DNA of 64,000 nt from Bradyrhizobium sp. CCGUVB1N3 (GTDB lineage Bacteria > Pseudomonadota > Alphaproteobacteria > Rhizobiales > Xanthobacteraceae): assembly GCF_024199925.1 (NCBI RefSeq), contig NZ_JANADR010000001.1:9303501-9367500 (forward strand), given 5' to 3'. Both the position numbers and the translations under genes were made by a program. The notes beneath the pieces were generated by a model. It saw nothing but the letters and a program-made list of their open reading frames with translations. It ran no database searches and was not told the DNA's origin. Positions 1 to 64,000 of this stretch are shown here, piece by piece. The first letter of the stretch is position 1; every line of letters starts with the position of its first letter.

Positions 1-1
1 C

Positions 2-532
2 ATGGGATCGTCGCGGGTGTTCATCAATCTGCCGGCGGCGCTCCAGGGCCAGTTCGACTTGTTCGGCGTCGGTATCGGTCGCTACCGCCTGATGATCATC
101 ATCATCTGCGGGCTTCTCACCATCGCGCTCCAGCTCGTACTGGCGAAGACCCGCTTTGGCAGCCGCCTGCGCGCTGCCGTTGACGATCCGCGCGCCGCGA
201 GCGGCCTTGGCATCAACGTGCCGCAGGTGTTCGCCTTCACCTTTGCGTTTGGCTGCGGCCTCGCAGGCCTCGGCGGGGCGCTGAGCGCGGAGATCCTCGG
301 GCTCGACCCGTATTTCCCGCTGAAGTTCATGATCTACTTCCTGATCGTGGTCACCGTCGGCGGCTCATCCTCGATTACCGGTCCATTTCTGGCTTCGCTG
401 CTGCTCGGCATTGGCGACGTCGCCGGCAAATATTACGTGCCGAAGATGGGCCCCTTCGTGATCTACACCATGATGATCGTGATCCTGATCTGGCGCCCGA
501 ATGGCCTGTTCGGCCGCACGGCTGCGCGTTGA
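2..532 (+). CDS. livH: Branched-chain amino acid ABC transporter permease, LivH type (5'-truncated by window edge)
   Basis: Inner-membrane permease of a LIV/HAAT-type ABC importer for branched-chain amino acids or related compounds. The visible 176 residues are hydrophobic, with several membrane spans, and carry the family's conserved segment RLRAAVDDPRAASGLGIN, the cytoplasmic coupling region for the ATPases. LivH proteins are usually about 290 aa, so roughly the first 110 residues lie upstream of the window and the ATG at position 2 is internal. The gene ends 9 bp before livM, and livG and livF follow, so this is one operon. Substrate specificity cannot be read from the sequence. Confidence 0.88.
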   Translation: MGSSRVFINLPAALQGQFDLFGVGIGRYRLMIIIICGLLTIALQLVLAKTRFGSRLRAAVDDPRAASGLGINVPQVFAFTFAFGCGLAGLGGALSAEILGLDPYFPLKFMIYFLIVVTVGGSSSITGPFLASLLLGIGDVAGKYYVPKMGPFVIYTMMIVILIWRPNGLFGRTAAR

Positions 533-541
533 GTTGAGCCG

Positions 542-1570
542 ATGAACGCTGCATCCGACGTCGGTTATCACGCCCAGCGACATGCGCGCTGGCACTATGG
601 CGAAGTTGCCTTCTGGCTCATCGTGCTGGCCTGCGGCTTCGTGTTTCCCTCGCGTTACCTGATCATGACCGACATCGTGCGGCTTGCGCTGTTTGCGATG
701 TCGCTCGATCTGATCCTTGGCTATGCCGGCATCGTCTCTCTCGGTCATGCCGCCTTCTTCGGCGTCGGGGCCTATGGCGCGGGGCTTCTTGCGCTGCACG
801 GGATCATCAACGAGCCCGTGATCGCGCTCGTTGTCGCCGGTCTTGCGGCGATGGTGCTGGGGTTTGCCACCAGCTTCCTCGTCATCCGCGGCGTCGACCT
901 GACCCGTCTCATGGTGACGCTCGGCATCGCGCTGCTGCTTGAAGCGCTCGCCGAACGCTTCTCCAACGTCACAGGCGGCACCGACGGCCTGCAAGGCATC
1001 GAGATGCAGCCGATCTTCGGAACGCTTGCCTTCGACATGTTCGGCAAGACAGGATTCTTCTATTCGGTCGCCGTCCTGTTTGTTCTGTTCCTGCTCGCGC
1101 GCCGCATCGTGCATTCACCGTTCGGCCTGTCGCTGCGCGCGATCAAGAACAATCCGCTGCGGGCGGCCGCCATCGGCATCCCCGTCAACCGCCGCCTGAT
1201 CGCGATCTACACGCTCGCCGCGTTCTATGCGGGGATTGCGGGCGCGCTGTTCACCCAGACCACGGCGATCGCCTCGCTCGACGTGTTCGCCTTCGAGCGC
1301 TCCGCCGATCTGATGCTGGTGCTCGTCATCGGCGGCACCGGCTATCTCTATGGCGGGCTGATCGGCGCGGTCATATTCCGCATGCTCCAGGAATGGTTCT
1401 CGACCATCACCCCGCAATACTGGCAGTTCTGGATCGGCCTCGTGCTGGTCGTGATCGTGCTGGTCGGCCGCCAGCGGCTGCACCGCTGGGTGCTCTTCGT
1501 GCCGAACCTGATCATCAAGCAGATTGCCGGTCGCAAGGCGGTCGTCGCCGTGCCGGAGGGCGACGCATGA
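542..1570 (+). CDS. livM: Branched-chain amino acid ABC transporter permease, LivM type
   Basis: Second membrane subunit of the LIV-type importer; it forms a heterodimeric channel with LivH. At 342 aa it has the usual LivM length, many hydrophobic spans and the characteristic coupling segment (SLRAIKNNPLRAAAIGIP, about residues 198-215). It starts 9 bp after livH. Its stop overlaps the livG start as ATGA, showing translational coupling. The periplasmic binding protein is not in the window and presumably lies upstream of livH. Confidence 0.92.
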   Translation: MNAASDVGYHAQRHARWHYGEVAFWLIVLACGFVFPSRYLIMTDIVRLALFAMSLDLILGYAGIVSLGHAAFFGVGAYGAGLLALHGIINEPVIALVVAGLAAMVLGFATSFLVIRGVDLTRLMVTLGIALLLEALAERFSNVTGGTDGLQGIEMQPIFGTLAFDMFGKTGFFYSVAVLFVLFLLARRIVHSPFGLSLRAIKNNPLRAAAIGIPVNRRLIAIYTLAAFYAGIAGALFTQTTAIASLDVFAFERSADLMLVLVIGGTGYLYGGLIGAVIFRMLQEWFSTITPQYWQFWIGLVLVVIVLVGRQRLHRWVLFVPNLIIKQIAGRKAVVAVPEGDA

Positions 1571-2322
1571 CCATCGCGCTCGAAACCCAAAATCTCGAAA
1601 AGCAGTTCGGCGGCCTGCGCGTGACGCGCGACCTGTCGCTCAAGATCGAGCAGGGCGCTCGCCACGCCTTGATCGGTCCGAACGGCGCCGGCAAGACCAC
1701 GGTGATCAACCAGCTCACCGGCGTGCTCAAGCCGAACTCGGGGCGCATCCTGCTTGAAGGCCAGGACATCACCGATCTGCCCGTGCACAAGCGCGTGCTG
1801 CGGGGCCTGTCGCGCACCTTCCAGATCAACCAGCTCTATCCCGACCTGACGCCACTCGAAACCATTGGGCTAGCGGTCTCCGAACGCCTCGGTCATGGCG
1901 GCGACTGGTGGCGGCGGATGGGCACCCGTGACGACGTCAATGGCGAGATCGCCGAGCTCCTCAAGCACTTCCATTTGCTCGACGTCATGAACGAGCAGAC
2001 CGTGACGCTGCCTTACGGCAAGCAGCGCCTGCTCGAGATCGCGGTCGCGATCGCTGCCAAGCCGCGCGTGCTGTTGCTGGATGAGCCCGCCGCCGGCGTG
2101 CCCGAAAGCGAGCGCCACGACATCCTGGCCGTGGTCGCAGCGCTGCCCCGCGACGTCACCGTGCTCCTGATCGAGCATGACATGGATCTCGTCTTCTCCT
2201 TCGCCGACCGCATCTCGGTGCTGGTTTCGGGCGCGCTGCTCACCGAGGGCCCGCCCGACCAGGTCGCGCGCGATCCGCAGGTCAAGGCCGTCTATCTCGG
2301 CGAGGAGGCGGTCAATGTCTGA
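1567..2322 (+). CDS. livG: Branched-chain amino acid ABC transporter ATP-binding protein LivG
   Basis: Cytoplasmic ATPase of the LIV-type importer, 251 aa from the ATG at 1567 that overlaps the livM stop. Longer in-frame extensions run back into livM and are not used. Walker A is GPNGAGKTT near residue 39. The LivG-type insert region follows, and the Walker B segment is VLLLDEPAAGVP. The usual LSGGQ signature is degenerate here (TLPYGKQRLLEIAVA), which is common in LivG. The stop overlaps the livF start. Confidence 0.93.
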   Translation: MTIALETQNLEKQFGGLRVTRDLSLKIEQGARHALIGPNGAGKTTVINQLTGVLKPNSGRILLEGQDITDLPVHKRVLRGLSRTFQINQLYPDLTPLETIGLAVSERLGHGGDWWRRMGTRDDVNGEIAELLKHFHLLDVMNEQTVTLPYGKQRLLEIAVAIAAKPRVLLLDEPAAGVPESERHDILAVVAALPRDVTVLLIEHDMDLVFSFADRISVLVSGALLTEGPPDQVARDPQVKAVYLGEEAVNV

Positions 2323-3031
2323 CCTGCTCGCAATCGACTCCTTGCGCGCCGGCTACGGCGAGGCGGTGGTGCTGCCCAACATGTCCCTGCGCCTTGCCGA
2401 GGGGAACGTGCTGGCGCTGCTGGGCCGCAACGGCACCGGCAAGACCACGCTGATCAACTCCATCGTCGGCGTCACCCGACGCTTTTCCGGCTCGGTCGGG
2501 CTCGCCGGCATCGACGTCACCTCGCTGCGGCCCGACCAGCGCGCGCGCGCCGGCATCGGCTGGGTGCCGCAGGAGCGCAACATCTTCCGCTCGCTCACGG
2601 TGGAAGAGAACATGACCGCCGTGGCCCAGCCCGGCCCATGGACGGTCGAGAAGGTCTACGAGATGTTTCCGCGGCTGAAGGAGCGGCGGAGCAATTTTGG
2701 CAACCAGCTCTCCGGTGGCGAGCAGCAGATGCTGGCGATTGGCCGCGCGCTGACCCTCAATCCCAAGGTCCTGTTGCTGGATGAGCCGACCGAGGGGCTT
2801 GCGCCCATCATCGTCGAGGAGCTTCTGAAGGCGATCGGGACCATCACCCGGGCCGGCGGCATCTGCTCGATCATCGTCGAGCAGAACGCGCAAAAGATTC
2901 TGGGGCTTGCCGACCGCGTTGTGATATTGGAGCGCGGAACGATCGTCCACGACGCCCCGAGCGCCGCGCTGAAGGCCGACCCGTCGGTCCTCGAGCGCCA
3001 TCTCGGCGTCGCCGGGGCGGCCGCCCATTAG
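2315..3031 (+). CDS. livF: Branched-chain amino acid ABC transporter ATP-binding protein LivF
   Basis: Second ATPase of the LIV-type importer, 238 aa from the ATG at 2315, which overlaps the livG stop by 8 bp. It shows Walker A (GRNGTGKTT), signature LSGGEQQML, Walker B (VLLLDEPTEGLAP) and the LivF segment GWVPQERNIFRSLTVEENM. It is the last gene of the livHMGF operon. The next gene starts 78 bp later, across a repeat-like spacer. Confidence 0.93.
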   Translation: MSDLLAIDSLRAGYGEAVVLPNMSLRLAEGNVLALLGRNGTGKTTLINSIVGVTRRFSGSVGLAGIDVTSLRPDQRARAGIGWVPQERNIFRSLTVEENMTAVAQPGPWTVEKVYEMFPRLKERRSNFGNQLSGGEQQMLAIGRALTLNPKVLLLDEPTEGLAPIIVEELLKAIGTITRAGGICSIIVEQNAQKILGLADRVVILERGTIVHDAPSAALKADPSVLERHLGVAGAAAH

Positions 3032-3050
3032 CCTGTCCGACGCGTTCTCT

Positions 3051-3086
3051 TCACGCGAACCGGTACCCACTTCGCTTGAAAACGCT
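3051..3086. repeat. Short dispersed-repeat-like segment between livF and the MetE-like gene
   Basis: The spacer contains a segment beginning CACGCGAACCGGTACCCACT followed by TTCGCTTGAAAACGCT. I recognise this phrase as recurring between genes in Bradyrhizobium and Rhodopseudomonas. Only one copy occurs here, so the repeat call rests on memory rather than comparison. Confidence 0.35.
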
Positions 3087-3109
3087 ATTGAAAATTCGGG
3101 AGTGAACCA

Positions 3110-4228
3110 ATGCAGCGAACCAAAGCCCCCTTCCGCGCCGACGAGGTCGGCAGCCTCCTGCGCCCGCCGAAGATCAAAGAAGCCCGCGCGAAGCTGGAGA
3201 AGGGCGAGATTTCGGCCGATGATCTGCGCAAGATCGAGGACATGGAGATCGAGAAGGTCGTGCACAAGCAGGCCTCGATCGGCTTGAAGCTCGCGACCGA
3301 CGGCGAATTCCGCCGCTCCTGGTGGCATTTCGACTTCCTGGCGAAGCTCACCGGTTGCGAAATGTTCCACCCGGACACGGGCATCCAATTCGCGGGCGTC
3401 GAGACGCGGCATGATGCTGTGCGCGTGATTGGCAAGCTCGACTTCCCCGATCACCACCCGATGCTCGACCACTTCAAGTTCCTGAAGAAATATGCCGACC
3501 AGGCCCACGTCACCGCCAAGATGACGATTCCCTCGCCGGCGGTGCTGCATTTCCGCGGCGGCCGCAAGGCGATCTCCAAGGACATCTATCCCGATCTCGA
3601 TGCGTTCTACGAGGACCTCGGCAAGACCTACCGCAAGGCAGTCAAGGCGTTCTACGACGCCGGCTGCCGCTATCTCCAGTTCGACGACACCGTGTGGGCC
3701 TATCTCTGCTCACAGGACGAATTGAAGAAGGCGCGCGAGCGCGGCGACAATCCGGATGGTCTCCAGCAGACCTACGCGCGCATCATCAACTACGCGCTGG
3801 CCGAGAAGCCCGCGGACATGGTGGTGACGACCCATGTCTGCCGCGGCAATTTCCGCTCGACCTGGATCTCCTCGGGCGGCTACGAGCCGGTCGCCGAGAC
3901 CATGCTCGCCGGCACCAACTACGACGGCTACTTCCTGGAATATGACTCAGACCGCGCCGGCGGCTTCGAGCCGCTGCGCTTCCTGCCCAAGGGCAACAAG
4001 GTCGTCGTGGTCGGCGTCATCACCTCGAAGTTCGGCGAGCTCGAGAAGAAGGACGACATCAAGCGCCGTCTGGAAGAGGCCGCCAAGTTCGCGCCGCTGG
4101 AGCAGCTCGCGCTCTCCCCGCAGTGCGGTTTTGCTTCGACGGAGGAAGGCAATATCCTCTCCGAGGAGGAGCAGTGGGCGAAGCTCAGCCTCGCGGTCGA
4201 GATCGCCAAGGAAGTGTGGGGTAACTGA
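3110..4228 (+). CDS. MetE-family (cobalamin-independent methionine synthase II) C-terminal-domain-like protein
   Basis: At 372 aa this protein has only the catalytic half of MetE (full MetE is about 750 aa). That half is a TIM barrel with a zinc site that activates a thiol for methyl or alkyl transfer. Probable zinc ligands are visible: His and Cys in THVCRG near residue 242, and Cys in SPQCGFAS near residue 340. The family (COG0620) also contains epoxyalkane:coenzyme M transferases and enzymes of unknown substrate, so methionine synthesis is not certain. The absence of the N-terminal folate-binding half argues against standard MetE. It follows the liv operon but appears separately transcribed. 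Confidence 0.75.
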   Translation: MQRTKAPFRADEVGSLLRPPKIKEARAKLEKGEISADDLRKIEDMEIEKVVHKQASIGLKLATDGEFRRSWWHFDFLAKLTGCEMFHPDTGIQFAGVETRHDAVRVIGKLDFPDHHPMLDHFKFLKKYADQAHVTAKMTIPSPAVLHFRGGRKAISKDIYPDLDAFYEDLGKTYRKAVKAFYDAGCRYLQFDDTVWAYLCSQDELKKARERGDNPDGLQQTYARIINYALAEKPADMVVTTHVCRGNFRSTWISSGGYEPVAETMLAGTNYDGYFLEYDSDRAGGFEPLRFLPKGNKVVVVGVITSKFGELEKKDDIKRRLEEAAKFAPLEQLALSPQCGFASTEEGNILSEEEQWAKLSLAVEIAKEVWGN

Positions 4229-4281
4229 GCTCCGCGCGGTCCGGCGCGTGAGTGACGGCGAGTCCTCACCACATCTTCGGT

Positions 4282-4414
4282 GTCGTCCCGGCGAAGGCCG
4301 GGACCCATACCCCCAGGGAGAAGTTGTGGCGCGAAACTGGTAACCACCTGTCTTCGCCAAACATCGTCCTGTGGTTATGGGTCCCGGATCTGCGCTTCGC
4401 TTGTCCGGGACGAC
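4282..4414. repeat. Dispersed palindromic intergenic repeat
   Basis: The left arm begins GTCGTCCCGGCGAAGGCCGG and continues GACCCATA. The right arm, TATGGGTCCCGG...TGTCCGGGACGAC, is its inverted counterpart about 90 bp later. The element fills the space between the convergent ends of the MetE-like gene and the caspase-like gene, where it could fold in RNA from either side. It matches a repeat phrase familiar from Bradyrhizobium genomes. Confidence 0.6.
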
Positions 4415-4471
4415 ACTGAGTTTGAGGCGAGTTACTTTCGCCTCTCGGCAGACGTAGCGTGCCAGCGCCCG

Positions 4472-6190
4472 TCACTTCTCCGCCAGATAAACCTCGCCCA
4501 GCAGAGACGAGTTCGACCACGGCACCTGCTTGTTCTTGGTCGACGAGACGACCTCGGCGCGCACGCGCGTCAGCATCTGCTGCACCTCGAGCCCCGGCGT
4601 GCCGAGATGGCGGGAAAGCGCGGACGAGAACGGCGAATTGGCGCCTTCGCCATCGAGCGCAACCTGGCCCGGCGCCGTGGCGAATGCGATCAGCGTGCCG
4701 GCCCCCAACGTCGCGCCCGCGCCGAGACTGGTCGGCGCTGCGAGACCCGAGGCGCCTTCGATGCCGCGATTGGCGCCGGCGGCAGCCACCTGCGGCGCCA
4801 TCGGGTTGTTGCGGCAGGCATCGAAGATCAGGATGTTGGTGCGGACCTGATCGTCGAGGCCGGCCATGATCGTGTCCATATCGATCATCGCCTCCGTCAT
4901 GTTGGCGCCTGCCTTCAGCCCGACGTCGATCGGAATGAGATAGTTGCGGCCGTCGATCTGCACGCCGTGGCCGGCGTAGTAGACCACCGCGACCTGCGCC
5001 CGCGCCGCATCGCGCAGGAAGTCGCGCGTCATCTTCTGCATCGCCGCGCGGTCGAGGTCGATGCCCTCCGACACCGCGAAGCCGATGTCGCGCAGGCTCT
5101 TTGCGACTGCGCGCGCATCGTTGGGCGGATTAGGCAGCGCCTTGACGTGAGCATAGGCGCCGTTGCCGATGATCAGCGGCATGCGCTTGCCGCGGCCCGC
5201 CGGAGCAGGCGAGGGCGCAGGCGTCGTGCTCGCTTGCTGCCCTGCAGGCGCCGTCGTCTGCTGCGCCGTCGAGGTCGGCGCATCGCGCGGCGTCGGCACG
5301 GTTGCGTCGGATAGCAGCGACAGCCGCACCTTCGCCGTCGCCTGGTTGGACTTGCTGCCGGCGTCAGACGCCGTGACGCCGAGCGCGCCCTTGTAGTCTT
5401 CCTTGGCGTGCGCGTAGTCGCCCCTGGCCTCGTAGGCGAGCCCGCGGAACGTGTAGGCCGAGATCAGCACGCTGTTCGGCGGCGTCATGATGTTGACCGG
5501 CGGCTTGTCCTTGGCGAGCCGGATCGCTTCGCTGCCGTCGGCGATGGCGCGGTCGAGCTCGCCCTTGGCGCGCCAGATCGTGGTCCGGTGCACCAGCGGC
5601 TGCGACAGGCTCGGGTCGATGCGGATGGCCTGGTTGATGTCGGCGAGCGCGCCGTCAAGGTCGCCGAGCGCCTCCTTGCAGGCGCCGCGGTTCTGGTAGG
5701 AGAAGGTCGATTTCGGGTCGGCCTTGATCGCAGCATCGAAATCGGCAATCGCCTTGGCGTAGTCCTTCTTGCCCTGATAGGCATTGCCGCGGTTGTGGAA
5801 GATGGTTCCGCCCGGCGGCCCGAGCTTCAGAGCGTCGTCGAAATCGGCGATCGCGATGTCGTACTCGCCTTTGTCGAAATAGGCCGAGCCGCGCAGGTTG
5901 TAGACCGCCTGGCTCGGCTCAAGCCTGATGGCTTCGGTCGCATCCGTGATGACCTTCGCGTAGTCGCCCTTCTTGTTCCAGCCCACCGCGCGCCAGAAAT
6001 AGACGGTGGCGAGCTGGCCGCCCTTGAACACCTTCAGCGCGATGATCTTGTTGCAGGCGTCGATCTGCTGGTCGGCCGGCGTGGTGTCGGTGGTGCAGAG
6101 CGGACCGAGCTGGCTGCGCGACTGCGCAAGGCAGGGTGCGGACCACACGGCCGTGGCGAGCAGGGAGAGGATGACGAGCAGGCGGCGCAA
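4472..6190 (-). CDS. Secreted TPR and caspase-like (peptidase C14) protein
   Basis: Predicted 572-aa exported protein. The start chosen is TTG at 6190, preceded by GAGG, which gives MRRLLVILSLL... and a clean signal peptide ending near PCLAQ. In-frame upstream sequence exists but lacks signal character. Residues about 45-290 are tetratricopeptide repeats, followed by a Pro/Ala/Thr-rich linker (about 310-345). The C-terminal p20-like caspase domain has the catalytic His in YYAGHG (about 407) and Cys in FDACRNNP (about 459). Such orthocaspases usually cleave after basic residues; the target here is unknown. It lies 100 bp downstream of, and on the same strand as, a TPR/aspartic-protease gene. 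Confidence 0.85.
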   Translation of the reverse strand: MRRLLVILSLLATAVWSAPCLAQSRSQLGPLCTTDTTPADQQIDACNKIIALKVFKGGQLATVYFWRAVGWNKKGDYAKVITDATEAIRLEPSQAVYNLRGSAYFDKGEYDIAIADFDDALKLGPPGGTIFHNRGNAYQGKKDYAKAIADFDAAIKADPKSTFSYQNRGACKEALGDLDGALADINQAIRIDPSLSQPLVHRTTIWRAKGELDRAIADGSEAIRLAKDKPPVNIMTPPNSVLISAYTFRGLAYEARGDYAHAKEDYKGALGVTASDAGSKSNQATAKVRLSLLSDATVPTPRDAPTSTAQQTTAPAGQQASTTPAPSPAPAGRGKRMPLIIGNGAYAHVKALPNPPNDARAVAKSLRDIGFAVSEGIDLDRAAMQKMTRDFLRDAARAQVAVVYYAGHGVQIDGRNYLIPIDVGLKAGANMTEAMIDMDTIMAGLDDQVRTNILIFDACRNNPMAPQVAAAGANRGIEGASGLAAPTSLGAGATLGAGTLIAFATAPGQVALDGEGANSPFSSALSRHLGTPGLEVQQMLTRVRAEVVSSTKNKQVPWSNSSLLGEVYLAEK

Positions 6191-6290
6191 GGATACCTCG
6201 GAAAAACGGCTGCGAACGGAAAGGTGGATGTCGTCCGTTTGTCGCGGCGGAGGGATGGTCGGTTCAGCCCGCGCTGTCGCGACGAAAGCT

Positions 6291-7379
6291 TTACTTCTTC
6301 GGCTGGCGGGTGCGGATCTCGATGAATCCACCGGCCATCTGAACCTCAAACCGCGACAGGAAGCTCATGCCGAGCAGGCCGTCGACGCCGGCGCCATAGC
6401 TTTTGTCGTCGGTGTTCTGAATCGCGATGGGGACGTTGGTTGCCTCAAGCTTGCCGAGCCCGACCTTGTCGGCCTTGGAGAGTTTGGCCTTGGTCTGCCC
6501 GTTGGCCGTCATGAGCGTGATCTCACTGCTCCCGGTGTCGGGAAGCTTGGCGCGGTTCGCAAAGGCGGATTTCACGGACACGTAGCTTGCGCCGGTATCG
6601 AGAATGAACACCCCGGGCACGCCGTTGATCTGGGCCTTCACGGTGACGACGTTCTTCTGCCCGTGGAGCGGGAAGCTTTCTTTGCGAAACTCCTTCGATG
6701 CGACGCAGTTGCCCTGACTTTCATAGTCGGAGATGATTTTCTGGGTCTGACTGGTGTCGCGGGTTACTGGATCCAGCGCGACCCAGAGGTTGATCGGCGC
6801 CGTCGCCTCGCAGAATTGCTTGAGCGCGGCATAGGCAGCGGCCATATGCAGGAAGACTCGGCTCGAGATTGATTTCTTGTCGGCACCGAACAGCTCGATC
6901 GTGTCGGAGTAGTCGGCCAGTGCGCGCTTGTAGTCGCCGGTCCCCTCCAGCGCGACGCCGCGCAGATAGTGCGCGTTGTGGTTTGTCGGTGCGCGCCGGA
7001 TGAATTCGTCGGCGACTTCGACGGCCTTGGGATAGTCGCTGAGTTTCAGAAAGATGTCGATCGAGCGGTGCAGGGCCGTGATGGGCGCGCCGCAGTTCAT
7101 GACGAATTTGTAGAGCCCGTCGGCCGCCTGTCGCCGATAGCCGAGCTTATCCAGCATGAGAGCGAGATCGCCGATGCTCTTCTGGTCGCACGGCTCGCGC
7201 TTCAGCTCTTCGAGGCGCAACCAGACATAAGGGTCCCGCGCTGCCTGGACCGGAAGCACGCCGATGCGCTGATAGACGGTCGCGAAGACGTCGTCGGGGT
7301 TCTCGTCTAGGTAGCCAGCACGCGCAACGCCCGATAGTGCCGCAAGGAGAACCGCGGCCACCAAAAACAACCTGAACAT
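6291..7379 (-). CDS. Secreted TPR protein with retropepsin-like aspartic protease domain
   Basis: Predicted 362-aa exported protein, starting at ATG 7379 with a signal peptide (MFRLFLVAAVLLAALSGVARA). The middle (about residues 60-220) consists of TPR-like helical repeats. The C-terminal 140 residues look like a clan AA single-domain aspartic protease: FILDTGASYVSV (catalytic Asp about 260), then the flap region and GLLGMSFLSRF near the C terminus. Such bacterial proteases act as dimers. It precedes the TPR/caspase-like gene in the same direction, so the two may be co-transcribed and act in the same envelope compartment. Confidence 0.8.
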   Translation of the reverse strand: MFRLFLVAAVLLAALSGVARAGYLDENPDDVFATVYQRIGVLPVQAARDPYVWLRLEELKREPCDQKSIGDLALMLDKLGYRRQAADGLYKFVMNCGAPITALHRSIDIFLKLSDYPKAVEVADEFIRRAPTNHNAHYLRGVALEGTGDYKRALADYSDTIELFGADKKSISSRVFLHMAAAYAALKQFCEATAPINLWVALDPVTRDTSQTQKIISDYESQGNCVASKEFRKESFPLHGQKNVVTVKAQINGVPGVFILDTGASYVSVKSAFANRAKLPDTGSSEITLMTANGQTKAKLSKADKVGLGKLEATNVPIAIQNTDDKSYGAGVDGLLGMSFLSRFEVQMAGGFIEIRTRQPKK

Positions 7380-7446
7380 ATTCGCCCCAAAGTTACTTTT
7401 TTCGATCTTGTATACCGATAAGGGTGACGCGAAGCCAATCATTTTA

Positions 7447-7500
7447 CCCGTCGGGCAAAACAGTACGCGTCGGGCGAAACACCCTGTCCCCGCGAATTCC
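7447..7500. repeat. Repeat-like segment with CGTCGGGCAAA phrases
   Basis: Two near copies, CCGTCGGGCAAAACAGT and GCGTCGGGCGAAACACC, lie in the divergent spacer between the aspartic-protease gene and the substrate-binding-protein gene. A related phrase, GCGTCGGGCAAATCACC, occurs near 26862-26880. I recognise it as a remnant of a dispersed Bradyrhizobium repeat; its function is unknown. Confidence 0.4.
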
Positions 7501-7566
7501 TCTGCGTTGCGCCCTCGTAACCTGATACGATCCGAGCATTGCTCAGACGTCGAGGGGCGTTGTGCA

Positions 7567-8562
7567 ATGAGGCGGCGGGATTTTACGGCCGGTCTGTTGC
7601 TTGCCACGGCGATCCGACCCGCGCGGGCACAGCGCGGCACGCCGCAGCGGATTGCGATCTTCCATCCGGCTATCCCCGTTGGTCTCCTGACCGAGACCGG
7701 CGGGGGGACGGCGTGGCGCGCGTTTTTCGGAGAGCTCCGTCGGCTGGGCTACGTCGAAGGACAGAATTTGATCATCGAGCGCTATTCCGCCGAGGGGCAT
7801 CACGAGCGCTATGCTGACTTCGCCCGTGAGATCGTGGCGCGCAATCCGGACTTGATCGTCACCGGGACCAATCCGGTTGTGGTCGCCTTCAAGGCCACGA
7901 CCAGCAGGATACCGCTTGTGGCGTTCATGCTGGATCCGCTGAAGGCGGGGCTGGTCGCCAGCCTGGCCCGACCCGGCGGTAACCTGACCGGTATTACGCT
8001 CGATGCAGGCATCGAAATCTGGGGGAAGCGCCTCGCGTTGCTGAAGGAAGCCGTTTCTCAGACCGCGAGCGTTGCCTTCCTCGGGATGCGTGACGGGTGG
8101 GAAGGTTCATTTGGGCAGGCCCTACGCGACGTCAGCAGCCAGTTGGGAATTTCACTGGTCTCGATGGTCCCGAACATCGGGACGACCGCGGAGATCGAGC
8201 GTGTCTTCACCGACATGGCCGAGCGACGGCCCGACGCAGTCTTGATTACCGGCGAAGGCGACCTCTACGCTCACCGGCAGCTGATTGCCGAGCTCGCGCT
8301 GAAACACCGCTTGCCGACAATGTGTCCCTACCGCGATTACGTCGATGCTGGTGGACTGATGGCCTATACGGTCGACCTCGCGGAATTGCTCAGGCGCATG
8401 GCCCAGGACGTGCACCAAATCCTGAAGGGAGCCGGACCCGGCGACATCCCGATTTATCAGCCGACCAAATTCGAACTCCTGCTCAACCTGAAGACGGCCA
8501 AAGCGCTCGGCCTCGTCCTGCCACCCGCGCTGCTGTCCAATGCCGACGAGATGATCGACTGA
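7567..8562 (+). CDS. ABC transporter substrate-binding protein (ABC_sub_bind family)
   Basis: Predicted 331-aa exported solute-binding protein. The ATG at 7567 gives an Arg-rich N terminus and short signal peptide (MRRRDFTAGLLLATAIRPARAQ). The body matches the rhizobial ABC substrate-binding family typified by RIAIFHP..., LGYVEGQNLIIERYSAEG and DLIVTGTNPVVVAFK, related to TrpX-like proteins. No permease or ATPase gene is adjacent, so it is an orphan binding protein, a common situation for this expanded family. Its ligand is unknown. Confidence 0.78.
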   Translation: MRRRDFTAGLLLATAIRPARAQRGTPQRIAIFHPAIPVGLLTETGGGTAWRAFFGELRRLGYVEGQNLIIERYSAEGHHERYADFAREIVARNPDLIVTGTNPVVVAFKATTSRIPLVAFMLDPLKAGLVASLARPGGNLTGITLDAGIEIWGKRLALLKEAVSQTASVAFLGMRDGWEGSFGQALRDVSSQLGISLVSMVPNIGTTAEIERVFTDMAERRPDAVLITGEGDLYAHRQLIAELALKHRLPTMCPYRDYVDAGGLMAYTVDLAELLRRMAQDVHQILKGAGPGDIPIYQPTKFELLLNLKTAKALGLVLPPALLSNADEMID

Positions 8563-8668
8563 AGTGTCGGGCAAGACGCTGGCCATCTATTCAAACTCAC
8601 GCTTCCTCCGTTGGGCAGATCATGCTAGGACCTGCCGGCCCAACCCGCTGCCCACCTCCGTCCCACCC

Positions 8669-10024
8669 ATGAAGAACGACGAAATCCTCAGCCAGATCAC
8701 CGAGTTCTGCCGCAAGGCGGACATGGCGGAATCGACGTTTGGCCGGCGCGCGGTGAACGATGGGAAGCTGGTGCAGCGCCTGCGCGAGGGGAAGCGCATC
8801 ACCATCGACACGCTCGAGCGGATCCAGGCCTATATGGCCGCATCGATGACCGGAGGCCTGCCGCCGCCGCGAGGGCTTCAGGTGCCGCCGGAGAAGCGCG
8901 ATCCGCGCGGTAATTTCCGCTTCTTCGAAAACCGGCAGAAATACCTGCTGTTCGTCCATACCTGCAGCGAGAAGCGCGTGGTCGCCGAGCGCGTGGCGCT
9001 CGAGCTCGCCAGCATCCATCCGCGCCCACCGGCCCTGCGCATATTCGACGCGGGCATCGGCGACGGCACGGTGCTGGCGCGGGTGCTGCGCGCCACGCAC
9101 CAGCGCTATCCGCACATGCCGTTCTATGTCGCGGGCAAGGAGCTCAGTCTCGAGGACCTGCGCCTGACGCTGGAGAAGGTGCCGGACCGCATTTTCGAGC
9201 ATCCGGCGTCGGTTTTCGTCTTTACCAACATGTTCTACTCGGAGGCGCCCTGGCTGACGCCGGCCTCGCCCGCCGCGGCCGCCGCCACCGTCTGGCACGA
9301 GGTTCCGCTGCGGGGCGCTTCGTCGGGAGAGTTCGAACAGCAGATCGCCGAGCTGAGGCCGTTCCTGGAGCAGAACTGGCGCGCCGCGATCAGCCCGCGC
9401 ACGGCCATGCCGCTTTACGAGCGGCCCGTCGTCCTCGTGCTCTATCGCGAGGATCACAGATTCTTGCTCGATTCGACCATTCCGCGTCCGGGCCAGACCG
9501 AGGCCAATTTCGACCTCGTTATTGCATCCCAGCCATACCGCGCCCTGTCCTCGGTTAATTTTCGGGCAAAGCGGATCATTGCGCCTCTGGCGCGGGCATT
9601 GCGGCCAGGGGGGCGGCTGATCGGAATCCACTCCCATGGTCACGATCCCGGCATGGAAATGATCCAGGCGATCTGGCCTGGAGAAAATCCTTTCGCGGTG
9701 AGCCGACATGAGCTATTGCGCGCAGTTAAGTATGAGCTCGGATCGTTGGGCCGCGACCTAAACTTTAATGCTTATGCTGATAACCGCTCGATCTTCAGGT
9801 ATGATATGGAAGCGCTGCCCAACGAGGTGACCGGGACCATCGGAACCTCGACAGCCTTTGCAGCCTGGAATGCGGCGGTGTATGTCGCTCAGATCGAGGA
9901 CGACCGGTTGACAGAAATGACTCAAAACGGCCGCACTCTGGATGCCGCCAGGGACGTGCTGCGGAAGTACAACGGGCTCTGGTTTTACGACGAATCCTAC
10001 GTCATCTCGCGCCGGCGTGATTGA
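8669..10024 (+). CDS. Class I SAM-dependent methyltransferase-like protein with N-terminal helical (HTH-like) segment
   Basis: 451 aa from ATG 8669. An earlier in-frame start would add 35 residues of low-complexity sequence. Residues 1-60 (FGRRAVNDGKLVQRLREG) resemble a small helix-turn-helix module. Residues about 75-300 look like a Rossmann methyltransferase: FDAGIGDGTVLARVL is motif I, and FDLVIASQPYRAL followed by ALRPGGRLIGIHSHG is the post-motif region. It sits 60 bp upstream of metK, with ahcY after that. The order suggests a methylation enzyme tied to SAM synthesis and SAH removal. The substrate (small molecule, protein or nucleic acid) cannot be told. Confidence 0.65.
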   Translation: MKNDEILSQITEFCRKADMAESTFGRRAVNDGKLVQRLREGKRITIDTLERIQAYMAASMTGGLPPPRGLQVPPEKRDPRGNFRFFENRQKYLLFVHTCSEKRVVAERVALELASIHPRPPALRIFDAGIGDGTVLARVLRATHQRYPHMPFYVAGKELSLEDLRLTLEKVPDRIFEHPASVFVFTNMFYSEAPWLTPASPAAAAATVWHEVPLRGASSGEFEQQIAELRPFLEQNWRAAISPRTAMPLYERPVVLVLYREDHRFLLDSTIPRPGQTEANFDLVIASQPYRALSSVNFRAKRIIAPLARALRPGGRLIGIHSHGHDPGMEMIQAIWPGENPFAVSRHELLRAVKYELGSLGRDLNFNAYADNRSIFRYDMEALPNEVTGTIGTSTAFAAWNAAVYVAQIEDDRLTEMTQNGRTLDAARDVLRKYNGLWFYDESYVISRRRD

Positions 10025-10084
10025 CATCATCCAAAAGTAAACATCGCAAACGACTGCCCAACGGGGCGGGACAAGGGGTTACTG

Positions 10085-11281
<1,197 letters not shown>

Positions 11282-11289
11282 TCGATTCC

Positions 11290-11379
11290 GTCATTCCGGG
11301 ACGTCGCGATAGCGGCGAACCCGGAATCTCGAACCTCTGGATTCCGGGTTCGCTCGTTTTACGAGCGCCCCGGAATGAC
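11290..11379. repeat. Nested palindromic repeat between metK and ahcY
   Basis: The outer arms are GTCATTCCGGG and CCCGGAATGAC. Inside is a second pair, GCGAACCCGGAATC and GATTCCGGGTTCGC. It would form a long hairpin ending 25 bp before the ahcY ATG. It resembles a dispersed Bradyrhizobium repeat rather than an SAH riboswitch. Confidence 0.65.
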
Positions 11380-11404
11380 TTTTTCAAACAACAGGACGCT
11401 CGAC

Positions 11405-12826
11405 ATGAACGCGAAGCCCGGCTTCACCGATTACATCGTCAAGGACATTTCGCTGGCCGATTTCGGCCGCAAGGAGCTCTCGCTCGCCGAGACCGAGATG
11501 CCCGGCCTGATGGCCACCCGTGAAGAGTTCGGCCCGAAGCAGCCGCTGAAGGGCGCGCGCATCGCCGGCTCGTTGCACATGACGATCCAGACTGGGGTCC
11601 TGATCGAGACGCTCGTCGCGCTCGGTGCCGACATCCGCTGGGTCTCCTGCAACATCTATTCGACGCAGGATCACGCCGCGGCCGCGATCGCCGCGGCCGG
11701 CATTCCCGTCTTCGCCGTGAAGGGCGAGACGCTGACCGAGTATTGGGACTACACCGCCAAGCTGTTCGACTGGCATGGCGGCGGCACGCCGAACATGATC
11801 CTCGATGACGGCGGCGACGCGACCATGCTGGTGCATGCCGGCGTCCGCGCCGAGAACGGCGACACCGCCTTCCTCGACAAGCCTGGCTCGGAAGAAGAAG
11901 AGATCTTCTACGCGCTGATCAAGCGCCTGCTGAAGGAGAAGCCCAAGGGTTACTTCGGCGAGATCGCCAAGAACATCAAGGGCGTCTCGGAAGAGACCAC
12001 GACGGGCGTGCATCGCCTCTACGAGATGGCCAACAAGGGCACGCTGCTGTTCCCGGCGATCAACGTCAACGACAGCGTCACCAAGTCGAAGTTCGACAAC
12101 CTTTATGGCTGCCGTGAATCGCTCGTCGACGGCATCCGCCGCGGCACCGACGTGATGATGTCGGGCAAGATCGCGATGGTCGCCGGATTCGGCGACGTCG
12201 GCAAGGGCTCGGCGGCTTCGCTCCGTCAGGCCGGCTGCCGCGTCATGGTCTCCGAGGTCGATCCGATCTGCGCGCTGCAGGCTTCGATGGAAGGCTATGA
12301 GGTCGTGACCATGGAAGAGGCCGCGCCGCGCGCCGACATCTTCGTCACCGCGACCGGCAACAAGGACATCATCACCATCGAGCACATGCGTGCGATGAAG
12401 GATCGCGCCATCGTCTGCAACATCGGTCACTTCGACAACGAGATCCAGATCGCCTCGCTTCGCAATCTGAAGTGGACCAACATCAAGCCGCAGGTCGACG
12501 AGATCGAATTCCCCGACAAGCATCGCATCATCATGCTGTCGGAGGGCCGCCTCGTGAACCTCGGTAACGCGATGGGCCATCCGTCCTTCGTGATGTCGGC
12601 GTCCTTCACCAACCAGACGCTGGCGCAGATCGAACTCTGGGCCAACAACAAGGACGGCAAGTACGAGAAGAAGGTCTACGTGCTGCCGAAGTCGCTGGAC
12701 GAGAAGGTCGCGCGCCTGCACCTCGCCAAGCTCGGCGTCAAGCTCACCGAGCTGCGCAAGGACCAGGCCGACTATATCGGCGTCAAGCAGGAAGGTCCGT
12801 ACAAGTCGGATCACTATCGCTACTGA
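11405..12826 (+). CDS. ahcY: Adenosylhomocysteinase
   Basis: Hydrolyses S-adenosylhomocysteine to adenosine and homocysteine, relieving product inhibition of methyltransferases. 473 aa from ATG 11405; an in-frame ATG 30 bp upstream lies inside the repeat and is less likely. It shows the NAD-binding motif [10 protein letters not shown] near residue 262, substrate-site segments [14 protein letters not shown] and [11 protein letters not shown], and the family C terminus ending YKSDHYRY. A strong terminator follows directly. Confidence 0.97.
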
Positions 12827-12852
12827 GGCCCGATCGCCTCGCAACATGCAGA

Positions 12853-12880
12853 AGCCCCGGAGCAATCCGGGGCTTTTTGT
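12853..12880 (+). terminator. Rho-independent terminator after ahcY
   Basis: The 8-bp stem AGCCCCGG / CCGGGGCT with loop AGCAAT is followed by TTTTTGTTTT. It starts 27 bp after the ahcY stop. Confidence 0.88.
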
Positions 12881-12987
12881 TTTGCAGGCCGGAAACTACG
12901 GGGTTCTCCTCCCGGTTGCATCGCAGGCCGATTAGCGATTGACGCACGGCAGTGATGGTCGGACAATCCTGGGCGGCGGAGGAAACC

Positions 12988-14448
12988 ATGCAACAAGAAC
13001 ATTTCGACGTCCTCATCGTCGGCGCCGGCCTGTCCGGCATCGGCGCGGGCTACCATCTGCAAACGAAATGCCCGGGCAAGAGCTACGTCATCCTCGAAGG
13101 GCGCGACTGCATCGGCGGCACCTGGGATCTGTTCCGCTATCCCGGCATCCGATCCGACAGCGACATGTTTACGCTGGGTTATTCCTTCAAGCCGTGGACC
13201 GATCCGAAGGCGATCGCCGACGGGCCGCAAATTCTCGACTACGTGCGCGAGACGGCATCCGAGAACGGCGTCGACAAGAAAATCCGCTTTGGCCATCGCG
13301 TCAGGCGCGCGTCGTGGTCGACGCCCGATGCGCGCTGGACCGTCGAAGCCGAGCGTCTGACGGGCGAAGGCGCATCCGAGATCGTACGCTTCACCTGCAA
13401 TTTCCTGTTCATGTGCTCCGGCTATTACAAATACGAAGAAGGCTACACGCCGGAATTCAAGGGCATCGCGGATTTTCAGGGCCGCATCGTGCATCCGCAG
13501 AAGTGGACCGAGGACATCGACTACGCCGATAAGCGCGTGGTGGTGATCGGATCGGGCGCCACTGCCGTGACACTAGTGCCGGAGCTTGCGAAGAAGGCCT
13601 CAGAGGTCGTCATGCTGCAGCGCTCGCCGACCTACGTCGTGTCGCGTCCGGCGCAGGATCCGCTCGCCAACAAGCTGCGCCGCAACCTGCCGGCCACGCT
13701 CGCCTATCATTTGATTCGCTGGCGCAACGTGATGTGGGGCATGTTCTTCTTCCAGCTCAGCCGGCGCCGGCCCGCCAAGGTGAAGGATCTGATCCTGAAG
13801 GGCGTGCAGATGGCGCTTGGACCGGACTACGACGTCGCGACGCATTTCACGCCGCGCTACAATCCCTGGGATCAGCGGCTGTGTCTGGTGCCCGACGGCG
13901 ACCTCTTCGCGGCAATCCGCGAAAAGCGCGCGTCCGTCGTCACCAACGAGATCGACACCTTCACGAAAGACGGAATTCGCCTCAAGGACGGCAGCGAGCT
14001 CGCTGCCGACATCATCGTCACCGCGACAGGGCTCGTGCTTCAGGTCGTCGGCGGGCTCGAGATCAGCGTCGACGGCCGCGTGGTCGATTTCGCCAAGACG
14101 CTGACCTACAAGGGCATGATGTACGCTGACGTGCCGAACCTCGCCTCGGCCTTCGGCTACACCAACGCGTCGTGGACGCTGAAATGCGATCTCACCTGCG
14201 AATATGTCTGCCGGCTCATCAACTACATGGACCGGCATAACTTCCGGCAATGCGTGCCGCACAATGATGATCCGGCGGTCAGTCTCCAACCCTCGCTCGA
14301 TTTCACCTCGGGCTACGTGCAGCGCTCGGTTGCGAAGATGCCCAAGCAAGGTTCGAAACGGCCGTGGCGGCTTTACCAGAATTACGCCCTCGATATCGTC
14401 TCCCTGCGCTACGGCAGGATCGACGACGGCGTGATGCAGTATTCCTGA
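12988..14448 (+). CDS. Flavin-containing monooxygenase, Baeyer-Villiger type
   Basis: 486 aa from ATG 12988, preceded by GGAGG; an in-frame ATG at 12952 lacks a ribosome-binding site. An N-terminal FAD Rossmann motif (VGAGLSGIGAGYHL) is followed near residue 165 by FQGRIVHPQKW. That segment fits the FxGxxxHxxxW fingerprint of type I Baeyer-Villiger monooxygenases (W rather than the Y/F of ordinary FMOs). The NADPH Rossmann motif VIGSGATAVTL follows. The enzyme would insert oxygen into a ketone or oxidise a heteroatom using NADPH and O2. The native substrate is unknown. Confidence 0.85.
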   Translation: MQQEHFDVLIVGAGLSGIGAGYHLQTKCPGKSYVILEGRDCIGGTWDLFRYPGIRSDSDMFTLGYSFKPWTDPKAIADGPQILDYVRETASENGVDKKIRFGHRVRRASWSTPDARWTVEAERLTGEGASEIVRFTCNFLFMCSGYYKYEEGYTPEFKGIADFQGRIVHPQKWTEDIDYADKRVVVIGSGATAVTLVPELAKKASEVVMLQRSPTYVVSRPAQDPLANKLRRNLPATLAYHLIRWRNVMWGMFFFQLSRRRPAKVKDLILKGVQMALGPDYDVATHFTPRYNPWDQRLCLVPDGDLFAAIREKRASVVTNEIDTFTKDGIRLKDGSELAADIIVTATGLVLQVVGGLEISVDGRVVDFAKTLTYKGMMYADVPNLASAFGYTNASWTLKCDLTCEYVCRLINYMDRHNFRQCVPHNDDPAVSLQPSLDFTSGYVQRSVAKMPKQGSKRPWRLYQNYALDIVSLRYGRIDDGVMQYS

Positions 14449-14469
14449 TCGCCGCCGCCGTCCTTGCGC

Positions 14470-14973
14470 CTATTGCTTGCGTGGAGCCAGTGCCAGGCCG
14501 AGGTCGATGGCCAGCGCCAGCATCACGGCGCCTCCGCCGCGACCGAACAGCACCAGATAGTCACCGCCGGTCTGCGCATACAGCCAGGAGAAGCCATAGG
14601 CCGCAGCCGCCTCGAACAGGGCAATGCTGGTGGTTGCGTGGCTCCATGCGGCACGCTGCTGCTCGGCGCTGTGCGGAATGGGCTCATGGATGCGCCCGAG
14701 CACAAGCGGCACGATTCCGGGCGTGAAGGCGCCGACAACCACGCTCGACACGATCAGGGAGACCGGTGCGGTGCTGACAGTCGGAAGCAGGACCGCGGCG
14801 GCCTCGATCAGGAAAGCCGCGCGCAAGGAGGGTCCAAATCCGCTCCGGTCGCCGAGATGGCCGGTGACGAGCGGACCCACGATCGCGCCGAGACCATAGA
14901 GCACCCAGTAGCGCGATCCCGCCGCGATGCCTTGGCCCAGCCCGCGCGCCACGAAATCGATGATGAAGACCAT
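14470..14973 (-). pseudogene. C-terminal half of a YbfB/YjiJ-type MFS transporter (remnant)
   Basis: The 167 residues contain about six membrane spans and the MFS-like loop GHLGDRSGFGPSLRAAF. Full YbfB/YjiJ-type transporters are near 390 aa with about 12 spans, so the N-terminal half is missing. The reading frame is continuous with the tautomerase gene just upstream and separated only by its TGA stop (14986-14988) and four codons. This suggests a deletion joined the tautomerase end to the transporter middle. It is probably non-functional, although a half-transporter cannot be excluded. Confidence 0.6.
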
Positions 14974-14985
14974 GTGCGGTACGGA

Positions 14986-15222
14986 TCAGCCTGGTTGCGT
15001 CGCGCGGCGGCGCCGGAATTCGAGGACAGGCATGCCGCCCCAACCCCAATTGTCGGTGTCGACCTCTTCGATCACGACGAAGGTCGAATCCAGCGGCTTG
15101 CCGAGGACATCGAGCAGCAACTGGCTCGAGCCCTTGATCAGCGCAGCTTTGTCCTCAGCGGTGAGCGACGCCGTGCCCGGCGTCGCTCCCTCGCGAGTTA
15201 CTTGAATGGTGACGATGGGCAC
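14986..15222 (-). CDS. 4-oxalocrotonate tautomerase family protein
   Basis: 78 aa. The start chosen is GTG at 15222, 8 nt after GAGGAG, which gives Met-Pro-Ile-Val. The mature N-terminal Pro is the catalytic base of this superfamily, so an upstream ATG that buries the Pro is unlikely. Family features are TAEDKAALIKGSSQLLLDVLGKP and VVIEEVDTDNWGWGG. It would interconvert enol and keto acids. It begins 19 bp after the SDR gene on the same strand. Confidence 0.82.
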   Translation of the reverse strand: MPIVTIQVTREGATPGTASLTAEDKAALIKGSSQLLLDVLGKPLDSTFVVIEEVDTDNWGWGGMPVLEFRRRRATQPG

Positions 15223-15241
15223 GGTGAATTCTCCTCTCGGC

Positions 15242-15953
15242 TCAATGGCCGGCGCTCTGGCCGCCGTCGACATGCAAGATCTCGCCGGTCACGAAGCCGG
15301 CCTGCTCGAGATAGAGCACGGCGTCGACGATGTCGGACGTCTCGCCCATGTGGCCGACGGGATGCATCCCGTTAAGCTGGGCATGCGTCTCGACCGGATG
15401 CATCGGCGTCTTGACGATGCCGGGCGAGACCGCGTTCACGCGAATGCCACGCTTGGCATATTCGATCGCCAGCGACTTCGTCGCGGCGGCGAGCCCGCCC
15501 TTGCTGAGCGATGCCAGCACTGATGGCACCTTCGAATTGGCTTGATCGACGAGGGTGGTCGTGATCTGGACGACGTGGCCCGAGCCCTGCTTTTCCATCT
15601 CGGCAATAGCCAGCTGCGTGATGCGGAAGAAGCCGGCGACGTTGATGCCCATCACCGCCGCATAGTCCTCGGCCGTGTATTGCGTGAACGGCTTCGCGAC
15701 GAAGATGCCGGCATTGTTGACCAGCGTGTCGACACGGCCGAACCGGGCCACGGCCTGAGACACCACGCGCTCGGCGGTGTTCCAGTCGGCAATGTCGCCG
15801 GGAACGGCGAGGACTTCGTCATCGCTCGACGGCTTGATGCTGCGGGCCGTTGCGACGACCCGATAATTGCGGTCGCGGTAGGCTTGGACGAGGGCGGCGC
15901 CGATGCCCTGCGATGCACCGGTGATGATAGCGACTTTCTGCTCGATACCCATG
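15242..15953 (-). CDS. Short-chain dehydrogenase/reductase family protein lacking the catalytic Tyr
   Basis: 236 aa from ATG at 15952-15953. It has the cofactor motif TGASQGIG, LVNNAGIF and the C-terminal FVTGEILHVDGGQSAGH, so the fold is a classical SDR. In the active-site YxxxK the Tyr position is Ala (VLASLSKGG; Lys retained). Normal hydride transfer is therefore doubtful, although I recall a subgroup with this change. It is first in a minus-strand unit with the tautomerase and faces a LysR regulator across 217 bp. Confidence 0.8.
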
Positions 15954-16169
15954 ATGGGCTCCTGGTGTTGAACGGATGCCGGTCGCCTGCGGAGCGGGAC
16001 TGGCTTGCACGCTGAGGTACGCCGCGGCGGCTTGGTTGCGAATACGCGCTGTCCGGCAGACACTCTTTCGCGGCGCGGTCGAATGGCGGATCGGCCCTTG
16101 CGGCGGTTGTCGTGCCGCGCGTGAGCGCCTAGCTTGCGGTTCGGACTTTGCTGGGGCGACGGAAGGCGC

Positions 16170-17093
16170 ATGGATCGTCTCGACGCGATGAAGGTGTTCG
16201 TCCTTGCGGTGGACGAAGGCAGCCTTGCTGCTGCTGGCCGCAAGCTCGGCCGCTCGCCGGCCGCAGTGAGCCGTGCCATCGCCTTTTTGGAGGAGCGGGT
16301 CGGCACCGAGCTCCTGCACCGCACGACGCGGTCGATCAAGCTCAGCGAGGAGGGCGAGCGTTACGTGGCGATCTGTCGCCGCGTACTGACCGAGCTGGAG
16401 GAGGCCGACGATATCGCGGCGGGCCCGCGTGCCGCGCCGCGCGGCACGCTTGCAATCACTGCGCCGGTGGTCTCCGGCGAGATGGTGCTGCGGCCGATCC
16501 TCGACACTTTCCTGGATGCCTACCCGACGGTGTCGGCAAAACTGTTGCTGTTCGACCGGGCGGTCAATTTGATAGAGGAGGGCATCGACGTGGCGCTCCG
16601 CATCGGTCCTCTCTCGGACTCCGCGATGGTGGCGATGAAGCTCGGCGACGTCCGCCGTGTCGTGGTGGCTGCTCCGCGATATCTCAACCAGCATCCACGC
16701 ATCGTGGAGCCCGGCGATCTCGCCAAGCATCAGATCGTCGCCATGGCCCACCTGCCGAATTCCTGGACGTTTGCGCCGGAGCCCGGCTCCATGGTGCCGC
16801 GAACAGTTCAGTTCGCGCCGCGGCTCGTGATCAACAGCACCTATGCCGCGGTCGCTTCCGCCGTCGCCGGGCGTGGCGTCGCGCGGATGTATTCCTATCA
16901 AGTCGCCGAGCAGGTACGGCGCGGCGAGCTCGACGTGGTGCTTGCCGGCGACGAGGATCCCGAAATGCCCGTGCACCTGATTTCGCCGCAGGGCCGGCTG
17001 TCGGTGCCGAAAGTGCGAGCCTTCACGGATTTTGCCGTGCCGCGGTTGAAGAAGCAGTTCGCGGTCCTCAAGAAGGCTATCGACACTCGCTGA
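16170..17093 (+). CDS. LysR-family transcriptional regulator
   Basis: 307 aa. The N-terminal winged HTH (MDRLDAMKVFVLAVDEGSLA...SPAAVSRAIAFLEE) is followed by a substrate-binding domain (PRGTLAITAPVVSGEMVLRPIL). It is transcribed away from the SDR/tautomerase unit, the usual arrangement for an LTTR controlling its divergent neighbour. The effector is unknown. Upstream in-frame codons lack homology, so ATG 16170 is preferred. Confidence 0.9.
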   Translation: MDRLDAMKVFVLAVDEGSLAAAGRKLGRSPAAVSRAIAFLEERVGTELLHRTTRSIKLSEEGERYVAICRRVLTELEEADDIAAGPRAAPRGTLAITAPVVSGEMVLRPILDTFLDAYPTVSAKLLLFDRAVNLIEEGIDVALRIGPLSDSAMVAMKLGDVRRVVVAAPRYLNQHPRIVEPGDLAKHQIVAMAHLPNSWTFAPEPGSMVPRTVQFAPRLVINSTYAAVASAVAGRGVARMYSYQVAEQVRRGELDVVLAGDEDPEMPVHLISPQGRLSVPKVRAFTDFAVPRLKKQFAVLKKAIDTR

Positions 17094-17229
17094 ATTGTGA
17101 CTCGTTCGCCGCGCGAAAGAGTGCTTATCGCAGACCGGCCATTCGCCGCCGTCTCGCTTGCGCCTACATCCGTCGCGATACAGCGGCCGCTCTGTCGCAT
17201 TGCGCGCCTTCCAAATGCAGGAGATGAAG

Positions 17230-18273
17230 ATGTCAAAAGAGATAAACAGAGATCGTCGTCGTTTCCTGGCCACCGCCGCGATTGGCGTCGCCGCACCATT
17301 CGTTTTCGGCGGCGTCGCGGCCGCGCAGTCCGCGAGCCCCTCGACCTTGCCCGCGATCAAGCCGGGTACGAACACGTCCTTCGCCGCGATCAAGCAGATC
17401 GATGCCGGCGTCCTCAACGTCGGTTACGCCGAGGCCGGTCCGGCCGATGGTTCCGTGGTGATCCTGCTGCACGGCTGGCCCTATGACATCCACAGTTTCG
17501 TCGATGTCGCGCCTGCGTTGGCGAAGTCGGGTTATCGTGTCATCGTTCCGCATCTGCGCGGCTATGGCACGACACGCTTCCTCTCCGGCGAGACGATGCG
17601 CAACGGCGAGCCCGCAGCGCTCGCTGCCGACATCGTCGCGCTGATGGATGCGCTTGGCATCAAGCAGGCGACGCTCGCCGGCTATGATTGGGGCGCACGG
17701 ACCGCCAACATCATTGCGGCGCTCTGGCCGGAGCGCGTCAAGGCGATGGTGTCGGTGAGCGGCTACCTGATTTCGAGTCAGGCAGCAGGCAAGATGCCGC
17801 TGCCGCCGGTTGCCGAGCTGCAATGGTGGTATCAGTTCTATTTCGCCACCGAGCGCGGCCGCGAAGGCTATGCCAAGAACCGGCATGACTTCGCCAAGCT
17901 GATCTGGAAGCTCGCCTCGCCCCAGTGGCATTTCAACGATGTCACCTACGACCGCAGCGCGGCCTCGCTCGACAATCCCGATCATGTCGACATCGCGATC
18001 CATAATTATCGCTGGCGGCTCGGGCTGGCCGAGGGCGAAGCAAAGTATGCCGAGCTCGAGCAGCGGCTGGCGGGCCTGCCGGTGATCACCGTGCCTACAA
18101 TCACCATGGAGGGCGATGCCAATGGGGCACCGCACCCGGAGCCCTCGGCCTACGCGAAGATGTTTTCCGGCAGATACGAGCACCGGACGATCACCGGCGG
18201 CATCGGACACAATCTGCCGCAGGAAGCCCCGCAGGCCTTTGCCCAGGCCGTCCTCGATATCACCGCGAGCTGA
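17230..18273 (+). CDS. Tat-exported alpha/beta hydrolase, epoxide hydrolase/haloalkane dehalogenase-like
   Basis: 347 aa from ATG 17230, with GGAG 6 nt upstream. The N terminus has a twin-arginine motif (DRRRFLATAA) and a hydrophobic stretch ending near AAAQS, indicating folded export to the periplasm. The catalytic core shows the oxyanion motif HGWP, nucleophile Asp in GYDWGA, and a late His in GIGHNLPQEAP. This pattern fits epoxide hydrolases. An exported enzyme of this class near a BVMO and SDR suggests handling of xenobiotic or terpenoid oxidation products. That link is inference only. Confidence 0.82.
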   Translation: MSKEINRDRRRFLATAAIGVAAPFVFGGVAAAQSASPSTLPAIKPGTNTSFAAIKQIDAGVLNVGYAEAGPADGSVVILLHGWPYDIHSFVDVAPALAKSGYRVIVPHLRGYGTTRFLSGETMRNGEPAALAADIVALMDALGIKQATLAGYDWGARTANIIAALWPERVKAMVSVSGYLISSQAAGKMPLPPVAELQWWYQFYFATERGREGYAKNRHDFAKLIWKLASPQWHFNDVTYDRSAASLDNPDHVDIAIHNYRWRLGLAEGEAKYAELEQRLAGLPVITVPTITMEGDANGAPHPEPSAYAKMFSGRYEHRTITGGIGHNLPQEAPQAFAQAVLDITAS

Positions 18274-18345
18274 CGGCGCCGGCCGCGCCATGCGTTGTTT
18301 TGCGTATTCGAGGCCGGAGATGAATCGGCCATGCTGCCCAAACGG

Positions 18346-18360
18346 TTAACGCCGGATTAA
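18346..18360 (+). promoter_or_regulatory. CtrA-like binding site (TTAA-N7-TTAA)
   Basis: TTAACGCCGGATTAA matches the alphaproteobacterial CtrA consensus TTAA-N7-TTAA exactly, inside the larger palindrome GGTTAACGCCGGATTAACCGG. It lies 55 bp upstream of the ATG of the 51-aa gene. CtrA controls cell-cycle genes in this class. Binding is inferred from sequence alone. Confidence 0.5.
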
Positions 18361-18414
18361 CCGGCGAGTCCTAGGCTGTCTCGGCCGGGGTGCTCGTGAA
18401 TCGAGGGACGCCCA

Positions 18415-18570
18415 ATGGAAGCCCAGAAGATCGCGGTCGACGCCGTCGTCGCGCTGACTGATTGTGACCGCGACGCCGTCACCACCTTCATCCGCCGGCT
18501 CTATCTCGAAGGCGTCAGGGACCCCAAGCGTCTGACCTTCAAGGGGCTGCAGGCGCTCGCGCGGGCCTGA
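18415..18570 (+). CDS. Small conserved-looking hypothetical protein (51 aa)
   Basis: 51 residues (begins MEAQKIAVDAVVALTDCDRD), with GAGGG 9 nt upstream of the ATG. It has no signal or membrane segment, is mostly helical in appearance, and has an Arg/Lys-rich C-terminal half. Codon use matches the neighbours. It has a CtrA-like site upstream and its own transcription unit between the hydrolase and the LpxO-like gene. Function unknown. Confidence 0.6.
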   Translation: MEAQKIAVDAVVALTDCDRDAVTTFIRRLYLEGVRDPKRLTFKGLQALARA

Positions 18571-18687
18571 TCGCATCCCCAGCTGTCTCAACTGTGTCGA
18601 GAACGACGGAACCCGTCTGCGGCGCCTTGCCGCTAGCGGCGGGCCGGGCTACACGAGACGCAGCTGGGTCGCTTGGGGATCGGGGAA

Positions 18688-19617
18688 ATGCTGAAACAGC
18701 TCTTTGCGCCGCAACTTGTCATCCTCTATGTGCTTGCGGCATCAACGATTTACGTCCACTTCCGTGGCAAGCAGCGGCTGCGCTTTGCGCGCCAGCTTGG
18801 CGATCATTCGACCTATCTCGCACCCTACAACGTGCTGATGTATGCCGGCTCGGCCGTGCCGAACAAGCCGGTGATCTCGGTTGATCAGTTTCCGGAGCTG
18901 AAGCCGCTCAGCGAGAATTGGGAGACGATCCGCGACGAGGCGGTGCGCCTGTTCGATGAAGGCTTCATCCGCGCCGCGGCGAAGAACAATGACTGGGGCT
19001 TCTATTCGTTCTTCAAGAGCGGCTGGAAGCGCTTTTACCTGAAATGGTACGACGACTTCCTGCCCTCGGCGCGCACGCTGTGCCCGAAGACGGTGGAGCT
19101 CTTGAACTCGATTCCGTCGGTGCACGGCGCGATGTTTGCGATGCTGCCGCCCGGCGGCAAGCTGGGCGCGCACCGCGATCCCTTCGCCGGATCGCTGCGC
19201 TATCACCTCGGGCTCGTCACGCCGAACTCGAACAAGTGCCGGATTCTCGTCGACGGCGTCGAATGCGTCTGGCGCGACGGCGAAGCCTTCATGTTCGACG
19301 AGACCTTTATCCACAGCGCCGAGAACGCGACCGACGTCAACCGCATCATCCTGTTCTGCGACGTCGAGCGCCCGATGAAGTATGGCTTCATGACCGCGAT
19401 GAATCGCTGGGTCAGCCATAACATCGTCAAGGCGTCGGCGACCCAGAACGTCGACGGTGAGAGCGTCGGCGTGCTCAACAAGGTGTTCGGCAAGCTCTAC
19501 GAAATCCACCTTGCGAGCCGCAAGGTCAAGGAGTGGAACCGCAACGTCTACTACACGCTGAAATATTCGCTGACGGCGGTGATCCTCGGTCTTATCGTGA
19601 TGTCGGCGCTGCGGTGA
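18688..19617 (+). CDS. LpxO-like aspartyl/asparaginyl beta-hydroxylase-domain protein
   Basis: 309 aa from ATG 18688 (an in-frame TTG lies 15 bp upstream). One membrane span at each end anchors a 2-oxoglutarate/Fe(II) dioxygenase domain. The iron-binding HxD is in GAHRDPF near residue 162, the distal His in FIHSAEN near 208, and an Arg that could bind 2-oxoglutarate in NRIILF. The layout matches LpxO, which 2-hydroxylates an acyl chain of lipid A on the inner-membrane cytoplasmic face. Given the lipid A genes elsewhere in the window, lipid A is the likely substrate, but other hydroxylation targets are possible. Confidence 0.8.
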   Translation: MLKQLFAPQLVILYVLAASTIYVHFRGKQRLRFARQLGDHSTYLAPYNVLMYAGSAVPNKPVISVDQFPELKPLSENWETIRDEAVRLFDEGFIRAAAKNNDWGFYSFFKSGWKRFYLKWYDDFLPSARTLCPKTVELLNSIPSVHGAMFAMLPPGGKLGAHRDPFAGSLRYHLGLVTPNSNKCRILVDGVECVWRDGEAFMFDETFIHSAENATDVNRIILFCDVERPMKYGFMTAMNRWVSHNIVKASATQNVDGESVGVLNKVFGKLYEIHLASRKVKEWNRNVYYTLKYSLTAVILGLIVMSALR

Positions 19618-19649
19618 TTGCTGCGTCCGCGCCGAATTGGGAGTAGGCA

Positions 19650-20108
19650 ATGGCCCCGTTGCCGGCCGCCGACGCCGAGACAGAGCAGTTCTTCCGCCAC
19701 TGGCTGGAAACCTTCGCGGGCTATGTCCGCGAGGTCGACTACGCCTCGGCGAGGCCGCTCTTCCATCCGGATGTGCTTGCCTTCGGCACGCACAACGACG
19801 TCATCCCTGGTCTCGATCAATGGGTCGTGACGCAATGGGATAACGTCTGGCCCAAGACAACCGACTTCCGCTTCGTCCTCGAGCAGATCTCGATCCTGGC
19901 CTCGCCGGACGGCACGATGGTGACCGTGATCGTGCCGTGGACGAGCACGGGCTATCACGCCGATGGCAGTCCGTTCCCGCGCCCCGGCCGGGCGACGATG
20001 GTGTTCTCGGGGAATGCCGATGGCTGGCTGTGTGTCCACTCCCACATGTCGCTCAACCGCGGTGTCCCGCAGGTGAGCCATGCCAACCGACCGGTGAAGG
20101 CCTGGTAG
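19650..20108 (+). CDS. SnoaL/NTF2-fold protein, ketosteroid isomerase-like
   Basis: 152 aa with the pattern of NTF2-like small proteins: an N-terminal helix pair, then beta strands (VTVIVPWTSTGYHADG, GRATMVFSG, LCVHSHMSL). The fold serves many small enzymes and ligand binders. It starts 32 bp after the LpxO-like gene, in the same direction, and ends convergently with mosA 9 bp away. No specific reaction can be assigned. Confidence 0.65.
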   Translation: MAPLPAADAETEQFFRHWLETFAGYVREVDYASARPLFHPDVLAFGTHNDVIPGLDQWVVTQWDNVWPKTTDFRFVLEQISILASPDGTMVTVIVPWTSTGYHADGSPFPRPGRATMVFSGNADGWLCVHSHMSLNRGVPQVSHANRPVKAW

Positions 20109-20117
20109 ATCGAGTCC

Positions 20118-20942
20118 TCAGGCCGGCGCACCGGTCTGAATGATCGTCCCGACGTGCTGGCCGCGCAGGGCCGCCGTAAGCCGGCCCGGAACGAGGCCGT
20201 TCACGACCTGCACGCGCGCGATGTGCCGCGCGTTCGCCATGACCTCGATGAGCGCCGGATCGAACGGCAGCGTGCCCTTGAGCTTGCCAAGCTCGGCGAC
20301 GCCGGTCTCGCGCAGCAACTGCGCCTGCTTGCCGTCGGCGGCATTGGGATCCGCAGTGTAGACGCCGTCGACATCCTCCACGATCGTGAGGCCGGCGGCG
20401 CCCAGAGCGTCCGCGAGCAGGAAGGCGCCGGTGTCGGCCCGATGCAGCGGGATGCGCGAGGTCGGGAATTCATGATGGTGGTAGGGCGGAAACGCGCTGC
20501 CCACGACCGCGCGGGCTGCCGAGAGATGAATGGCGAGCTGGTGCGCGATGGTCGGGTGCTCGATGTAGGACACGCCCTCAGGCGCGAGCAGGCTCGCAAG
20601 GATATGGCCGTTCTGGCCGGCCTCGCTTGCGGCGAGCGGCGCGAGCGACCCGACGGGGAGGCCGAGGTCGAGGCCGACGCTGTAGAGATGGCGGGCGCGG
20701 ACGCCGGCGCCGGTCAGGATCAGCAGGCGATGCTCTGACAGCAGCGACCGCAGCTCGTCGACGAGGGGAAGGATCACTTCGTGACCGCGATCCATCAGGC
20801 GGCCGCCGATCTTGATCACCTGCACCCAGGGCAACAGCTTGATCGGGCTGCTGCCTGCGACGGGGCGGGTGAGATCGCCGTCGAGCAGTGTCTGACGTGC
20901 GAGCGGCGAGGCGACGTGCTTGATCTGGTTGGTGACAGTCAT
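20118..20942 (-). CDS. mosA: Molybdenum storage protein subunit alpha
   Basis: 274 aa. It closely resembles Azotobacter vinelandii MosA as I recall it: N terminus [16 protein letters not shown]-site segment [31 protein letters not shown], the His-rich loop [11 protein letters not shown] that binds polyoxomolybdate in MoSto, and [18 protein letters not shown]. Together with MosB it would form a cage that packs molybdate clusters using ATP in the cytoplasm, relevant to nitrogenase and other Mo enzymes. It starts 13 bp after mosB. Confidence 0.93.
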
Positions 20943-20955
20943 GGCGCTGGTCCCT

Positions 20956-21768
20956 TCAGCTCGCGGTGATGATGGTGCCGACATGCTCGCCCGCGAGTGC
21001 GCGGGTCAGGTTGCCGGGAACGAGGCCATTGACGATCTGCACCTGGTGGACATGGCGCGCCGAGGTGAGGAGGTCGAGCACGGGAAATTCCAGGATCGAG
21101 TCCTGCAACCCCTTGGCCTTCATCTCGGCCACCGAGATCTTTGGGATGAAGGTGGCGTTCTTCGCGGTCTTGGGATTCGCGGTGTAGAGGCCGTTCTCGT
21201 CCTTCACGTAGATCATCGCCTTGCAGCCGAACTGCTCGGCGACGAGGAAGCATCCGGCGTCGGTGCGATAGGGAGGGATCACGCCCTCGGCCGCGGGCCG
21301 CATCCACAGGCTATAGGGCGGCATGCCGCTGAAGATGACGGCGTTCACCTCGGCCAGGAACAGCGGCACGGACGAGAGCCCGGCGCTAGAGACCGCGGAA
21401 ATGCCGTGCTTGGCAAGAAGTTGCCCCAGCATCGCGGCGTTCTGATCGGCAACGGAGGCGCCGAGCTGCGAGAGCACGCCGGCCGGCAGGCGTAGCCCCG
21501 CCGCGATCGAATAGAGATGCCGCGCGCGCGTGCCTGCGCCGGTCCCGATCAGGAGCTTATGGGCCTTGCGCGCCGCGACGATCTCCTCGACCAGCGGATA
21601 GACCGCGGCGCGGCCACGATCGATGACGCTCTGTCCGCCGATCTTGATCACCGTGGCATCCGGCAGGATCCGGAAGTCCGGCGCTGCTTCCGCCGCGGCC
21701 TGAAGCTGTGGATCCGTGAGCGAGCGCTGCATGAGGAGCGCTTCGAGCTCCGTGGTCGTGTTCGACAT
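20956..21768 (-). CDS. mosB: Molybdenum storage protein subunit beta
   Basis: 270 aa from ATG 21768; an in-frame ATG 9 nt upstream sits too close to GAGAGG. Recognised by near-identity of its segments to A. vinelandii MosB as recalled: [71 protein letters not shown] and the C terminus [11 protein letters not shown]. It has an amino-acid-kinase/uridylate-kinase fold. It is first in the mosBA operon, with only about 75 bp between its start and the terminator of the upstream unit. No ModE-like site was seen there. Confidence 0.94.
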
Positions 21769-21842
21769 CCGAGACATCCTCTCGTTTGAGTGCATTCTCG
21801 ACACAGGCCTGCCGGCCGAGCCACCGGGATCAGCTTAATATG

Positions 21843-21872
21843 GAAAAGCCCCGGAATGCACTCCGGGGCTTT
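21843..21872 (-). terminator. Rho-independent terminator downstream of the FAH-family gene
   Basis: Read on the minus strand, AGCCCCGG AGTGCATT CCGGGGCT is followed by TTTTCC. It lies 25 bp past the FAH-family stop and separates that unit from mosBA, implying that mosB has its own promoter. Confidence 0.8.
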
Positions 21873-21896
21873 GCATTTCGGGTGCCGGACGCAGCT

Positions 21897-22598
21897 TTAC
21901 TCCGGCTGGCCGATCGAGACCTTCAGCGAGCCGACGCCGTCGACGCCGCATTCGAGCTTGTCGCCGGGCTGGAGCTGCGACACGCCGGCGGGCGTGCCGG
22001 TCAGGATGATGTCGCCGGCGGCGAGCTTTACCTGCTGCGAGAGCTGCCAGATGATCTCCGGCACGTTCCAGATCAGCTCGGTGAGGTCGCCCTTCTGCGC
22101 TTCCTTGCCGTTCACAGTAAGCCAGATCTTGCCCTTCGACGGGTGGCCGATCTTCGAAGCCGGCTGCACCGCGGAGCAGGGCGCCGAACCGTCGAACGAC
22201 TTGCCGATCTCCCAGGGACGCTCCTTCTTGCGCGAGGCGATCTGGAGGTCGCGGCGGGTCAAGTCGATGCCGACGGCGTAGCCGTAAACATGGTCGAGCG
22301 CCTTCTCGGCGGGGATGTTGAGGCCGCCGCTCTTCATCGCGACGATCAGCTCGACCTCGTGATGCAGGTCCTTGGTCAGCGGCGGATAAGGGATGGTGGC
22401 GCCATCGGGCACCAGCATGTCGGCGTGCTTGGCGAAAAAGAACGGCGGGGCACGCTCGTCATTGCCCATCTCGCGGATGTGCTCGAGATAGTTGCGGCCG
22501 ACACACCAGATGCGGCGGACCGGATAGCGGCCGGATTCGCCGACGACGGGAAGCGAAGCCTGAGGCGGAAGCGGGATGACGTAGGAGGCGGCGTTCAT
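21897..22598 (-). CDS. Fumarylacetoacetate hydrolase family protein, fumarylpyruvate hydrolase-like
   Basis: 233 aa. Family motifs include VGRNYLEHIREMG near the N terminus, metal-binding Glu residues in HHEVELIVAM, and IILTGTPAGVS near the C terminus. Length and GRNYxxHxxEMG favour the fumarylpyruvate or maleylpyruvate branch that ends the gentisate pathway. Other FAH enzymes (acylpyruvase, oxaloacetate decarboxylase) look similar. It follows the ABC exporter gene by 35 bp on the same strand. Confidence 0.82.
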   Translation of the reverse strand: MNAASYVIPLPPQASLPVVGESGRYPVRRIWCVGRNYLEHIREMGNDERAPPFFFAKHADMLVPDGATIPYPPLTKDLHHEVELIVAMKSGGLNIPAEKALDHVYGYAVGIDLTRRDLQIASRKKERPWEIGKSFDGSAPCSAVQPASKIGHPSKGKIWLTVNGKEAQKGDLTELIWNVPEIIWQLSQQVKLAAGDIILTGTPAGVSQLQPGDKLECGVDGVGSLKVSIGQPE

Positions 22599-22633
22599 GA
22601 AGCGGTCTCGCTGCTCTTGGGTGATAAGAATTC

Positions 22634-24442
22634 CTAAGCGGTTGCGCTGATCGGCGCCAGTCCCAGGGGGCTGGTGTCGTGATGCTGGAGACGGAAGAAC
22701 GAGGCGTAGCGGCCGGAGCGGCGCAGCAGCTCGTCGTGGCGTCCGTGCTCGACGATCTCGCCGCCCTCGACCACCAGGATTGCGTCCGCGTGCATGATGG
22801 TGTGCAGGCGGTGCGCGATCACGATCGTGGTGCGGTTCCGGCACAGATGCTCGATCGCCTCCTGCACCTGCTTCTCGGATTCGGAATCGAGCGCGGCGGT
22901 GGCCTCGTCCAGCAGGATGATCGGCGCGTTCTTGAGCAGTGCGCGCGCCACCGCGATGCGCTGGCGCTGACCGCCGGAGAGCTGCGTGCCGTGCTCGCCG
23001 ACCGGCGTGTCGTAGCCGAGCGGGAAGCTCATGATGAAGTCGTGGGCGCAGGCCGCCCTGGCGGCATCGATGATCTCATCCTCGGTGGCACCAAACCTGC
23101 CGAAGGCGATGTTGTTGCGGATGGTGTCGCGGAACAGATAGACGTCCTGGCCGACATAGGCGGTCTGTGCGCGCAGCGACTTGCGCGACACCGACGAGAT
23201 CGACTGGCCGTCGATCAGGATGTCGCCCTGCGTCACCTCGTAGAAGCGCAGCAGCAGCGCCAGCACGGTCGACTTGCCGCCGCCGGAGGGGCCGACCAGC
23301 GCGGTGACCTTGCCGGGCTCGGCAGTGAAGCTCATGCGGTTGAGCACGGTCTCGCCGGCGCGATAGGCGAAGCTGACGTCGTTGAGCTCGATCCGCGCGT
23401 CCGACAATTTCAGCGCCGGCTTGTCGTCGTCGGATTGCTCGCTCGCCGGGCTGTCGACGACTTCGAGCAGCATGCGCGCGCCGACGAGCTGGCTGTTGAG
23501 GTCGATGTTGAGCCGCGCCAGCCGCTTGGCCGGCTCGGTCGCCATCAGGAACGCGGTCATGAACGAGAAGAACTGGCCGGGTGTGGCGCCGAGCGCGACC
23601 ACGCTGTAGCCGCCATAGAGCAGGCAGCCGGCGACCGCGAAGCCGCCGAGCATCTCCATCAGCGGATTGGAGCGGTTGGCGACGCGCGCCATCTTGTTGG
23701 CGTTGCGCTCGACGACACTGATGTTCTCGTCGATGCGGCTTTGCATCGCATCTTCCAGCGTGAATGCCTTGACCGTGCGGATGCCTTGCAGCGATTCCTG
23801 CATGGTCTCCAGGATGTCCGCGGTGCCGGTGAACTGGTTGTAGGCGAGGCCCTTGATGCGCTTGACCAGCTTGCGCAGCACCAGCATCGCCGGCGGCACG
23901 GCGACGAGGCCGATGAACGACATCAGCGGATCCTGCCACACCATCACGCCGATCATGGCGAGCAGCATCATCAGGTCGCGCCCGACGGCATTGACCAGCA
24001 TGTTGAGGACGTCGGTGATGGATTTGGCGCCGGCGGTCAGCCGCGCCAAGAACTCCGAGGAGTGCCGCTCGGAGAAGAAGCCGATGCTCTCGCGCATCAG
24101 CTTGGCGAAGAGTTGCCGCTGGTTGGTGGCGAGGATGGCGTTGCTGATCTTGGTCAGGATCACCATGTGGCCGTAGGTCGAAACGCCCTTGATGAACAAG
24201 AGGATCACCGTCACGCCGGACAGCATCGCGATGCCCGGGACGTTCTTGTCGACATAGGCCTGGTTGATGACCTGGCCGAGAACGTAAGTCGCGGCCGCGG
24301 TCGCGCCGGCGGCCGTTGCCATCAGCGCGAAGGCGACCAAATAGCGCCGCCAATAGGTAATCCCCTGTTCCATGACGAGGCGGCGAATCAGGATCGCTGC
24401 CGCATAGGGATCGTCGGTGATTTTCTTTGGAAACTGGGCCAT
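22634..24442 (-). CDS. MsbA-like ABC exporter (fused permease and ATPase)
   Basis: 602 aa from ATG 24442. About six membrane spans occupy residues 1-320. The ATPase domain follows with Walker A GPSGGGKSTVLALL, signature LSGGQRQRIAVARALLKNAP, Walker B IILLDEATAALD and H-loop IAHRLHT. The half-transporter layout matches lipid A/lipid flippases of the MsbA type, but drug or peptide exporters share it. No partner half-transporter is adjacent, so a homodimer is likely. Its closeness to the LPS region fits lipid export only loosely. Confidence 0.85.
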   Translation of the reverse strand: MAQFPKKITDDPYAAAILIRRLVMEQGITYWRRYLVAFALMATAAGATAAATYVLGQVINQAYVDKNVPGIAMLSGVTVILLFIKGVSTYGHMVILTKISNAILATNQRQLFAKLMRESIGFFSERHSSEFLARLTAGAKSITDVLNMLVNAVGRDLMMLLAMIGVMVWQDPLMSFIGLVAVPPAMLVLRKLVKRIKGLAYNQFTGTADILETMQESLQGIRTVKAFTLEDAMQSRIDENISVVERNANKMARVANRSNPLMEMLGGFAVAGCLLYGGYSVVALGATPGQFFSFMTAFLMATEPAKRLARLNIDLNSQLVGARMLLEVVDSPASEQSDDDKPALKLSDARIELNDVSFAYRAGETVLNRMSFTAEPGKVTALVGPSGGGKSTVLALLLRFYEVTQGDILIDGQSISSVSRKSLRAQTAYVGQDVYLFRDTIRNNIAFGRFGATEDEIIDAARAACAHDFIMSFPLGYDTPVGEHGTQLSGGQRQRIAVARALLKNAPIILLDEATAALDSESEKQVQEAIEHLCRNRTTIVIAHRLHTIMHADAILVVEGGEIVEHGRHDELLRRSGRYASFFRLQHHDTSPLGLAPISATA

Positions 24443-24560
24443 CCGTAGTCCATTGACGGCTGGGGGCAAAACCTGCCCGCGCGTCAGGGATCGAATGGCC
24501 TCTGTGCCCGCTCAGACGGGGTTTTTCAAGCCCAATTAAGGACTTGCAAACCTAACGATT

Positions 24561-25574
24561 CTAGGCCGAGACCGCCTGGCGGAGCTCGCCGTGGCGCTCG
24601 CGGAACAGCTGTTCCTCCCAGGCCAGCGCGTGAGCCGCAATCGTCTCGAGGTTCTCGTATTGCGGCTTCCAGTCCAGCACGCTGCGAATGCGGCTGGTGT
24701 CGGCGACCATGGTCATGATGTCGCCGGGCCGGCGCGGCGCGTACTGGACCGCAAAGCTGCGCCCCGACACGCGACGCACGGCATCGATGGTCTCGAGCAC
24801 GGAGTAACCGCGGCCATAGCCGCAGTTCAGCGTCGTCGAGGCGCCGCCGCCGCGCAAGTAAGCCAATGCTGAGCGATGCGCCTGCGACAGGTCGGTAACG
24901 TGGATGAAGTCGCGGATGCAGCTTCCGTCCGGGGTCGGATAGTCGGTGCCGAACACGTCGATCTTGGCGCGCTGGCCGGTCGCGGCCTCGACCGCGATCT
25001 TGAGCAGATGCGTGGCGCCGACGGTGGCAAGCCCGATGCGCGCCTGCGGATCGGCGCCGGCCACGTTGAAATAGCGCAAGGTCACATATTGCATGCCGTA
25101 GGCCGAGGCGACGTCGTGCAGCATGATCTCGGTCATCAGCTTCGAGGAGCCGTAAGGCGAGAGCGGCCGCGTCGGCGCCTGCTCGGGCACCGGCACCTGA
25201 TCGGGATTGCCGTAGACGGCGGCGGTGGACGAGAAGATGAAGCGGTTGATGCCGCGCTTGACTGCGACATTGAGCAGGTTGCGCGCGGTCATGAAGTTGT
25301 TGCGGTAGTAGCCGAGCGGATCGCGCATCGATTCCGGCACCACGACCGAGCCCGCGAAATGGATGATGCTCTCGATGTTGTGCTGGGCGATCACGCCTTC
25401 GAGAAGGTTCTCGTCGCCGGCGTCCCCAATGAACAGCGGCACGCCTTCCGGCAAGTAGGCGGAAAAGCCCGTGGAGAGATCGTCGATCACGACGACGTCC
25501 TCGCCGGCTTCCGCCAGCGCCAGAACCGTGTGACTTCCGATATAGCCGGCACCGCCGGTGACAAGCACAGTCAT
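24561..25574 (-). CDS. galE: UDP-glucose 4-epimerase
   Basis: 337 aa from ATG 25574. NAD-binding TGGAGYIGSH is at the N terminus. The catalytic YxxxK is in SPYGSSKL, with the GalE-type segment LRYFNVAGADPQ. It interconverts UDP-glucose and UDP-galactose (possibly the N-acetyl forms) for surface polysaccharides. It is divergent from a glycosyltransferase gene across 127 bp and marks the start of the polysaccharide region. Confidence 0.93.
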   Translation of the reverse strand: MTVLVTGGAGYIGSHTVLALAEAGEDVVVIDDLSTGFSAYLPEGVPLFIGDAGDENLLEGVIAQHNIESIIHFAGSVVVPESMRDPLGYYRNNFMTARNLLNVAVKRGINRFIFSSTAAVYGNPDQVPVPEQAPTRPLSPYGSSKLMTEIMLHDVASAYGMQYVTLRYFNVAGADPQARIGLATVGATHLLKIAVEAATGQRAKIDVFGTDYPTPDGSCIRDFIHVTDLSQAHRSALAYLRGGGASTTLNCGYGRGYSVLETIDAVRRVSGRSFAVQYAPRRPGDIMTMVADTSRIRSVLDWKPQYENLETIAAHALAWEEQLFRERHGELRQAVSA

Positions 25575-25701
25575 GATCTCACCCGTCTTCCGATCATCCA
25601 CCGATGCTAGCGGTTGCGTGGTGAAGAGGGGGTATCGGCGCGGCCGAACTGGTCACTATGCTTAATGTTGCGTATAGGAACTTTGCGAAACGGAGCGTGA
25701 C

Positions 25702-26739
25702 GTGGCCAATTTCCCGGGCGATCTCGAACTGATCGTGCCAAATCTGCACAGGCGCTATTCCGGCGTGACTGCGACCAACCGGATGGTCGCGCCGCGCCTG
25801 GCAAAGCTGTTTCGCGCCGCCTGGTTCGGCTCGGATGCGCCGGAGGGGATCGCGCGGCTCGACGTTGCCGGTTTCCTGAAACTATGGCGCCGGCGCGCGC
25901 CGCTGATCTGGCACGCACGGCGCAACAACGAGATGATCGCGGGCGTACTCCTGCGCGCGCTCGGCTGGCCCTTGAAGCTCGTGTTCACATCGGCCGCGCA
26001 GCGGCATCATAGCTGGATCACGCGCTGGCTGATCCGGCGCATGGACGCGATCATCGCAACGTCAGACATCTCCGCGTCGTTCCTGAAAGTGAAGGCGACC
26101 GTGATCCCGCATGGCGTCGACACCGACGTCTATGCGCCACCTTTAGATCGCGCCGCGGCGTTTGCGGAAGCCGGGCTGCCCGGCCGCTACGCGATCGGCT
26201 GCTTCGGTCGCGTGCGTGCGCAGAAGGGCAGCGATGTCTTTGTGGAAGCGATGTGCCGCCTGTTGCCGCGCTATCCGGATTTCACCGCCGTCATGGTCGG
26301 TGCGATCACGCCGGAGCAGGTGCCGTTCGCGAATGATCTGAAAAAGCGGATCGAAGCCGCCGGCCTGCAATCGCGCATCGTCATCACCGGTGAATTGCCG
26401 ATCGATGAGGTGCAGCGCTGGTATCAGCGCCTGACGATCTACGCCTTCACCTCGCGCAACGAGGGTTTCGGCCTGACACTGATCGAGGCGATGGCGGCCG
26501 GCAGCGCGCTGGTAGCCTCACGCGCCGGCGCGGCCGAGCTCGTTGTCGAGGACGGCGTCACCGGCGTCTTGACGCCGCCGGGAGATGCGGACGCCCTGGT
26601 CGCCGCGCTCGAGCCGCTGATGCGCGACCCGGCCTCAGCGCTCGCCATGGGCGCACGCGGGCGGGCACGGGTGCTCGAACGGTTCAGCCTGGATGCGGAA
26701 GCCGCTGGGATCGGGGACGTCTATCGTCCGCTGCTCTGA
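25702..26739 (+). CDS. Glycosyltransferase family 4, LPS-core mannosyltransferase (LpcC)-like
   Basis: 345 aa, starting at GTG 25702 with GGAG 6 nt upstream. GT-B fold with family segments VIPHGVDTDVY (acceptor/donor hinge), GCFGRVRAQKGSDVFVEAM and the EX7E-like donor site RNEGFGLTLIEAMAAG. The sequence layout resembles rhizobial LpcC, which adds mannose to the Kdo of the LPS core, so a core mannose or hexose transferase is likely. The exact sugar is not provable from sequence. Confidence 0.8.
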   Translation: MANFPGDLELIVPNLHRRYSGVTATNRMVAPRLAKLFRAAWFGSDAPEGIARLDVAGFLKLWRRRAPLIWHARRNNEMIAGVLLRALGWPLKLVFTSAAQRHHSWITRWLIRRMDAIIATSDISASFLKVKATVIPHGVDTDVYAPPLDRAAAFAEAGLPGRYAIGCFGRVRAQKGSDVFVEAMCRLLPRYPDFTAVMVGAITPEQVPFANDLKKRIEAAGLQSRIVITGELPIDEVQRWYQRLTIYAFTSRNEGFGLTLIEAMAAGSALVASRAGAAELVVEDGVTGVLTPPGDADALVAALEPLMRDPASALAMGARGRARVLERFSLDAEAAGIGDVYRPLL

Positions 26740-26910
26740 ACCGGGGCTTTTCGGGGCTCAAAACAAAATGTCCAAAACAACCCCATGCAAAGTAGCCGAT
26801 AACGGCTGGGGCGACGCGTTGACTGCGGACGATGATTTACGGATTTTACGAAATCAGCTTGACGCGTCGGGCAAATCACCTGTAAACAGGCATCATCGCA
26901 GAAATGATCG

Positions 26911-26945
26911 AGCCCGCGCCGTCACCGGCCGCGGGCTTTGTTCTT
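26911..26945 (+). terminator. Terminator-like hairpin
   Basis: AGCCCGCG / CGCGGGCT stem with a short GC-rich loop (positions 26911-26937), followed by TTGTTCTT. It lies between the glycosyltransferase gene and the SOS-type promoter of the next small gene. Confidence 0.65.
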
Positions 26946-26953
26946 CGGTGTCC

Positions 26954-26982
26954 TTGACAAATTGTTCATGATTTGTTCTTAT
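26954..26982 (+). promoter_or_regulatory. Promoter overlapping an alphaproteobacterial LexA (SOS) box
   Basis: TTGACA at 26954-26959 and TCTTAT at 26977-26982 form a sigma70-like promoter with a 17-bp spacer. GTTCATGATTTGTTC at 26964-26978 matches the alphaproteobacterial LexA consensus GTTC-N7-GTTC exactly and lies in the spacer, where a bound repressor would block RNA polymerase. The site is 30 bp upstream of the ATG of the 95-aa gene, so DNA-damage induction is predicted. Confidence 0.65.
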
Positions 26983-27008
26983 TCTGCCATCCGTGAGTGG
27001 AGATGGCC

Positions 27009-27296
27009 ATGGACAATCGCATCAACGAAATACGACGACTTATCAGGGCGCTACGCGTGAGCATGCTCGAGGCCGAGGCCATCATGCGTGACCAGATCAA
27101 CCGGGATGAGAGCTGCGCCTTCGTGGCGCAGGAGATCATGAAGATGCGCTCGGTCATGAGCCTGCTCGTCGAGGAGCGAACAGCGCTCGGAGATACCGAT
27201 CCGATTCTCGTGAACAGCTTCTTCATTCCGCGTCGGCCGTCGGCAGAGAAGTCCGTTGCCCGGCCGGTCAAGCGTGTCCTCGTTGGGAGGATATGA
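27009..27296 (+). CDS. Small hypothetical protein under a LexA box (95 aa)
   Basis: 95 aa from ATG 27009, with GGAG 6 nt upstream; ATG 27003 and GTG 26997 are in frame but worse placed. Residues 1-60 are predicted helical and charged (MDNRINEIRRLIRALRVSML), possibly coiled-coil. The C terminus is basic and Pro-containing. There is no signal or membrane segment. It has the exact LexA-type box in its promoter and overlaps a 38-codon frame at its stop. I do not recognise the family. A role in DNA-damage response or division control is inference from the promoter only. Confidence 0.7.
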   Translation: MDNRINEIRRLIRALRVSMLEAEAIMRDQINRDESCAFVAQEIMKMRSVMSLLVEERTALGDTDPILVNSFFIPRRPSAEKSVARPVKRVLVGRI

Positions 27297-27409
27297 AGGA
27301 GACGCCGAAGTCTTTCTCCGACACCGCGTCGTTCGGCGCGGCGGTGACGATGGCCGCCGTCAAGTTCGGCGACGGCCGGAAGACACTTAGCTATGGCGCG
27401 AAAAAATGA
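27293..27409 (+). CDS. Possible 38-aa protein translationally coupled to the SOS-type gene
   Basis: ATG at 27293 overlaps the preceding TGA as ATGA, with GGGAGG just upstream inside the preceding gene. The product starts MKETPKSFSDTASFGAAV and is basic at the end. Perfect coupling and a good ribosome site support translation, but the length makes chance possible. Its last 19 bp overlap the 3' end of a small gene on the opposite strand. Confidence 0.42.
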   Translation: MKETPKSFSDTASFGAAVTMAAVKFGDGRKTLSYGAKK

Positions 27410-27534
27410 AGAGCCGCAGCGGCGGCGACACAGATCGAGATAGCGAGAGCAGCCGACCACCACTTGGCCGGATAGCCTCCGAACGTAAGCCCAACCAAGG
27501 CGACCCCTAAAGCACCTCTGACAAAAGCAGTCAT
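27391..27534 (-). CDS. Small hydrophobic membrane protein (47 aa), unknown function
   Basis: ATG at 27534 with GGAG 7 nt upstream. The 47 residues consist of two hydrophobic stretches split by GGYPAKWWS, consistent with a hairpin of two short membrane spans. It points toward the LexA-controlled gene pair and overlaps the end of the 38-codon frame by 19 bp. Small membrane proteins of this sort occur as stress peptides and as toxins. No family is recognised. Confidence 0.5.
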   Translation of the reverse strand: MTAFVRGALGVALVGLTFGGYPAKWWSAALAISICVAAAAALHFFAP

Positions 27535-27591
27535 GGGATACTCCGCTCCGTTCTCCTGAATATGAGCGTCGCCCGCTCTATTTTCCAGACA

Positions 27592-28662
27592 TCAGGTCGT
27601 CGCCCGCGCGGCGCTTTCGCTGAGCACGCGCTCTGCGATCGCGACGACCTCGGAGGCCGCGATGTCGCGCATGCAGCGGTGGTCGTTCATCCGGCAGATC
27701 GTGCTCTGGCAGGGCTGGCAGGAGAGGATCGACTTGTCCTGCACGACGGTGGCGGCGAGGCCATTGAGCGGCGCCCAGAGGTAGGGGTTGGTCGGGCCGA
27801 AGATGCCAATGGTCGGCGTGCCCAGCGCCGCCGCGATATGCATCAGTCCGGAGTCGTTGGAAATGGCAACGCCGGCCGCCGCCATCGCGAGCACCCCGTT
27901 GCGCAAGTCGGTGCCGGTCAGGTCGCGCACGCGCGGCCCACCGGCCGCGACGATCTCCTGGGCCATGGCCTTCTCGCCGGGGCCGCCGACCACCCAAACG
28001 TCCAGGCCCTTTTCGACGAACTGGCGGGCGGCTTCCGGATAATAGGTCCATCGCTTGGAGGCGCCGACCGATCCCGGACCCAGCGCGACCGCGGTGACCC
28101 CGGTCAGGCCGTTCGCCTGGCGCCAGCGCGCGACCTCCTCGGGCGGGACCCGCAATTGCGGCACCGGCCATTCCGGGGGCAGCGGCGCGCCGTCGGGCCG
28201 GGCGAGCGCGGCGTTCTTGTCGATGAAGCGGGGTAACCGCTTCTCGCCCCAGCGCCAGCGGTTGATCAGCCCGAACCGGAACTCGCCGACGAAGCCGACC
28301 CGCTCGGGGATGCCGGCCAGCGCCGGCGCGATGGCCGCCTTCCAGGTCCGGGGCAGCACCAGGGCAGTGCCATAGTTCCGCTCGCGCAAGAGCTTCGCGA
28401 GGCCGAATTGGCGGGCCACCGCGAGCCGGCTGCGCGGCAGGTCCCAGACGATCCCCTGGCGGACGCCGGGCATGTAATCGACCAGCGGGGCGCAGAGCGG
28501 GGTGGTCAGGAGGTCGACCGGCCGATTCGGCCAGCGCTCCTTCAGGACCCGCACCACGGTGTGGTTCCGAACGAAATCGCCGATCCACATATAGGGGACG
28601 ATCAGGATCGGGCGCGTGTCGGCCGGATCCTCAAATCCACTAAATTGCGAATCTTTGTTCAT
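27592..28662 (-). CDS. waaF: ADP-heptose:LPS heptosyltransferase II-like (glycosyltransferase family 9)
   Basis: 356 aa from ATG 28662 (a longer in-frame start exists but has no better ribosome site). GT9 hallmarks are VPYMWIGDFVRNHTVVRVLKERWP at the N terminus, VALGPGSVGASKRW, the donor-site segment ISNDSGLMHIAAALGTPTIG and a late Cys cluster. It adds heptose to the inner LPS core from ADP-heptose at the cytoplasmic membrane face. It is divergent from hldD and hldE, which make ADP-L-glycero-D-manno-heptose. Confidence 0.88.
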   Translation of the reverse strand: MNKDSQFSGFEDPADTRPILIVPYMWIGDFVRNHTVVRVLKERWPNRPVDLLTTPLCAPLVDYMPGVRQGIVWDLPRSRLAVARQFGLAKLLRERNYGTALVLPRTWKAAIAPALAGIPERVGFVGEFRFGLINRWRWGEKRLPRFIDKNAALARPDGAPLPPEWPVPQLRVPPEEVARWRQANGLTGVTAVALGPGSVGASKRWTYYPEAARQFVEKGLDVWVVGGPGEKAMAQEIVAAGGPRVRDLTGTDLRNGVLAMAAAGVAISNDSGLMHIAAALGTPTIGIFGPTNPYLWAPLNGLAATVVQDKSILSCQPCQSTICRMNDHRCMRDIAASEVVAIAERVLSESAARATT

Positions 28663-28868
28663 TTTTTTGATGGAGACCCAAGCGGTGTCGACAGGGTCCG
28701 TTCGGTAGCCGCTCTGCACAGGCAGGTAAAGTCGGGACAGTTCCGATCCCAAAACCGCTTACACTTTGCCGGATCATGCGCTACGGCAGGGCTTGCGGCG
28801 GGGTCTTGGGCAGTTTCTTGGGCAGTTTCTTGGGCGCTGAATTTGGCAAATCGGGCAGGGACGATGGA

Positions 28869-29849
28869 ATGTTGCTGGTGACCGGCGGGGCCGGTTTTAT
28901 CGGGTCGAATGTCGTGGCGGCGCTCAATGATGCGGGCCGCAGCGACGTGGTGGTCTGCGACCTGCTCGGCCACGACGGCAAATGGCGCAACCTTGCCAAG
29001 CGGCAGCTCGCCGACATCGTGCCGCCGGCCGAGCTGATCGACTGGCTGAAAGGGCGCAAGCTCGACGCCGTGATTCACCTCGGGGCCATTTCCGAGACCA
29101 CCGCGACCGATGGCGATCTCGTCATCGAGACCAATTTCCGCCTCTCGATGCGCCTGCTGGACTGGTGCACGGCCAACGCCGTGCCGTTCATCTACGCATC
29201 GTCGGCCGCCACCTATGGCGACGGTGAGGAAGGCTTTGGCGATGACGCATCGCTCGCCGCGCTGAAGACGTTGCGGCCGATGAACCTCTATGGCTGGAGC
29301 AAGCATCTGTTCGATCTCGCTGTCGCCGAACGCGTCGCGCGCGGCGACAAGCTGCCGCCGCAATGGGCGGGGCTGAAATTCTTCAACGTGTTCGGCCCGA
29401 ACGAGTATCACAAGGGCACGATGATGAGCGTGCTGGCGAAGCGCTTCGACGACATCAAAGCGGGGCGCGTCGTGCAATTGTTCAAGTCGCATCGCGAGGG
29501 CATCGCCGACGGCGACCAGCGGCGCGATTTCATCTACGTCGACGACGTCGTGCGGGTCATCATGTGGCTGCTGGCAACGCCCTCGGTCTCCGGGCTCTTC
29601 AACGTCGGAACCGGCAAGGCGCGCAGCTTCAAGGACATGATGGTCGCGGCCTACGCCGCGCTCGGCACCAAGCCCAATATCGATTATGTCGACATGCCCG
29701 AGGCGATCCGGGGCTCATACCAGTATTTCACCCAGAGCGAGGTCGATCGCCTGTGCCGCGCCGGCTATAACGGCGGCTTCACGGCCCTCGAAGATGCGGT
29801 GACGGCCTATGTCAGGGGTTACCTTGACCGGCCCGACCGTTTCCGATGA
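28869..29849 (+). CDS. hldD: ADP-L-glycero-D-manno-heptose 6-epimerase
   Basis: 326 aa from ATG 28869. The NADP-binding [10 protein letters not shown] is at the N terminus, the catalytic YxxxK is in [11 protein letters not shown], and the HldD-specific segment [18 protein letters not shown] follows. It converts ADP-D-glycero-D-manno-heptose to the L,D form used by heptosyltransferases. It runs straight into hldE. An unusual 12-bp tandem repeat lies upstream and could extend the reading frame by about 31 residues, but the family start fits 28869. Confidence 0.94.
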
Positions 29850-29862
29850 GGCGTTGAGGACC

Positions 29863-31347
29863 ATGCACACGCCCGTCTTCGATTTCGATACGCTTGCGCA
29901 GGCCATCGCCGGCCGAACGGTGCTCTGCATTGGCGACCTCATGCTCGACGAATTCGTCTATGGCGAGGTGTCGCGGATTTCGCCGGAAGCGCCGGCGCCC
30001 GTCATCGCCGCGCAACGCAGCGAGACCCATATCGGCGGCGCCGGCAACGTGGCGCGCAACGTCGTGTCCCTCGGTGCGCGCTGCATCTTCGTCGCTCTCG
30101 TCGGCGAGGACGATGCGGGGGCGCGGCTCAGGGGCGCGTTGTCGGAGATCGCCGGCATCGAAAGCGTTCTGGTCAGCGATCCCTCGCGCCCGACCACGCG
30201 CAAGGTGCGCTTCGTCTCCGAGCATTTTTCCACCCATATGCTGCGCGCCGACTGGGAGCAGGCGGCGCCTGCCTCCCCCGAAATCGAGCTGAAGCTGATC
30301 GAGGCGATCCTGCCGCAGCTTCCCCGCGCCGACATCGTGCTGCTCTCCGATTACGCCAAGGGCGTCCTGACCGCGCGCGTGATCCGCAACGTGATCGACG
30401 CCGCGCGAAAGCTCGGCAAGCGCGTGCTCGTCGACCCCAAGAGCCCCAATTGGGCGATCTATCGTGGCGCCAGCCTGCTCACGCCCAACCGCAAGGAATT
30501 TGCCGAGGCGACCCGCAGCCGCGCCGACACCGTCGATGCTATCACCGAGGCCGCGCAGGACGTGATGCGGCTTGCCGATTGCGAGGCCATCCTGGTGACG
30601 CGAAGCGAGCACGGCATGACGCTGGTGCCGCGCGAGGGCGACGCCGTCCACGTGCCGGCCTATCCGGTGAAGGTGCGCGACGTCTCGGGCGCCGGCGACA
30701 CGGTCTCTGCCGCGCTCGCCGCGACGCTCGCGGCGGGCGCCGATTGGGACACGTCGCTGCGCATGGCCAGCGCCGCGGCTGCGGTCGCGGTCGGCAAGCA
30801 GGGCACCGCGAGCGTGAGCGCGGCCGAACTGCGGCGGAAGATATTGCCGCATGCCTATCTCGCAGCCGAAGAGAAGATCGTGCTCGCACCGGGCGCGCTC
30901 CAGGCGCAGCTTGCGGATTGGCGCAAGCAGGGCCTGCGCGTCGGCTTCACCAATGGCTGCTTCGACATCCTGCATCCCGGCCACGTCAAGGTGCTGACCG
31001 CGGCGCGCGCCGCCTGCGACCGCCTCGTCGTCGGCCTGAACAGCGACGCCTCGGTGCAGCGGCTGAAGGGCGAGGACCGGCCGGTGCAGAACGAGCGCGC
31101 GCGGGCCGAGGTGCTGGCCGCGCTCGAAGCCGTCGACCTCGTCGTCATCTTCGAAGAGGATACGCCGATCAATCTGATCACCGACATCAAGCCAAGCGTG
31201 CTGGTGAAAGGCGGCGACTACACCCGCGAGCAGGTGGTTGGTTACGATGTCGTCGAAGCCGCGGGGGGAACGGTGGTGCTGGTCGACATCCTCAGGGGAT
31301 TCAGCACGACCGCGCTCGTCAACCGGGCGCGAGGAGGGACGACGTGA
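29863..31347 (+). CDS. hldE: Bifunctional heptose 7-phosphate kinase / heptose 1-phosphate adenylyltransferase
   Basis: 494 aa, the normal length for the fused enzyme. The PfkB-type kinase domain (about 1-330) shows [20 protein letters not shown] and the anion-hole motif [13 protein letters not shown]. The cytidylyltransferase-like domain (about 345-494) shows [16 protein letters not shown]. It performs two of the ADP-heptose steps. The isomerase and phosphatase genes (gmhA, gmhB) are not in the window. The stop overlaps the start of the O-antigen ligase gene as GTGA. Confidence 0.96.
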
Positions 31348-32630
31348 CGACGCTGGCGCGAGAAACCACCGGCGCGATGATGCTCCGCCGCCTGCGCAGC
31401 CCCGCCGCGTGGATCGAATGCGTGGACCTGTTCGCGGTGCTGACCGCGGCCTCGCTGCCGTGGTCGACCTCGCTGGCCGCGATCTTCAATGCCCTCATGC
31501 TCGTCTGCATGGTGCCGTTTCTCAACGTCAGGGATTTCCTGCAATCGTTGAAGCGGCCGATCTGTGCGGCGCCGATCGCGCTGTTCCTGCTCGCTTTGGT
31601 CGGAACACTGTGGTCCGATGCGGTGTGGGGCGCGCGGCTCTATGCCGTGAACCCGACCGTCAAGCTGCTGGTGCTGCCGGTCCTGCTCTATCATTTCGAG
31701 CGCTCCTCGCGCGGACGCTGGGTGTTCATCGCCTTCCTGGCCTCCTGCGCGCTGTTGTCGGTGATGTCCTGGCTGGTCGCCTTCAATCCAGCACTCTCGA
31801 TCAAGCCCGGAAACATCGAGCGCGGCATCTTCGTCAAGAACTACATCGACCAGAGCCAGGAATTCACGCTGTGCGCGGTCGCGCTCGCCTATCCGGTCGT
31901 GATGCTTTTGCGTGAGAAGAGATTCTGGCTCGCCGCCCTGTTGACGACGCTTGCGCTGAGCTTCTTCGTCAACATGGCTTTTGTCGTCGTGTCGCGCACC
32001 GCACTCGTCACCGTGCCGATCATGTTCGCGGTGTTCGCGCTGCTGCATCTGAAAGGGCGGAGCATTGCGATCATCTCCGCCGCTCTGCTCGTTGGTGCTG
32101 CTCTCGCCTGGCAGGTCTCGCCGCAACTGCGCAAGACTGCCGACACCTTTGCCAGCGATTATCGCGGCTACATGGAGAGGGGAGAGCCGACCTCGCTCGG
32201 GCTGCGGCTCGAATTCTGGCGAAAATCCCTCGGCTTCTTCGCGGAGGCGCCGGTTATGGGGCACGGCACCGGCTCGACGCGCGGATTGTTCGAGCAGGTC
32301 GCCACACCAAGCGGGCACTACCAGGCTTCCGCCGAGGTGATCGGCAACCCGCACAACCAGACGCTGAATGTCGCCGTGCAATGGGGCGTCATCGGCATCG
32401 TCGTTCTCTATGCGATCTGGCTCCTGCATCTGCTGCTGTTTCGCGGCGACGGACTTGCCAACTGGGTCGGCCTCCTGGTCGTGGTGCAGAACGTCTTCAC
32501 GTCGCTGTTCAACTCGCATCTGTTCGACTTCCACGAGGGCTGGATGTACGTCATCGGCGTCGGCGTTGCCGGCGGCATGGTGATCCGCGCGCGACAAGCC
32601 GAGCCGAAGATGGGGGAAGCCGGTTCCTGA
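31344..32630 (+). CDS. O-antigen ligase family membrane protein (WaaL-like)
   Basis: 428 aa from GTG 31344, which overlaps the hldE stop and has GGAGGG 5 nt upstream. About ten to twelve membrane spans flank a periplasmic loop with [21 protein letters not shown] and the conserved late His in [15 protein letters not shown], typical of the Wzy/WaaL superfamily. It would join undecaprenyl-linked O-antigen to lipid A-core, or polymerise it. Ligase is favoured by its coupling to the core heptose genes. Confidence 0.82.
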
Positions 32631-32714
32631 GCGGCCGCGCGGCTGGCGTGTCTCGACGAGATGGGCTATCAGCGCGGTCAGGTTGCATCTAACTGGATAT
32701 TCATCGGTCGGCGG

Positions 32715-34628
32715 ATGACGCGTCTTTCGCATCTCACCTTGCGCAATTTCCTGATCGCGCTCCACGACCTCCTGGCGACCACGGCGGCGCTGTTCGTCGC
32801 CTTCTATCTGCGCTTCGAGGGCGGGGAGCTGTTCTTCGCCCGCCTGCCGTTGCTGCTGAAGATCCTGCCAGGGTTCCTCGCTTTCAGCGTGGTCGTGTTC
32901 TACGTCTTCAATCTGACGACGACGAAATGGCGCTTCATTTCGCTGCCGGATGCGCTGAACATCATCCGCGTCGCGACCGTGCTCACCGTCGCGCTGCTCG
33001 TGCTCGACTACATCTTCCTGGCCCCCAACGTCCGCGGCGCCTTCTTCCTCGGCAAGGTCACCATCATCCTCTACTGGTTCCTGGAGATCTCGTTTCTCAG
33101 CGCGCTCAGGCTTGCCTATCGCTATTTCCGCTACACGCGCGTGCGGCGCCACGCCCGGATCGAGGATGCCTCGCCGACGCTGCTGATCGGGCGCGCGGCG
33201 GACGCCGAGGTGCTGTTGCGCGGCATCGAGAGCGGGGCGATCACGCGGGTCTGGCCGGTTGGCGTGCTGTCGCCGTCGCGCGCCGATCTCGGACAGCTCA
33301 TCCGCAACGTGCCGGTGCTGGGCGGCATCGACGACATCGAGGACGTGATCGGCGACTTCGCAAAGCGCAACAAGTCGATCGCGCGGGTGGTGATGACGCC
33401 GTCCGCCTTTGAGCCCGAGGCGCATCCCGAATCTGTGCTGATGCGGGCGCGCCGTCTTGGCCTGATCGTCAGCCGGCTGCCGTCACTGGAAAGCGGCGAC
33501 ACGCCGCGGCTCACGGCGGTCGCGGTCGAGGACCTCCTGCTGCGGCCGAGCGAGAAGATCGACTATGCGCGCCTGGAGACCCTGATCAGGGACAAGTCCG
33601 TGATCGTCACCGGTGGCGGCGGCTCGATCGGTTCCGAAATCTGTGAGCGTGTCGTCGCCTTCGGCGCGGCGCGCCTTCTGGTGCTGGAGAATTCCGAGCC
33701 GGCGCTCTATGCGGTCATGGAAGCGCTTGCGGCGCAGGGTTCTGCGGCGACGATCGAAGGTCGGATCGCCGACATCCGCGACCGCGAACGCGTCATGCGG
33801 CTGATGGCCGAGTTCAAGCCGGACATCGTGTTCCATGCCGCCGCGCTCAAGCACGTGCCGATCCTGGAACGCGACTGGAGCGAAGGCGTCAAGACCAACA
33901 TCTTCGGCTCGATCAACGTGGCGGACGCCGCCCTTGCCGCCGGCGCCGAGGCCATGGTGATGATCTCGACCGACAAGGCGATCGAGCCGGTCTCGATGCT
34001 CGGCCTGACCAAGCGCTTTGCGGAAATGTACTGCCAGGCGCTCGATCACGATCTGGGCTCGCAGGGCGGAGACAAGTCGTCGCCGATGCGACTGATCTCG
34101 GTCCGGTTCGGCAACGTGCTCGCCTCGAACGGCTCGGTGGTGCCGAAATTCAAGGCCCAGATCGAGGCCGGTGGTCCGGTCACGGTCACCCATCCCGACA
34201 TGGTCCGCTACTTCATGACCATTCGAGAGGCCTGCGACCTCGTGATCACGGCTACGACCCACGCGCTCGGGGCCGAGCGCTCGAACCTCTCGGTCTACGT
34301 GCTCAACATGGGTCAGCCGGTCAAAATCGTCGATCTCGCCGAGCGCATGATCCGCCTGTCCGGCCTGCAGCCCGGCTACGACATCGAGATCGTGTTCAGC
34401 GGCATGCGACCCGGCGAGCGCTTGAACGAGATCCTGTTCGCGTCCGAGGAGCCGACTGTCGAGATCGGCATTGCCGGCATCATGGCGGCGCGGCCCAACG
34501 AGCCGCCGATGCAGACCTTGCGCAAATGGATCACCGCGCTCGAGCAGGCGATCGCGCGCGACGATCGCGCCACAATCAGGACCATCCTGAAGGACGCCGT
34601 TCCGGAATTCGGGTCGACTGCGGCCTGA
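32715..34628 (+). CDS. Membrane nucleotide-sugar 4,6-dehydratase, CapD/WbpM/WreV type
   Basis: 637 aa from ATG 32715. Four membrane spans lie in the first 130 residues, then a CoA-binding-like domain, then an SDR dehydratase domain with TGGGGSIGSEIC near residue 300 and STDKAIEPVSMLGLTKR. In WbpM the usual Tyr of YxxxK is Met; here the position is Leu (Lys retained). The family makes UDP-4-keto-6-deoxy-GlcNAc from UDP-GlcNAc, the precursor of QuiNAc or FucNAc. Downstream genes fit that use. Confidence 0.88.
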   Translation: MTRLSHLTLRNFLIALHDLLATTAALFVAFYLRFEGGELFFARLPLLLKILPGFLAFSVVVFYVFNLTTTKWRFISLPDALNIIRVATVLTVALLVLDYIFLAPNVRGAFFLGKVTIILYWFLEISFLSALRLAYRYFRYTRVRRHARIEDASPTLLIGRAADAEVLLRGIESGAITRVWPVGVLSPSRADLGQLIRNVPVLGGIDDIEDVIGDFAKRNKSIARVVMTPSAFEPEAHPESVLMRARRLGLIVSRLPSLESGDTPRLTAVAVEDLLLRPSEKIDYARLETLIRDKSVIVTGGGGSIGSEICERVVAFGAARLLVLENSEPALYAVMEALAAQGSAATIEGRIADIRDRERVMRLMAEFKPDIVFHAAALKHVPILERDWSEGVKTNIFGSINVADAALAAGAEAMVMISTDKAIEPVSMLGLTKRFAEMYCQALDHDLGSQGGDKSSPMRLISVRFGNVLASNGSVVPKFKAQIEAGGPVTVTHPDMVRYFMTIREACDLVITATTHALGAERSNLSVYVLNMGQPVKIVDLAERMIRLSGLQPGYDIEIVFSGMRPGERLNEILFASEEPTVEIGIAGIMAARPNEPPMQTLRKWITALEQAIARDDRATIRTILKDAVPEFGSTAA

Positions 34629-34630
34629 CC

Positions 34631-35851
34631 ATGCAGTCTCAAGGCAAGATCGTTGTCGCGAGCCAGCATTATCCGCCGGATCCCAGCACCACGGCGGCGA
34701 TCATGGCGGAGATCGCGTGCCGCCTTGCCGTGGACCATGAGGTCGTTGTGCTGTCCGGCACGCCTGGCGCGCTGCCGGCCTCGCAGACCGGACCGGGCAA
34801 GCCGCGCGTCGTTGCCGTCAAGAACTTGATGACCGGAAAGGCGGCGCTGGTTCGGCGCGCTCTTGCCGAGATCCTGTTCGCGCTGCGCACCTTCTTCGCG
34901 TTGACGAAGGTTTTGAGGCGCGGCGATGTCGTGCTCACCGTGACCGCGCCGTTCATGCTGCCCTATGCGGTCGCTGCGGCCGCAAGGCTGAGGGGCGCGC
35001 GCTCCGCATTGATCATGCACGATCTGTTTCCCGACGTGTTGGTGATGGCTGGCCTGCTCAAGCCGCGCTCGATCGTGACCCGCGTGGTCCGCGCCGCCAA
35101 CGCGTTAATGTTCCGCGCGCTCAATGCCGTCATCACCATCGGCCGTGATGCCGAGGGGCCGCTGCTGCGCTACCGCGGCATGACCGCGAACAAGATTCGC
35201 TTCATCCCGAACTGGGCGACGCTCGTTCCCGCGCTGCGTCCGATCGCCGCCGACAACCCGTTCCGGCGCGCGGTGCCGGCCCGCTTCATCGTCGGGCTGT
35301 CGGGCAATCTCGGTTTCACGCACGATCCGGAGATTGTGTTCGAGGCCGCGCGCCTGTTGCGGCGGGAGACGGACATCCACTTCCTGCTCTCCGGCTGGGG
35401 GATCGGCTTCGAGCGGCTGAAGCAGTTGCAGGCGGAATCGAACCTGACGAACGTCTCCTTCGTGCCGCGCGTCGAGGATGCCGAGCTCGAGGCGTTTCTC
35501 GCCGCCGCCGACGTCTGGATCATCCCCTATCGGAAGAACGTCGCGGGTGTGTCGGTGCCGAGCCGGTTCTATAATCTCCTGGCGGTCGGCCGCCCCGTGG
35601 TGCTGGTTTCGGAGCCGGAGGCGGAAGCCGCGTTGACCGTGGTCGAAAACGGGCTGGGCTGGGTGGTGGCGCCGGGCCGGCCGGAGGAACTGGCGGATGC
35701 GATCCGCGCGGCGGCCGGGGCTGACGCCAAGGCCATGGTGGACCGGGCGGTGAAGGCCGCCGCAAAATTCGATCGCGGCACGGCTATGGATGCCTATGCT
35801 GGCGTGATCGACGAATTGTTGCGCAATCCGGAGCTGGAGGGGCAGCGATGA
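34631..35851 (+). CDS. Glycosyltransferase family 4, WbuB-like
   Basis: 406 aa. A GT-B protein with the N-terminal signature VVASQHYPPDPSTTAAIMAE, a central membrane-associated hydrophobic helix, VGLSGNLGFTHDPEIVFEAA, and a donor-site region VPSRFYNLLAVGRPVV. WbuB-type enzymes transfer N-acetyl-6-deoxy sugars (FucNAc) to O-antigen. It lies 2 bp after the dehydratase and overlaps the next gene's ATG, so it is part of one operon. Confidence 0.85.
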   Translation: MQSQGKIVVASQHYPPDPSTTAAIMAEIACRLAVDHEVVVLSGTPGALPASQTGPGKPRVVAVKNLMTGKAALVRRALAEILFALRTFFALTKVLRRGDVVLTVTAPFMLPYAVAAAARLRGARSALIMHDLFPDVLVMAGLLKPRSIVTRVVRAANALMFRALNAVITIGRDAEGPLLRYRGMTANKIRFIPNWATLVPALRPIAADNPFRRAVPARFIVGLSGNLGFTHDPEIVFEAARLLRRETDIHFLLSGWGIGFERLKQLQAESNLTNVSFVPRVEDAELEAFLAAADVWIIPYRKNVAGVSVPSRFYNLLAVGRPVVLVSEPEAEAALTVVENGLGWVVAPGRPEELADAIRAAAGADAKAMVDRAVKAAAKFDRGTAMDAYAGVIDELLRNPELEGQR

Positions 35852-36795
35852 GCGAGCGAAAGCCGGTTGTGCTGGTGACGGGCGCCAGCGGCTTTGTCGG
35901 CCGCCACGTCGCGCCCGCACTCATCGCGCAGGGATGGTCGGTCCGTCGCGCGGTGCGCGGCCCCGAGGGGCTGGACGACGAGGTCGTCATCGCATCGATC
36001 GGCCCCGAAACCAACTGGCAGGCCGTGCTCGACGGTGTCGATGCTGTCGTCCACCTTGCTGCCCGCGTTCACCACAAGCACGAGGAGCACGCGGTTCAGC
36101 TCTATCACAACGTCAACGTTGCCGGCACTCTGCATCTGGCGCGATCGGCGGCCGCGGCCGGAGTGCGCCAGTTCATCTTCATCAGCACCGTGCTCGTTCA
36201 CGGTCGCAGCAATGACGGCCGCGCGCCGTTCAGCGAGGACGATGTCCTGACACCGCGCGCGCTCTATGGCATCTCCAAGGCGGCCGCCGAGGCAGGGCTC
36301 AAGACGCTGGCGCGCGACAGCGACATGAAGATTTCGGTGATCAGGCCGCCGCTGGTCTATGGCGCCGGTGCCAAGGGAAATTTTGCACTGCTGAGCCGGG
36401 CGGTCTGTCTCGGATTGCCGCTTCCGTTCGCCGCAGTCCGCAATCAGCGCGCCTTCCTCGCCGTGCAGAACCTGTCGTCGTTCATCCTGCGCCGGCTCGC
36501 CGATCCCGATTCCGCGAGCAATTTCGAGGTCTTCCTGATCGCCGACAAGGAGCAGGTCTCGACGCCCGAATTCATCGAGAGGCTGGCCAGGGCCGCGGGC
36601 AAGCGGCCACGGCTGTTTGCGGTCCCGCAGGATCTCTTGGGCTCGGTTCTCGGGGTCGTCGGCCGCCAGGACACCCATGACAGCCTGATCGGCTCGCTCG
36701 AACTCAATATATCGAAGGCGATCGCGACCGGCTGGCGGCCGGAGGTGTCGCTCGACGAGGGGCTGCGGCTGGCATTGTCAGCTCAGGACGCCTGA
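35848..36795 (+). CDS. NAD-dependent epimerase/4-reductase, WbpV/WreQ-like
   Basis: 315 aa, an extended SDR with TGASGFVGRH at the N terminus, STVLVHGRSN and the catalytic YxxxK in ALYGISKAAAE. The relatives that sit beside WbpM-type dehydratases and WbpL-type transferases reduce UDP-4-keto-6-deoxy-GlcNAc to UDP-QuiNAc (WreQ) or UDP-FucNAc (WbpV). UDP-GlcNAc 4-epimerase is an alternative. The start overlaps the upstream stop (ATGA). Confidence 0.8.
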   Translation: MSERKPVVLVTGASGFVGRHVAPALIAQGWSVRRAVRGPEGLDDEVVIASIGPETNWQAVLDGVDAVVHLAARVHHKHEEHAVQLYHNVNVAGTLHLARSAAAAGVRQFIFISTVLVHGRSNDGRAPFSEDDVLTPRALYGISKAAAEAGLKTLARDSDMKISVIRPPLVYGAGAKGNFALLSRAVCLGLPLPFAAVRNQRAFLAVQNLSSFILRRLADPDSASNFEVFLIADKEQVSTPEFIERLARAAGKRPRLFAVPQDLLGSVLGVVGRQDTHDSLIGSLELNISKAIATGWRPEVSLDEGLRLALSAQDA

Positions 36796-36812
36796 TGGCC
36801 GCCGGCGTCGCG

Positions 36813-37847
36813 TCAGCCGGCCCGGACCTGGGAAAACCTGCGCAGCACGAAGCCGACCGCGATCGCGCCCGCGAGCAGCGCCAGCGTCGTGACCGCCATC
36901 GAAGTAGCCTTGATCGTGACGAGGGCAAGCAGCGCAAGCATGAGATTGAGCGCAAACACCTCGCCGACCACGCGGGACACCGTGAAGCCGTTGTCGGTGG
37001 CGCGCTGATAGAAATGCGAGCGATGCGCTGACCAGAACGGCTCGCGCCTGGCAATGCGCCGGAACAGCGTGACGGTGGAATCCGCAAGATAGTAGGCCGG
37101 CAGCAGCAGCGCCGCGGCGATCTGCTGATGCCAGGCAAGCCCGAGCAGGCACCAGCCGAGCAGGAGCCCGATCGGCAGGCTGCCGACGTCGCCCAAAAAC
37201 ACTTTTGCGACGGGCCGGTTGAACGGCGCAAATCCGGCCATGGCGCCGCACAGCGCCGCCGCGACGAGCGCGGCCGGCAACGGCAGGTCGCCGAGCCATC
37301 CGAGCAGGGCCAGCGCGGCGGTGATCGGGACCACCTCCGCGGCCGTCATCAGATCGAGCCCGTCCATGAAGTTGACGAGATTCACGAACCACACGCCTGC
37401 GATGAGGATGAGGCCGCGCTCGAGCGCAAGCGGAAGTCCCGGCACGATCCGCAAGGTTTCGGGCGTCGTGAACACGACGGCTCCGACGGCGGCGGCCTGC
37501 AGCACGAGCCGAACCAGAACGGGAAGGGATTTGATATCATCGGCAAAGCCGACCAGCGCAATCACCACCGTAGCCGCGATCAAGACCAGCGGAATGGATG
37601 CATTCAACCAGGTGGCCCAAAGCGAGGCGACCATCAGGGTCGCAGCGATAATTGCAATGCCGGCACCCTGCGGTGTCGGGATCCGATGCGAGGAGCGCGT
37701 GTTTGGCCGAGCCAGTGCGTAACGTTGCAGCAGGGGCATGCTGCGCCAGGTGATGCAGGCCGAGAGCAGCGCAGCCAGGGCGGCAGGCAGAAGGGCGAGC
37801 AGAAACATCCCCGTCGCCGTCGCAGGTCCGGCAACGAACGTGCTCAC
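36813..37847 (-). CDS. Polyprenyl-phosphate sugar-1-phosphate transferase, WecA/WbpL/WreU-like
   Basis: 344 aa with about ten membrane spans. It starts at GTG 37847, which overlaps the stop of the upstream flippase-like gene as GTGA. Conserved catalytic segments are RSSHRIPTPQGAG, LVGFADDIKSLP, VNFMDGLDLMTAAE, KVFLGDVGSLP and HRSHFYQRAT. It would start O-antigen synthesis by moving an N-acetylhexosamine-1-P (QuiNAc-1-P or GlcNAc-1-P) to undecaprenyl phosphate. It is convergent with the 4-reductase-like gene, 17 bp apart. Confidence 0.87.
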   Translation of the reverse strand: MSTFVAGPATATGMFLLALLPAALAALLSACITWRSMPLLQRYALARPNTRSSHRIPTPQGAGIAIIAATLMVASLWATWLNASIPLVLIAATVVIALVGFADDIKSLPVLVRLVLQAAAVGAVVFTTPETLRIVPGLPLALERGLILIAGVWFVNLVNFMDGLDLMTAAEVVPITAALALLGWLGDLPLPAALVAAALCGAMAGFAPFNRPVAKVFLGDVGSLPIGLLLGWCLLGLAWHQQIAAALLLPAYYLADSTVTLFRRIARREPFWSAHRSHFYQRATDNGFTVSRVVGEVFALNLMLALLALVTIKATSMAVTTLALLAGAIAVGFVLRRFSQVRAG

Positions 37848-38803
37848 TCCGGCACCCCTAGCGGCGCCGATCCCTGCTGAGCCTTCTCCGCGCTGAAGAT
37901 CCAGACCAATCCGCCGAATGCGCCGACGATGAACGACACGGCACCGTACAGCAGCGAGATGTTGACGCCCTCATTGGCTGCGAGGCCCGCAAAGCCGAAG
38001 GCAAGGCCCATGGTCGCCTCGCGCACGCCCCAGCCAGCGATCGAAATCGGCATCATGGTTATCAGCATCACCGGCGGAATGAGCAGGAAGGTCTCGCCGA
38101 AATTGACGGGCGCTGCGATCGATTGCACCACGCACCAGGCGATCACGACGGTGAGCACGTGAACGAGCAGCGACAGGATCGTGACGATCGGACCGCGCGA
38201 ACGGTTGAAGATGACACGGTTGGCGATGACAGCGCAGGCATGAATGTGGTGGGTGGCCCACCAGCGCTTCAGCCACGGCCAGTTCAAGGCACCGAAGACC
38301 AGGAATCCGAGACCGGCCGCGAGTGCCGCAAGGTCCAGCAGCAACAGCGCCGAGCGTCCCTGGGCATCGTTGATGAAGCGATAGCTCCAGGGCAGGCTGG
38401 CGACGATGACGATCGCGAGCGCGATCAGGCCGATCGCGCGATCGACGAAGATCGAGTAGGTCGCTGCACGCCAGCCGGCGCCAGCGCGGGCGACGAGCCA
38501 GAGCCGGACGGCATCTCCGCCGATCGCCGAGGGCAGGGTCTGGTTGAAGAAGGTTCCGATCACGTTGTAGCGCATGGCGCGCCCAAGCTCGAGCGGCGCG
38601 CCGCACTGCGCGCTGATCTCGCGCCAACGCAGCACGCCGACGAAGATCTGCAGGAACGTCACCGCGATTGCGAGCGCGATCCAGTACAGGCTGCTCACGG
38701 TGAAACGCGAGAACAGATCGGACGGGTTCACCTTGCGCAGCGCCAGATAGAGCAGCGCCCCGGAAACAATGATCTTGGCCGCAGAAAGCAGGATTCGGCG
38801 CAT
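37844..38803 (-). CDS. Flippase-like (lysylphosphatidylglycerol synthase TM region / UPF0104) membrane protein
   Basis: 319 aa with about eight membrane spans. Family segments are NVIGTFFNQTLPSAIGGDAVRLW, FVDRAIGLIAL and PISIAGWGVREATMGLAFG. Members are found beside glycan genes and are proposed lipid or glycolipid flippases or modifiers (relatives include AglD and the LPG synthase membrane part). It is coupled to the WreU-like gene and divergent from lpsL across 182 bp. Its exact role is unproven. Confidence 0.8.
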   Translation of the reverse strand: MRRILLSAAKIIVSGALLYLALRKVNPSDLFSRFTVSSLYWIALAIAVTFLQIFVGVLRWREISAQCGAPLELGRAMRYNVIGTFFNQTLPSAIGGDAVRLWLVARAGAGWRAATYSIFVDRAIGLIALAIVIVASLPWSYRFINDAQGRSALLLLDLAALAAGLGFLVFGALNWPWLKRWWATHHIHACAVIANRVIFNRSRGPIVTILSLLVHVLTVVIAWCVVQSIAAPVNFGETFLLIPPVMLITMMPISIAGWGVREATMGLAFGFAGLAANEGVNISLLYGAVSFIVGAFGGLVWIFSAEKAQQGSAPLGVPE

Positions 38804-38985
38804 CTCGCCCGCGTTTGAACAGGGGTTTCTTCAGAGTTGGCGTAACCCGACGCCCTGCGCCGAATTCGGCCGCTTTGGTATGGTCTTGGCGCCGATCTTG
38901 CAATAGCTGTCGTGAGAGGCCGCGTTAGCTATTGCCGCCCCCTTGACGCGGCGGCTAAAGAGGCGGCGGCGGAAGATTTGGGAAC

Positions 38986-39978
38986 ATGATGGCAGATCAG
39001 GCGATTTTGGTCACGGGCGCGGCCGGCTTCATCGGTTTTCACGTCGCCTTGCAGCTTCTGGCCGAAGGCCGGCCGGTCGTCGGGCTCGATAATCTCAACA
39101 GCTATTACGATCCGGCCTTGAAGCGGTCGCGGCTTGACGTGCTGGAGCAGGATGGCGGCTTTTCCTTTGTCCAGGCCGATCTCGCCGATCGCGACACGAT
39201 CGCGAAACTGTTCGCGCAGCACCAGTTCGCGACCGTCGTGCATCTCGCCGCCCAGGCCGGCGTGCGCTACTCGATCGAACATCCGCAGACTTACGCCGAT
39301 TCCAATCTTCAGGGCTTTCTCAACGTGCTCGAGGGTTGCCGGCACAATGGCTGTCGTCATCTCGTCTATGCCTCGTCATCCTCCGTTTACGGCGCCAACA
39401 CAAAACTGCCATTTGCCATCGAGGACAAAACCGACCATCCCGTGAGCTTCTACGCCGCGACCAAGAAGGCCAATGAGGTGATGGCGCAGTCCTACAGCCA
39501 TCTGTACCGGCTGCCGGTCACGGGCTTGCGCTTCTTCACCATTTACGGCCCTTGGGGCCGGCCCGACATGGCCATGTTTCTGTTTGTGAACGCCATCATG
39601 GAGGGCAGGCCGATCCGGCTCTTTAACCATGGCAAGATGCGGCGCGACTTCACCTATGTTGACGACGTCACCCGCGTAGTATCCAAGCTGATTGATCGGG
39701 TGCCTGCGGATAATCCGGCCGCCGCAAATGCACCGTCTCGGCTCTACAATGTCGGTAACAACCATCCGGAAGAACTGATGCACGTCGTCGGACTTCTGGA
39801 ACGGGAGCTGGGCCGGACGGCGGTCAAGGATTTGTTGCCGATGCAGCCGGGAGACGTGCTGGAGACTTTCGCGGATGTCGCCGACTTGATGCGCGACACC
39901 GGATTTGCACCATCGACTCCGATCGAGGATGGTGTCCGTAACTTCGTGGGCTGGTATCGAGACTACTACAAGGTTTGA
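38986..39978 (+). CDS. lpsL: UDP-glucuronate 4-epimerase (LpsL type)
   Basis: 330 aa (ATG 38986; ATG 38989 also possible). The NAD motif TGAAGFIGFHVA is followed by YASSSSVYGANTKLPF, the catalytic YxxxK in FYAATKKANE, and RFFTIYGPWGRPDMAMFLF, typical of UDP-GlcA 4-epimerases. It supplies UDP-galacturonate for LPS. It lies 7 bp before manC. In rhizobia LpsL provides GalA for core and lipid A. Confidence 0.88.
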   Translation: MMADQAILVTGAAGFIGFHVALQLLAEGRPVVGLDNLNSYYDPALKRSRLDVLEQDGGFSFVQADLADRDTIAKLFAQHQFATVVHLAAQAGVRYSIEHPQTYADSNLQGFLNVLEGCRHNGCRHLVYASSSSVYGANTKLPFAIEDKTDHPVSFYAATKKANEVMAQSYSHLYRLPVTGLRFFTIYGPWGRPDMAMFLFVNAIMEGRPIRLFNHGKMRRDFTYVDDVTRVVSKLIDRVPADNPAAANAPSRLYNVGNNHPEELMHVVGLLERELGRTAVKDLLPMQPGDVLETFADVADLMRDTGFAPSTPIEDGVRNFVGWYRDYYKV

Positions 39979-39985
39979 GATCACG

Positions 39986-41398
39986 ATGGACAAACGCATT
40001 ATCCCCCTGATCATGTGCGGCGGGGCAGGCACGCGGTTGTGGCCTGCTTCGCGCGAGGTACGCCCCAAACAGTTTTTGCCGCTGTTCGGCACGCGCTCGA
40101 CGTTCCAGGACACGCTCTTGCGCGTCTCCGATGCCGCGCTGTTCGATCGTCCGATCGTCATCACCAATGCGGCCTATCGCTTCATGGTGCTGGAGCAATT
40201 GGCCGAGATCGGCATTGAGGCCGATGTGTTGCTGGAGCCGATGCGGCGCGACTCAGGACCGGCGATTGCGGCCGGCGCTGCCTTTGCGCAGAGCCGCGAC
40301 AACGCGGCGATCGTGCTGGCGCTCGCCGCCGATCACGTTGTGCGCGACGCAGCTGCGTTCGTCGCGGCGTGCCGGCAGGGGCTGGTTGCCGCGGGCGAGG
40401 GGCGCATCGTCACCTTCGGCGTCAAGCCGGAACGGCCGGCGACCGAATATGGCTACATCAACCCCGGTGAAGCGGTCGCGGGCGAGGTGCGCGCGGTCAC
40501 GAAATTCGTCGAGAAGCCGGACGCGGTGAAGGCGGCCGACTACGTCAATTCGGGCTATCTCTGGAACAGCGGCAACTTCATGTTCCCGGCCGCCGTGCTG
40601 CTCGACGAATATCGCAAGGTCGATGCGACGAGCGTGCAGGCGGTCTCCGAGGCCGTTGCCAACGCCGGCCACGATCTCGGCTTCGTCACGCTCGAGCCGA
40701 AGGCGTTTGCCTCGGCCAAGGCGATCTCGATCGATTATGCGGTGATGGAAAAGACCGCGCGCGCCGCGGTCGTTCCCGTCTCCTGCGGCTGGTCCGATGT
40801 CGGCTCCTGGCTTGCGGTGTGGGAGCTCTCGGATAAGGACGCGCAGGGCAATGCCGCGCACGGCACCGCCGTGTTCGAGGATTCGCGCAATTGCAACGTC
40901 ACGACCGACAAGGCGCTGGTGGCGCTCGAAGGCGTCGACGATCTCGTCGTGGTGGCAACCGCCGATGCCGTGCTGGTCTCGCGCCAGAAGGATGCCAACG
41001 GGCTGAAGCGGCTGGTTGCGAAGCTGAAGACGGTCGCGCCGCAGGTCACCGAAGAGCACCTCAAGGTGCATCGTCCCTGGGGCAGCTATCAGTCGGTCGA
41101 CAATGGCGAACGTCACCAGGTCAAGCGCATCGTGGTGAAGCCGGGCGGACGGTTGTCGCTCCAGAAGCATCACCATCGCGCCGAGCACTGGATCGTGGTC
41201 CGCGGCGCGGCCCGGGTCACCGTAAACGAGACCGTCAAGACGGTGCACGAGAACGAGTCGATCTACATCCCGATGGGCGCGGTGCACCGGATGGAGAACC
41301 CCGGTAAAATCATGCTGGAGCTGATCGAGGTCCAGACCGGCAGCTATCTCGGGGAAGACGATATCATCCGGATTGAAGACGACTATCAAAGGTCGTAA
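39986..41398 (+). CDS. manC: Mannose-1-phosphate guanylyltransferase / mannose-6-phosphate isomerase
   Basis: 470 aa, the size of the bifunctional type II enzyme. The N-terminal nucleotidyltransferase domain has LIMCGGAGTRLWPASREVRPKQFLPL, FVEKPD and GYLWNSGNFMF. The C-terminal cupin isomerase domain has HRPWGSYQSVD, LSLQKHHHRAEHWIVV and IYIPMGAVHRMENPG. It makes GDP-mannose for LPS core, O-antigen and lipid A mannose. It follows lpsL closely and is followed by a 185-bp gap. Confidence 0.95.
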   Translation: MDKRIIPLIMCGGAGTRLWPASREVRPKQFLPLFGTRSTFQDTLLRVSDAALFDRPIVITNAAYRFMVLEQLAEIGIEADVLLEPMRRDSGPAIAAGAAFAQSRDNAAIVLALAADHVVRDAAAFVAACRQGLVAAGEGRIVTFGVKPERPATEYGYINPGEAVAGEVRAVTKFVEKPDAVKAADYVNSGYLWNSGNFMFPAAVLLDEYRKVDATSVQAVSEAVANAGHDLGFVTLEPKAFASAKAISIDYAVMEKTARAAVVPVSCGWSDVGSWLAVWELSDKDAQGNAAHGTAVFEDSRNCNVTTDKALVALEGVDDLVVVATADAVLVSRQKDANGLKRLVAKLKTVAPQVTEEHLKVHRPWGSYQSVDNGERHQVKRIVVKPGGRLSLQKHHHRAEHWIVVRGAARVTVNETVKTVHENESIYIPMGAVHRMENPGKIMLELIEVQTGSYLGEDDIIRIEDDYQRS

Positions 41399-41420
41399 CC
41401 AGCGACTCCGAATCACGTGG

Positions 41421-41463
41421 TCCGGGCTTAAGTGCCAGCCTCCGACTGTGGCTTAAGGCCCGG
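41421..41463 (+). other. Hairpin between manC and gnnA-like gene
   Basis: CCGGGCTTAAG is inversely repeated as CTTAAGGCCCGG with a 17-nt loop. A run of six T follows 12 nt later (GTGTAATTTTTTG), so this could be a weak terminator or a processing/attenuation hairpin rather than a standard terminator. Confidence 0.45.
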
Positions 41464-41583
41464 GGAACGTGTAATTTTTTGAATCAAATCGTGTCCGGTT
41501 CCATATCCCGGTATTCGCCACAAATGTGGCGGCCGTGCTAGGAGTGGCGCCGGGGATTTGGGTTGAATCGGGGTTTCGATCAA

Positions 41584-42588
41584 ATGAGTTCCAAAGGATC
41601 TGCACCGGCCGAGGCCGGCTTGCGCGTCGGTGTCATCGGCGCTGGCGTGATGGGCAGCAACCACGCGCGCGTGCTCGCGGGGCTTCCCGGCGTCAGCCTG
41701 GTCGGTGTGGTCGATCCCTCGCCGGCGCACCGCGTGCGTGCGACCGAGCTTGCCAATTGCCAGTGCTTCGAGACGCTCGATCAGCTCGTCGCCGAAGGCG
41801 TCGATGCCGTCACGATCGCGGCGCCGACACATTTGCATCACGAGATCTCGCTCGCCTGCATCGCCAGGAAGATCCACGTGCTGGTCGAGAAGCCGATCGC
41901 GTCTTCGGTGGAAGAGGGGCGCGAGATCGTCACTGCTGCGCGCGAGGCCGGCGTGACGCTGATGGTCGGCCATGTCGAGCGCTTCAATCCGGCGGTCGCT
42001 GCGGTCAAGCAGGCGATCGCGGGCGAGGACATCCTGTCGATCGCAATCACGCGCGTCGGCCCGTTCCCGCCGCGCATGTCCAATGTCGGCGTAGTGATCG
42101 ACCTCGCCGTGCATGACATCGATCTGATCCGCTGGTTCACCGAGTCCGACATCGTCGAGGTGCAACCGCAATTGTCGAGTGCGGTCGCCGAGCGCGAGGA
42201 CATTGCGCTGTTGCAGTTCCGCACTGCCTCCGGCGTACTCGCGCACATCAACACCAACTGGCTAACGCCGTTCAAGGCGCGCAGCGTCACGGTCGCGACC
42301 CGCGGCAAATACGTCATGGGCGATCTCTTGACGCGCCAGGTCACCGAATGCTTCGGCTTCAAGCCGGACGGAAGCTATTCTATGCGGCATCTGCCGGTCG
42401 GCCATGACGAGCCGCTGCGCGCCGAGCTGATCTCGTTCCTCAACGCGGTGCGCCACGGCGAGACGCCGGCAGTGACCGGCGATGAGGGCGTTGCGAGCCT
42501 TGAGATCGCCACGCGCTGCCTGGAGGCGCCGAGCCATCCTGCTGCGGCATCCGCGGCCCGCAAGGGGCCGCGCCGCATCGCCGGCTGA
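41584..42588 (+). CDS. gnnA: Gfo/Idh/MocA oxidoreductase, probable UDP-GlcNAc 3-dehydrogenase (GnnA-like)
   Basis: 334 aa from ATG 41584. N-terminal Rossmann VGVIGAGVMGSNHARVL, the family EKP motif in LVEKPIA near residue 103, then GHVERFNPAV, RVGPFPPR and VVIDLAVHDIDLIRW with the catalytic His near 177. These segments match GnnA, which oxidises C3 of UDP-GlcNAc. The next gene is the matching aminotransferase. Together they give UDP-GlcNAc3N, needed for lipid A with a 2,3-diamino-2,3-dideoxyglucose backbone. WlbA-type UDP-GlcNAcA dehydrogenase is the main alternative. Confidence 0.75.
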   Translation: MSSKGSAPAEAGLRVGVIGAGVMGSNHARVLAGLPGVSLVGVVDPSPAHRVRATELANCQCFETLDQLVAEGVDAVTIAAPTHLHHEISLACIARKIHVLVEKPIASSVEEGREIVTAAREAGVTLMVGHVERFNPAVAAVKQAIAGEDILSIAITRVGPFPPRMSNVGVVIDLAVHDIDLIRWFTESDIVEVQPQLSSAVAEREDIALLQFRTASGVLAHINTNWLTPFKARSVTVATRGKYVMGDLLTRQVTECFGFKPDGSYSMRHLPVGHDEPLRAELISFLNAVRHGETPAVTGDEGVASLEIATRCLEAPSHPAAASAARKGPRRIAG

Positions 42589-42639
42589 TCCGTCTCGATG
42601 TCGACCACCCAGAAACTGCAAGACAATCCGCAAGGCGCC

Positions 42640-43791
42640 ATGAACCAGCATCTGCGTTCCGATCCCATTCCCTTCATCGATGTCGGCGCGCAGCGCCGCC
42701 GGCTCGGCGCTTCGCTCGATGCCGCGGTCACGCGCGTGCTCGACCACTGCCAGTTCGTCAATGGTCCGGAGGTCACCGAGCTCGAGAAGCAGCTCGCGGC
42801 CTATTGCGGCGCCAAGCATGTGGTGGGCTGCGCCAGCGGCACCGATGCGCTTCTGATGGTGCTGATGGCGAAGAACGTCGGGCCCGGCGATGCCGTGCTG
42901 TGTCCGTCGTTCACCTTCATTGCAACCGCTTCGCCGGCGGCGCGGACCGGCGCTACACCGGTCTACGTCGATGTGGATGAGGCGACCTTCAACATGAGCG
43001 CCGAGTCCCTGAAGCGCGGCATCGCGACCGCCCGGAAGGCCGGCTTGAGGCCGGTCGCGGTCATCCCCGTCGATCTGTTCGGGCAGCCCGCCGATCACGA
43101 CGCCATCGCCGAGATCGCAAAGGCCGAAGGTCTGTTCGTGCTCGACGACGCCGCGCAAGGTTTTGGCGCGAGCTACAAGGGCCGCAAGCTCGGCACGCTG
43201 GCGCTCGCAACCACAACCAGCTTCTTCCCGGCAAAGCCGCTCGGCTGCTTCGGCGACGGTGGCGCGATCTTCACCGACGATGACGAGCTCGCACACACGC
43301 TGCGCAGCATCCGTGTCCATGGCCAGGGCGCGGACAAGTACGACAACGTCCGACTTGGGCTGACCGGCCGGCTCGACACCATGCAAGCGGCGATCCTGAT
43401 CGAGAAGCTCAAGATTTTCGACGACGAGATCGCGGCGCGCAACAAGGTGGCCGAGCGCTATGCGCGTGGCCTGTCCAACGTCGTCACCGTGCCGCGGCTC
43501 GCGCCCGGCTGTACCTCGGTCTGGGCGCAGTACACCATCCGCCTGCCTGAGGGCACCGATCGCGACGGCTTTGCCGCCGCACTGAAGGCCCAGGGCGTGC
43601 CGACCGCAATCTACTATGCGAAGTCCATGCACCAGCAGACTGCCTACAGGCACTATCCGGTCGCCGACGGCGGCCTGCCGGGCTGCGAGAGCCTGTCGGA
43701 AGACGTCATCAGCCTGCCGATGCATGCCTATCTGGACGAGGCGGCCCAGGAGCGAATCATCGCCGCCGTGCGCGGCGCGCTTTCGGCCTGA
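42640..43791 (+). CDS. gnnB: DegT/DnrJ/EryC1 aminotransferase, probable GnnB-like
   Basis: 383 aa from ATG 42640, with AAGG upstream; ATG 42598 would add 14 residues without a ribosome site. PLP enzyme with GCASGTDALLMVLMA, VPVDLFGQPADHDAI-like strands, ASP-type VLDDAAQGFGASYKG and the Schiff-base Lys in FFPAKPLGCFGDGG near residue 198. It would aminate the 3-keto sugar made by the preceding oxidoreductase, using glutamate. The pair is adjacent in the same order as known gnnA-gnnB. WbpE/WlbC-type is the alternative. Confidence 0.75.
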   Translation: MNQHLRSDPIPFIDVGAQRRRLGASLDAAVTRVLDHCQFVNGPEVTELEKQLAAYCGAKHVVGCASGTDALLMVLMAKNVGPGDAVLCPSFTFIATASPAARTGATPVYVDVDEATFNMSAESLKRGIATARKAGLRPVAVIPVDLFGQPADHDAIAEIAKAEGLFVLDDAAQGFGASYKGRKLGTLALATTTSFFPAKPLGCFGDGGAIFTDDDELAHTLRSIRVHGQGADKYDNVRLGLTGRLDTMQAAILIEKLKIFDDEIAARNKVAERYARGLSNVVTVPRLAPGCTSVWAQYTIRLPEGTDRDGFAAALKAQGVPTAIYYAKSMHQQTAYRHYPVADGGLPGCESLSEDVISLPMHAYLDEAAQERIIAAVRGALSA

Positions 43792-43813
43792 TTTCGCCGT
43801 TTTGCTGCACTTA

Positions 43814-43963
43814 CCCTCTCCCCTTGTGGGAGAGGGTGGCTCGCCGCAGAGCGGCGAGACGGGTGAGGGGTCTCTCTCCGCATGGAACGTGCGGAGACAA
43901 ACCCCTCACCCCAAAGAGTTTGTGGTTACTCGCGGCGCAGCCCTCTCCCACAAGGGGAGAGGG
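43814..43963. repeat. Large inverted dispersed repeat downstream of gnnB
   Basis: CCCTCTCCCCTTGTGGGAGA near 43814 is matched by CTCTCCCACAAGGGGAGAGG near 43942. Inner arms are GGGTGAGGGGT and ACCCCTCACCCC, and CGGCGAGACGG pairs loosely with CGCGGCGCAG. The whole 150 bp could form a long hairpin in DNA or RNA. It has the look of an abundant Bradyrhizobium intergenic repeat and occupies most of the gap before murJ. Confidence 0.75.
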
Positions 43964-44095
43964 CACAGCAATGCGCATCGCCTGGCGCAATCCGACCTCT
44001 CCCCGTTGGGAGTGAACAGCCGACCCCCCGTCTTTTTTGATCACATCAGACTTGAGAGCCTTATCGGTTGACCGATTAGCCTCTAGAAGAGCCGC

Positions 44096-45622
44096 ATGCT
44101 TGGACGCATCTTCACGGTTGGCGGCTATACGCTGCTCTCGCGGCTGACGGGGTTTGCCCGCGACATCATGCTCGCGGCGATCCTGGGCGCCGGCCCGGTC
44201 GCCGACGCCTTTTTCGTGGCGCTCCGCCTGCCCAATCACTTCCGCGCGATCTTTGCTGAGGGCGCCTTCAACGCCGCCTGGGTGCCCGCCTATGCCCATG
44301 TCCATGGCGAAAAGGGCGAGGCGGCGGCAAGACTGTTCGCCGACCGCATCTTCACGCTGCTGCTGGCCTCGCAAATCGTGTTGCTGATCGTCGCCTGGCT
44401 GTTCATGCCGCAGGCCATGAGCATTCTGGCGCCCGGCTTTTCCGAGGACGCCGAGCAGCGCAAGCTCGCGATCGAGCTGACCCGGATCACCTTTCCCTAT
44501 CTGCTTTTGATCACGCTGGTGACGCTCTACGGCGGCATGCTCAATGTGATGCAGCGCTTTGCAAGTGCCGCGGCCGCGTCGATCTTCCTCAACGTCTCGA
44601 TGATGATGACGCTGGCGCTGGCCGCCTGGTTTCCCAGCGCGGGGCACGCCGCCGCCTGGGGCGTCCTGATTTCGGGCTTCCTGCAATACTTCCTGCTTGC
44701 CGGTGATCTCGCGCGCCATGGCGGCCTGCCGCGTTTTGCGCCGCTCAAGCTCGACGAAGACGTCCGTGGCTTCTTCAGGGCGCTCGGCCCGGCGACGCTG
44801 GGCTCGATGGGCACGCAGGTCGCGCTGTTCGCCGACACCATCATCGCGACCTTCCTGCCCGCAGGCGCGCTGTCGGCGCTCTATTATGCCGACCGCCTCA
44901 ACCAGCTGCCGATCGGCGTCATCGGCATCGCCATCGGCACGGTGCTGCTGCCTGAGATGTCGCGGCGGATCACGGCCAACGATCATGACGGTGCGATGAA
45001 GGCGCAGCGCCGCGCCTTCGACTTCACGCTGCTGTTCTCGGTGCCCTTCGTCGCCGCCTTCATCACCGTACCCGAGGCGATCATGCGCGCGCTGTTCGCC
45101 CGCGGCGCGTTCTCGAAGGCCGATGCCGCCGCCGCCGGCGCCACGCTCGCGGCCTATGCCATCGGACTGATCCCCTTCGTGCTGATCCGCAGCGCGGTCG
45201 CGACCTTCTACGCGCGCAAGGATACGGCGACGCCGGTGCGCGCCTCGCTGACCGGCATCGCGGTCAACGTCGGCCTGAAGGTTGCCTTGATGGGATCGCT
45301 CGCCCAGATCGGCCTGGCGCTGGCAACCGCCGTTGGTGTCTGGACCAATCTGCTGCTGGTGCTCTTCTTCGCAGTGCGGCGAGGCTTTCTCGTGCTGGAC
45401 CGCGCCTGGCTGTTGTCGCTGGTCAAATTCCTCGTGACCGGACTCATCCTGGCCGCGGCCTTCTGGCTGATCGCGCGGTTCGGCGGCGCCTATCTTGCCT
45501 CGATGCACTTCCGGGACGAATTGACGCTTGCGCTATTGGCCGTCGGCGGCACCATCGTCTATGGGCTCTGCATCCTCGTGCTATTCGGCCGCGCCTGGCT
45601 GCTCTCGCAGGTGCGCAGCTAG
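44096..45622 (+). CDS. murJ: Lipid II flippase MurJ (MviN)
   Basis: 508 aa with 13-14 predicted membrane spans, standard for MurJ. Family segments are VGGYTLLSRLTGFARDIMLAAILGAGPVADAFFVALRLPNHFR at the N terminus (residues about 6-48), FAEGAFNAAWVPAY and ALYYADRLNQLPIGVIGIAIGTVLLPEMS. It moves lipid II across the inner membrane for peptidoglycan synthesis. In many alphaproteobacteria trpS follows murJ; here it does not. Confidence 0.95.
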   Translation: MLGRIFTVGGYTLLSRLTGFARDIMLAAILGAGPVADAFFVALRLPNHFRAIFAEGAFNAAWVPAYAHVHGEKGEAAARLFADRIFTLLLASQIVLLIVAWLFMPQAMSILAPGFSEDAEQRKLAIELTRITFPYLLLITLVTLYGGMLNVMQRFASAAAASIFLNVSMMMTLALAAWFPSAGHAAAWGVLISGFLQYFLLAGDLARHGGLPRFAPLKLDEDVRGFFRALGPATLGSMGTQVALFADTIIATFLPAGALSALYYADRLNQLPIGVIGIAIGTVLLPEMSRRITANDHDGAMKAQRRAFDFTLLFSVPFVAAFITVPEAIMRALFARGAFSKADAAAAGATLAAYAIGLIPFVLIRSAVATFYARKDTATPVRASLTGIAVNVGLKVALMGSLAQIGLALATAVGVWTNLLLVLFFAVRRGFLVLDRAWLLSLVKFLVTGLILAAAFWLIARFGGAYLASMHFRDELTLALLAVGGTIVYGLCILVLFGRAWLLSQVRS

Positions 45623-45754
45623 GCGAACTTCAATAGCTTCGTTGCGTCCGTTTTACGGAGGGCCAATGCGGCGGAGCGACGTGCTCGCCTCTAGGGTGCA
45701 ACCGACCTCCGCACATCTCTTGATTTTGCGCGTTTGCTGTGGTATCGAGGTCTC

Positions 45755-45832
45755 ATGAACAAATCAGTGCGCATCGTCGACTTCAAGCACATGACCCGCT
45801 TCGGCTGGGCCGTGGAAGGAGTCGCGCGCTAG
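45755..45832 (+). CDS. Possible 25-aa peptide or leader upstream of a terminator
   Basis: ATG 45755 opens a 25-codon frame (MNKSVRIVDFKHMTRFGWAV...) with CGAGG 7 nt upstream, ending 27 bp before a strong terminator. It is the only frame in the 308-bp gap after murJ that looks translated. The alternative is a small RNA ending at the same terminator. Low confidence either way. Confidence 0.3.
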   Translation: MNKSVRIVDFKHMTRFGWAVEGVAR

Positions 45833-45858
45833 GAGTTCGACGACGACATCTTTTCACC

Positions 45859-45889
45859 AGGCCCCGCCGGCATCGGACGGGGCCTTTTG
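45859..45889 (+). terminator. Rho-independent terminator after the murJ-distal segment
   Basis: GGCCCCG / CGGGGCC stem with an 11-nt loop (CCGGCATCGGA), followed by TTTTGTTT. It precedes the DUF1127 gene by about 40 bp. Confidence 0.82.
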
Positions 45890-45930
45890 TTTGGCCACGC
45901 TCCCTGCCGGCACAACAGCAGGAGCATCCG

Positions 45931-46278
45931 ATGCCACCCCAACAGACGAACATCACATCCGAGACCGAGCGCGATGCCGCAGCGCTCCGCCTCGACCTCT
46001 CCATTGCAACGCTGGACGACGCTTTGTCCGAAAAGGACGCTGCAGGACCGACGGCCGCAGCGACGGGGCGCGTCCTAAGCCTGCTCAAGCGATATTGGCG
46101 TGCGTTTCAGGAGCAACGCCAGCGCCAGAGCTTACGAGCCACTTTGCAGGACCTGAGTGACAGGGAGCTGATGGATATCGGCTTGACGCGTGGTGAGATC
46201 GACTACCTCACACCTGAACGAGCTATCGATACGCTTAGAGATGGCACGAGGCATCTATGGAGCCGTGGTGGGATGTGA
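45931..46278 (+). CDS. DUF1127 (YjiS-like) domain protein
   Basis: 115 aa from ATG 45931, with GGAG 8 nt upstream. The C-terminal 45 residues match the DUF1127 pattern: aromatic/basic helix LKRYWRAFQEQRQRQ, then LQDLSDRELMDIGLTRGEID. The N-terminal half is an acidic/Ala extension. Small DUF1127 proteins in alphaproteobacteria affect RNA turnover, phosphate or carbon metabolism. This longer form is uncharacterised. Confidence 0.8.
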   Translation: MPPQQTNITSETERDAAALRLDLSIATLDDALSEKDAAGPTAAATGRVLSLLKRYWRAFQEQRQRQSLRATLQDLSDRELMDIGLTRGEIDYLTPERAIDTLRDGTRHLWSRGGM

Positions 46279-46425
46279 CAGATCGACCGTCTTGCCCCCG
46301 CCATCCGCGCGGGGGCGCGGCGCTTTCCCCGGCCTGCGACCCATGTGCACGGCTAAAGCCGTTTGCGCTATCCGTTTTTCCGCTGCAATATGGCGGCAAA
46401 ACAACCATGAGGGCATGGAGAGAAA

Positions 46426-48735
46426 ATGGCTGCTCCCATCAAATTCGGCGTTGGCCAAAGCGTGCTGCGCAAGGAGGATGACGTACTGATCCGCGGCAAG
46501 GGCCGCTATACCGACGACTATGCGCCCCATGCGGCCTTGCGCTGCCTGATGCTGCGTTCGCCGCACGCGCATGCCAAATATACGATCGATGTGAGCCGCG
46601 CCCGCGCGCTGCCCGGCGTCGCGCTGATCCTGACCGCCGACGACGTTGGGGATCTCGGCAATCTGCCGTGCCTGTTCAACCTCGAAACCGATCCGTTCAC
46701 CGGCCCGCCTTACCCGATCCTCGCCAAGGACGAGGTCCGCCATGTCGGCGATTCCATCGCCTTCGTCGTCGCCGAGACGATCGACCAGGCCCGTGACGCG
46801 ATCGAGGCGATCGAGGTCAAGTGGAGCCCGCTGCCGGCCGTGACCGGCGTCGTCAATGCCGTGAAGAAGGGCGCGCCGCAGGTCTGGGCGGACAAGCCCG
46901 GCAACGTGCTGTTCGACGTCTCGATCGGCGACAAGGCCGCAACCGAAGCCGTCTTTGCGAAAGCACATGCGGTCGCCGAAATCTCCATCGTCAATCCGCG
47001 CGTGGTCGCGAGCTTCATGGAGACGCGTGCGGCTGTTTGCGAATACGACGCCAAGCGCGACCATCTGACGCTGACGGTCGGCAGCCAGGGCAGCCACCGC
47101 CTGCGCGACATCCTCTGCCAGAACGTGCTCAATATCCCGACCGACAAGATGCGGGTGATCTGCCCCGACGTCGGCGGCGGCTTCGGCACAAAGCTGTTTC
47201 CGTATCGCGAATACGCGTTGATGGCAGTGGCCGCGCGAAAGCTGAAGAAGGCGGTGAAATGGGCGGCCGACCGCTCCGAACATTTCATGGGCGATGCGCA
47301 GGGCCGCGACAACGTCACCACCGCAAAGATGGCGCTCGCCGAGGACGGCAAGTTCCTCGCGATGGATTGCGACCTGATGGGCGACATGGGCGCGTATCTG
47401 TCGACCTTCGGGCCCTACATCCCGCATGGCGGCGCCGGCATGCTGCCGGGCCTCTACGACATCCAGGCCTTCCACTGCCGGGTGCGCACCATCTTCACCA
47501 ACAGCGTGCCGGTCGATGCCTATCGCGGAGCGGGCCGGCCCGAGGCTGCCTATGTCATCGAGCGTCTCGTCGATGCCTGCGCGCGCAAGCTCGACATGAC
47601 GCCCGACACCATCCGTCGCAAGAATTTTATCCAGCCGAAGGCGCTGCCCTACAAGACGGCCACGGGCAAGGTCTACGACTCCGGCGACTTCGCCGCGCAC
47701 CTGAAGCGCGCGATGGAGATCGCAAACTGGAAGGAGTTCGGAAAGCGCGCCAAGGCGGCCAAGAAGCAGGGCCTGGTCCGCGGCATTGGCTTGGCGAGCT
47801 ATGTCGAGATCTGCGGCGTGATGGGAGAAGAGACCGCCAACGTCAGGCTCGATCCCAACGGCGACGTCACCGTCCTGATCGGCACGCAGTCGAGCGGGCA
47901 GGGCCACCAGACGGCTTATGCCCAGATCGTTGCCGAGCAGTTCGGCCTGCCGCCGGAGCGTGTGCATATCCGCCAGGGCGACACCGACGAGATCGCGACG
48001 GGCTTAGGCACCGGCGGCTCGGCCTCGATCCCCACCGGCGGCGTCTGCGTGGAGCGTGCCACGGGCGAGCTTGGCAAGAAGCTGAAGGAGGTCGCTGCGC
48101 AGGCGCTGGAGGCCAGCGCCGGCGACCTCGAGATTTCGGCCGGCGCAATCCGCATCGCCGGCACCGACCGCACGATCTCCTTTGCCGATCTCGCCAAGCG
48201 CCCCGGCGCCGACCCGTCGAAGATGAACGGCAGTGCGACTTTTGCCAGCGCCGACGGCACCTATCCAAACGGGACGCATCTGGCGGAAGTCGAGATCGAT
48301 CCAGCCACCGGCGTGATCAAGATCGTCAACTACGTGATCGTCGACGATTTCGGCAAGACGCTCAATCCGCTGCTGCTCGCCGGCCAGGTGCATGGCGGCG
48401 CCATGCAGGGCATCGGTCAGGCGCTGATGGAGCAGGTGGTCTATGGCGCGGGTGACGGCCAGCTCGTCACCGGCACCTATATGGACTACGCGCTGCCGCG
48501 CGCGGCCGATGGTCCGGCCTTCGTGTTCGAGACCCACAACGTTCCCTGCAAGACCAATCCGCTTGGCGTGAAGGGGGCGGGCGAGGCCGGCGCGATCGGC
48601 TCGTGCCCAGCCATCGTCAACGCCATCGTCGAGGGCCTCTGGCGCGAATACAAGATCGACCACATCGACATGCCGGCAACGCCGGAGCGGGTGTGGATCG
48701 CGATCAACGAGCACCACCGCCGTCACAGCCTCTGA
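46426..48735 (+). CDS. Xanthine dehydrogenase-family molybdopterin-binding (CoxL-like) subunit
   Basis: 769 aa. The large Mo-cofactor subunit of a molybdenum hydroxylase, with RKEDDVLIRGKGRYTDDY at the start, GGGFGTK, the form II motif DAYRGAGRPEA (form I CO dehydrogenase has AYRCSFR), GQGHQTAYAQIVAEQFG and the catalytic Glu in GVKGAGEAGAIG near the C terminus. It would hydroxylate an aldehyde or N-heterocycle. The medium FAD and small 2Fe-2S subunits are not adjacent, so it is an orphan that must borrow partners from elsewhere. Confidence 0.9.
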   Translation: MAAPIKFGVGQSVLRKEDDVLIRGKGRYTDDYAPHAALRCLMLRSPHAHAKYTIDVSRARALPGVALILTADDVGDLGNLPCLFNLETDPFTGPPYPILAKDEVRHVGDSIAFVVAETIDQARDAIEAIEVKWSPLPAVTGVVNAVKKGAPQVWADKPGNVLFDVSIGDKAATEAVFAKAHAVAEISIVNPRVVASFMETRAAVCEYDAKRDHLTLTVGSQGSHRLRDILCQNVLNIPTDKMRVICPDVGGGFGTKLFPYREYALMAVAARKLKKAVKWAADRSEHFMGDAQGRDNVTTAKMALAEDGKFLAMDCDLMGDMGAYLSTFGPYIPHGGAGMLPGLYDIQAFHCRVRTIFTNSVPVDAYRGAGRPEAAYVIERLVDACARKLDMTPDTIRRKNFIQPKALPYKTATGKVYDSGDFAAHLKRAMEIANWKEFGKRAKAAKKQGLVRGIGLASYVEICGVMGEETANVRLDPNGDVTVLIGTQSSGQGHQTAYAQIVAEQFGLPPERVHIRQGDTDEIATGLGTGGSASIPTGGVCVERATGELGKKLKEVAAQALEASAGDLEISAGAIRIAGTDRTISFADLAKRPGADPSKMNGSATFASADGTYPNGTHLAEVEIDPATGVIKIVNYVIVDDFGKTLNPLLLAGQVHGGAMQGIGQALMEQVVYGAGDGQLVTGTYMDYALPRAADGPAFVFETHNVPCKTNPLGVKGAGEAGAIGSCPAIVNAIVEGLWREYKIDHIDMPATPERVWIAINEHHRRHSL

Positions 48736-48789
48736 TGCGTGATCTCCGCACGCGGGAATAAAAGCCCGCGGCGGGGTTCTATTCAGGAT

Positions 48790-48830
48790 GGGCCATGCCT
48801 CCCGCGATGCGGAGCATGGCCCTGAGTTGT
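48790..48830 (+). terminator. Hairpin terminator after the Mo-hydroxylase gene
   Basis: GGGCCATGC...GCATGGCCC inverted repeat (48790-48822) followed by TGAGTTGTTGTTT. The stem is strong but the T-tract imperfect. Confidence 0.55.
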
Positions 48831-48835
48831 TGTTT

Positions 48836-48884
48836 GAGCATGATCTTTTCGGAAAACCGCGTCACACTTTTCCGGATCATGCTC
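48836..48884. repeat. Dispersed 49-bp palindrome (GAGCATGATC family)
   Basis: Arms GAGCATGATC TTTTCGGAAAA and TTTTCCG GATCATGCTC flank CCGCGTCACAC. I recognise this as one of the most frequent intergenic palindromes in Bradyrhizobium. It lies just upstream of the cytochrome c' gene, and its hairpin may sit in that gene's leader. Confidence 0.75.
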
Positions 48885-48916
48885 GTGAAACGCCTGCGAG
48901 CCCGGAGAAATACCAG

Positions 48917-49366
48917 ATGAAACGGACGATTGTTGTCGTGGGCACCTTGTTGCTGGGTGCGGGCGCCGTGATGGCGCAGCAGGAGATTGCCGTTCAGCAG
49001 GACAATCTGATGCGCTCGCAGGCCAAGAGCATGTATGGCGTCATCCTGAAGATGACCAAGGGCGAGATCCCCTACAACCAGAAGGCCGTCGATGAGGCGA
49101 TTGCCAACCTCGAAGCCGACGTCGCCAAGATCGCCAAGACCTTCGAGGTCAATCCCAAGCAGGACGTGGTGAACGCGACCTACGGCGCGTCGCAAAAGGT
49201 CTGGCAGAACAAGGCAGATTTCGACTCCAAGATTCCGCCGGTGCAGAAGGCGATCGCGGACGTCAAGGGCAAGGTCAAGGACGTCGCGAGCCTGAAGGCT
49301 GCCTACACCAGTATGAACGACCGCTGCAGCGACTGCCACGAGACGTATCGCGTGAAGCTGAAGTAG
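48917..49366 (+). CDS. Cytochrome c' (class II cytochrome c)
   Basis: 149 aa from ATG 48917 with a signal peptide (MKRTIVVVGTLLLGAGAVMAQQ). Four-helix-bundle type with a single heme motif CSDCH close to the C terminus (about residues 138-142), which defines class II. The N-terminal LMRSQAKSMYGVI region replaces the sixth heme ligand. Periplasmic cytochromes c' bind NO or act in electron transfer. It sits alone after the Mo-hydroxylase gene. Confidence 0.88.
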   Translation: MKRTIVVVGTLLLGAGAVMAQQEIAVQQDNLMRSQAKSMYGVILKMTKGEIPYNQKAVDEAIANLEADVAKIAKTFEVNPKQDVVNATYGASQKVWQNKADFDSKIPPVQKAIADVKGKVKDVASLKAAYTSMNDRCSDCHETYRVKLK

Positions 49367-49484
49367 CCGGCTGCCGTTCGTAGCCGCGCTTCAATGTGTT
49401 TTCGTCAGATGCGACGCAAGAAACTCAGGTTCGCATCCCTACTTTTCGGGAGCGTTCCGGTGATAGCGCGGCGAGAATAATTGT

Positions 49485-49763
49485 TCAGCCGGCACCCGAA
49501 TCTTTTCGAGCGGCAGGCTTGTGGATCTCTTCCTCGAGTAACCACCCCAAAGCTTTTGCGGGGTTCGACCAGCGCACCTCATCGATCTGTTCGGCGAGCG
49601 TCAGCGCATGCGCAGTCAACACCTCTATGTCCTGAGGATTGACGTCAGCTTTGTCCAGTACGTCTATGCACCGGTTTAAAGCTGCCAGATCTAGCTGAAG
49701 TTGCTCGATATTTGAGTGGTGATGTTTGGCCCCCACGACCTTCCATGTTCTCTGTGCGCGCAC
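49485..49763 (-). CDS. Hypothetical protein (92 aa)
   Basis: GTG at 49763 with GGGGAG 8 nt upstream is preferred over ATG 49793, which has no ribosome site. The protein is soluble and helical, with acidic segments (DVLDKADVNPQDIEVLTAHA, LGWLLEEEIHKPAA). No family is recognised. Base composition is slightly lower in GC than its neighbours, which may hint at later acquisition. Confidence 0.55.
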   Translation of the reverse strand: MRAQRTWKVVGAKHHHSNIEQLQLDLAALNRCIDVLDKADVNPQDIEVLTAHALTLAEQIDEVRWSNPAKALGWLLEEEIHKPAARKDSGAG

Positions 49764-49892
49764 TTTATTTTCTCCCCATACGCGGTCACGCATTCGTGAG
49801 TGCTGTTTGTGGCGGCAACACGAAAATGGGTGGACGGAATCAGGGATGTTTGCGGGCGACGCGTCAAAGGTAAGTCTCCCGCGAGACGCCTT

Positions 49893-49954
49893 CGTAGCCC
49901 GGATGAGCGAAGCGATATCCGGGGCAGGTCCCCGTTCGCTTCACTCATGCGGGC
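49893..49954. repeat. Dispersed repeat with CGTAGCCCGGATGAGCG core
   Basis: CGTAGCCCGGATGAGCGAAG followed by CGATATCCGGG and a partially inverted downstream half (CCCGTTCGCTTCACTCATGC). I recognise the first half as a common Bradyrhizobium/Rhodopseudomonas intergenic repeat. Confidence 0.6.
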
Positions 49955-50092
49955 GACGACCACACGCCAGTCCATGGCGAACCTCGCAAAGACGCAACAG
50001 AGAAAATCTGTCAGCCGAGCCTGACCTATCGCTGCCAGAGCGCCGCGTATGAGCTATCCTCAACTTGAGCCGCCGCGACGTTGACGATGAGT

Positions 50093-50116
50093 CGTTGGAT
50101 GCCGGCGCATCCAACG
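50093..50116. other. Perfect palindrome upstream of the PLP enzyme gene
   Basis: CGTTGGATGC / GCATCCAACG with loop CGGC, 70 bp before the ATG at 50186. It could be an operator or an RNA hairpin in the leader. There is no T-tract, so it is not a terminator on the plus strand. Confidence 0.5.
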
Positions 50117-50185
50117 CCTGCCTGCTTTTGATTGCGGGGTTCCAACGCACGGCGAGGATCCGAATCAAGAATAGCGAGACAGGCC

Positions 50186-51469
50186 ATGGCAAAACCGTTC
50201 CCGTCCAAGACCCACATCGGCAACCATATGCTGCATCCCGAAACTCTGATGCTGACCTATGGCTATGATCCGCAACTCTCGGAAGGCGCCATCAAGCCGC
50301 CGGTGTTTTTGACCTCGACCTTCGTGTTCAGGACGGCCGAGGACGGGCAGGACTTCTTCGATTTCGTCTCCGGCCGGCGCGAGCCCCCGGAAGGGATGGG
50401 GGCCGGCCTCGTCTATTCCAGGTTCAATCATCCCAATAGCGAGATCGTCGAGGACCGGCTCTCGGTCTATGAGCGCACCGAGAGCTGTGCGCTGTTCTCA
50501 TCCGGCATGGCGGCGATCGCGACGACGATTCTCGCTTTCGTCCGGCCGGGCGATGTCATCCTGCACTCCCAGCCGCTCTATGGCGGGACGGAAACCCTGC
50601 TGACGAACACGCTTGCGCGCCTCTCGATCGGCGCCGTCGGCTTCGCCGATGGCATCGACGAGGCGGCGGTGAAGCAGGCCTCGGAGGAGGCCATGCGCAA
50701 GGGCCGCGTTGCGATGATCATCATCGAAACCCCGGCCAACCCGACCAATGGCCTCGTCGACATTGCGATGATCCGGCGTGTCGCCGACGCGATCGGCAAG
50801 GCCCAGGGCCACACGCCGATCATCGCGTGCGACAATACGCTGCTCGGGCCGGTGTTCCAGCGGCCGATCGAGCACGGCGCGGATATTTCGCTGTACTCGC
50901 TGACCAAATATGTCGGCGGTCATTCCGACCTGATCGCGGGCGCCGCGCTCGGCGCAAAGGCTGTCATCAAGGGCGTCAAGGCGCTGCGGGGCGCCATCGG
51001 CACGCAGCTCGATCCGCACTCATGCTGGATGATCAGCCGTTCCCTGGAGACGCTGAGCATCCGCATGGAGAAGGCCGACGGCAACGCGCGCCTCGTGGCC
51101 GACTTCCTGCGTGACCACCCCAAGGTGGCGAAGGTTCACTATCTCGGTCACCACGAAGAGGCGTCGCCGGCCGGGCGCGTGTTCGCAAGGCAGTGCCTCG
51201 GCGCAGGATCGACGTTCTCCTTCGACATCGTCGGCGGCAAGGCGGCGGCCGTGAAATTTTTGAACGCGCTGCAAATCCTCAAGCTGGCGGTGAGCCTTGG
51301 CGGAACGGAATCGCTCGCCAGCCTGCCTGCGACGATGACCCATTCCGGCGTTCCCGCCGACATCCGCCAAAAGATCGGTGTTCTGGATTCCACGATCCGG
51401 CTTTCGATCGGCATCGAAAACCCCGCCGATCTGATCGCGGACCTCACGCAGGCTTTGGGTGCGGCCTAG
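50186..51469 (+). CDS. Cystathionine gamma-synthase/O-acetylhomoserine sulfhydrylase family PLP enzyme
   Basis: 427 aa. Cys/Met-metabolism PLP-dependent enzyme with [47 protein letters not shown], the Schiff-base Lys in [16 protein letters not shown] and the late [17 protein letters not shown]. It could be cystathionine gamma-synthase, a sulfhydrylase or gamma-lyase; motifs do not separate these. Its TAG stop lies in the target site of the neighbouring insertion sequence, which changed the 3' end of the transcript but not the protein. Confidence 0.88.
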
Positions 51470-51478
51470 GGTCCGGAC

Positions 51479-51823
51479 TCAATTGAGCCAATAGGTGACT
51501 GCGGCGGCGATGAAGGCTGCACTGAGGTAATTCCTGGCGAGTTTGTCGTATCGGGTGGCGATGCGACGCCAGTCTTTGAGTCTGCACCACATACGTTCGA
51601 CGCGGTTTCGCTGCTTGTAAGCGCGTTTGTCGTAAGGAATAGGGCTGCGCCTTGATGTGGTCGAGGGGATGACCGGTTCAGCTTTGCGGCCCTTGATCAG
51701 GTGGCGCAGGTGATCGGCGTCGTATCCGCGGTCGGCGATCAGGCGGCGGAAGGGACCGATAGCGCGGACCAGATCGGCGGCAACGGTGATGTCGTTGACA
51801 TTGCCGGCGGTGAGCAAAAGCAC
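51479..51823 (-). CDS. IS5-family transposase, C-terminal frame (orfB)
   Basis: Carries the second Asp (LIADRGYDAD) and Glu (NRVERMWCRLKDWRR) of the DDE catalytic triad. The true frame opens upstream of the listed ATG, since in-phase codons back to about 51916 encode DFAQGIGRSRGGRTTKLHGL. It is probably made only as a fusion with orfA by -1 frameshifting. The distance from the orfA start to this stop (761 nt) fits a single -1 shift to give 253 aa. The stop codon lies inside the left inverted repeat. Confidence 0.85.
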   Translation of the reverse strand: MLLLTAGNVNDITVAADLVRAIGPFRRLIADRGYDADHLRHLIKGRKAEPVIPSTTSRRSPIPYDKRAYKQRNRVERMWCRLKDWRRIATRYDKLARNYLSAAFIAAAVTYWLN

Positions 51824-51846
51824 CCGAGGCCGTCCTTTGGCGTCGG

Positions 51847-52239
51847 TCAGGCCGTGGAGCTTCGTCGTGCGCCCGCCGCGCGAGCGGCCGATACCTTGCG
51901 CGAAGTCCCCCCTTTTGCGCCAGCGGCGGAGCGGTGGGCTTTGACGTGGGTGCTGTCGATGGCGACGGTGCCGAAGATGCCGCTATGACCGGTCAGAGCC
52001 TTGAAGATGTCGTGCCAAATCCCCTGACGGCTCCAGCGATTATAGCGATTGTAGATCGTCGTGTAGGGACCATACCCCGCCGGGCAATCGCGCCAGCGAC
52101 CGCCCGAACGCAGCATGTAGACGATCCCGCTGATCACCCGGCGATCGTCGACGCGACGCGCTCCACGCCGACCACGGGGCAACAACGGCTCGATCCGCCG
52201 CCATTCCGCATCGTTCAAAAGGTAGAGCGCCTTCGCCAT
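51847..52239 (-). CDS. IS5-family transposase, N-terminal frame (orfA)
   Basis: 130 aa from ATG 52239. It contains the DUF4096-type DNA-binding N terminus (LLNDAEWRRIEPLLP, VISGIVYMLRSGGRWRDCP) and the first catalytic Asp (FGTVAIDSTHVKAHR). At 51907-51916, read as AAAAGGGGGG on this strand, is a slippery run where ribosomes can enter the orfB frame. Confidence 0.88.
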   Translation of the reverse strand: MAKALYLLNDAEWRRIEPLLPRGRRGARRVDDRRVISGIVYMLRSGGRWRDCPAGYGPYTTIYNRYNRWSRQGIWHDIFKALTGHSGIFGTVAIDSTHVKAHRSAAGAKGGTSRKVSAARAAGARRSSTA

Positions 52240-52513
52240 CCCGGCCTCCAAATCATCTTCGGAGACCTTGAATCACAAACCGGGCTCAGCCGGAATCCTT
52301 ATTGAGTACAGACCTTAGGCGGGAAGGCAGGGACGCGGGGGCTCGCACGGGCCTTCGCCATCAGGGCACGATTAACCCTGACTCGATTGCACGAGCGGCC
52401 GGGGCCGGATTCGGCGTGTAGACTGGCGTCATTTGTGACTGAGGTCACAGAGCGAAATTTGCTTTTCGTGACGCTGTATCTAGTCTGCGAGATTGCATTC
52501 CTGGGGGACTGCA

Positions 52514-54376
52514 GTGAGTCGTTTTGGTCTTTTTGCCTGGTTGATATTTGCCGTTTTGCTCGGATGCGGCTCGGCCCATGCCGAGAAGCGCGTGGCGCTG
52601 GTCATTGGCAACTCCGCCTACAAGAGCGTGCCGAGACTCTCCAATCCGGTGAACGACGCCGCGCTGGTCGGCGGCATGCTGAAGAAGGCCGGCTTCGATG
52701 CCGTCGATGTCAGGCAGGATTTGAGCGCGGCCGAGATGCGCAAGGCGCTGCGCGAGTTCGGCGGCAAGAGCCGCGATGCGGACGTTGCGGTCGTCTACTA
52801 TGCCGGCCATGGCATGGAAGTGGATGGCAACAACTACCTGATCCCGACCGATGCCGTGCTCGAGACCGATACCGACGTCTACGACGAGGCATTCCCGCTT
52901 GATCGGGTGCTGGTCAGCGTCGAATCGGCCAAACAGCTTCGGCTCGTCATCCTGGACGCCTGCCGCGACAATCCCTTCGCCAAGACGATGAGGCGGACCG
53001 TGGCTTCGCGCGCGATCGGGCGTGGCCTCGCCAAGGTCGAGCCGACCAGCCCGAACACCATGATCGCCTTCGCCGCCAAGGCGGGCTCGACTGCGTCGGA
53101 CGGTGACGCGAAGAATAGTCCGTTCGCTACGGCGCTCGTTGATCGACTTCCCGCGCCGGGACTTGATCTGCGCAAGGCCTTCGGCTTCGTGCGCGACGAT
53201 GTCTTGAAGAACACCGGCAACAAGCAGGAGCCGTATGTCTACGGCTCGCTCGGTGGCGATGACGTGCCGCTGGTGCCGGCCAAGCCGATAGCTGCGCCGG
53301 GCCCGCAGGCCAATCCCCAGGACAGCCTGCGGCGGGACTATGAGCTCGCGCTTCAAGCCGGAAACCGAGACGCATGGGAAGCATTCCTCCAAGCTTACCC
53401 GGACGGCTTCTATGCCGGCCTCGCCCGCGCGCAACTGAAGAACGTCGCAGCCGAAGAGGCGCGCGCAGCTGCGGCTGCGAAGGCACGCCAGGCTGAAGAC
53501 GACAAGGCGAGGCTCGCAGCCGAGCGTGCGAACAAGGCCGAGCAGGAGAAGGCGGCAGCCGCCGCCAAGGCTGCCGAGGACGCCCGGCTTGCCGCCGAGA
53601 AGGCCAAGCAGATCGAGGAAGCCAAGGCAGCCGCCGCTGAGCAACGCCGGAAGGAAGCCGAGGCCGCGGCCGCGAAGGCCCTCGCGGAGAAGCAGGCCGC
53701 CGAAAGGGCCAGGGCGGACCTTGTGGCCAAGCAGGCGGCCGAAAAGTTGGCGGCGGAGTCAACTGCAAAGCAGGCCGCTGAAAAGGACGGTGCCGAGCAG
53801 GCCTCTGAGACGCGGTCTGCTGCCGAGACCCAGAAGGTGGCGGCGCTTGCTGCGCCGCCGACATCAAGCCTCTCTGCGGCCGAGCTGGCGAAGTCGGTGC
53901 AGTCGGAGTTGCGGCGCGTCGGTTGTTTGACGTCATCCGCCGATGGCGAGTGGAATGCGGTCTCGCAGCGCTCGTTGACGCAATTCAACAAATATGCCGG
54001 CACCAAGTTCGACGTGAAGCTCGCAGGCGTCGATACGCTGGACGCGCTGAAGGCCAAGCAGGGACGCGTCTGTCCGCTGGTCTGCGAGCACGGCTTCAAG
54101 GCTGATGGCGACACTTGCACGAAGATTACCTGCCGCGCCGGCTATCGGGTGAACGACAACAACGAGTGCGAGAAGGTCCAGGACAAGAAGCCTGTCGCGA
54201 CCCGCGATGACTCCAAGCCGCGAGACGACGAAAGGAAGAAGGTCGAGGCCGCGCCGTCGAAGCCGCAGGCGACGGGCCAGATCTATTGCGACACTAGGGG
54301 CTGCCGTCCAGTTCGGCAGGGCTGTCGAGTTGATATCGCGATTGGGCAGTACGGGCACCGCGAAATCTGTAACTGA
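52514..54376 (+). CDS. Secreted caspase-like protein with coiled-coil and Cys-rich C terminus (paralogue 1)
   Basis: 620 aa from GTG 52514, with GGGGGA 6 nt upstream; ATG 52493 is an alternative. The signal peptide ends near AHAEK. The caspase (C14) domain covers about residues 25-245, with catalytic His 99 (YYAGHG) and Cys 150 (LDACRDNPF) intact. Next come a Lys/Glu/Ala-rich coiled coil (about 310-450) and a helical region resembling a peptidoglycan-binding-like fold (LAKSVQSELRRVGC). A Cys-rich tail (CPLVCEHGFKADGDTC...) follows. Likely periplasmic; target unknown. It is followed 97 bp later by a close paralogue. Confidence 0.85.
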   Translation: MSRFGLFAWLIFAVLLGCGSAHAEKRVALVIGNSAYKSVPRLSNPVNDAALVGGMLKKAGFDAVDVRQDLSAAEMRKALREFGGKSRDADVAVVYYAGHGMEVDGNNYLIPTDAVLETDTDVYDEAFPLDRVLVSVESAKQLRLVILDACRDNPFAKTMRRTVASRAIGRGLAKVEPTSPNTMIAFAAKAGSTASDGDAKNSPFATALVDRLPAPGLDLRKAFGFVRDDVLKNTGNKQEPYVYGSLGGDDVPLVPAKPIAAPGPQANPQDSLRRDYELALQAGNRDAWEAFLQAYPDGFYAGLARAQLKNVAAEEARAAAAAKARQAEDDKARLAAERANKAEQEKAAAAAKAAEDARLAAEKAKQIEEAKAAAAEQRRKEAEAAAAKALAEKQAAERARADLVAKQAAEKLAAESTAKQAAEKDGAEQASETRSAAETQKVAALAAPPTSSLSAAELAKSVQSELRRVGCLTSSADGEWNAVSQRSLTQFNKYAGTKFDVKLAGVDTLDALKAKQGRVCPLVCEHGFKADGDTCTKITCRAGYRVNDNNECEKVQDKKPVATRDDSKPRDDERKKVEAAPSKPQATGQIYCDTRGCRPVRQGCRVDIAIGQYGHREICN

Positions 54377-54473
54377 GGACGGGCGCCGGGCGAGGAAGGA
54401 AACCTTTCGGTCCATGCATCTTCATGGCTGGTCGTACTCCGAATACTCTGATTGCTTCTGATTTGAGGCTGTT

Positions 54474-55787
54474 ATGGGCGCGCTTCGTCTATTTGCCTTG
54501 TTCATTTTTGCTGTCTGGCTGGGCAGCGGACCGGCAATGGCCGAAAAGCGCGTCGCGCTGGTCATCGGCAACTCCGCCTACAAGAGCGTGCCCAAGCTCT
54601 CCAATCCGGTGAACGACGCCGCGCTGGTCGGCGGCATGTTCAGGAAGGCGGGCTTCGACACCGTAGACGTCAAGCTCGACCTGAGCGTCGTCGACATGCG
54701 CAAGGCGCTGCGCGAATTCGGTGCCAAGGCGCGCGAGGCCGACGTCGCGGTCATCTACTACGCCGGCCACGGCATCGAGCTGGATGGCAACAATTATCTG
54801 ATCCCGACCGATGCCGCCCTGGAGACCGACACCGACGTCCTCGACGAGGCGTTCCCGCTCGATCGCGTGCTGTTTGCCATTGAGCCGGCAAAGCAACTGC
54901 GCCTCGTCATTCTGGATGCCTGCCGGGACAATCCGTTCGCCAAGACGATGAAGCGGACGGTCGCCTCGCGCGCGATCGGTCGCGGGCTCGCCAAGGTCGA
55001 GCCGACCAGCCCGAACACGATGATTGCATTCGCGGCCAAGGCGGGTTCGACCGCATCGGACGGTGACGCAAAGAACAGTCCGTTCGCAACGGCGCTCGTC
55101 GATCGTCTTCCCACGCCGGGGCTTGATTTGCGCAAGGCGTTCGGCTTCGTGCGCGACGATGTCTTGAAGAACACCGGCTACAAACAGGAGCCGTATGTGT
55201 ACGGCTCGCTCGGCGGCGATGATGTGTCGCTGGTGCCGGCCAAGCCGGCGGCCGCTCCCGGCCCGCAGGCCAATCCCCAGGACAGCGTGCGGCGGGACTA
55301 TGAGCTGGCGCTGCAGGCGGGCGATCGCGAGGCATGGCAGGCGTTTCTGCAGGCCTATCCGGACGGGTTCTACGCCAACCTCGCGCGCGTGCAGCTGAAG
55401 AAGATCCTCGCCTTCGCGAGCGTCGACACGCTGGATGCGCTGAAAGCGAAGCAGGGACGCGTGTGTCCGCTGATCTGCGACCATGGCTTCAAGGCCGACG
55501 GCGACTCTTGCGTGAAGATCACCTGTCGCGCAGGCTATCGCGTCAATGACGACAACGAATGCGAGAAGGTTCAGGACAAGAAGCCGGTTGCAACCCGCGA
55601 GGAAGGCAAGAACCGAGATACGGAGCGGAAGCAGATCGAAGCTGCACCCGCGAAGCCGTCCGCGTCGGGCCAAACCTTCTGCTCGGCCGCTGGGTGTCGG
55701 CCAGTTCGCCCAGGCTGCAGACTTGAGCGCGGCGCGCCGGGATTTACCGGCCCGGGCGGGACCACGCAGGCTGAAGTTTGTAACTGA
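54474..55787 (+). CDS. Secreted caspase-like protein (paralogue 2, without coiled coil)
   Basis: 437 aa with a signal peptide (MGALRLFALFIFAVWLGSGPAMA). The caspase domain is nearly identical to paralogue 1, with His 99 and Cys 150 at the same positions. After LARVQLKKI the protein jumps to FASVDTLDALKAKQGRVCPL. The coiled coil and most of the peptidoglycan-binding-like region (about 190 residues) are therefore missing, while the Cys-rich tail is kept. The tail end adds a Gly/Pro segment. It arose by tandem duplication with an internal deletion (or insertion in the other copy). Both copies look functional. Confidence 0.85.
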   Translation: MGALRLFALFIFAVWLGSGPAMAEKRVALVIGNSAYKSVPKLSNPVNDAALVGGMFRKAGFDTVDVKLDLSVVDMRKALREFGAKAREADVAVIYYAGHGIELDGNNYLIPTDAALETDTDVLDEAFPLDRVLFAIEPAKQLRLVILDACRDNPFAKTMKRTVASRAIGRGLAKVEPTSPNTMIAFAAKAGSTASDGDAKNSPFATALVDRLPTPGLDLRKAFGFVRDDVLKNTGYKQEPYVYGSLGGDDVSLVPAKPAAAPGPQANPQDSVRRDYELALQAGDREAWQAFLQAYPDGFYANLARVQLKKILAFASVDTLDALKAKQGRVCPLICDHGFKADGDSCVKITCRAGYRVNDDNECEKVQDKKPVATREEGKNRDTERKQIEAAPAKPSASGQTFCSAAGCRPVRPGCRLERGAPGFTGPGGTTQAEVCN

Positions 55788-55893
55788 GCCGCGGCCGAGA
55801 CGCCTCGCGAGGACAAGCGACCACAATATACCCTCTCGTGACTTGCCGTTACGATCCAATAGCTTTGCTGTGGCAGGCGCCGCCGAGGAAGTA

Positions 55894-56184
55894 TCAAAGC
55901 GGATTTGACGTCCGGCATGCCGAGATGACTGCGGCAGCGGCTTCATTGGCCTGGACGCCCGAGAGCTGCTGCACGAGGCAGACATAGTAGCCCTTGCTCC
56001 GTTCGTTCAATAGGGAGTCGCCATTGAGAGAGAGCCAGTTGCAGGCCGAACGAATGTACTGGATGGCCACCGGCGATCGCGTGTCGCGGATGAAGGACAG
56101 CTCGCATTGAGCCTGCCGTTCCATGGCGGATTGCGCGAAGGCCAATCCCGAGGATGAAGCGAGCGCTGCGGCGGCGATGGGCAC
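55894..56184 (-). CDS. Small secreted Cys-containing hypothetical protein (96 aa)
   Basis: GTG at 56184 gives MPIAAAALASSSGLAFAQ, a hydrophobic signal-like start ending in AFAQS, although it lacks the usual basic residue. The mature part has three Cys (QCELSF, SACNWL, ISACRT) plus YYVCLVQQLSG. It looks like a small periplasmic protein. No family is recognised. It is convergent with the second caspase paralogue. Confidence 0.55.
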   Translation of the reverse strand: MPIAAAALASSSGLAFAQSAMERQAQCELSFIRDTRSPVAIQYIRSACNWLSLNGDSLLNERSKGYYVCLVQQLSGVQANEAAAAVISACRTSNPL

Positions 56185-56359
56185 CGCGCGCGAGTTTGTT
56201 CCGAAATCTGATAGCTGACGCGGGACGAGTCAAGAAATTGCCATCGGCCGCGACGATATGATGGCGAGGCGAAGGACGAGGCTGGAGCGCATCGACGGGA
56301 CCGCCTATCTCGACGGGGATGGGGGGATGAACCTGCAGTGGAACTGAAAGGACTCGCGA

Positions 56360-56833
56360 ATGGCAACGAACACGATTTGCCTCTGGTATGACAAGGACGC
56401 CGAAGCTGCCGCCCGCTTCTACGCCGAGACGTTCCCCGACAGCGCAGTGAGCGCTGTCCGCCGCGCACCCGGCGATTATCCGTCCGGCAAGGCGGGTGAT
56501 GTGCTGACAGTCGAATTCACGGTCGCGGGCATTCCTTGTCTCGGCCTCAACGGCGGTCCTATGTTTAAGCATAGCGAAGCCTTCTCGTTCCAGATCGCGA
56601 CCGACGATCAGGAGGAGACCGACCGCTATTGGAATGCCATCGTCGGCAATAGCGGGCGGGAAAGCGCGTGCGGCTGGTGCAAGGACAAATGGGGCATTTC
56701 CTGGCAGATCACGCCGCGCGTGCTGATGGAGGCGCTGGCGGCCGGCGGTGCCGAAGCAAAGCGCGCATTCGACGCGATGATGGGCATGACGAAGATCGAC
56801 GTCGCCGCGATCAAGGCCGCACGGCGCGGCTGA
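56360..56833 (+). CDS. VOC-superfamily protein, PhnB-like
   Basis: 157 aa. It starts TNTICLWYDKDAEAAARFYAETFPDS, the N-terminal beta-alpha-beta of the PhnB-type vicinal oxygen chelate fold, followed by FTVAGIPCLGLNGGP and GWCKDKWGISWQITPRVLMEAL. Members are often mis-annotated as 3-demethylubiquinone methyltransferases; the real role is unknown. It is a single gene with no functional context. Confidence 0.82.
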   Translation: MATNTICLWYDKDAEAAARFYAETFPDSAVSAVRRAPGDYPSGKAGDVLTVEFTVAGIPCLGLNGGPMFKHSEAFSFQIATDDQEETDRYWNAIVGNSGRESACGWCKDKWGISWQITPRVLMEALAAGGAEAKRAFDAMMGMTKIDVAAIKAARRG

Positions 56834-56904
56834 CGCTGCGCTTGCAGCCCGGAGAGACAGGTGGGCGAGTGGGAATGGGTATCGCTCGCCTTACTCCCCA
56901 GCCA

Positions 56905-58521
56905 TCATGTTGCGGATTCAACGGGTAGTTCGATAACGCACTGCAAGCCCTCGGGCCGCAGATCGAACCGCGTCGTCGCCCCAAGCTGCCCGGGCAGTCC
57001 CTGTTCGAGCAGCGTCCTGCCGAATCCATGTCGATGCGATGCGATCAGCTCGGCGAGCTTCCGTCTGCGTTCGCTCCATTCAAGACGCAGAGCGGGCTTG
57101 TCAGTGCTCGCCAGCTGCCAGCGGATCTCCAGGGTGCCGCCGGAGCCATTGAGGACACCGTGCTTGATGGAGTTGGTGCCCAGTTCATGCAGAGCGAGCG
57201 AAAGCATCTGCACGGAATCCCGAGGAAGGGCCAGGTTCGGGCCTCCGATCGAGACGTCGCAGGAGTCCGCCACGCCCAGCGAATTCATTTCCATGTGCAC
57301 GAGCTCATCAAGGCCAATCGCTTCCGACGCCTCGCGGGAGAGAAGGCCCTGAACCCGCGAAAGCGCGGCCAGGCGCCCATTGAAGTCGCTTGCATAATCA
57401 TCGAGCGAGGTGCTCGCCGCGCGCGTCCGTTCCGAGATCGACCGGACCACTGCGAGCAAATTGCGACTTCGATGCTGCAATTCTCGCACGAGGAGCTCCT
57501 TGGTTCGCGCGGAGCGCTGTTCCGTCTCGATGCTCTGGAGGGCCGATATCGATCCCGCCAGTTCGGCGGCGACCAGCATCAGGAAATCAAGATATTCTGA
57601 ATCGAGATGCAGGCGCGAATTGGCGCCGATGAGCAACGCGCCTACCAGGTTGTTACCGGGGCTTTTGCGCAAAAGCGGCAATGCGACGAGTTGCGTCGTC
57701 GGCTCAGGCCAGGCGCCGCCTGGCAGCGCGAGCGGCGGTTCGGGCGAACGCTCGATGATCCGCAGCGTGCGCGTATTGAGGACATTGACGATGCCCCATT
57801 CATCGTCGGGTGATAGGGCTGACATCGAGGACGGAAACAGCGCGCGACCGATTTGGCTTGCAGCGACGAGTCGAGCGTGCCTGCTCTCGTCGGCGTTGTA
57901 TTGAACGGCGAACGGGATATCGGGATTATTGCAGCAGAGCAGATCTAGGAGATTCTGACAGGTCTCGTCGATCGGCACGGCACCCGTCGTTGCTTCGATC
58001 GTCGCTTTGGACAGCGCGCCCAGGACGCGCATCCGGCGCTCGGTCAGGACGCGCGCGGTCGTTTCAACGACGGCCGTGAGGACGCCGACGATTTTGCCGG
58101 TCGCATCGATCAGCGGACTATGTGAATACGTGAAATAGCATTCCTGCATGTATCCGTGGCGGTCGCTTGCCAGCAGCAGGTCTTCCGACCAGTTCGCAAC
58201 GCCTTTGAGTGCGCTTTCGAATTGTTGACCGACGATCGGCCATGTGTCGGGCCAGGAGTCCGCGCCCGGCCGGCCGAGACCATGGGGATGCTTGGTCTCG
58301 CCGAGGATCGGCTGCCACGCATCGTTGTACAGCATGATGAGCTGCGGCCCCCACCAGACGACCATAGGGAAGCGGGAATTGAGGCAAGTTGCGACTGTTG
58401 ACTTGAGCGTGTCCGGCCATTGCGCCGGTAGACCGAGCGGGGATGTTGACCAATCGTGAGCGCGCATCAACGCGCCCATGTTTCCGCCTCCGTTGAGGAA
58501 ATCGGTCGAGTGCACGCCCAT
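56905..58521 (-). CDS. PAS/GAF-containing HWE-family sensor histidine kinase
   Basis: 538 aa, no membrane span, so a soluble sensor. The N-terminal PAS-like domain (MGALMRAHDWSTSPLGLPAQWP) is followed by a GAF-like region (about 170-330). The HWE kinase domain has the phosphoacceptor His in LVRELQHRSRNLLAVV near residue 347, the N-box ALHELGTNSIKHGVL, and LRLEWSE carrying the W-x-E of the family. There is no LOV Cys motif (NCRFLQ), so blue-light sensing is not indicated. No response regulator is adjacent; HWE kinases often feed single-domain regulators or the general stress response. Confidence 0.86.
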   Translation of the reverse strand: MGVHSTDFLNGGGNMGALMRAHDWSTSPLGLPAQWPDTLKSTVATCLNSRFPMVVWWGPQLIMLYNDAWQPILGETKHPHGLGRPGADSWPDTWPIVGQQFESALKGVANWSEDLLLASDRHGYMQECYFTYSHSPLIDATGKIVGVLTAVVETTARVLTERRMRVLGALSKATIEATTGAVPIDETCQNLLDLLCCNNPDIPFAVQYNADESRHARLVAASQIGRALFPSSMSALSPDDEWGIVNVLNTRTLRIIERSPEPPLALPGGAWPEPTTQLVALPLLRKSPGNNLVGALLIGANSRLHLDSEYLDFLMLVAAELAGSISALQSIETEQRSARTKELLVRELQHRSRNLLAVVRSISERTRAASTSLDDYASDFNGRLAALSRVQGLLSREASEAIGLDELVHMEMNSLGVADSCDVSIGGPNLALPRDSVQMLSLALHELGTNSIKHGVLNGSGGTLEIRWQLASTDKPALRLEWSERRRKLAELIASHRHGFGRTLLEQGLPGQLGATTRFDLRPEGLQCVIELPVESAT

Positions 58522-58816
58522 GACCTGACCTTGTCACGCGCCGTCGCTTGGCCCAGCCATTCAAACGGCAATCCGGCGCGAACCCTGCTTCGTATTCGAA
58601 AAAGTCGGCCGCCTGCACAACGCGTGCGACCAACGACCATAACCCGAAATCACCGGTCAAACCATCGAATTCCGGCTGGCCAAGGCCAACTGCGCGTCGG
58701 CGTCCGGTGGTGATCAATTTCGATCAAGCGGGCGGTGCCGGCGCGTGGCACACTGCGTGGAGCAAAACTCCATTCGTCGATAGCGCATTGGCTCAACCAG
58801 AGCAGTCGAGACCCAC

Positions 58817-59287
58817 ATGTTCCGCGTGACGGCAGACACATTACAGGCCTATCTCGACTTCGATTCGGAGCGAAAGCATGACCTGATCAACCTCCACAAG
58901 CTGATCGTCCAGGCTGCCCCGGCTCTCAAGCGGTTTTTCCATCAGGGAACACCGGCGGGAGAGGCTGGGATGCGCATGAAGATGATCGGCTATGGAAAAT
59001 TTCGCTATGCCATCAAGTCCGGGAAGACCACCGAATGGCCGGTGATCGGTGTTGCTCTCCAGAAGAACTACATCAGCGTGTACGTGGCGGTGACCAGGCA
59101 GGGCGCGCCGATCGTACCGAGATATGCGGGACAACTCGGCGAATTGCGAATGGGCGGCAACAACTTCAGTTTCGAGAGGTTCGATGATCTGAGGCAGAAT
59201 GCGATGTCGCTGCTGTTCACGGAGGTTGCCGACATCGTCGCGTCGGATCCGGAGAACCCTGTTCGATACATGCAGGGCTCGCAATGA
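58817..59287 (+). CDS. DUF1801-domain protein
   Basis: 156 aa. It shows the DUF1801 pattern: N-terminal helices with LINLHKLIVQAAPALKRFFHQG, a beta core (MIGYGKFRYAIKSGKTTEWPVIGVALQKNYISVYV) and a C-terminal helix (FDDLRQNAMSLLF). Function unknown; the fold resembles iron chaperone-like and YdhG proteins. It is followed by a bidirectional terminator shared with the convergent CHRD gene. Confidence 0.75.
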   Translation: MFRVTADTLQAYLDFDSERKHDLINLHKLIVQAAPALKRFFHQGTPAGEAGMRMKMIGYGKFRYAIKSGKTTEWPVIGVALQKNYISVYVAVTRQGAPIVPRYAGQLGELRMGGNNFSFERFDDLRQNAMSLLFTEVADIVASDPENPVRYMQGSQ

Positions 59288-59298
59288 CGGCTTGAAAA

Positions 59299-59328
59299 AG
59301 CCGGTCGCTCCTGCGAGCGCCCGGCTTC
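59299..59328 (+). terminator. Terminator between the DUF1801 and CHRD genes
   Basis: AAGCCGG TCGCTC CTGC GAGCGC CCGGCTT hairpin with TCATTTC on the right and A-rich sequence (GAAAAAG) on the left, so it can work for both convergent genes. Confidence 0.72.
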
Positions 59329-59366
59329 ATTTCGTGGCAAGATAGTGCAGCGCTTACTTCGTCTGC

Positions 59367-59786
59367 TTACTTCGTCACCTGGCCGCGGATCTCGCCGCCC
59401 GGGTTCGCTGCGGTGTGGATGTTGATGTAGTACTTGCCGCCGAGCAGATCGGCGGCCTGCGCGTCGGTGAGCGTCGCTTCGCCCTTGACGGGGCTCGCCG
59501 CCGCGTTCGGAATCGCGACCGCGACGCCGGCGTTCTTGCCGGTCTCAGCCGGACCGTGGAAGTGAGCGGCGGTCGCAGCGCCCGAGAGCCCGGAATAGGT
59601 GACGGTCCAGGAGAGTTTCTTGCTGGCGGCGTCATAGTCCAGATCGGCCGTGCCGGTGCCGCCGCTGGTCGTCGCAGGCACTTCGGCCTTGCCGTCCAGC
59701 GTCGCCTTCAATTTCTCTGCGCAGGCGGGTCCGGCAAACGCAACGGCGGCCGTCAGCGCGAGCGTGGCAAAAAGGGGCTTGTTCAT
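59367..59786 (-). CDS. CHRD-domain secreted protein
   Basis: 139 aa from ATG 59786. Signal peptide MNKPLFATLALTAAVAFAGPACA, then a CHRD domain with LKATLDGKAEVPATTSGGTG, LSWTVTYSGLSGAATAAHFHGPA and YYINIHTAANPGGEIRGQV. The His and Gly residues typical of the domain are present. CHRD proteins are extracellular beta-sandwich proteins of poorly known role. The downstream terminator is shared. Confidence 0.88.
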   Translation of the reverse strand: MNKPLFATLALTAAVAFAGPACAEKLKATLDGKAEVPATTSGGTGTADLDYDAASKKLSWTVTYSGLSGAATAAHFHGPAETGKNAGVAVAIPNAAASPVKGEATLTDAQAADLLGGKYYINIHTAANPGGEIRGQVTK

Positions 59787-59940
59787 GGTTCTCTCCCTGT
59801 TGACCTCAAAAGGTGGCACAACTTCAAACAGTGCGGGCTGGATTTTATTCCCGCTTGCGGATCAGACCATCTGAATTATTCGTGGCTGGAGCGAGTGCGA
59901 TATCGCCCGTAAGCTCGTCAGGCATCAACGGAATGCGCGA

Positions 59941-60870
59941 ATGTTGCGACGAACAATCCTTGCCGCCGTGCTCGCGGGCATAACCGGCTTTGCCCTTTAC
60001 GGGTGGCTTACGGCAACTCCCTTGAACTTGCCGGTCACCGCGTCGGCCCATACGCCCAATCTTGAGAACGGGCAGGAGCTCTTCAACGCCGGTGGTTGCT
60101 CCTCCTGTCACGCCGTGCCCAATCAGCCCGATCGTTTGCGGCTCGGTGGTGGCCTGCCGATCCGCTCTCCATTCGGAACCTTCTATGCGCCCAACATTTC
60201 TCCTGACATGACCGACGGGATCGGGCGTTGGAGCGACGTCGATTTCGTCAATGCGGTCATGAAGGGAATCTCTCCGGAGGGCGTGCACTACTTTCCGGCC
60301 TTTCCCTACACCTCCTACGCGCATGCGAAGGTGGACGATGTCCGCGATCTCTTCGCCTATCTGAAGACGCTGCCGGCCGTGCCGGGCAGGGTGCGCGATC
60401 ACGATTTGCCGTTTCCGTTCAACATCCGTCGCAATGTCGGCGTCTGGAAATTTCTGTTCATGGACGGCACGCCGTTCGTGGCCGATGCCGCGCGTTCGCC
60501 GCAATGGAATCGCGGCGCCTATCTCGTGAACGGTTTTGGCCACTGCGCCGAGTGCCACAGCTCGCGCAATCTGCTCGGCGGGCTCATCACGTCGCAACGC
60601 TTTGCCGGTGGGCCCAGCCCGGACGGCGAGGGCTGGGTGCCGAACATCACGCAAAAGGGCATCGGCGACTGGAGCGAGAAGGACATCGCCGACTTCCTCG
60701 AGACCGGCGACATGCCGGAGGGCGACAGCGCCTCCGGCGCGATGCGGCCGGTGATCAAGAATCTCGCGCAGCTCACGCCCGAGGACCGCGCCGCGATGGC
60801 CGAATATCTGAAATCGCTGCCGCCGGTCGAGGGACCCAAGCCGCCGCCGAAGCGGAAGGAGGGCGGCTAA
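59941..60870 (+). CDS. Diheme cytochrome c (alcohol-dehydrogenase-subunit type)
   Basis: 309 aa with an N-terminal membrane anchor/signal (LRRTILAAVLAGITGFALYGW). Two c-type heme sites are CSSCH near residue 53 and CAECH near 202, each in a cytochrome c fold (APNISPDMTDGIGRWSDVDF...). The layout matches the cytochrome subunits of periplasmic alcohol, sorbitol or gluconate dehydrogenases, which usually have three hemes; this one has two. The dehydrogenase partner is not adjacent. Its stop overlaps the convergent Lrp-domain gene by 4 bp. Confidence 0.87.
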   Translation: MLRRTILAAVLAGITGFALYGWLTATPLNLPVTASAHTPNLENGQELFNAGGCSSCHAVPNQPDRLRLGGGLPIRSPFGTFYAPNISPDMTDGIGRWSDVDFVNAVMKGISPEGVHYFPAFPYTSYAHAKVDDVRDLFAYLKTLPAVPGRVRDHDLPFPFNIRRNVGVWKFLFMDGTPFVADAARSPQWNRGAYLVNGFGHCAECHSSRNLLGGLITSQRFAGGPSPDGEGWVPNITQKGIGDWSEKDIADFLETGDMPEGDSASGAMRPVIKNLAQLTPEDRAAMAEYLKSLPPVEGPKPPPKRKEGG

Positions 60871-61112
60871 CGGCCACCAAACGCCTTGAAGGTGATGATC
60901 GTGAGGGTGTCCTGGATGCCCGGCAGGATCTGCACCTTCTCGTTGATGAAGTGGCCGATGTCGGTGTCCTTGTCGACGTAGAACTTCACCAGGAGGTCGT
61001 AGTGGCCGGCCGTGGAATAGATCTCGGAGGCGATCTCGGCTTCGGCGAGCGCGTTGGCGACCGTGTAGGACTGGCCGAGCTTGCATTTGATCTGGACGAA
61101 GAAAGGAACCAT
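60867..61112 (-). CDS. Stand-alone Lrp/AsnC effector-binding (RAM) domain protein
   Basis: 81 aa. It consists only of the RAM domain (VPFFVQIKCKLGQSYTVANAL...STAGHYDLLVKFYVD...ILPGIQDTLTIITFKAF), with no DNA-binding HTH. Such proteins can bind amino acids and oligomerise with full Lrp regulators. It is divergent from thiD. The partner regulator is not in the window. Confidence 0.85.
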   Translation of the reverse strand: MVPFFVQIKCKLGQSYTVANALAEAEIASEIYSTAGHYDLLVKFYVDKDTDIGHFINEKVQILPGIQDTLTIITFKAFGGR

Positions 61113-61267
61113 CGCGGTTGCTCCGAAGACTTGATTTGGCGGCTAATAGGCCAAAATCGGCCGACTTTAGCAAGCGGACTTGCTGCGGGCGGGCGCAAGC
61201 CAGCTTGCTGCCCGCGGACCTCCGCGCTAGGACAGATCATGGCCCAGATCCAGCAAAAAACCGTGCC

Positions 61268-62068
61268 ATGACGACGCCCACAGCGCTCACCATCGCCGGC
61301 TCCGATTCGAGCGGCGGCGCCGGCATTCAGGCCGACCTGAAGACCTTTGCCGCGCTCGGCGTCTATGGCGCCTCGGCGATCACGGCGCTGACCGCGCAAA
61401 ACACGAAAGGCGTGACCGGCATTCACGCGGTGCCCGCCGCGTTCGTGACCGCGCAGATCGATGCGGTGTTCTCCGATCTCGATGTCGGCGCGGTCAAGAT
61501 CGGCATGGTGGCGCAGGTCGCGAGCATCGATGCGATCGCCTCCAGCCTGACGCGATGGTCGCCGCGGCATGTCGTGCTCGATCCCGTGATGGTCGCGACC
61601 TCCGGCGACCGGCTGCTGGCGGCAGAAGCCGTCGAAGCGCTCTGCAAAAAGCTCATTCCGCTCGCATCGGTGATCACGCCGAACCTGCCCGAGGCAGCCG
61701 CGCTGCTCGACGAGAAGGTGGCGGTGAGCGAGGCCGGGATCGAGAGCCAGGGGCGTCGCCTGCTCGCGCTCGGCGCTCGCGCCGTACTGATCAAGGGCGG
61801 GCACGGGCAGGGCGCCGAGAGCACCGACTATCTCGTCACGGTGGAGGGAGCGATCGCACTCGCCGCGCCGCGGGTCGCCACGCAGAACACGCACGGCACC
61901 GGCTGCTCGCTATCCTCGGCGGTCGCAGCGGGGCTCGCCAAGGGCGAGCCGCTCGAGCAGGCCGTGCGCAATGCCAAGGCCTGGATCAGCGGGGCGATTG
62001 CCGCTGCCGACCGCTTCAGCGTCGGTCACGGCCACGGGCCGATCCATCATCTCCACAAGTTCTATTGA
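61268..62068 (+). CDS. thiD: Hydroxymethylpyrimidine/phosphomethylpyrimidine kinase
   Basis: 266 aa from ATG 61268. ThiD hallmarks are LTIAGSDSSGGAGIQADLKTFAALGVYGASAITALTAQNT (residues about 7-46), DPVMVATSGDRLL and the C-terminal anion-hole motif NTHGTGCSLSSAVAAG. It phosphorylates HMP twice for thiamine synthesis and salvage. It lies alone here, without other thi genes or a TPP riboswitch upstream. Confidence 0.93.
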   Translation: MTTPTALTIAGSDSSGGAGIQADLKTFAALGVYGASAITALTAQNTKGVTGIHAVPAAFVTAQIDAVFSDLDVGAVKIGMVAQVASIDAIASSLTRWSPRHVVLDPVMVATSGDRLLAAEAVEALCKKLIPLASVITPNLPEAAALLDEKVAVSEAGIESQGRRLLALGARAVLIKGGHGQGAESTDYLVTVEGAIALAAPRVATQNTHGTGCSLSSAVAAGLAKGEPLEQAVRNAKAWISGAIAAADRFSVGHGHGPIHHLHKFY

Positions 62069-62283
62069 CCTTGGCCGCGATGGCGGCGGCCTGCTGGCGT
62101 TAACCAATAAACCTATGGGGTCCCGGAGTTTTGCGGAGGCCTCTGCGGCGCCGTGTCGCCTGATTGTCGCATGCGGCTGATATCCGCGGGAGAGGGCGAG
62201 GCAAAATTTGATTCGTATCTGAGGGTGCCTCACAGGTTCAATCGGTCATCCCCCTGTCACGGGACATTGTTACAGGCTGATGC

Positions 62284-63096
62284 ATGGGAAGTTACGATAT
62301 GAGTGACGAGAGTCCCGAACGGCGCTTCCGGACCTTGTTCATCTCCGACGTTCATCTCGGAGCCCGCGGTTCGCAAGCCGATCTCCTCCTGGACTTCCTG
62401 CGCTACCACGATGCCGACACGATCTATCTCGTCGGCGACATCGTCGATGGCTGGGCGCTGAAATCGGGCTGGTACTGGCCGCAATCGCATAACGATCTTG
62501 TCCAGAAGCTGCTGCGCAAGGCGCGCAAGGGCGCCAAGGTCATCTACATCCCCGGCAATCACGACGAGTTTCTGCGGAACTATTACGGCACGCATTTCGG
62601 CGGCATCGACGTGGTCGAAAACACCGTCCACACCGGCGCGGACGGCAAGCGTTACCTCGTGATCCACGGCGACATCTTCGACCTCGTGGTGCAGAACGCG
62701 CGCTGGCTCGCCCATCTCGGCGACAAGGCCTACGATTTCGCGATCCAGGTGAACCGGCTCGTCAACTTCTTCCGTCGCGCTTTCGGCGTACCCTATTGGT
62801 CGCTGTCGCAATGGGCGAAGCTGAAGGTCAAGAACGCCGTCAACTATATCGGCGCGTTCGAGCAGGCGCTTGCCGCCGAAGCACGGCGTCACGATGCCGA
62901 CGGGGTGATCTGCGGCCACATCCACTATGCCGTGATCCGTGACGAGAACGGCATCCGCTACATGAATTGCGGCGACTGGGTGGAGAGCTGCACGGCGCTT
63001 GTCGAACATGACGACGGTCATTTCGAGATCATCACCTGGGCCGATCAACAGCAAAAGGCCGCGCCGGTCGTGCCGGTGGCCGCAAGAGCCGCGTGA
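62284..63096 (+). CDS. LpxH-like metallophosphoesterase (UDP-2,3-diacylglucosamine diphosphatase family)
   Basis: 270 aa from ATG 62284 (ATG 62299 also possible). Calcineurin-type motifs are ISDVHLGARG, VGDIVDGWAL, IPGNHDEFLRNYYG and ICGHIHYAV. The family includes LpxH, which cleaves UDP-diacylglucosamine, but alphaproteobacteria generally use LpxI. This COG2908 type is often paired with a glycosyltransferase, as here (the next gene overlaps by 1 bp). A different glycolipid or nucleotide substrate is likely. Confidence 0.8.
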   Translation: MGSYDMSDESPERRFRTLFISDVHLGARGSQADLLLDFLRYHDADTIYLVGDIVDGWALKSGWYWPQSHNDLVQKLLRKARKGAKVIYIPGNHDEFLRNYYGTHFGGIDVVENTVHTGADGKRYLVIHGDIFDLVVQNARWLAHLGDKAYDFAIQVNRLVNFFRRAFGVPYWSLSQWAKLKVKNAVNYIGAFEQALAAEARRHDADGVICGHIHYAVIRDENGIRYMNCGDWVESCTALVEHDDGHFEIITWADQQQKAAPVVPVAARAA

Positions 63097-64000
63097 TGCG
63101 CATCCTGGTCGCGACCGACGCCTGGCACCCGCAAGTCAACGGTGTGGTTCGGACGCTGACCAAGCTCGCTGACGCCGCGAAGGCGCTGGACGTCGAGTTC
63201 AGCTTCCTCACCCCGCAATCGTTCCGCACCTTCGCGATGCCGAGCTATCGCGACGTGCGGCTCGCGATGCCGCGGCCGGCGAGGATCGCAAAGCTGATCG
63301 AGGAGGCGCGCCCCGACAGCATCCACATCGCGACCGAAGGGCCGATCGGCCTCATGGTTCGCCGCTATTGCCGGCAGCGCAAGCTGCCGTTCACGACGAG
63401 CTTCCACACCCGCTTCCCCGAATACGTTCGCGCCAGGGTGCCGGTTCCGGGCTCGCTGATCTGGCGGGCGCTGCGCCGCTTCCACGCGCCCAGCCGCGCC
63501 GTGATGGCCGCGACCCCGGCGCTGGCACGTGAGCTCAGCGAGCGCGGCTTCGACAATGTCGTGCTGTGGCCGCGCGGCGTCGACAACAAGCTGTTCTATC
63601 CCCGCGCCATCGATCTCTGCTTCCCCGCGCCGGTGTTCCTCTGCGTCGGCCGCGTCGCGGTGGAGAAGAATCTCGAAGCGTTCCTCGACCTCGATCTGCC
63701 CGGCACCAAGGTGATCGTCGGCGACGGCCCGGCGCGCGCCGGCCTGGAGCAGGCCTATCCGCAGGCGATCTTCTTAGGGGAAAGGCACGGCGAGGCGCTG
63801 GCCGAAATCTATGCGGCCGCCGATGTGTTCGTGTTTCCGAGCCGGACCGACACGTTTGGCCTCGTGCTCCTCGAGGCGCTGGCGAGCGGCCTGCCGGTGG
63901 CAGCGTTCCCGGTGAAGGGGCCGCGGGACGTGATCGGCGATGCGCCGGTCGGGGAGCTGGATGAGGATCTGCGCAGCGCCTGCCTCGCCGCACTCGACAT
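63096..64000 (+). CDS. Glycosyltransferase family 1/4, glycolipid type (3'-truncated by window edge)
   Basis: ATG 63096 overlaps the upstream TGA. About 301 residues are visible and the frame is open to the window end. It starts MRILVATDAWHPQVNGVVRTL and has TEGPIGLMVRRYCRQRKLPFTTSFHTRFPEY, WPRGVDNKLFYP and the donor-site segment SRTDTFGLVLLEALASGLPV. It resembles SQD2/MgtA-type diacylglycerol glycosyltransferases that use UDP-sugars. Together with the phosphoesterase it probably makes a membrane glycolipid. Confidence 0.85.
   Translation, partial: MRILVATDAWHPQVNGVVRTLTKLADAAKALDVEFSFLTPQSFRTFAMPSYRDVRLAMPRPARIAKLIEEARPDSIHIATEGPIGLMVRRYCRQRKLPFTTSFHTRFPEYVRARVPVPGSLIWRALRRFHAPSRAVMAATPALARELSERGFDNVVLWPRGVDNKLFYPRAIDLCFPAPVFLCVGRVAVEKNLEAFLDLDLPGTKVIVGDGPARAGLEQAYPQAIFLGERHGEALAEIYAAADVFVFPSRTDTFGLVLLEALASGLPVAAFPVKGPRDVIGDAPVGELDEDLRSACLAALD

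Follow-up and report, generated by a model that had tools for sequence, protein, structure and literature searches.

The molybdenum storage protein (MoSto), encoded by mosA and mosB, is the best-studied polyoxometalate-forming storage protein. Experimental work on it comes mainly from Azotobacter. In A. vinelandii, MoSto stores molybdenum and protects against tungsten, and its loss makes the organism tungsten-sensitive; the in vivo role was studied there in a diazotroph (PMC6448029, available part of the text). The octamolybdate cluster is covalently bound by His156 and Glu129 of A. vinelandii MoSto (PMC4504029, available part). In a literature search on MoSto outside Azotobacter, which reached few subscription papers, mosAB in Bradyrhizobium was not found among the matches listed. 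One text with both terms, MoSto and Bradyrhizobium, appeared among those matches, an editorial (PMC7240030).

The mosB-mosA pair analyzed here lies in a 64,000-nucleotide stretch of DNA (the window), C1:9303501-9367500 of Bradyrhizobium sp. CCGUVB1N3, whose 10.44-Mb genome is assembled in three contigs. The features of the locus are as follows.

19650..20108, plus strand: flanking SnoaL-like protein gene, convergent with mosA (PF13474)
20109..21839, no strand: stretch with mosAB that is absent in mos-less relatives; right edge 21840-21898 depending on the relative
20118..20942, minus strand: mosA, MoSto alpha subunit, 274 aa; E 1.3e-138 to 2ogx_A, 79% identity to A. vinelandii
20472..20480, minus strand: His-His-His codons of mosA, aligned with A. 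vinelandii alpha His156-158; role of His156 from the available part of PMC4504029
20559..20561, minus strand: Glu codon of mosA, aligned with A. vinelandii alpha Glu129, covalent octamolybdate ligand according to the same part of PMC4504029
20951..20956, minus strand: Shine-Dalgarno-like AAGGGA of mosA, found by eye, touching the mosB stop codon
20956..21768, minus strand: mosB, MoSto beta subunit, 270 aa; E 3.3e-153 to 2ogx_B, 88% identity to A. vinelandii
21778..21783, minus strand: Shine-Dalgarno-like GAGAGG of mosB, found by eye
21845..21873, no strand: hairpin resembling a terminator, lying between mosB and the FAH-family gene; folding energy -21.1 kcal/mol
21897..22844, minus strand: flanking fumarylacetoacetate-hydrolase (FAH) family ORF, start codon tentative (PF01557)

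Both genes start where their A. vinelandii counterparts do. For mosB this is ATG 21768, with GAGAGG 9 nt upstream (an in-frame GTG at 21804 is less likely); for mosA it is ATG 20942, in a reading frame open from ATG 20984. The mosB stop and ATG 20942 are separated by 13 nt. The products are tandem homologous AA-kinase subunits, each nearest to its own A. vinelandii counterpart, as expected for members of the MoSto family. In addition to the two covalent ligands we checked alpha Lys45, Gln136, His140, His157 and His158, which we picked on the basis of MoSto structures, Lys45 being the ATP-site lysine. Window MosA is intact at all seven positions (K45, E129, Q136, H140, H156, H157 and H158), and the lysine is present in both subunits. 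Among 103 distinct canonical MosA sequences, drawn from 122 rows of which some are the same genome twice, K45, Q136, H140 and H158 were each found in 103, H156 and H157 in 102, and E129 in 101. Four sequences depart from this pattern: L081 from Azotobacter beijerinckii, L100 and L128 from Azospirillum, and L153 from Rhodopseudomonas; all lie outside Bradyrhizobium.

A preliminary description of this DNA had named the two subunits and their operon, a His-rich loop in the alpha subunit and intact ATP-site motifs. Each of these assignments is borne out: the ORFs lie where they were placed, the loop is not a chance pattern (A. vinelandii His156-158 correspond to window 20480-20472), and Lys45 is kept in both subunits. 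The description had proposed an alignment with A. vinelandii MosA and MosB as a check and named lost cluster ligands or closer kinship to uridylate kinases as grounds for giving up the assignment; on both counts the outcome was for MoSto. Judged by its sequence, 20118-21768 on the minus strand is a genuine, intact MoSto operon, of a known family and in an ordinary placement.

A MosB relative at E <= 1e-20 was found in 64 of 265 Bradyrhizobium genomes. Canonical mosB is present in 57 of the 265, the window's included, and carriers with an unbroken mosB frame have a MosB 83-96% identical to that of the window. In a class-wide sample of 385 genomes, the window genome gave the single match at E <= 1e-45. 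We examined 80 of 219 named canonical mosB loci. They include loci from Azotobacter, Azomonas, Methylomonas, Nitrobacter, Candidatus Nitrotoga, Rhodoblastus, Magnetospirillum, Azospirillum, Zoogloea, Azoarcus and Methylocystis, along with many Bradyrhizobium. The remark that MoSto is known mainly from Azotobacter is correct for the experiments found but not for genes, given the 57 Bradyrhizobium carriers and the many other genera.

Our main reading, to which we assign a probability of roughly 70%, is that mosB-mosA encodes a working MoSto, and that in Bradyrhizobium it is an optional general molybdenum reserve and tungsten guard, not a dedicated nitrogenase accessory, with basal expression probable and the two genes forming a compact cassette subject to gain and loss. 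The predicted (alpha beta)3 cage would use ATP to take in molybdate or tungstate, which would be condensed to polyoxometalate clusters and held by alpha-subunit residues, and it would release molybdenum on need. Such a reserve would supply Moco enzymes and also, in nif genomes such as this one, FeMo-co.

The closest competitor, which we consider unlikely, is that MoSto in Bradyrhizobium is a nitrogenase accessory as in Azotobacter, buffering molybdenum for FeMo-co, and that carriers lacking nif are recent losers of nif in which mosAB has not yet decayed. Several observations agree with it. The window genome has nifD and two copies of nifH; MoSto gives molybdenum to FeMo-co synthesis in vitro (PMC6448029, available part), and a 2026 survey places mosAB among the nitrogen fixation machinery (PMC12903952, available part). 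Nif genes also lie near mosAB in 4 of the 80 named loci (L084, L085, L097 and L142). The distribution of nif across the genus speaks against it. NifD was detected in 164 of 265 Bradyrhizobium genomes, and carriers of canonical mosB show no nif excess: 37 carriers are nifD-positive and 20 nifD-negative, compared with 127 and 81 among non-carriers (Fisher p 0.65). The odds ratio is 1.18 (95% interval 0.64-2.17, which allows a value of about 2, with genome kinship ignored), or 1.28 (0.69-2.36) if G101 is counted as nif-plus. Of the 20 nifD-less carriers, G101, whose assembly is fragmented, is alone in having a nifH that passes the cut-off; the other 19 have neither nifD nor such a nifH, and among them are the single-contig genomes G022, G142 and G151. 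Nor are the genes neighbors where both occur: in the 17 canonical carriers with both listed on one contig, mosB and nifD are 0.36-4.75 Mb apart and never closer (16 distances were computed and the 0.36 Mb of G125 was read off the place lists; the one-contig genome G260 was left out, its nifD place not being listed).

Pairwise Nei-Gojobori dN/dS values were obtained for 13 of the 19 nif-minus and 18 of the 37 nif-plus carriers. The medians for mosB were 0.099 and 0.101, and those for mosA 0.123 and 0.134, respectively. At about 0.1, these values indicate that mosAB in nif-minus carriers is under purifying selection similar to that in nif-plus carriers, which also counts against the accessory reading; they may partly mirror a nif-bearing past, since the loss of nif may be recent in part of the carriers. 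Neither linkage nor co-occurrence of mosAB with nif was found within Bradyrhizobium in this comparison of 265 genomes, in which kinship was ignored. The new finding is that mosAB is uncoupled from nitrogenase in Bradyrhizobium. Relatives unable to fix nitrogen keep mosAB, and it therefore seems that other molybdenum enzymes draw on the store as well. The earlier hunch that the purpose of mosAB here is not obvious gains support from this independence across the genus.

The preliminary description had placed the operon outside a nif cluster, and it does lie away from nif and mod: nifD is at C1:7966188, 1.36 Mb from mosAB, and the sole ModC match at E <= 1e-60 is at C1:5788500, about 3.5 Mb away, with ModA and ModB adjoining. 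The genome is, however, a nif genome. A ModE-type DNA-binding domain at C1:522983 scored just under the cut-off (92.4 of 98.5 bits). Standing alone, which had been put forward as special, is not: within 10 kb of A. vinelandii mosAB (L079) no nif, ModE-like, modABC or tupAB gene was found either.

A Mo-hydroxylase domain was detected in 265 of 265 Bradyrhizobium genomes, with up to 8 candidates scored in each. In the window genome the domain MoCoBD_2 matched 25 stretches, which by our grouping represent about 19 gene places, and an internal stop interrupts one of these; because of this number, the demand for molybdenum beyond nitrogenase is probably large. The orphan Mo-hydroxylase subunit mentioned earlier as lying 25 kb from mosAB exists, as a 769-aa large subunit of the CoxL/glyceraldehyde-dehydrogenase type at window 46426-48735, but with about 19 such places in the genome it is not a meaningful neighbor. 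By eye, genes for its small and medium subunits were not seen among the called neighbors. Transposase-like fragments (IS5-type look, by eye) adjoin caspase-like repeat genes at window 51479-52251.

Neighborhoods were compared for 28 canonical Bradyrhizobium loci, up to 20 kb each, from the 56 carriers other than the window's. The window's neighbors recur in 16 loci (setting I), seven loci are in setting II, three in setting III and two elsewhere. In setting I, 15 of the 16 other loci have mosAB between an Asp/Asn-hydroxylase gene and SnoaL; L040 is like the window. The window position may reflect a separate insertion or a local rearrangement. We also compared nine mos-less loci, from G188, G060, G131, G072, G016, G023, G014, G088 and G025. 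In these relatives the end of SnoaL and the FAH-family terminator or gene end are 10-161 bp apart, compared with about 1.73 kb, with mosAB, in the window. Relative to such empty sites the window's mosAB appears as a clean 1.7-kb insert, for which gain here and loss in the relatives are both possible; the cassette may have been gained by transfer. A hairpin similar to the one at 21845..21873 directly follows SnoaL in mos-less L167, L171 and L176; the window's hairpin was not called by a scan of 19600-22700. Loss of mosAB has also occurred, because the mos-less genome G014 (L173) retains remnants of the leader and opening codons of mosB next to SnoaL, at the second (hydroxylase-SnoaL) site. In 2 of the 57 carriers, G011 and G076 (L057 and L058), mosB is split between two frames while mosA is whole. 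These split genes, together with the relic of the mosB start in G014, argue that mosAB is dispensable.

A second alternative, to which we give slightly less credit than to the nitrogenase accessory, is that the cassette mainly serves detoxification and sorting of tungstate and molybdate, coupled to a Tup-type tungstate importer. The tungsten sensitivity of A. vinelandii on loss of MoSto, as given in the available part of PMC6448029, would suit such a role. Six of the 28 canonical loci have TupB-TupA-like genes next to mosAB: in L045 and L072 these lie upstream and point the same way, and in L046, L049, L050 and L059 they are divergent. They are not found beside the window's mosAB. The L045 pair falls below the NCBI equivalog cut-offs (TupA 239 of 400, TupB 142 of 320), so its substrate is putative. 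TupA-like proteins occur in 243 of the 265 genomes, and because of this a link of mosAB with any TupA is uninformative at the genome level. With TupA at least 78% identical to that of L045, mosAB was present in 10 of 15 genomes among the matches listed, compared with 47 of 250 others (p 1.3e-4), the 78% cut having been picked after viewing the match list; 9 of those 10 have TupA and mosAB on one contig within about 2 kb, again among the matches listed. No ATPase gene was seen beside the TupB-TupA-like genes among the genes called in the six loci.

Marker genes near the 80 named loci were scored by tblastn, a hit requiring E <= 1e-12 and coverage of half the marker or more; contig ends truncate some of the loci. 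Apart from the nif genes given above, ModE-like genes were near mosAB in five loci (L088, L096, L109, L115 and L124), modABC in three (L096, L127 and L158) and tupAB in four (L112, L116, L117 and L139). PhnC-type ABC ATPases near mosAB, at about 30% identity in most loci, were set aside as generic ABC matches. L088 and L124, among the loci with a ModE-like gene, are a Candidatus Nitrotoga and a Nitrobacter assembly. Nitrite oxidisers have a large molybdenum need for nitrite oxidoreductase.

A third alternative, that the pair encodes uridylate or other amino-acid kinases instead of a storage protein, as their PF00696 fold, weak UMP kinase matches and the name 'uridine kinase' on relatives in some database entries might suggest, is refuted at the sequence level and deserves practically no credence: the best uridylate-kinase matches (E 7.4e-5 for MosA and 1.7e-5 for MosB) are far weaker than the 1e-138 and 1e-153 to MoSto subunits, the best NCBI UMP-kinase model gives 51.6 bits for MosA and 55.8 for MosB where its cut-off is 158.05, and seven of seven checked alpha residues are retained.

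We looked for regulatory signals around the operon. No Moco riboswitch or other Rfam family scored above the gathering score in the whole window. A sigma-70 scan of 19600-22700 gave no sites, with 0.3 expected. The earlier statement that there is no recognisable ModE site agrees with the count of zero ModE-type palindromes in the window, a weak test in that the pattern was unvalidated and used without a positive control, with 0.29 matches expected by chance. By eye, 43 upstream regions of mosB are alike only around the ribosome-binding site. A dyad upstream of mosB (CTTGTTGCCATGG...GCAGCAAGA) was considered as a mos operator in many setting-I genomes and rejected. In mos-less L166, L167, L173 and L174 its core lies about 46 bp upstream of SnoaL, and in the window it was found near neither SnoaL nor mosB; we therefore assign the dyad to the SnoaL gene. 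The literature disagrees on basal MoSto expression. In A. vinelandii MoSto levels were similar at all molybdenum concentrations tested, and the same paper cites a report of no MoSto in Mo-free medium (PMC6448029, available part); in one nitrogenase mutant the mosAB transcripts were 1.7-fold lower (PMC10581106, available part).

A divergent MosAB-like pair was found in 8 of the 265 Bradyrhizobium genomes (L060-L067) and is absent from the window's genome; G021 holds both kinds. It consists of two AA-kinase genes in tandem, whose products share 52-55% (first gene) and 46-48% (second gene) identity with window MosB. In all eight genomes the pair is directly preceded by a WD40-repeat gene, whose product has a signal peptide as judged by eye. 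ModABC lies upstream of the WD40 gene in seven; L063 has a ModC-like gene alone. L065 has a frame change that breaks up the second gene. A midpoint-rooted FastTree with 89 sequences places the first gene as sister to MosB (support 0.993) and puts the second in a lineage of its own. All 15 sequences of the pair that were read are without His at alpha 140, 156, 157 and 158 and keep Lys45, and the first gene retains Glu129 and Gln136. In databases the proteins are named molybdenum storage protein or uridylate kinase. Our literature search for an operon joining MoSto with WD40 gave none among the matches listed. From these sequences the pair might form a cage or bind metal. A wider picture, which we offer tentatively and would sooner doubt than accept, is that Bradyrhizobium has two molybdenum stores, neither made for nitrogenase: a mobile canonical MoSto for Moco enzymes even in non-fixers, and a MosA'B' cage without covalent ligands, behind a secreted WD40 propeller and usually ModABC, which would use another chemistry to hold imported metal oxyanions or pass them on.

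Non-fixers with an intact, selected mosAB would change the view of mosAB as part of the nitrogen fixation machinery that is taken in the available part of PMC12903952. The nif-minus carriers would be clean hosts for asking what MoSto does without nitrogenase, and the histidine-free pair is a natural variant in which to test which residues build clusters. Two things seem to us worth following, the independence from nif within Bradyrhizobium and the pair that lacks the alpha-type histidines.

Compared with known systems, the window's operon resembles A. vinelandii MosA/MosB (PDB 2OGX, 4F6T) in both subunits, the order mosB-mosA and the seven alpha residues, and both loci are isolated from nif, mod and tup genes. 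It differs in genus and in its site between SnoaL and FAH-family genes, and Bradyrhizobium carriers of mosAB are often without nitrogenase. The other canonical mosAB of Bradyrhizobium share the cassette with the window and have a similar leader around the ribosome-binding site, whereas the window-type insertion is between SnoaL and FAH and those of settings II and III are at other places. The divergent pair is like the window in its tandem AA-kinase genes and ATP-site lysine, and unlike it in lacking the alpha-type histidines and lying behind a WD40 gene.
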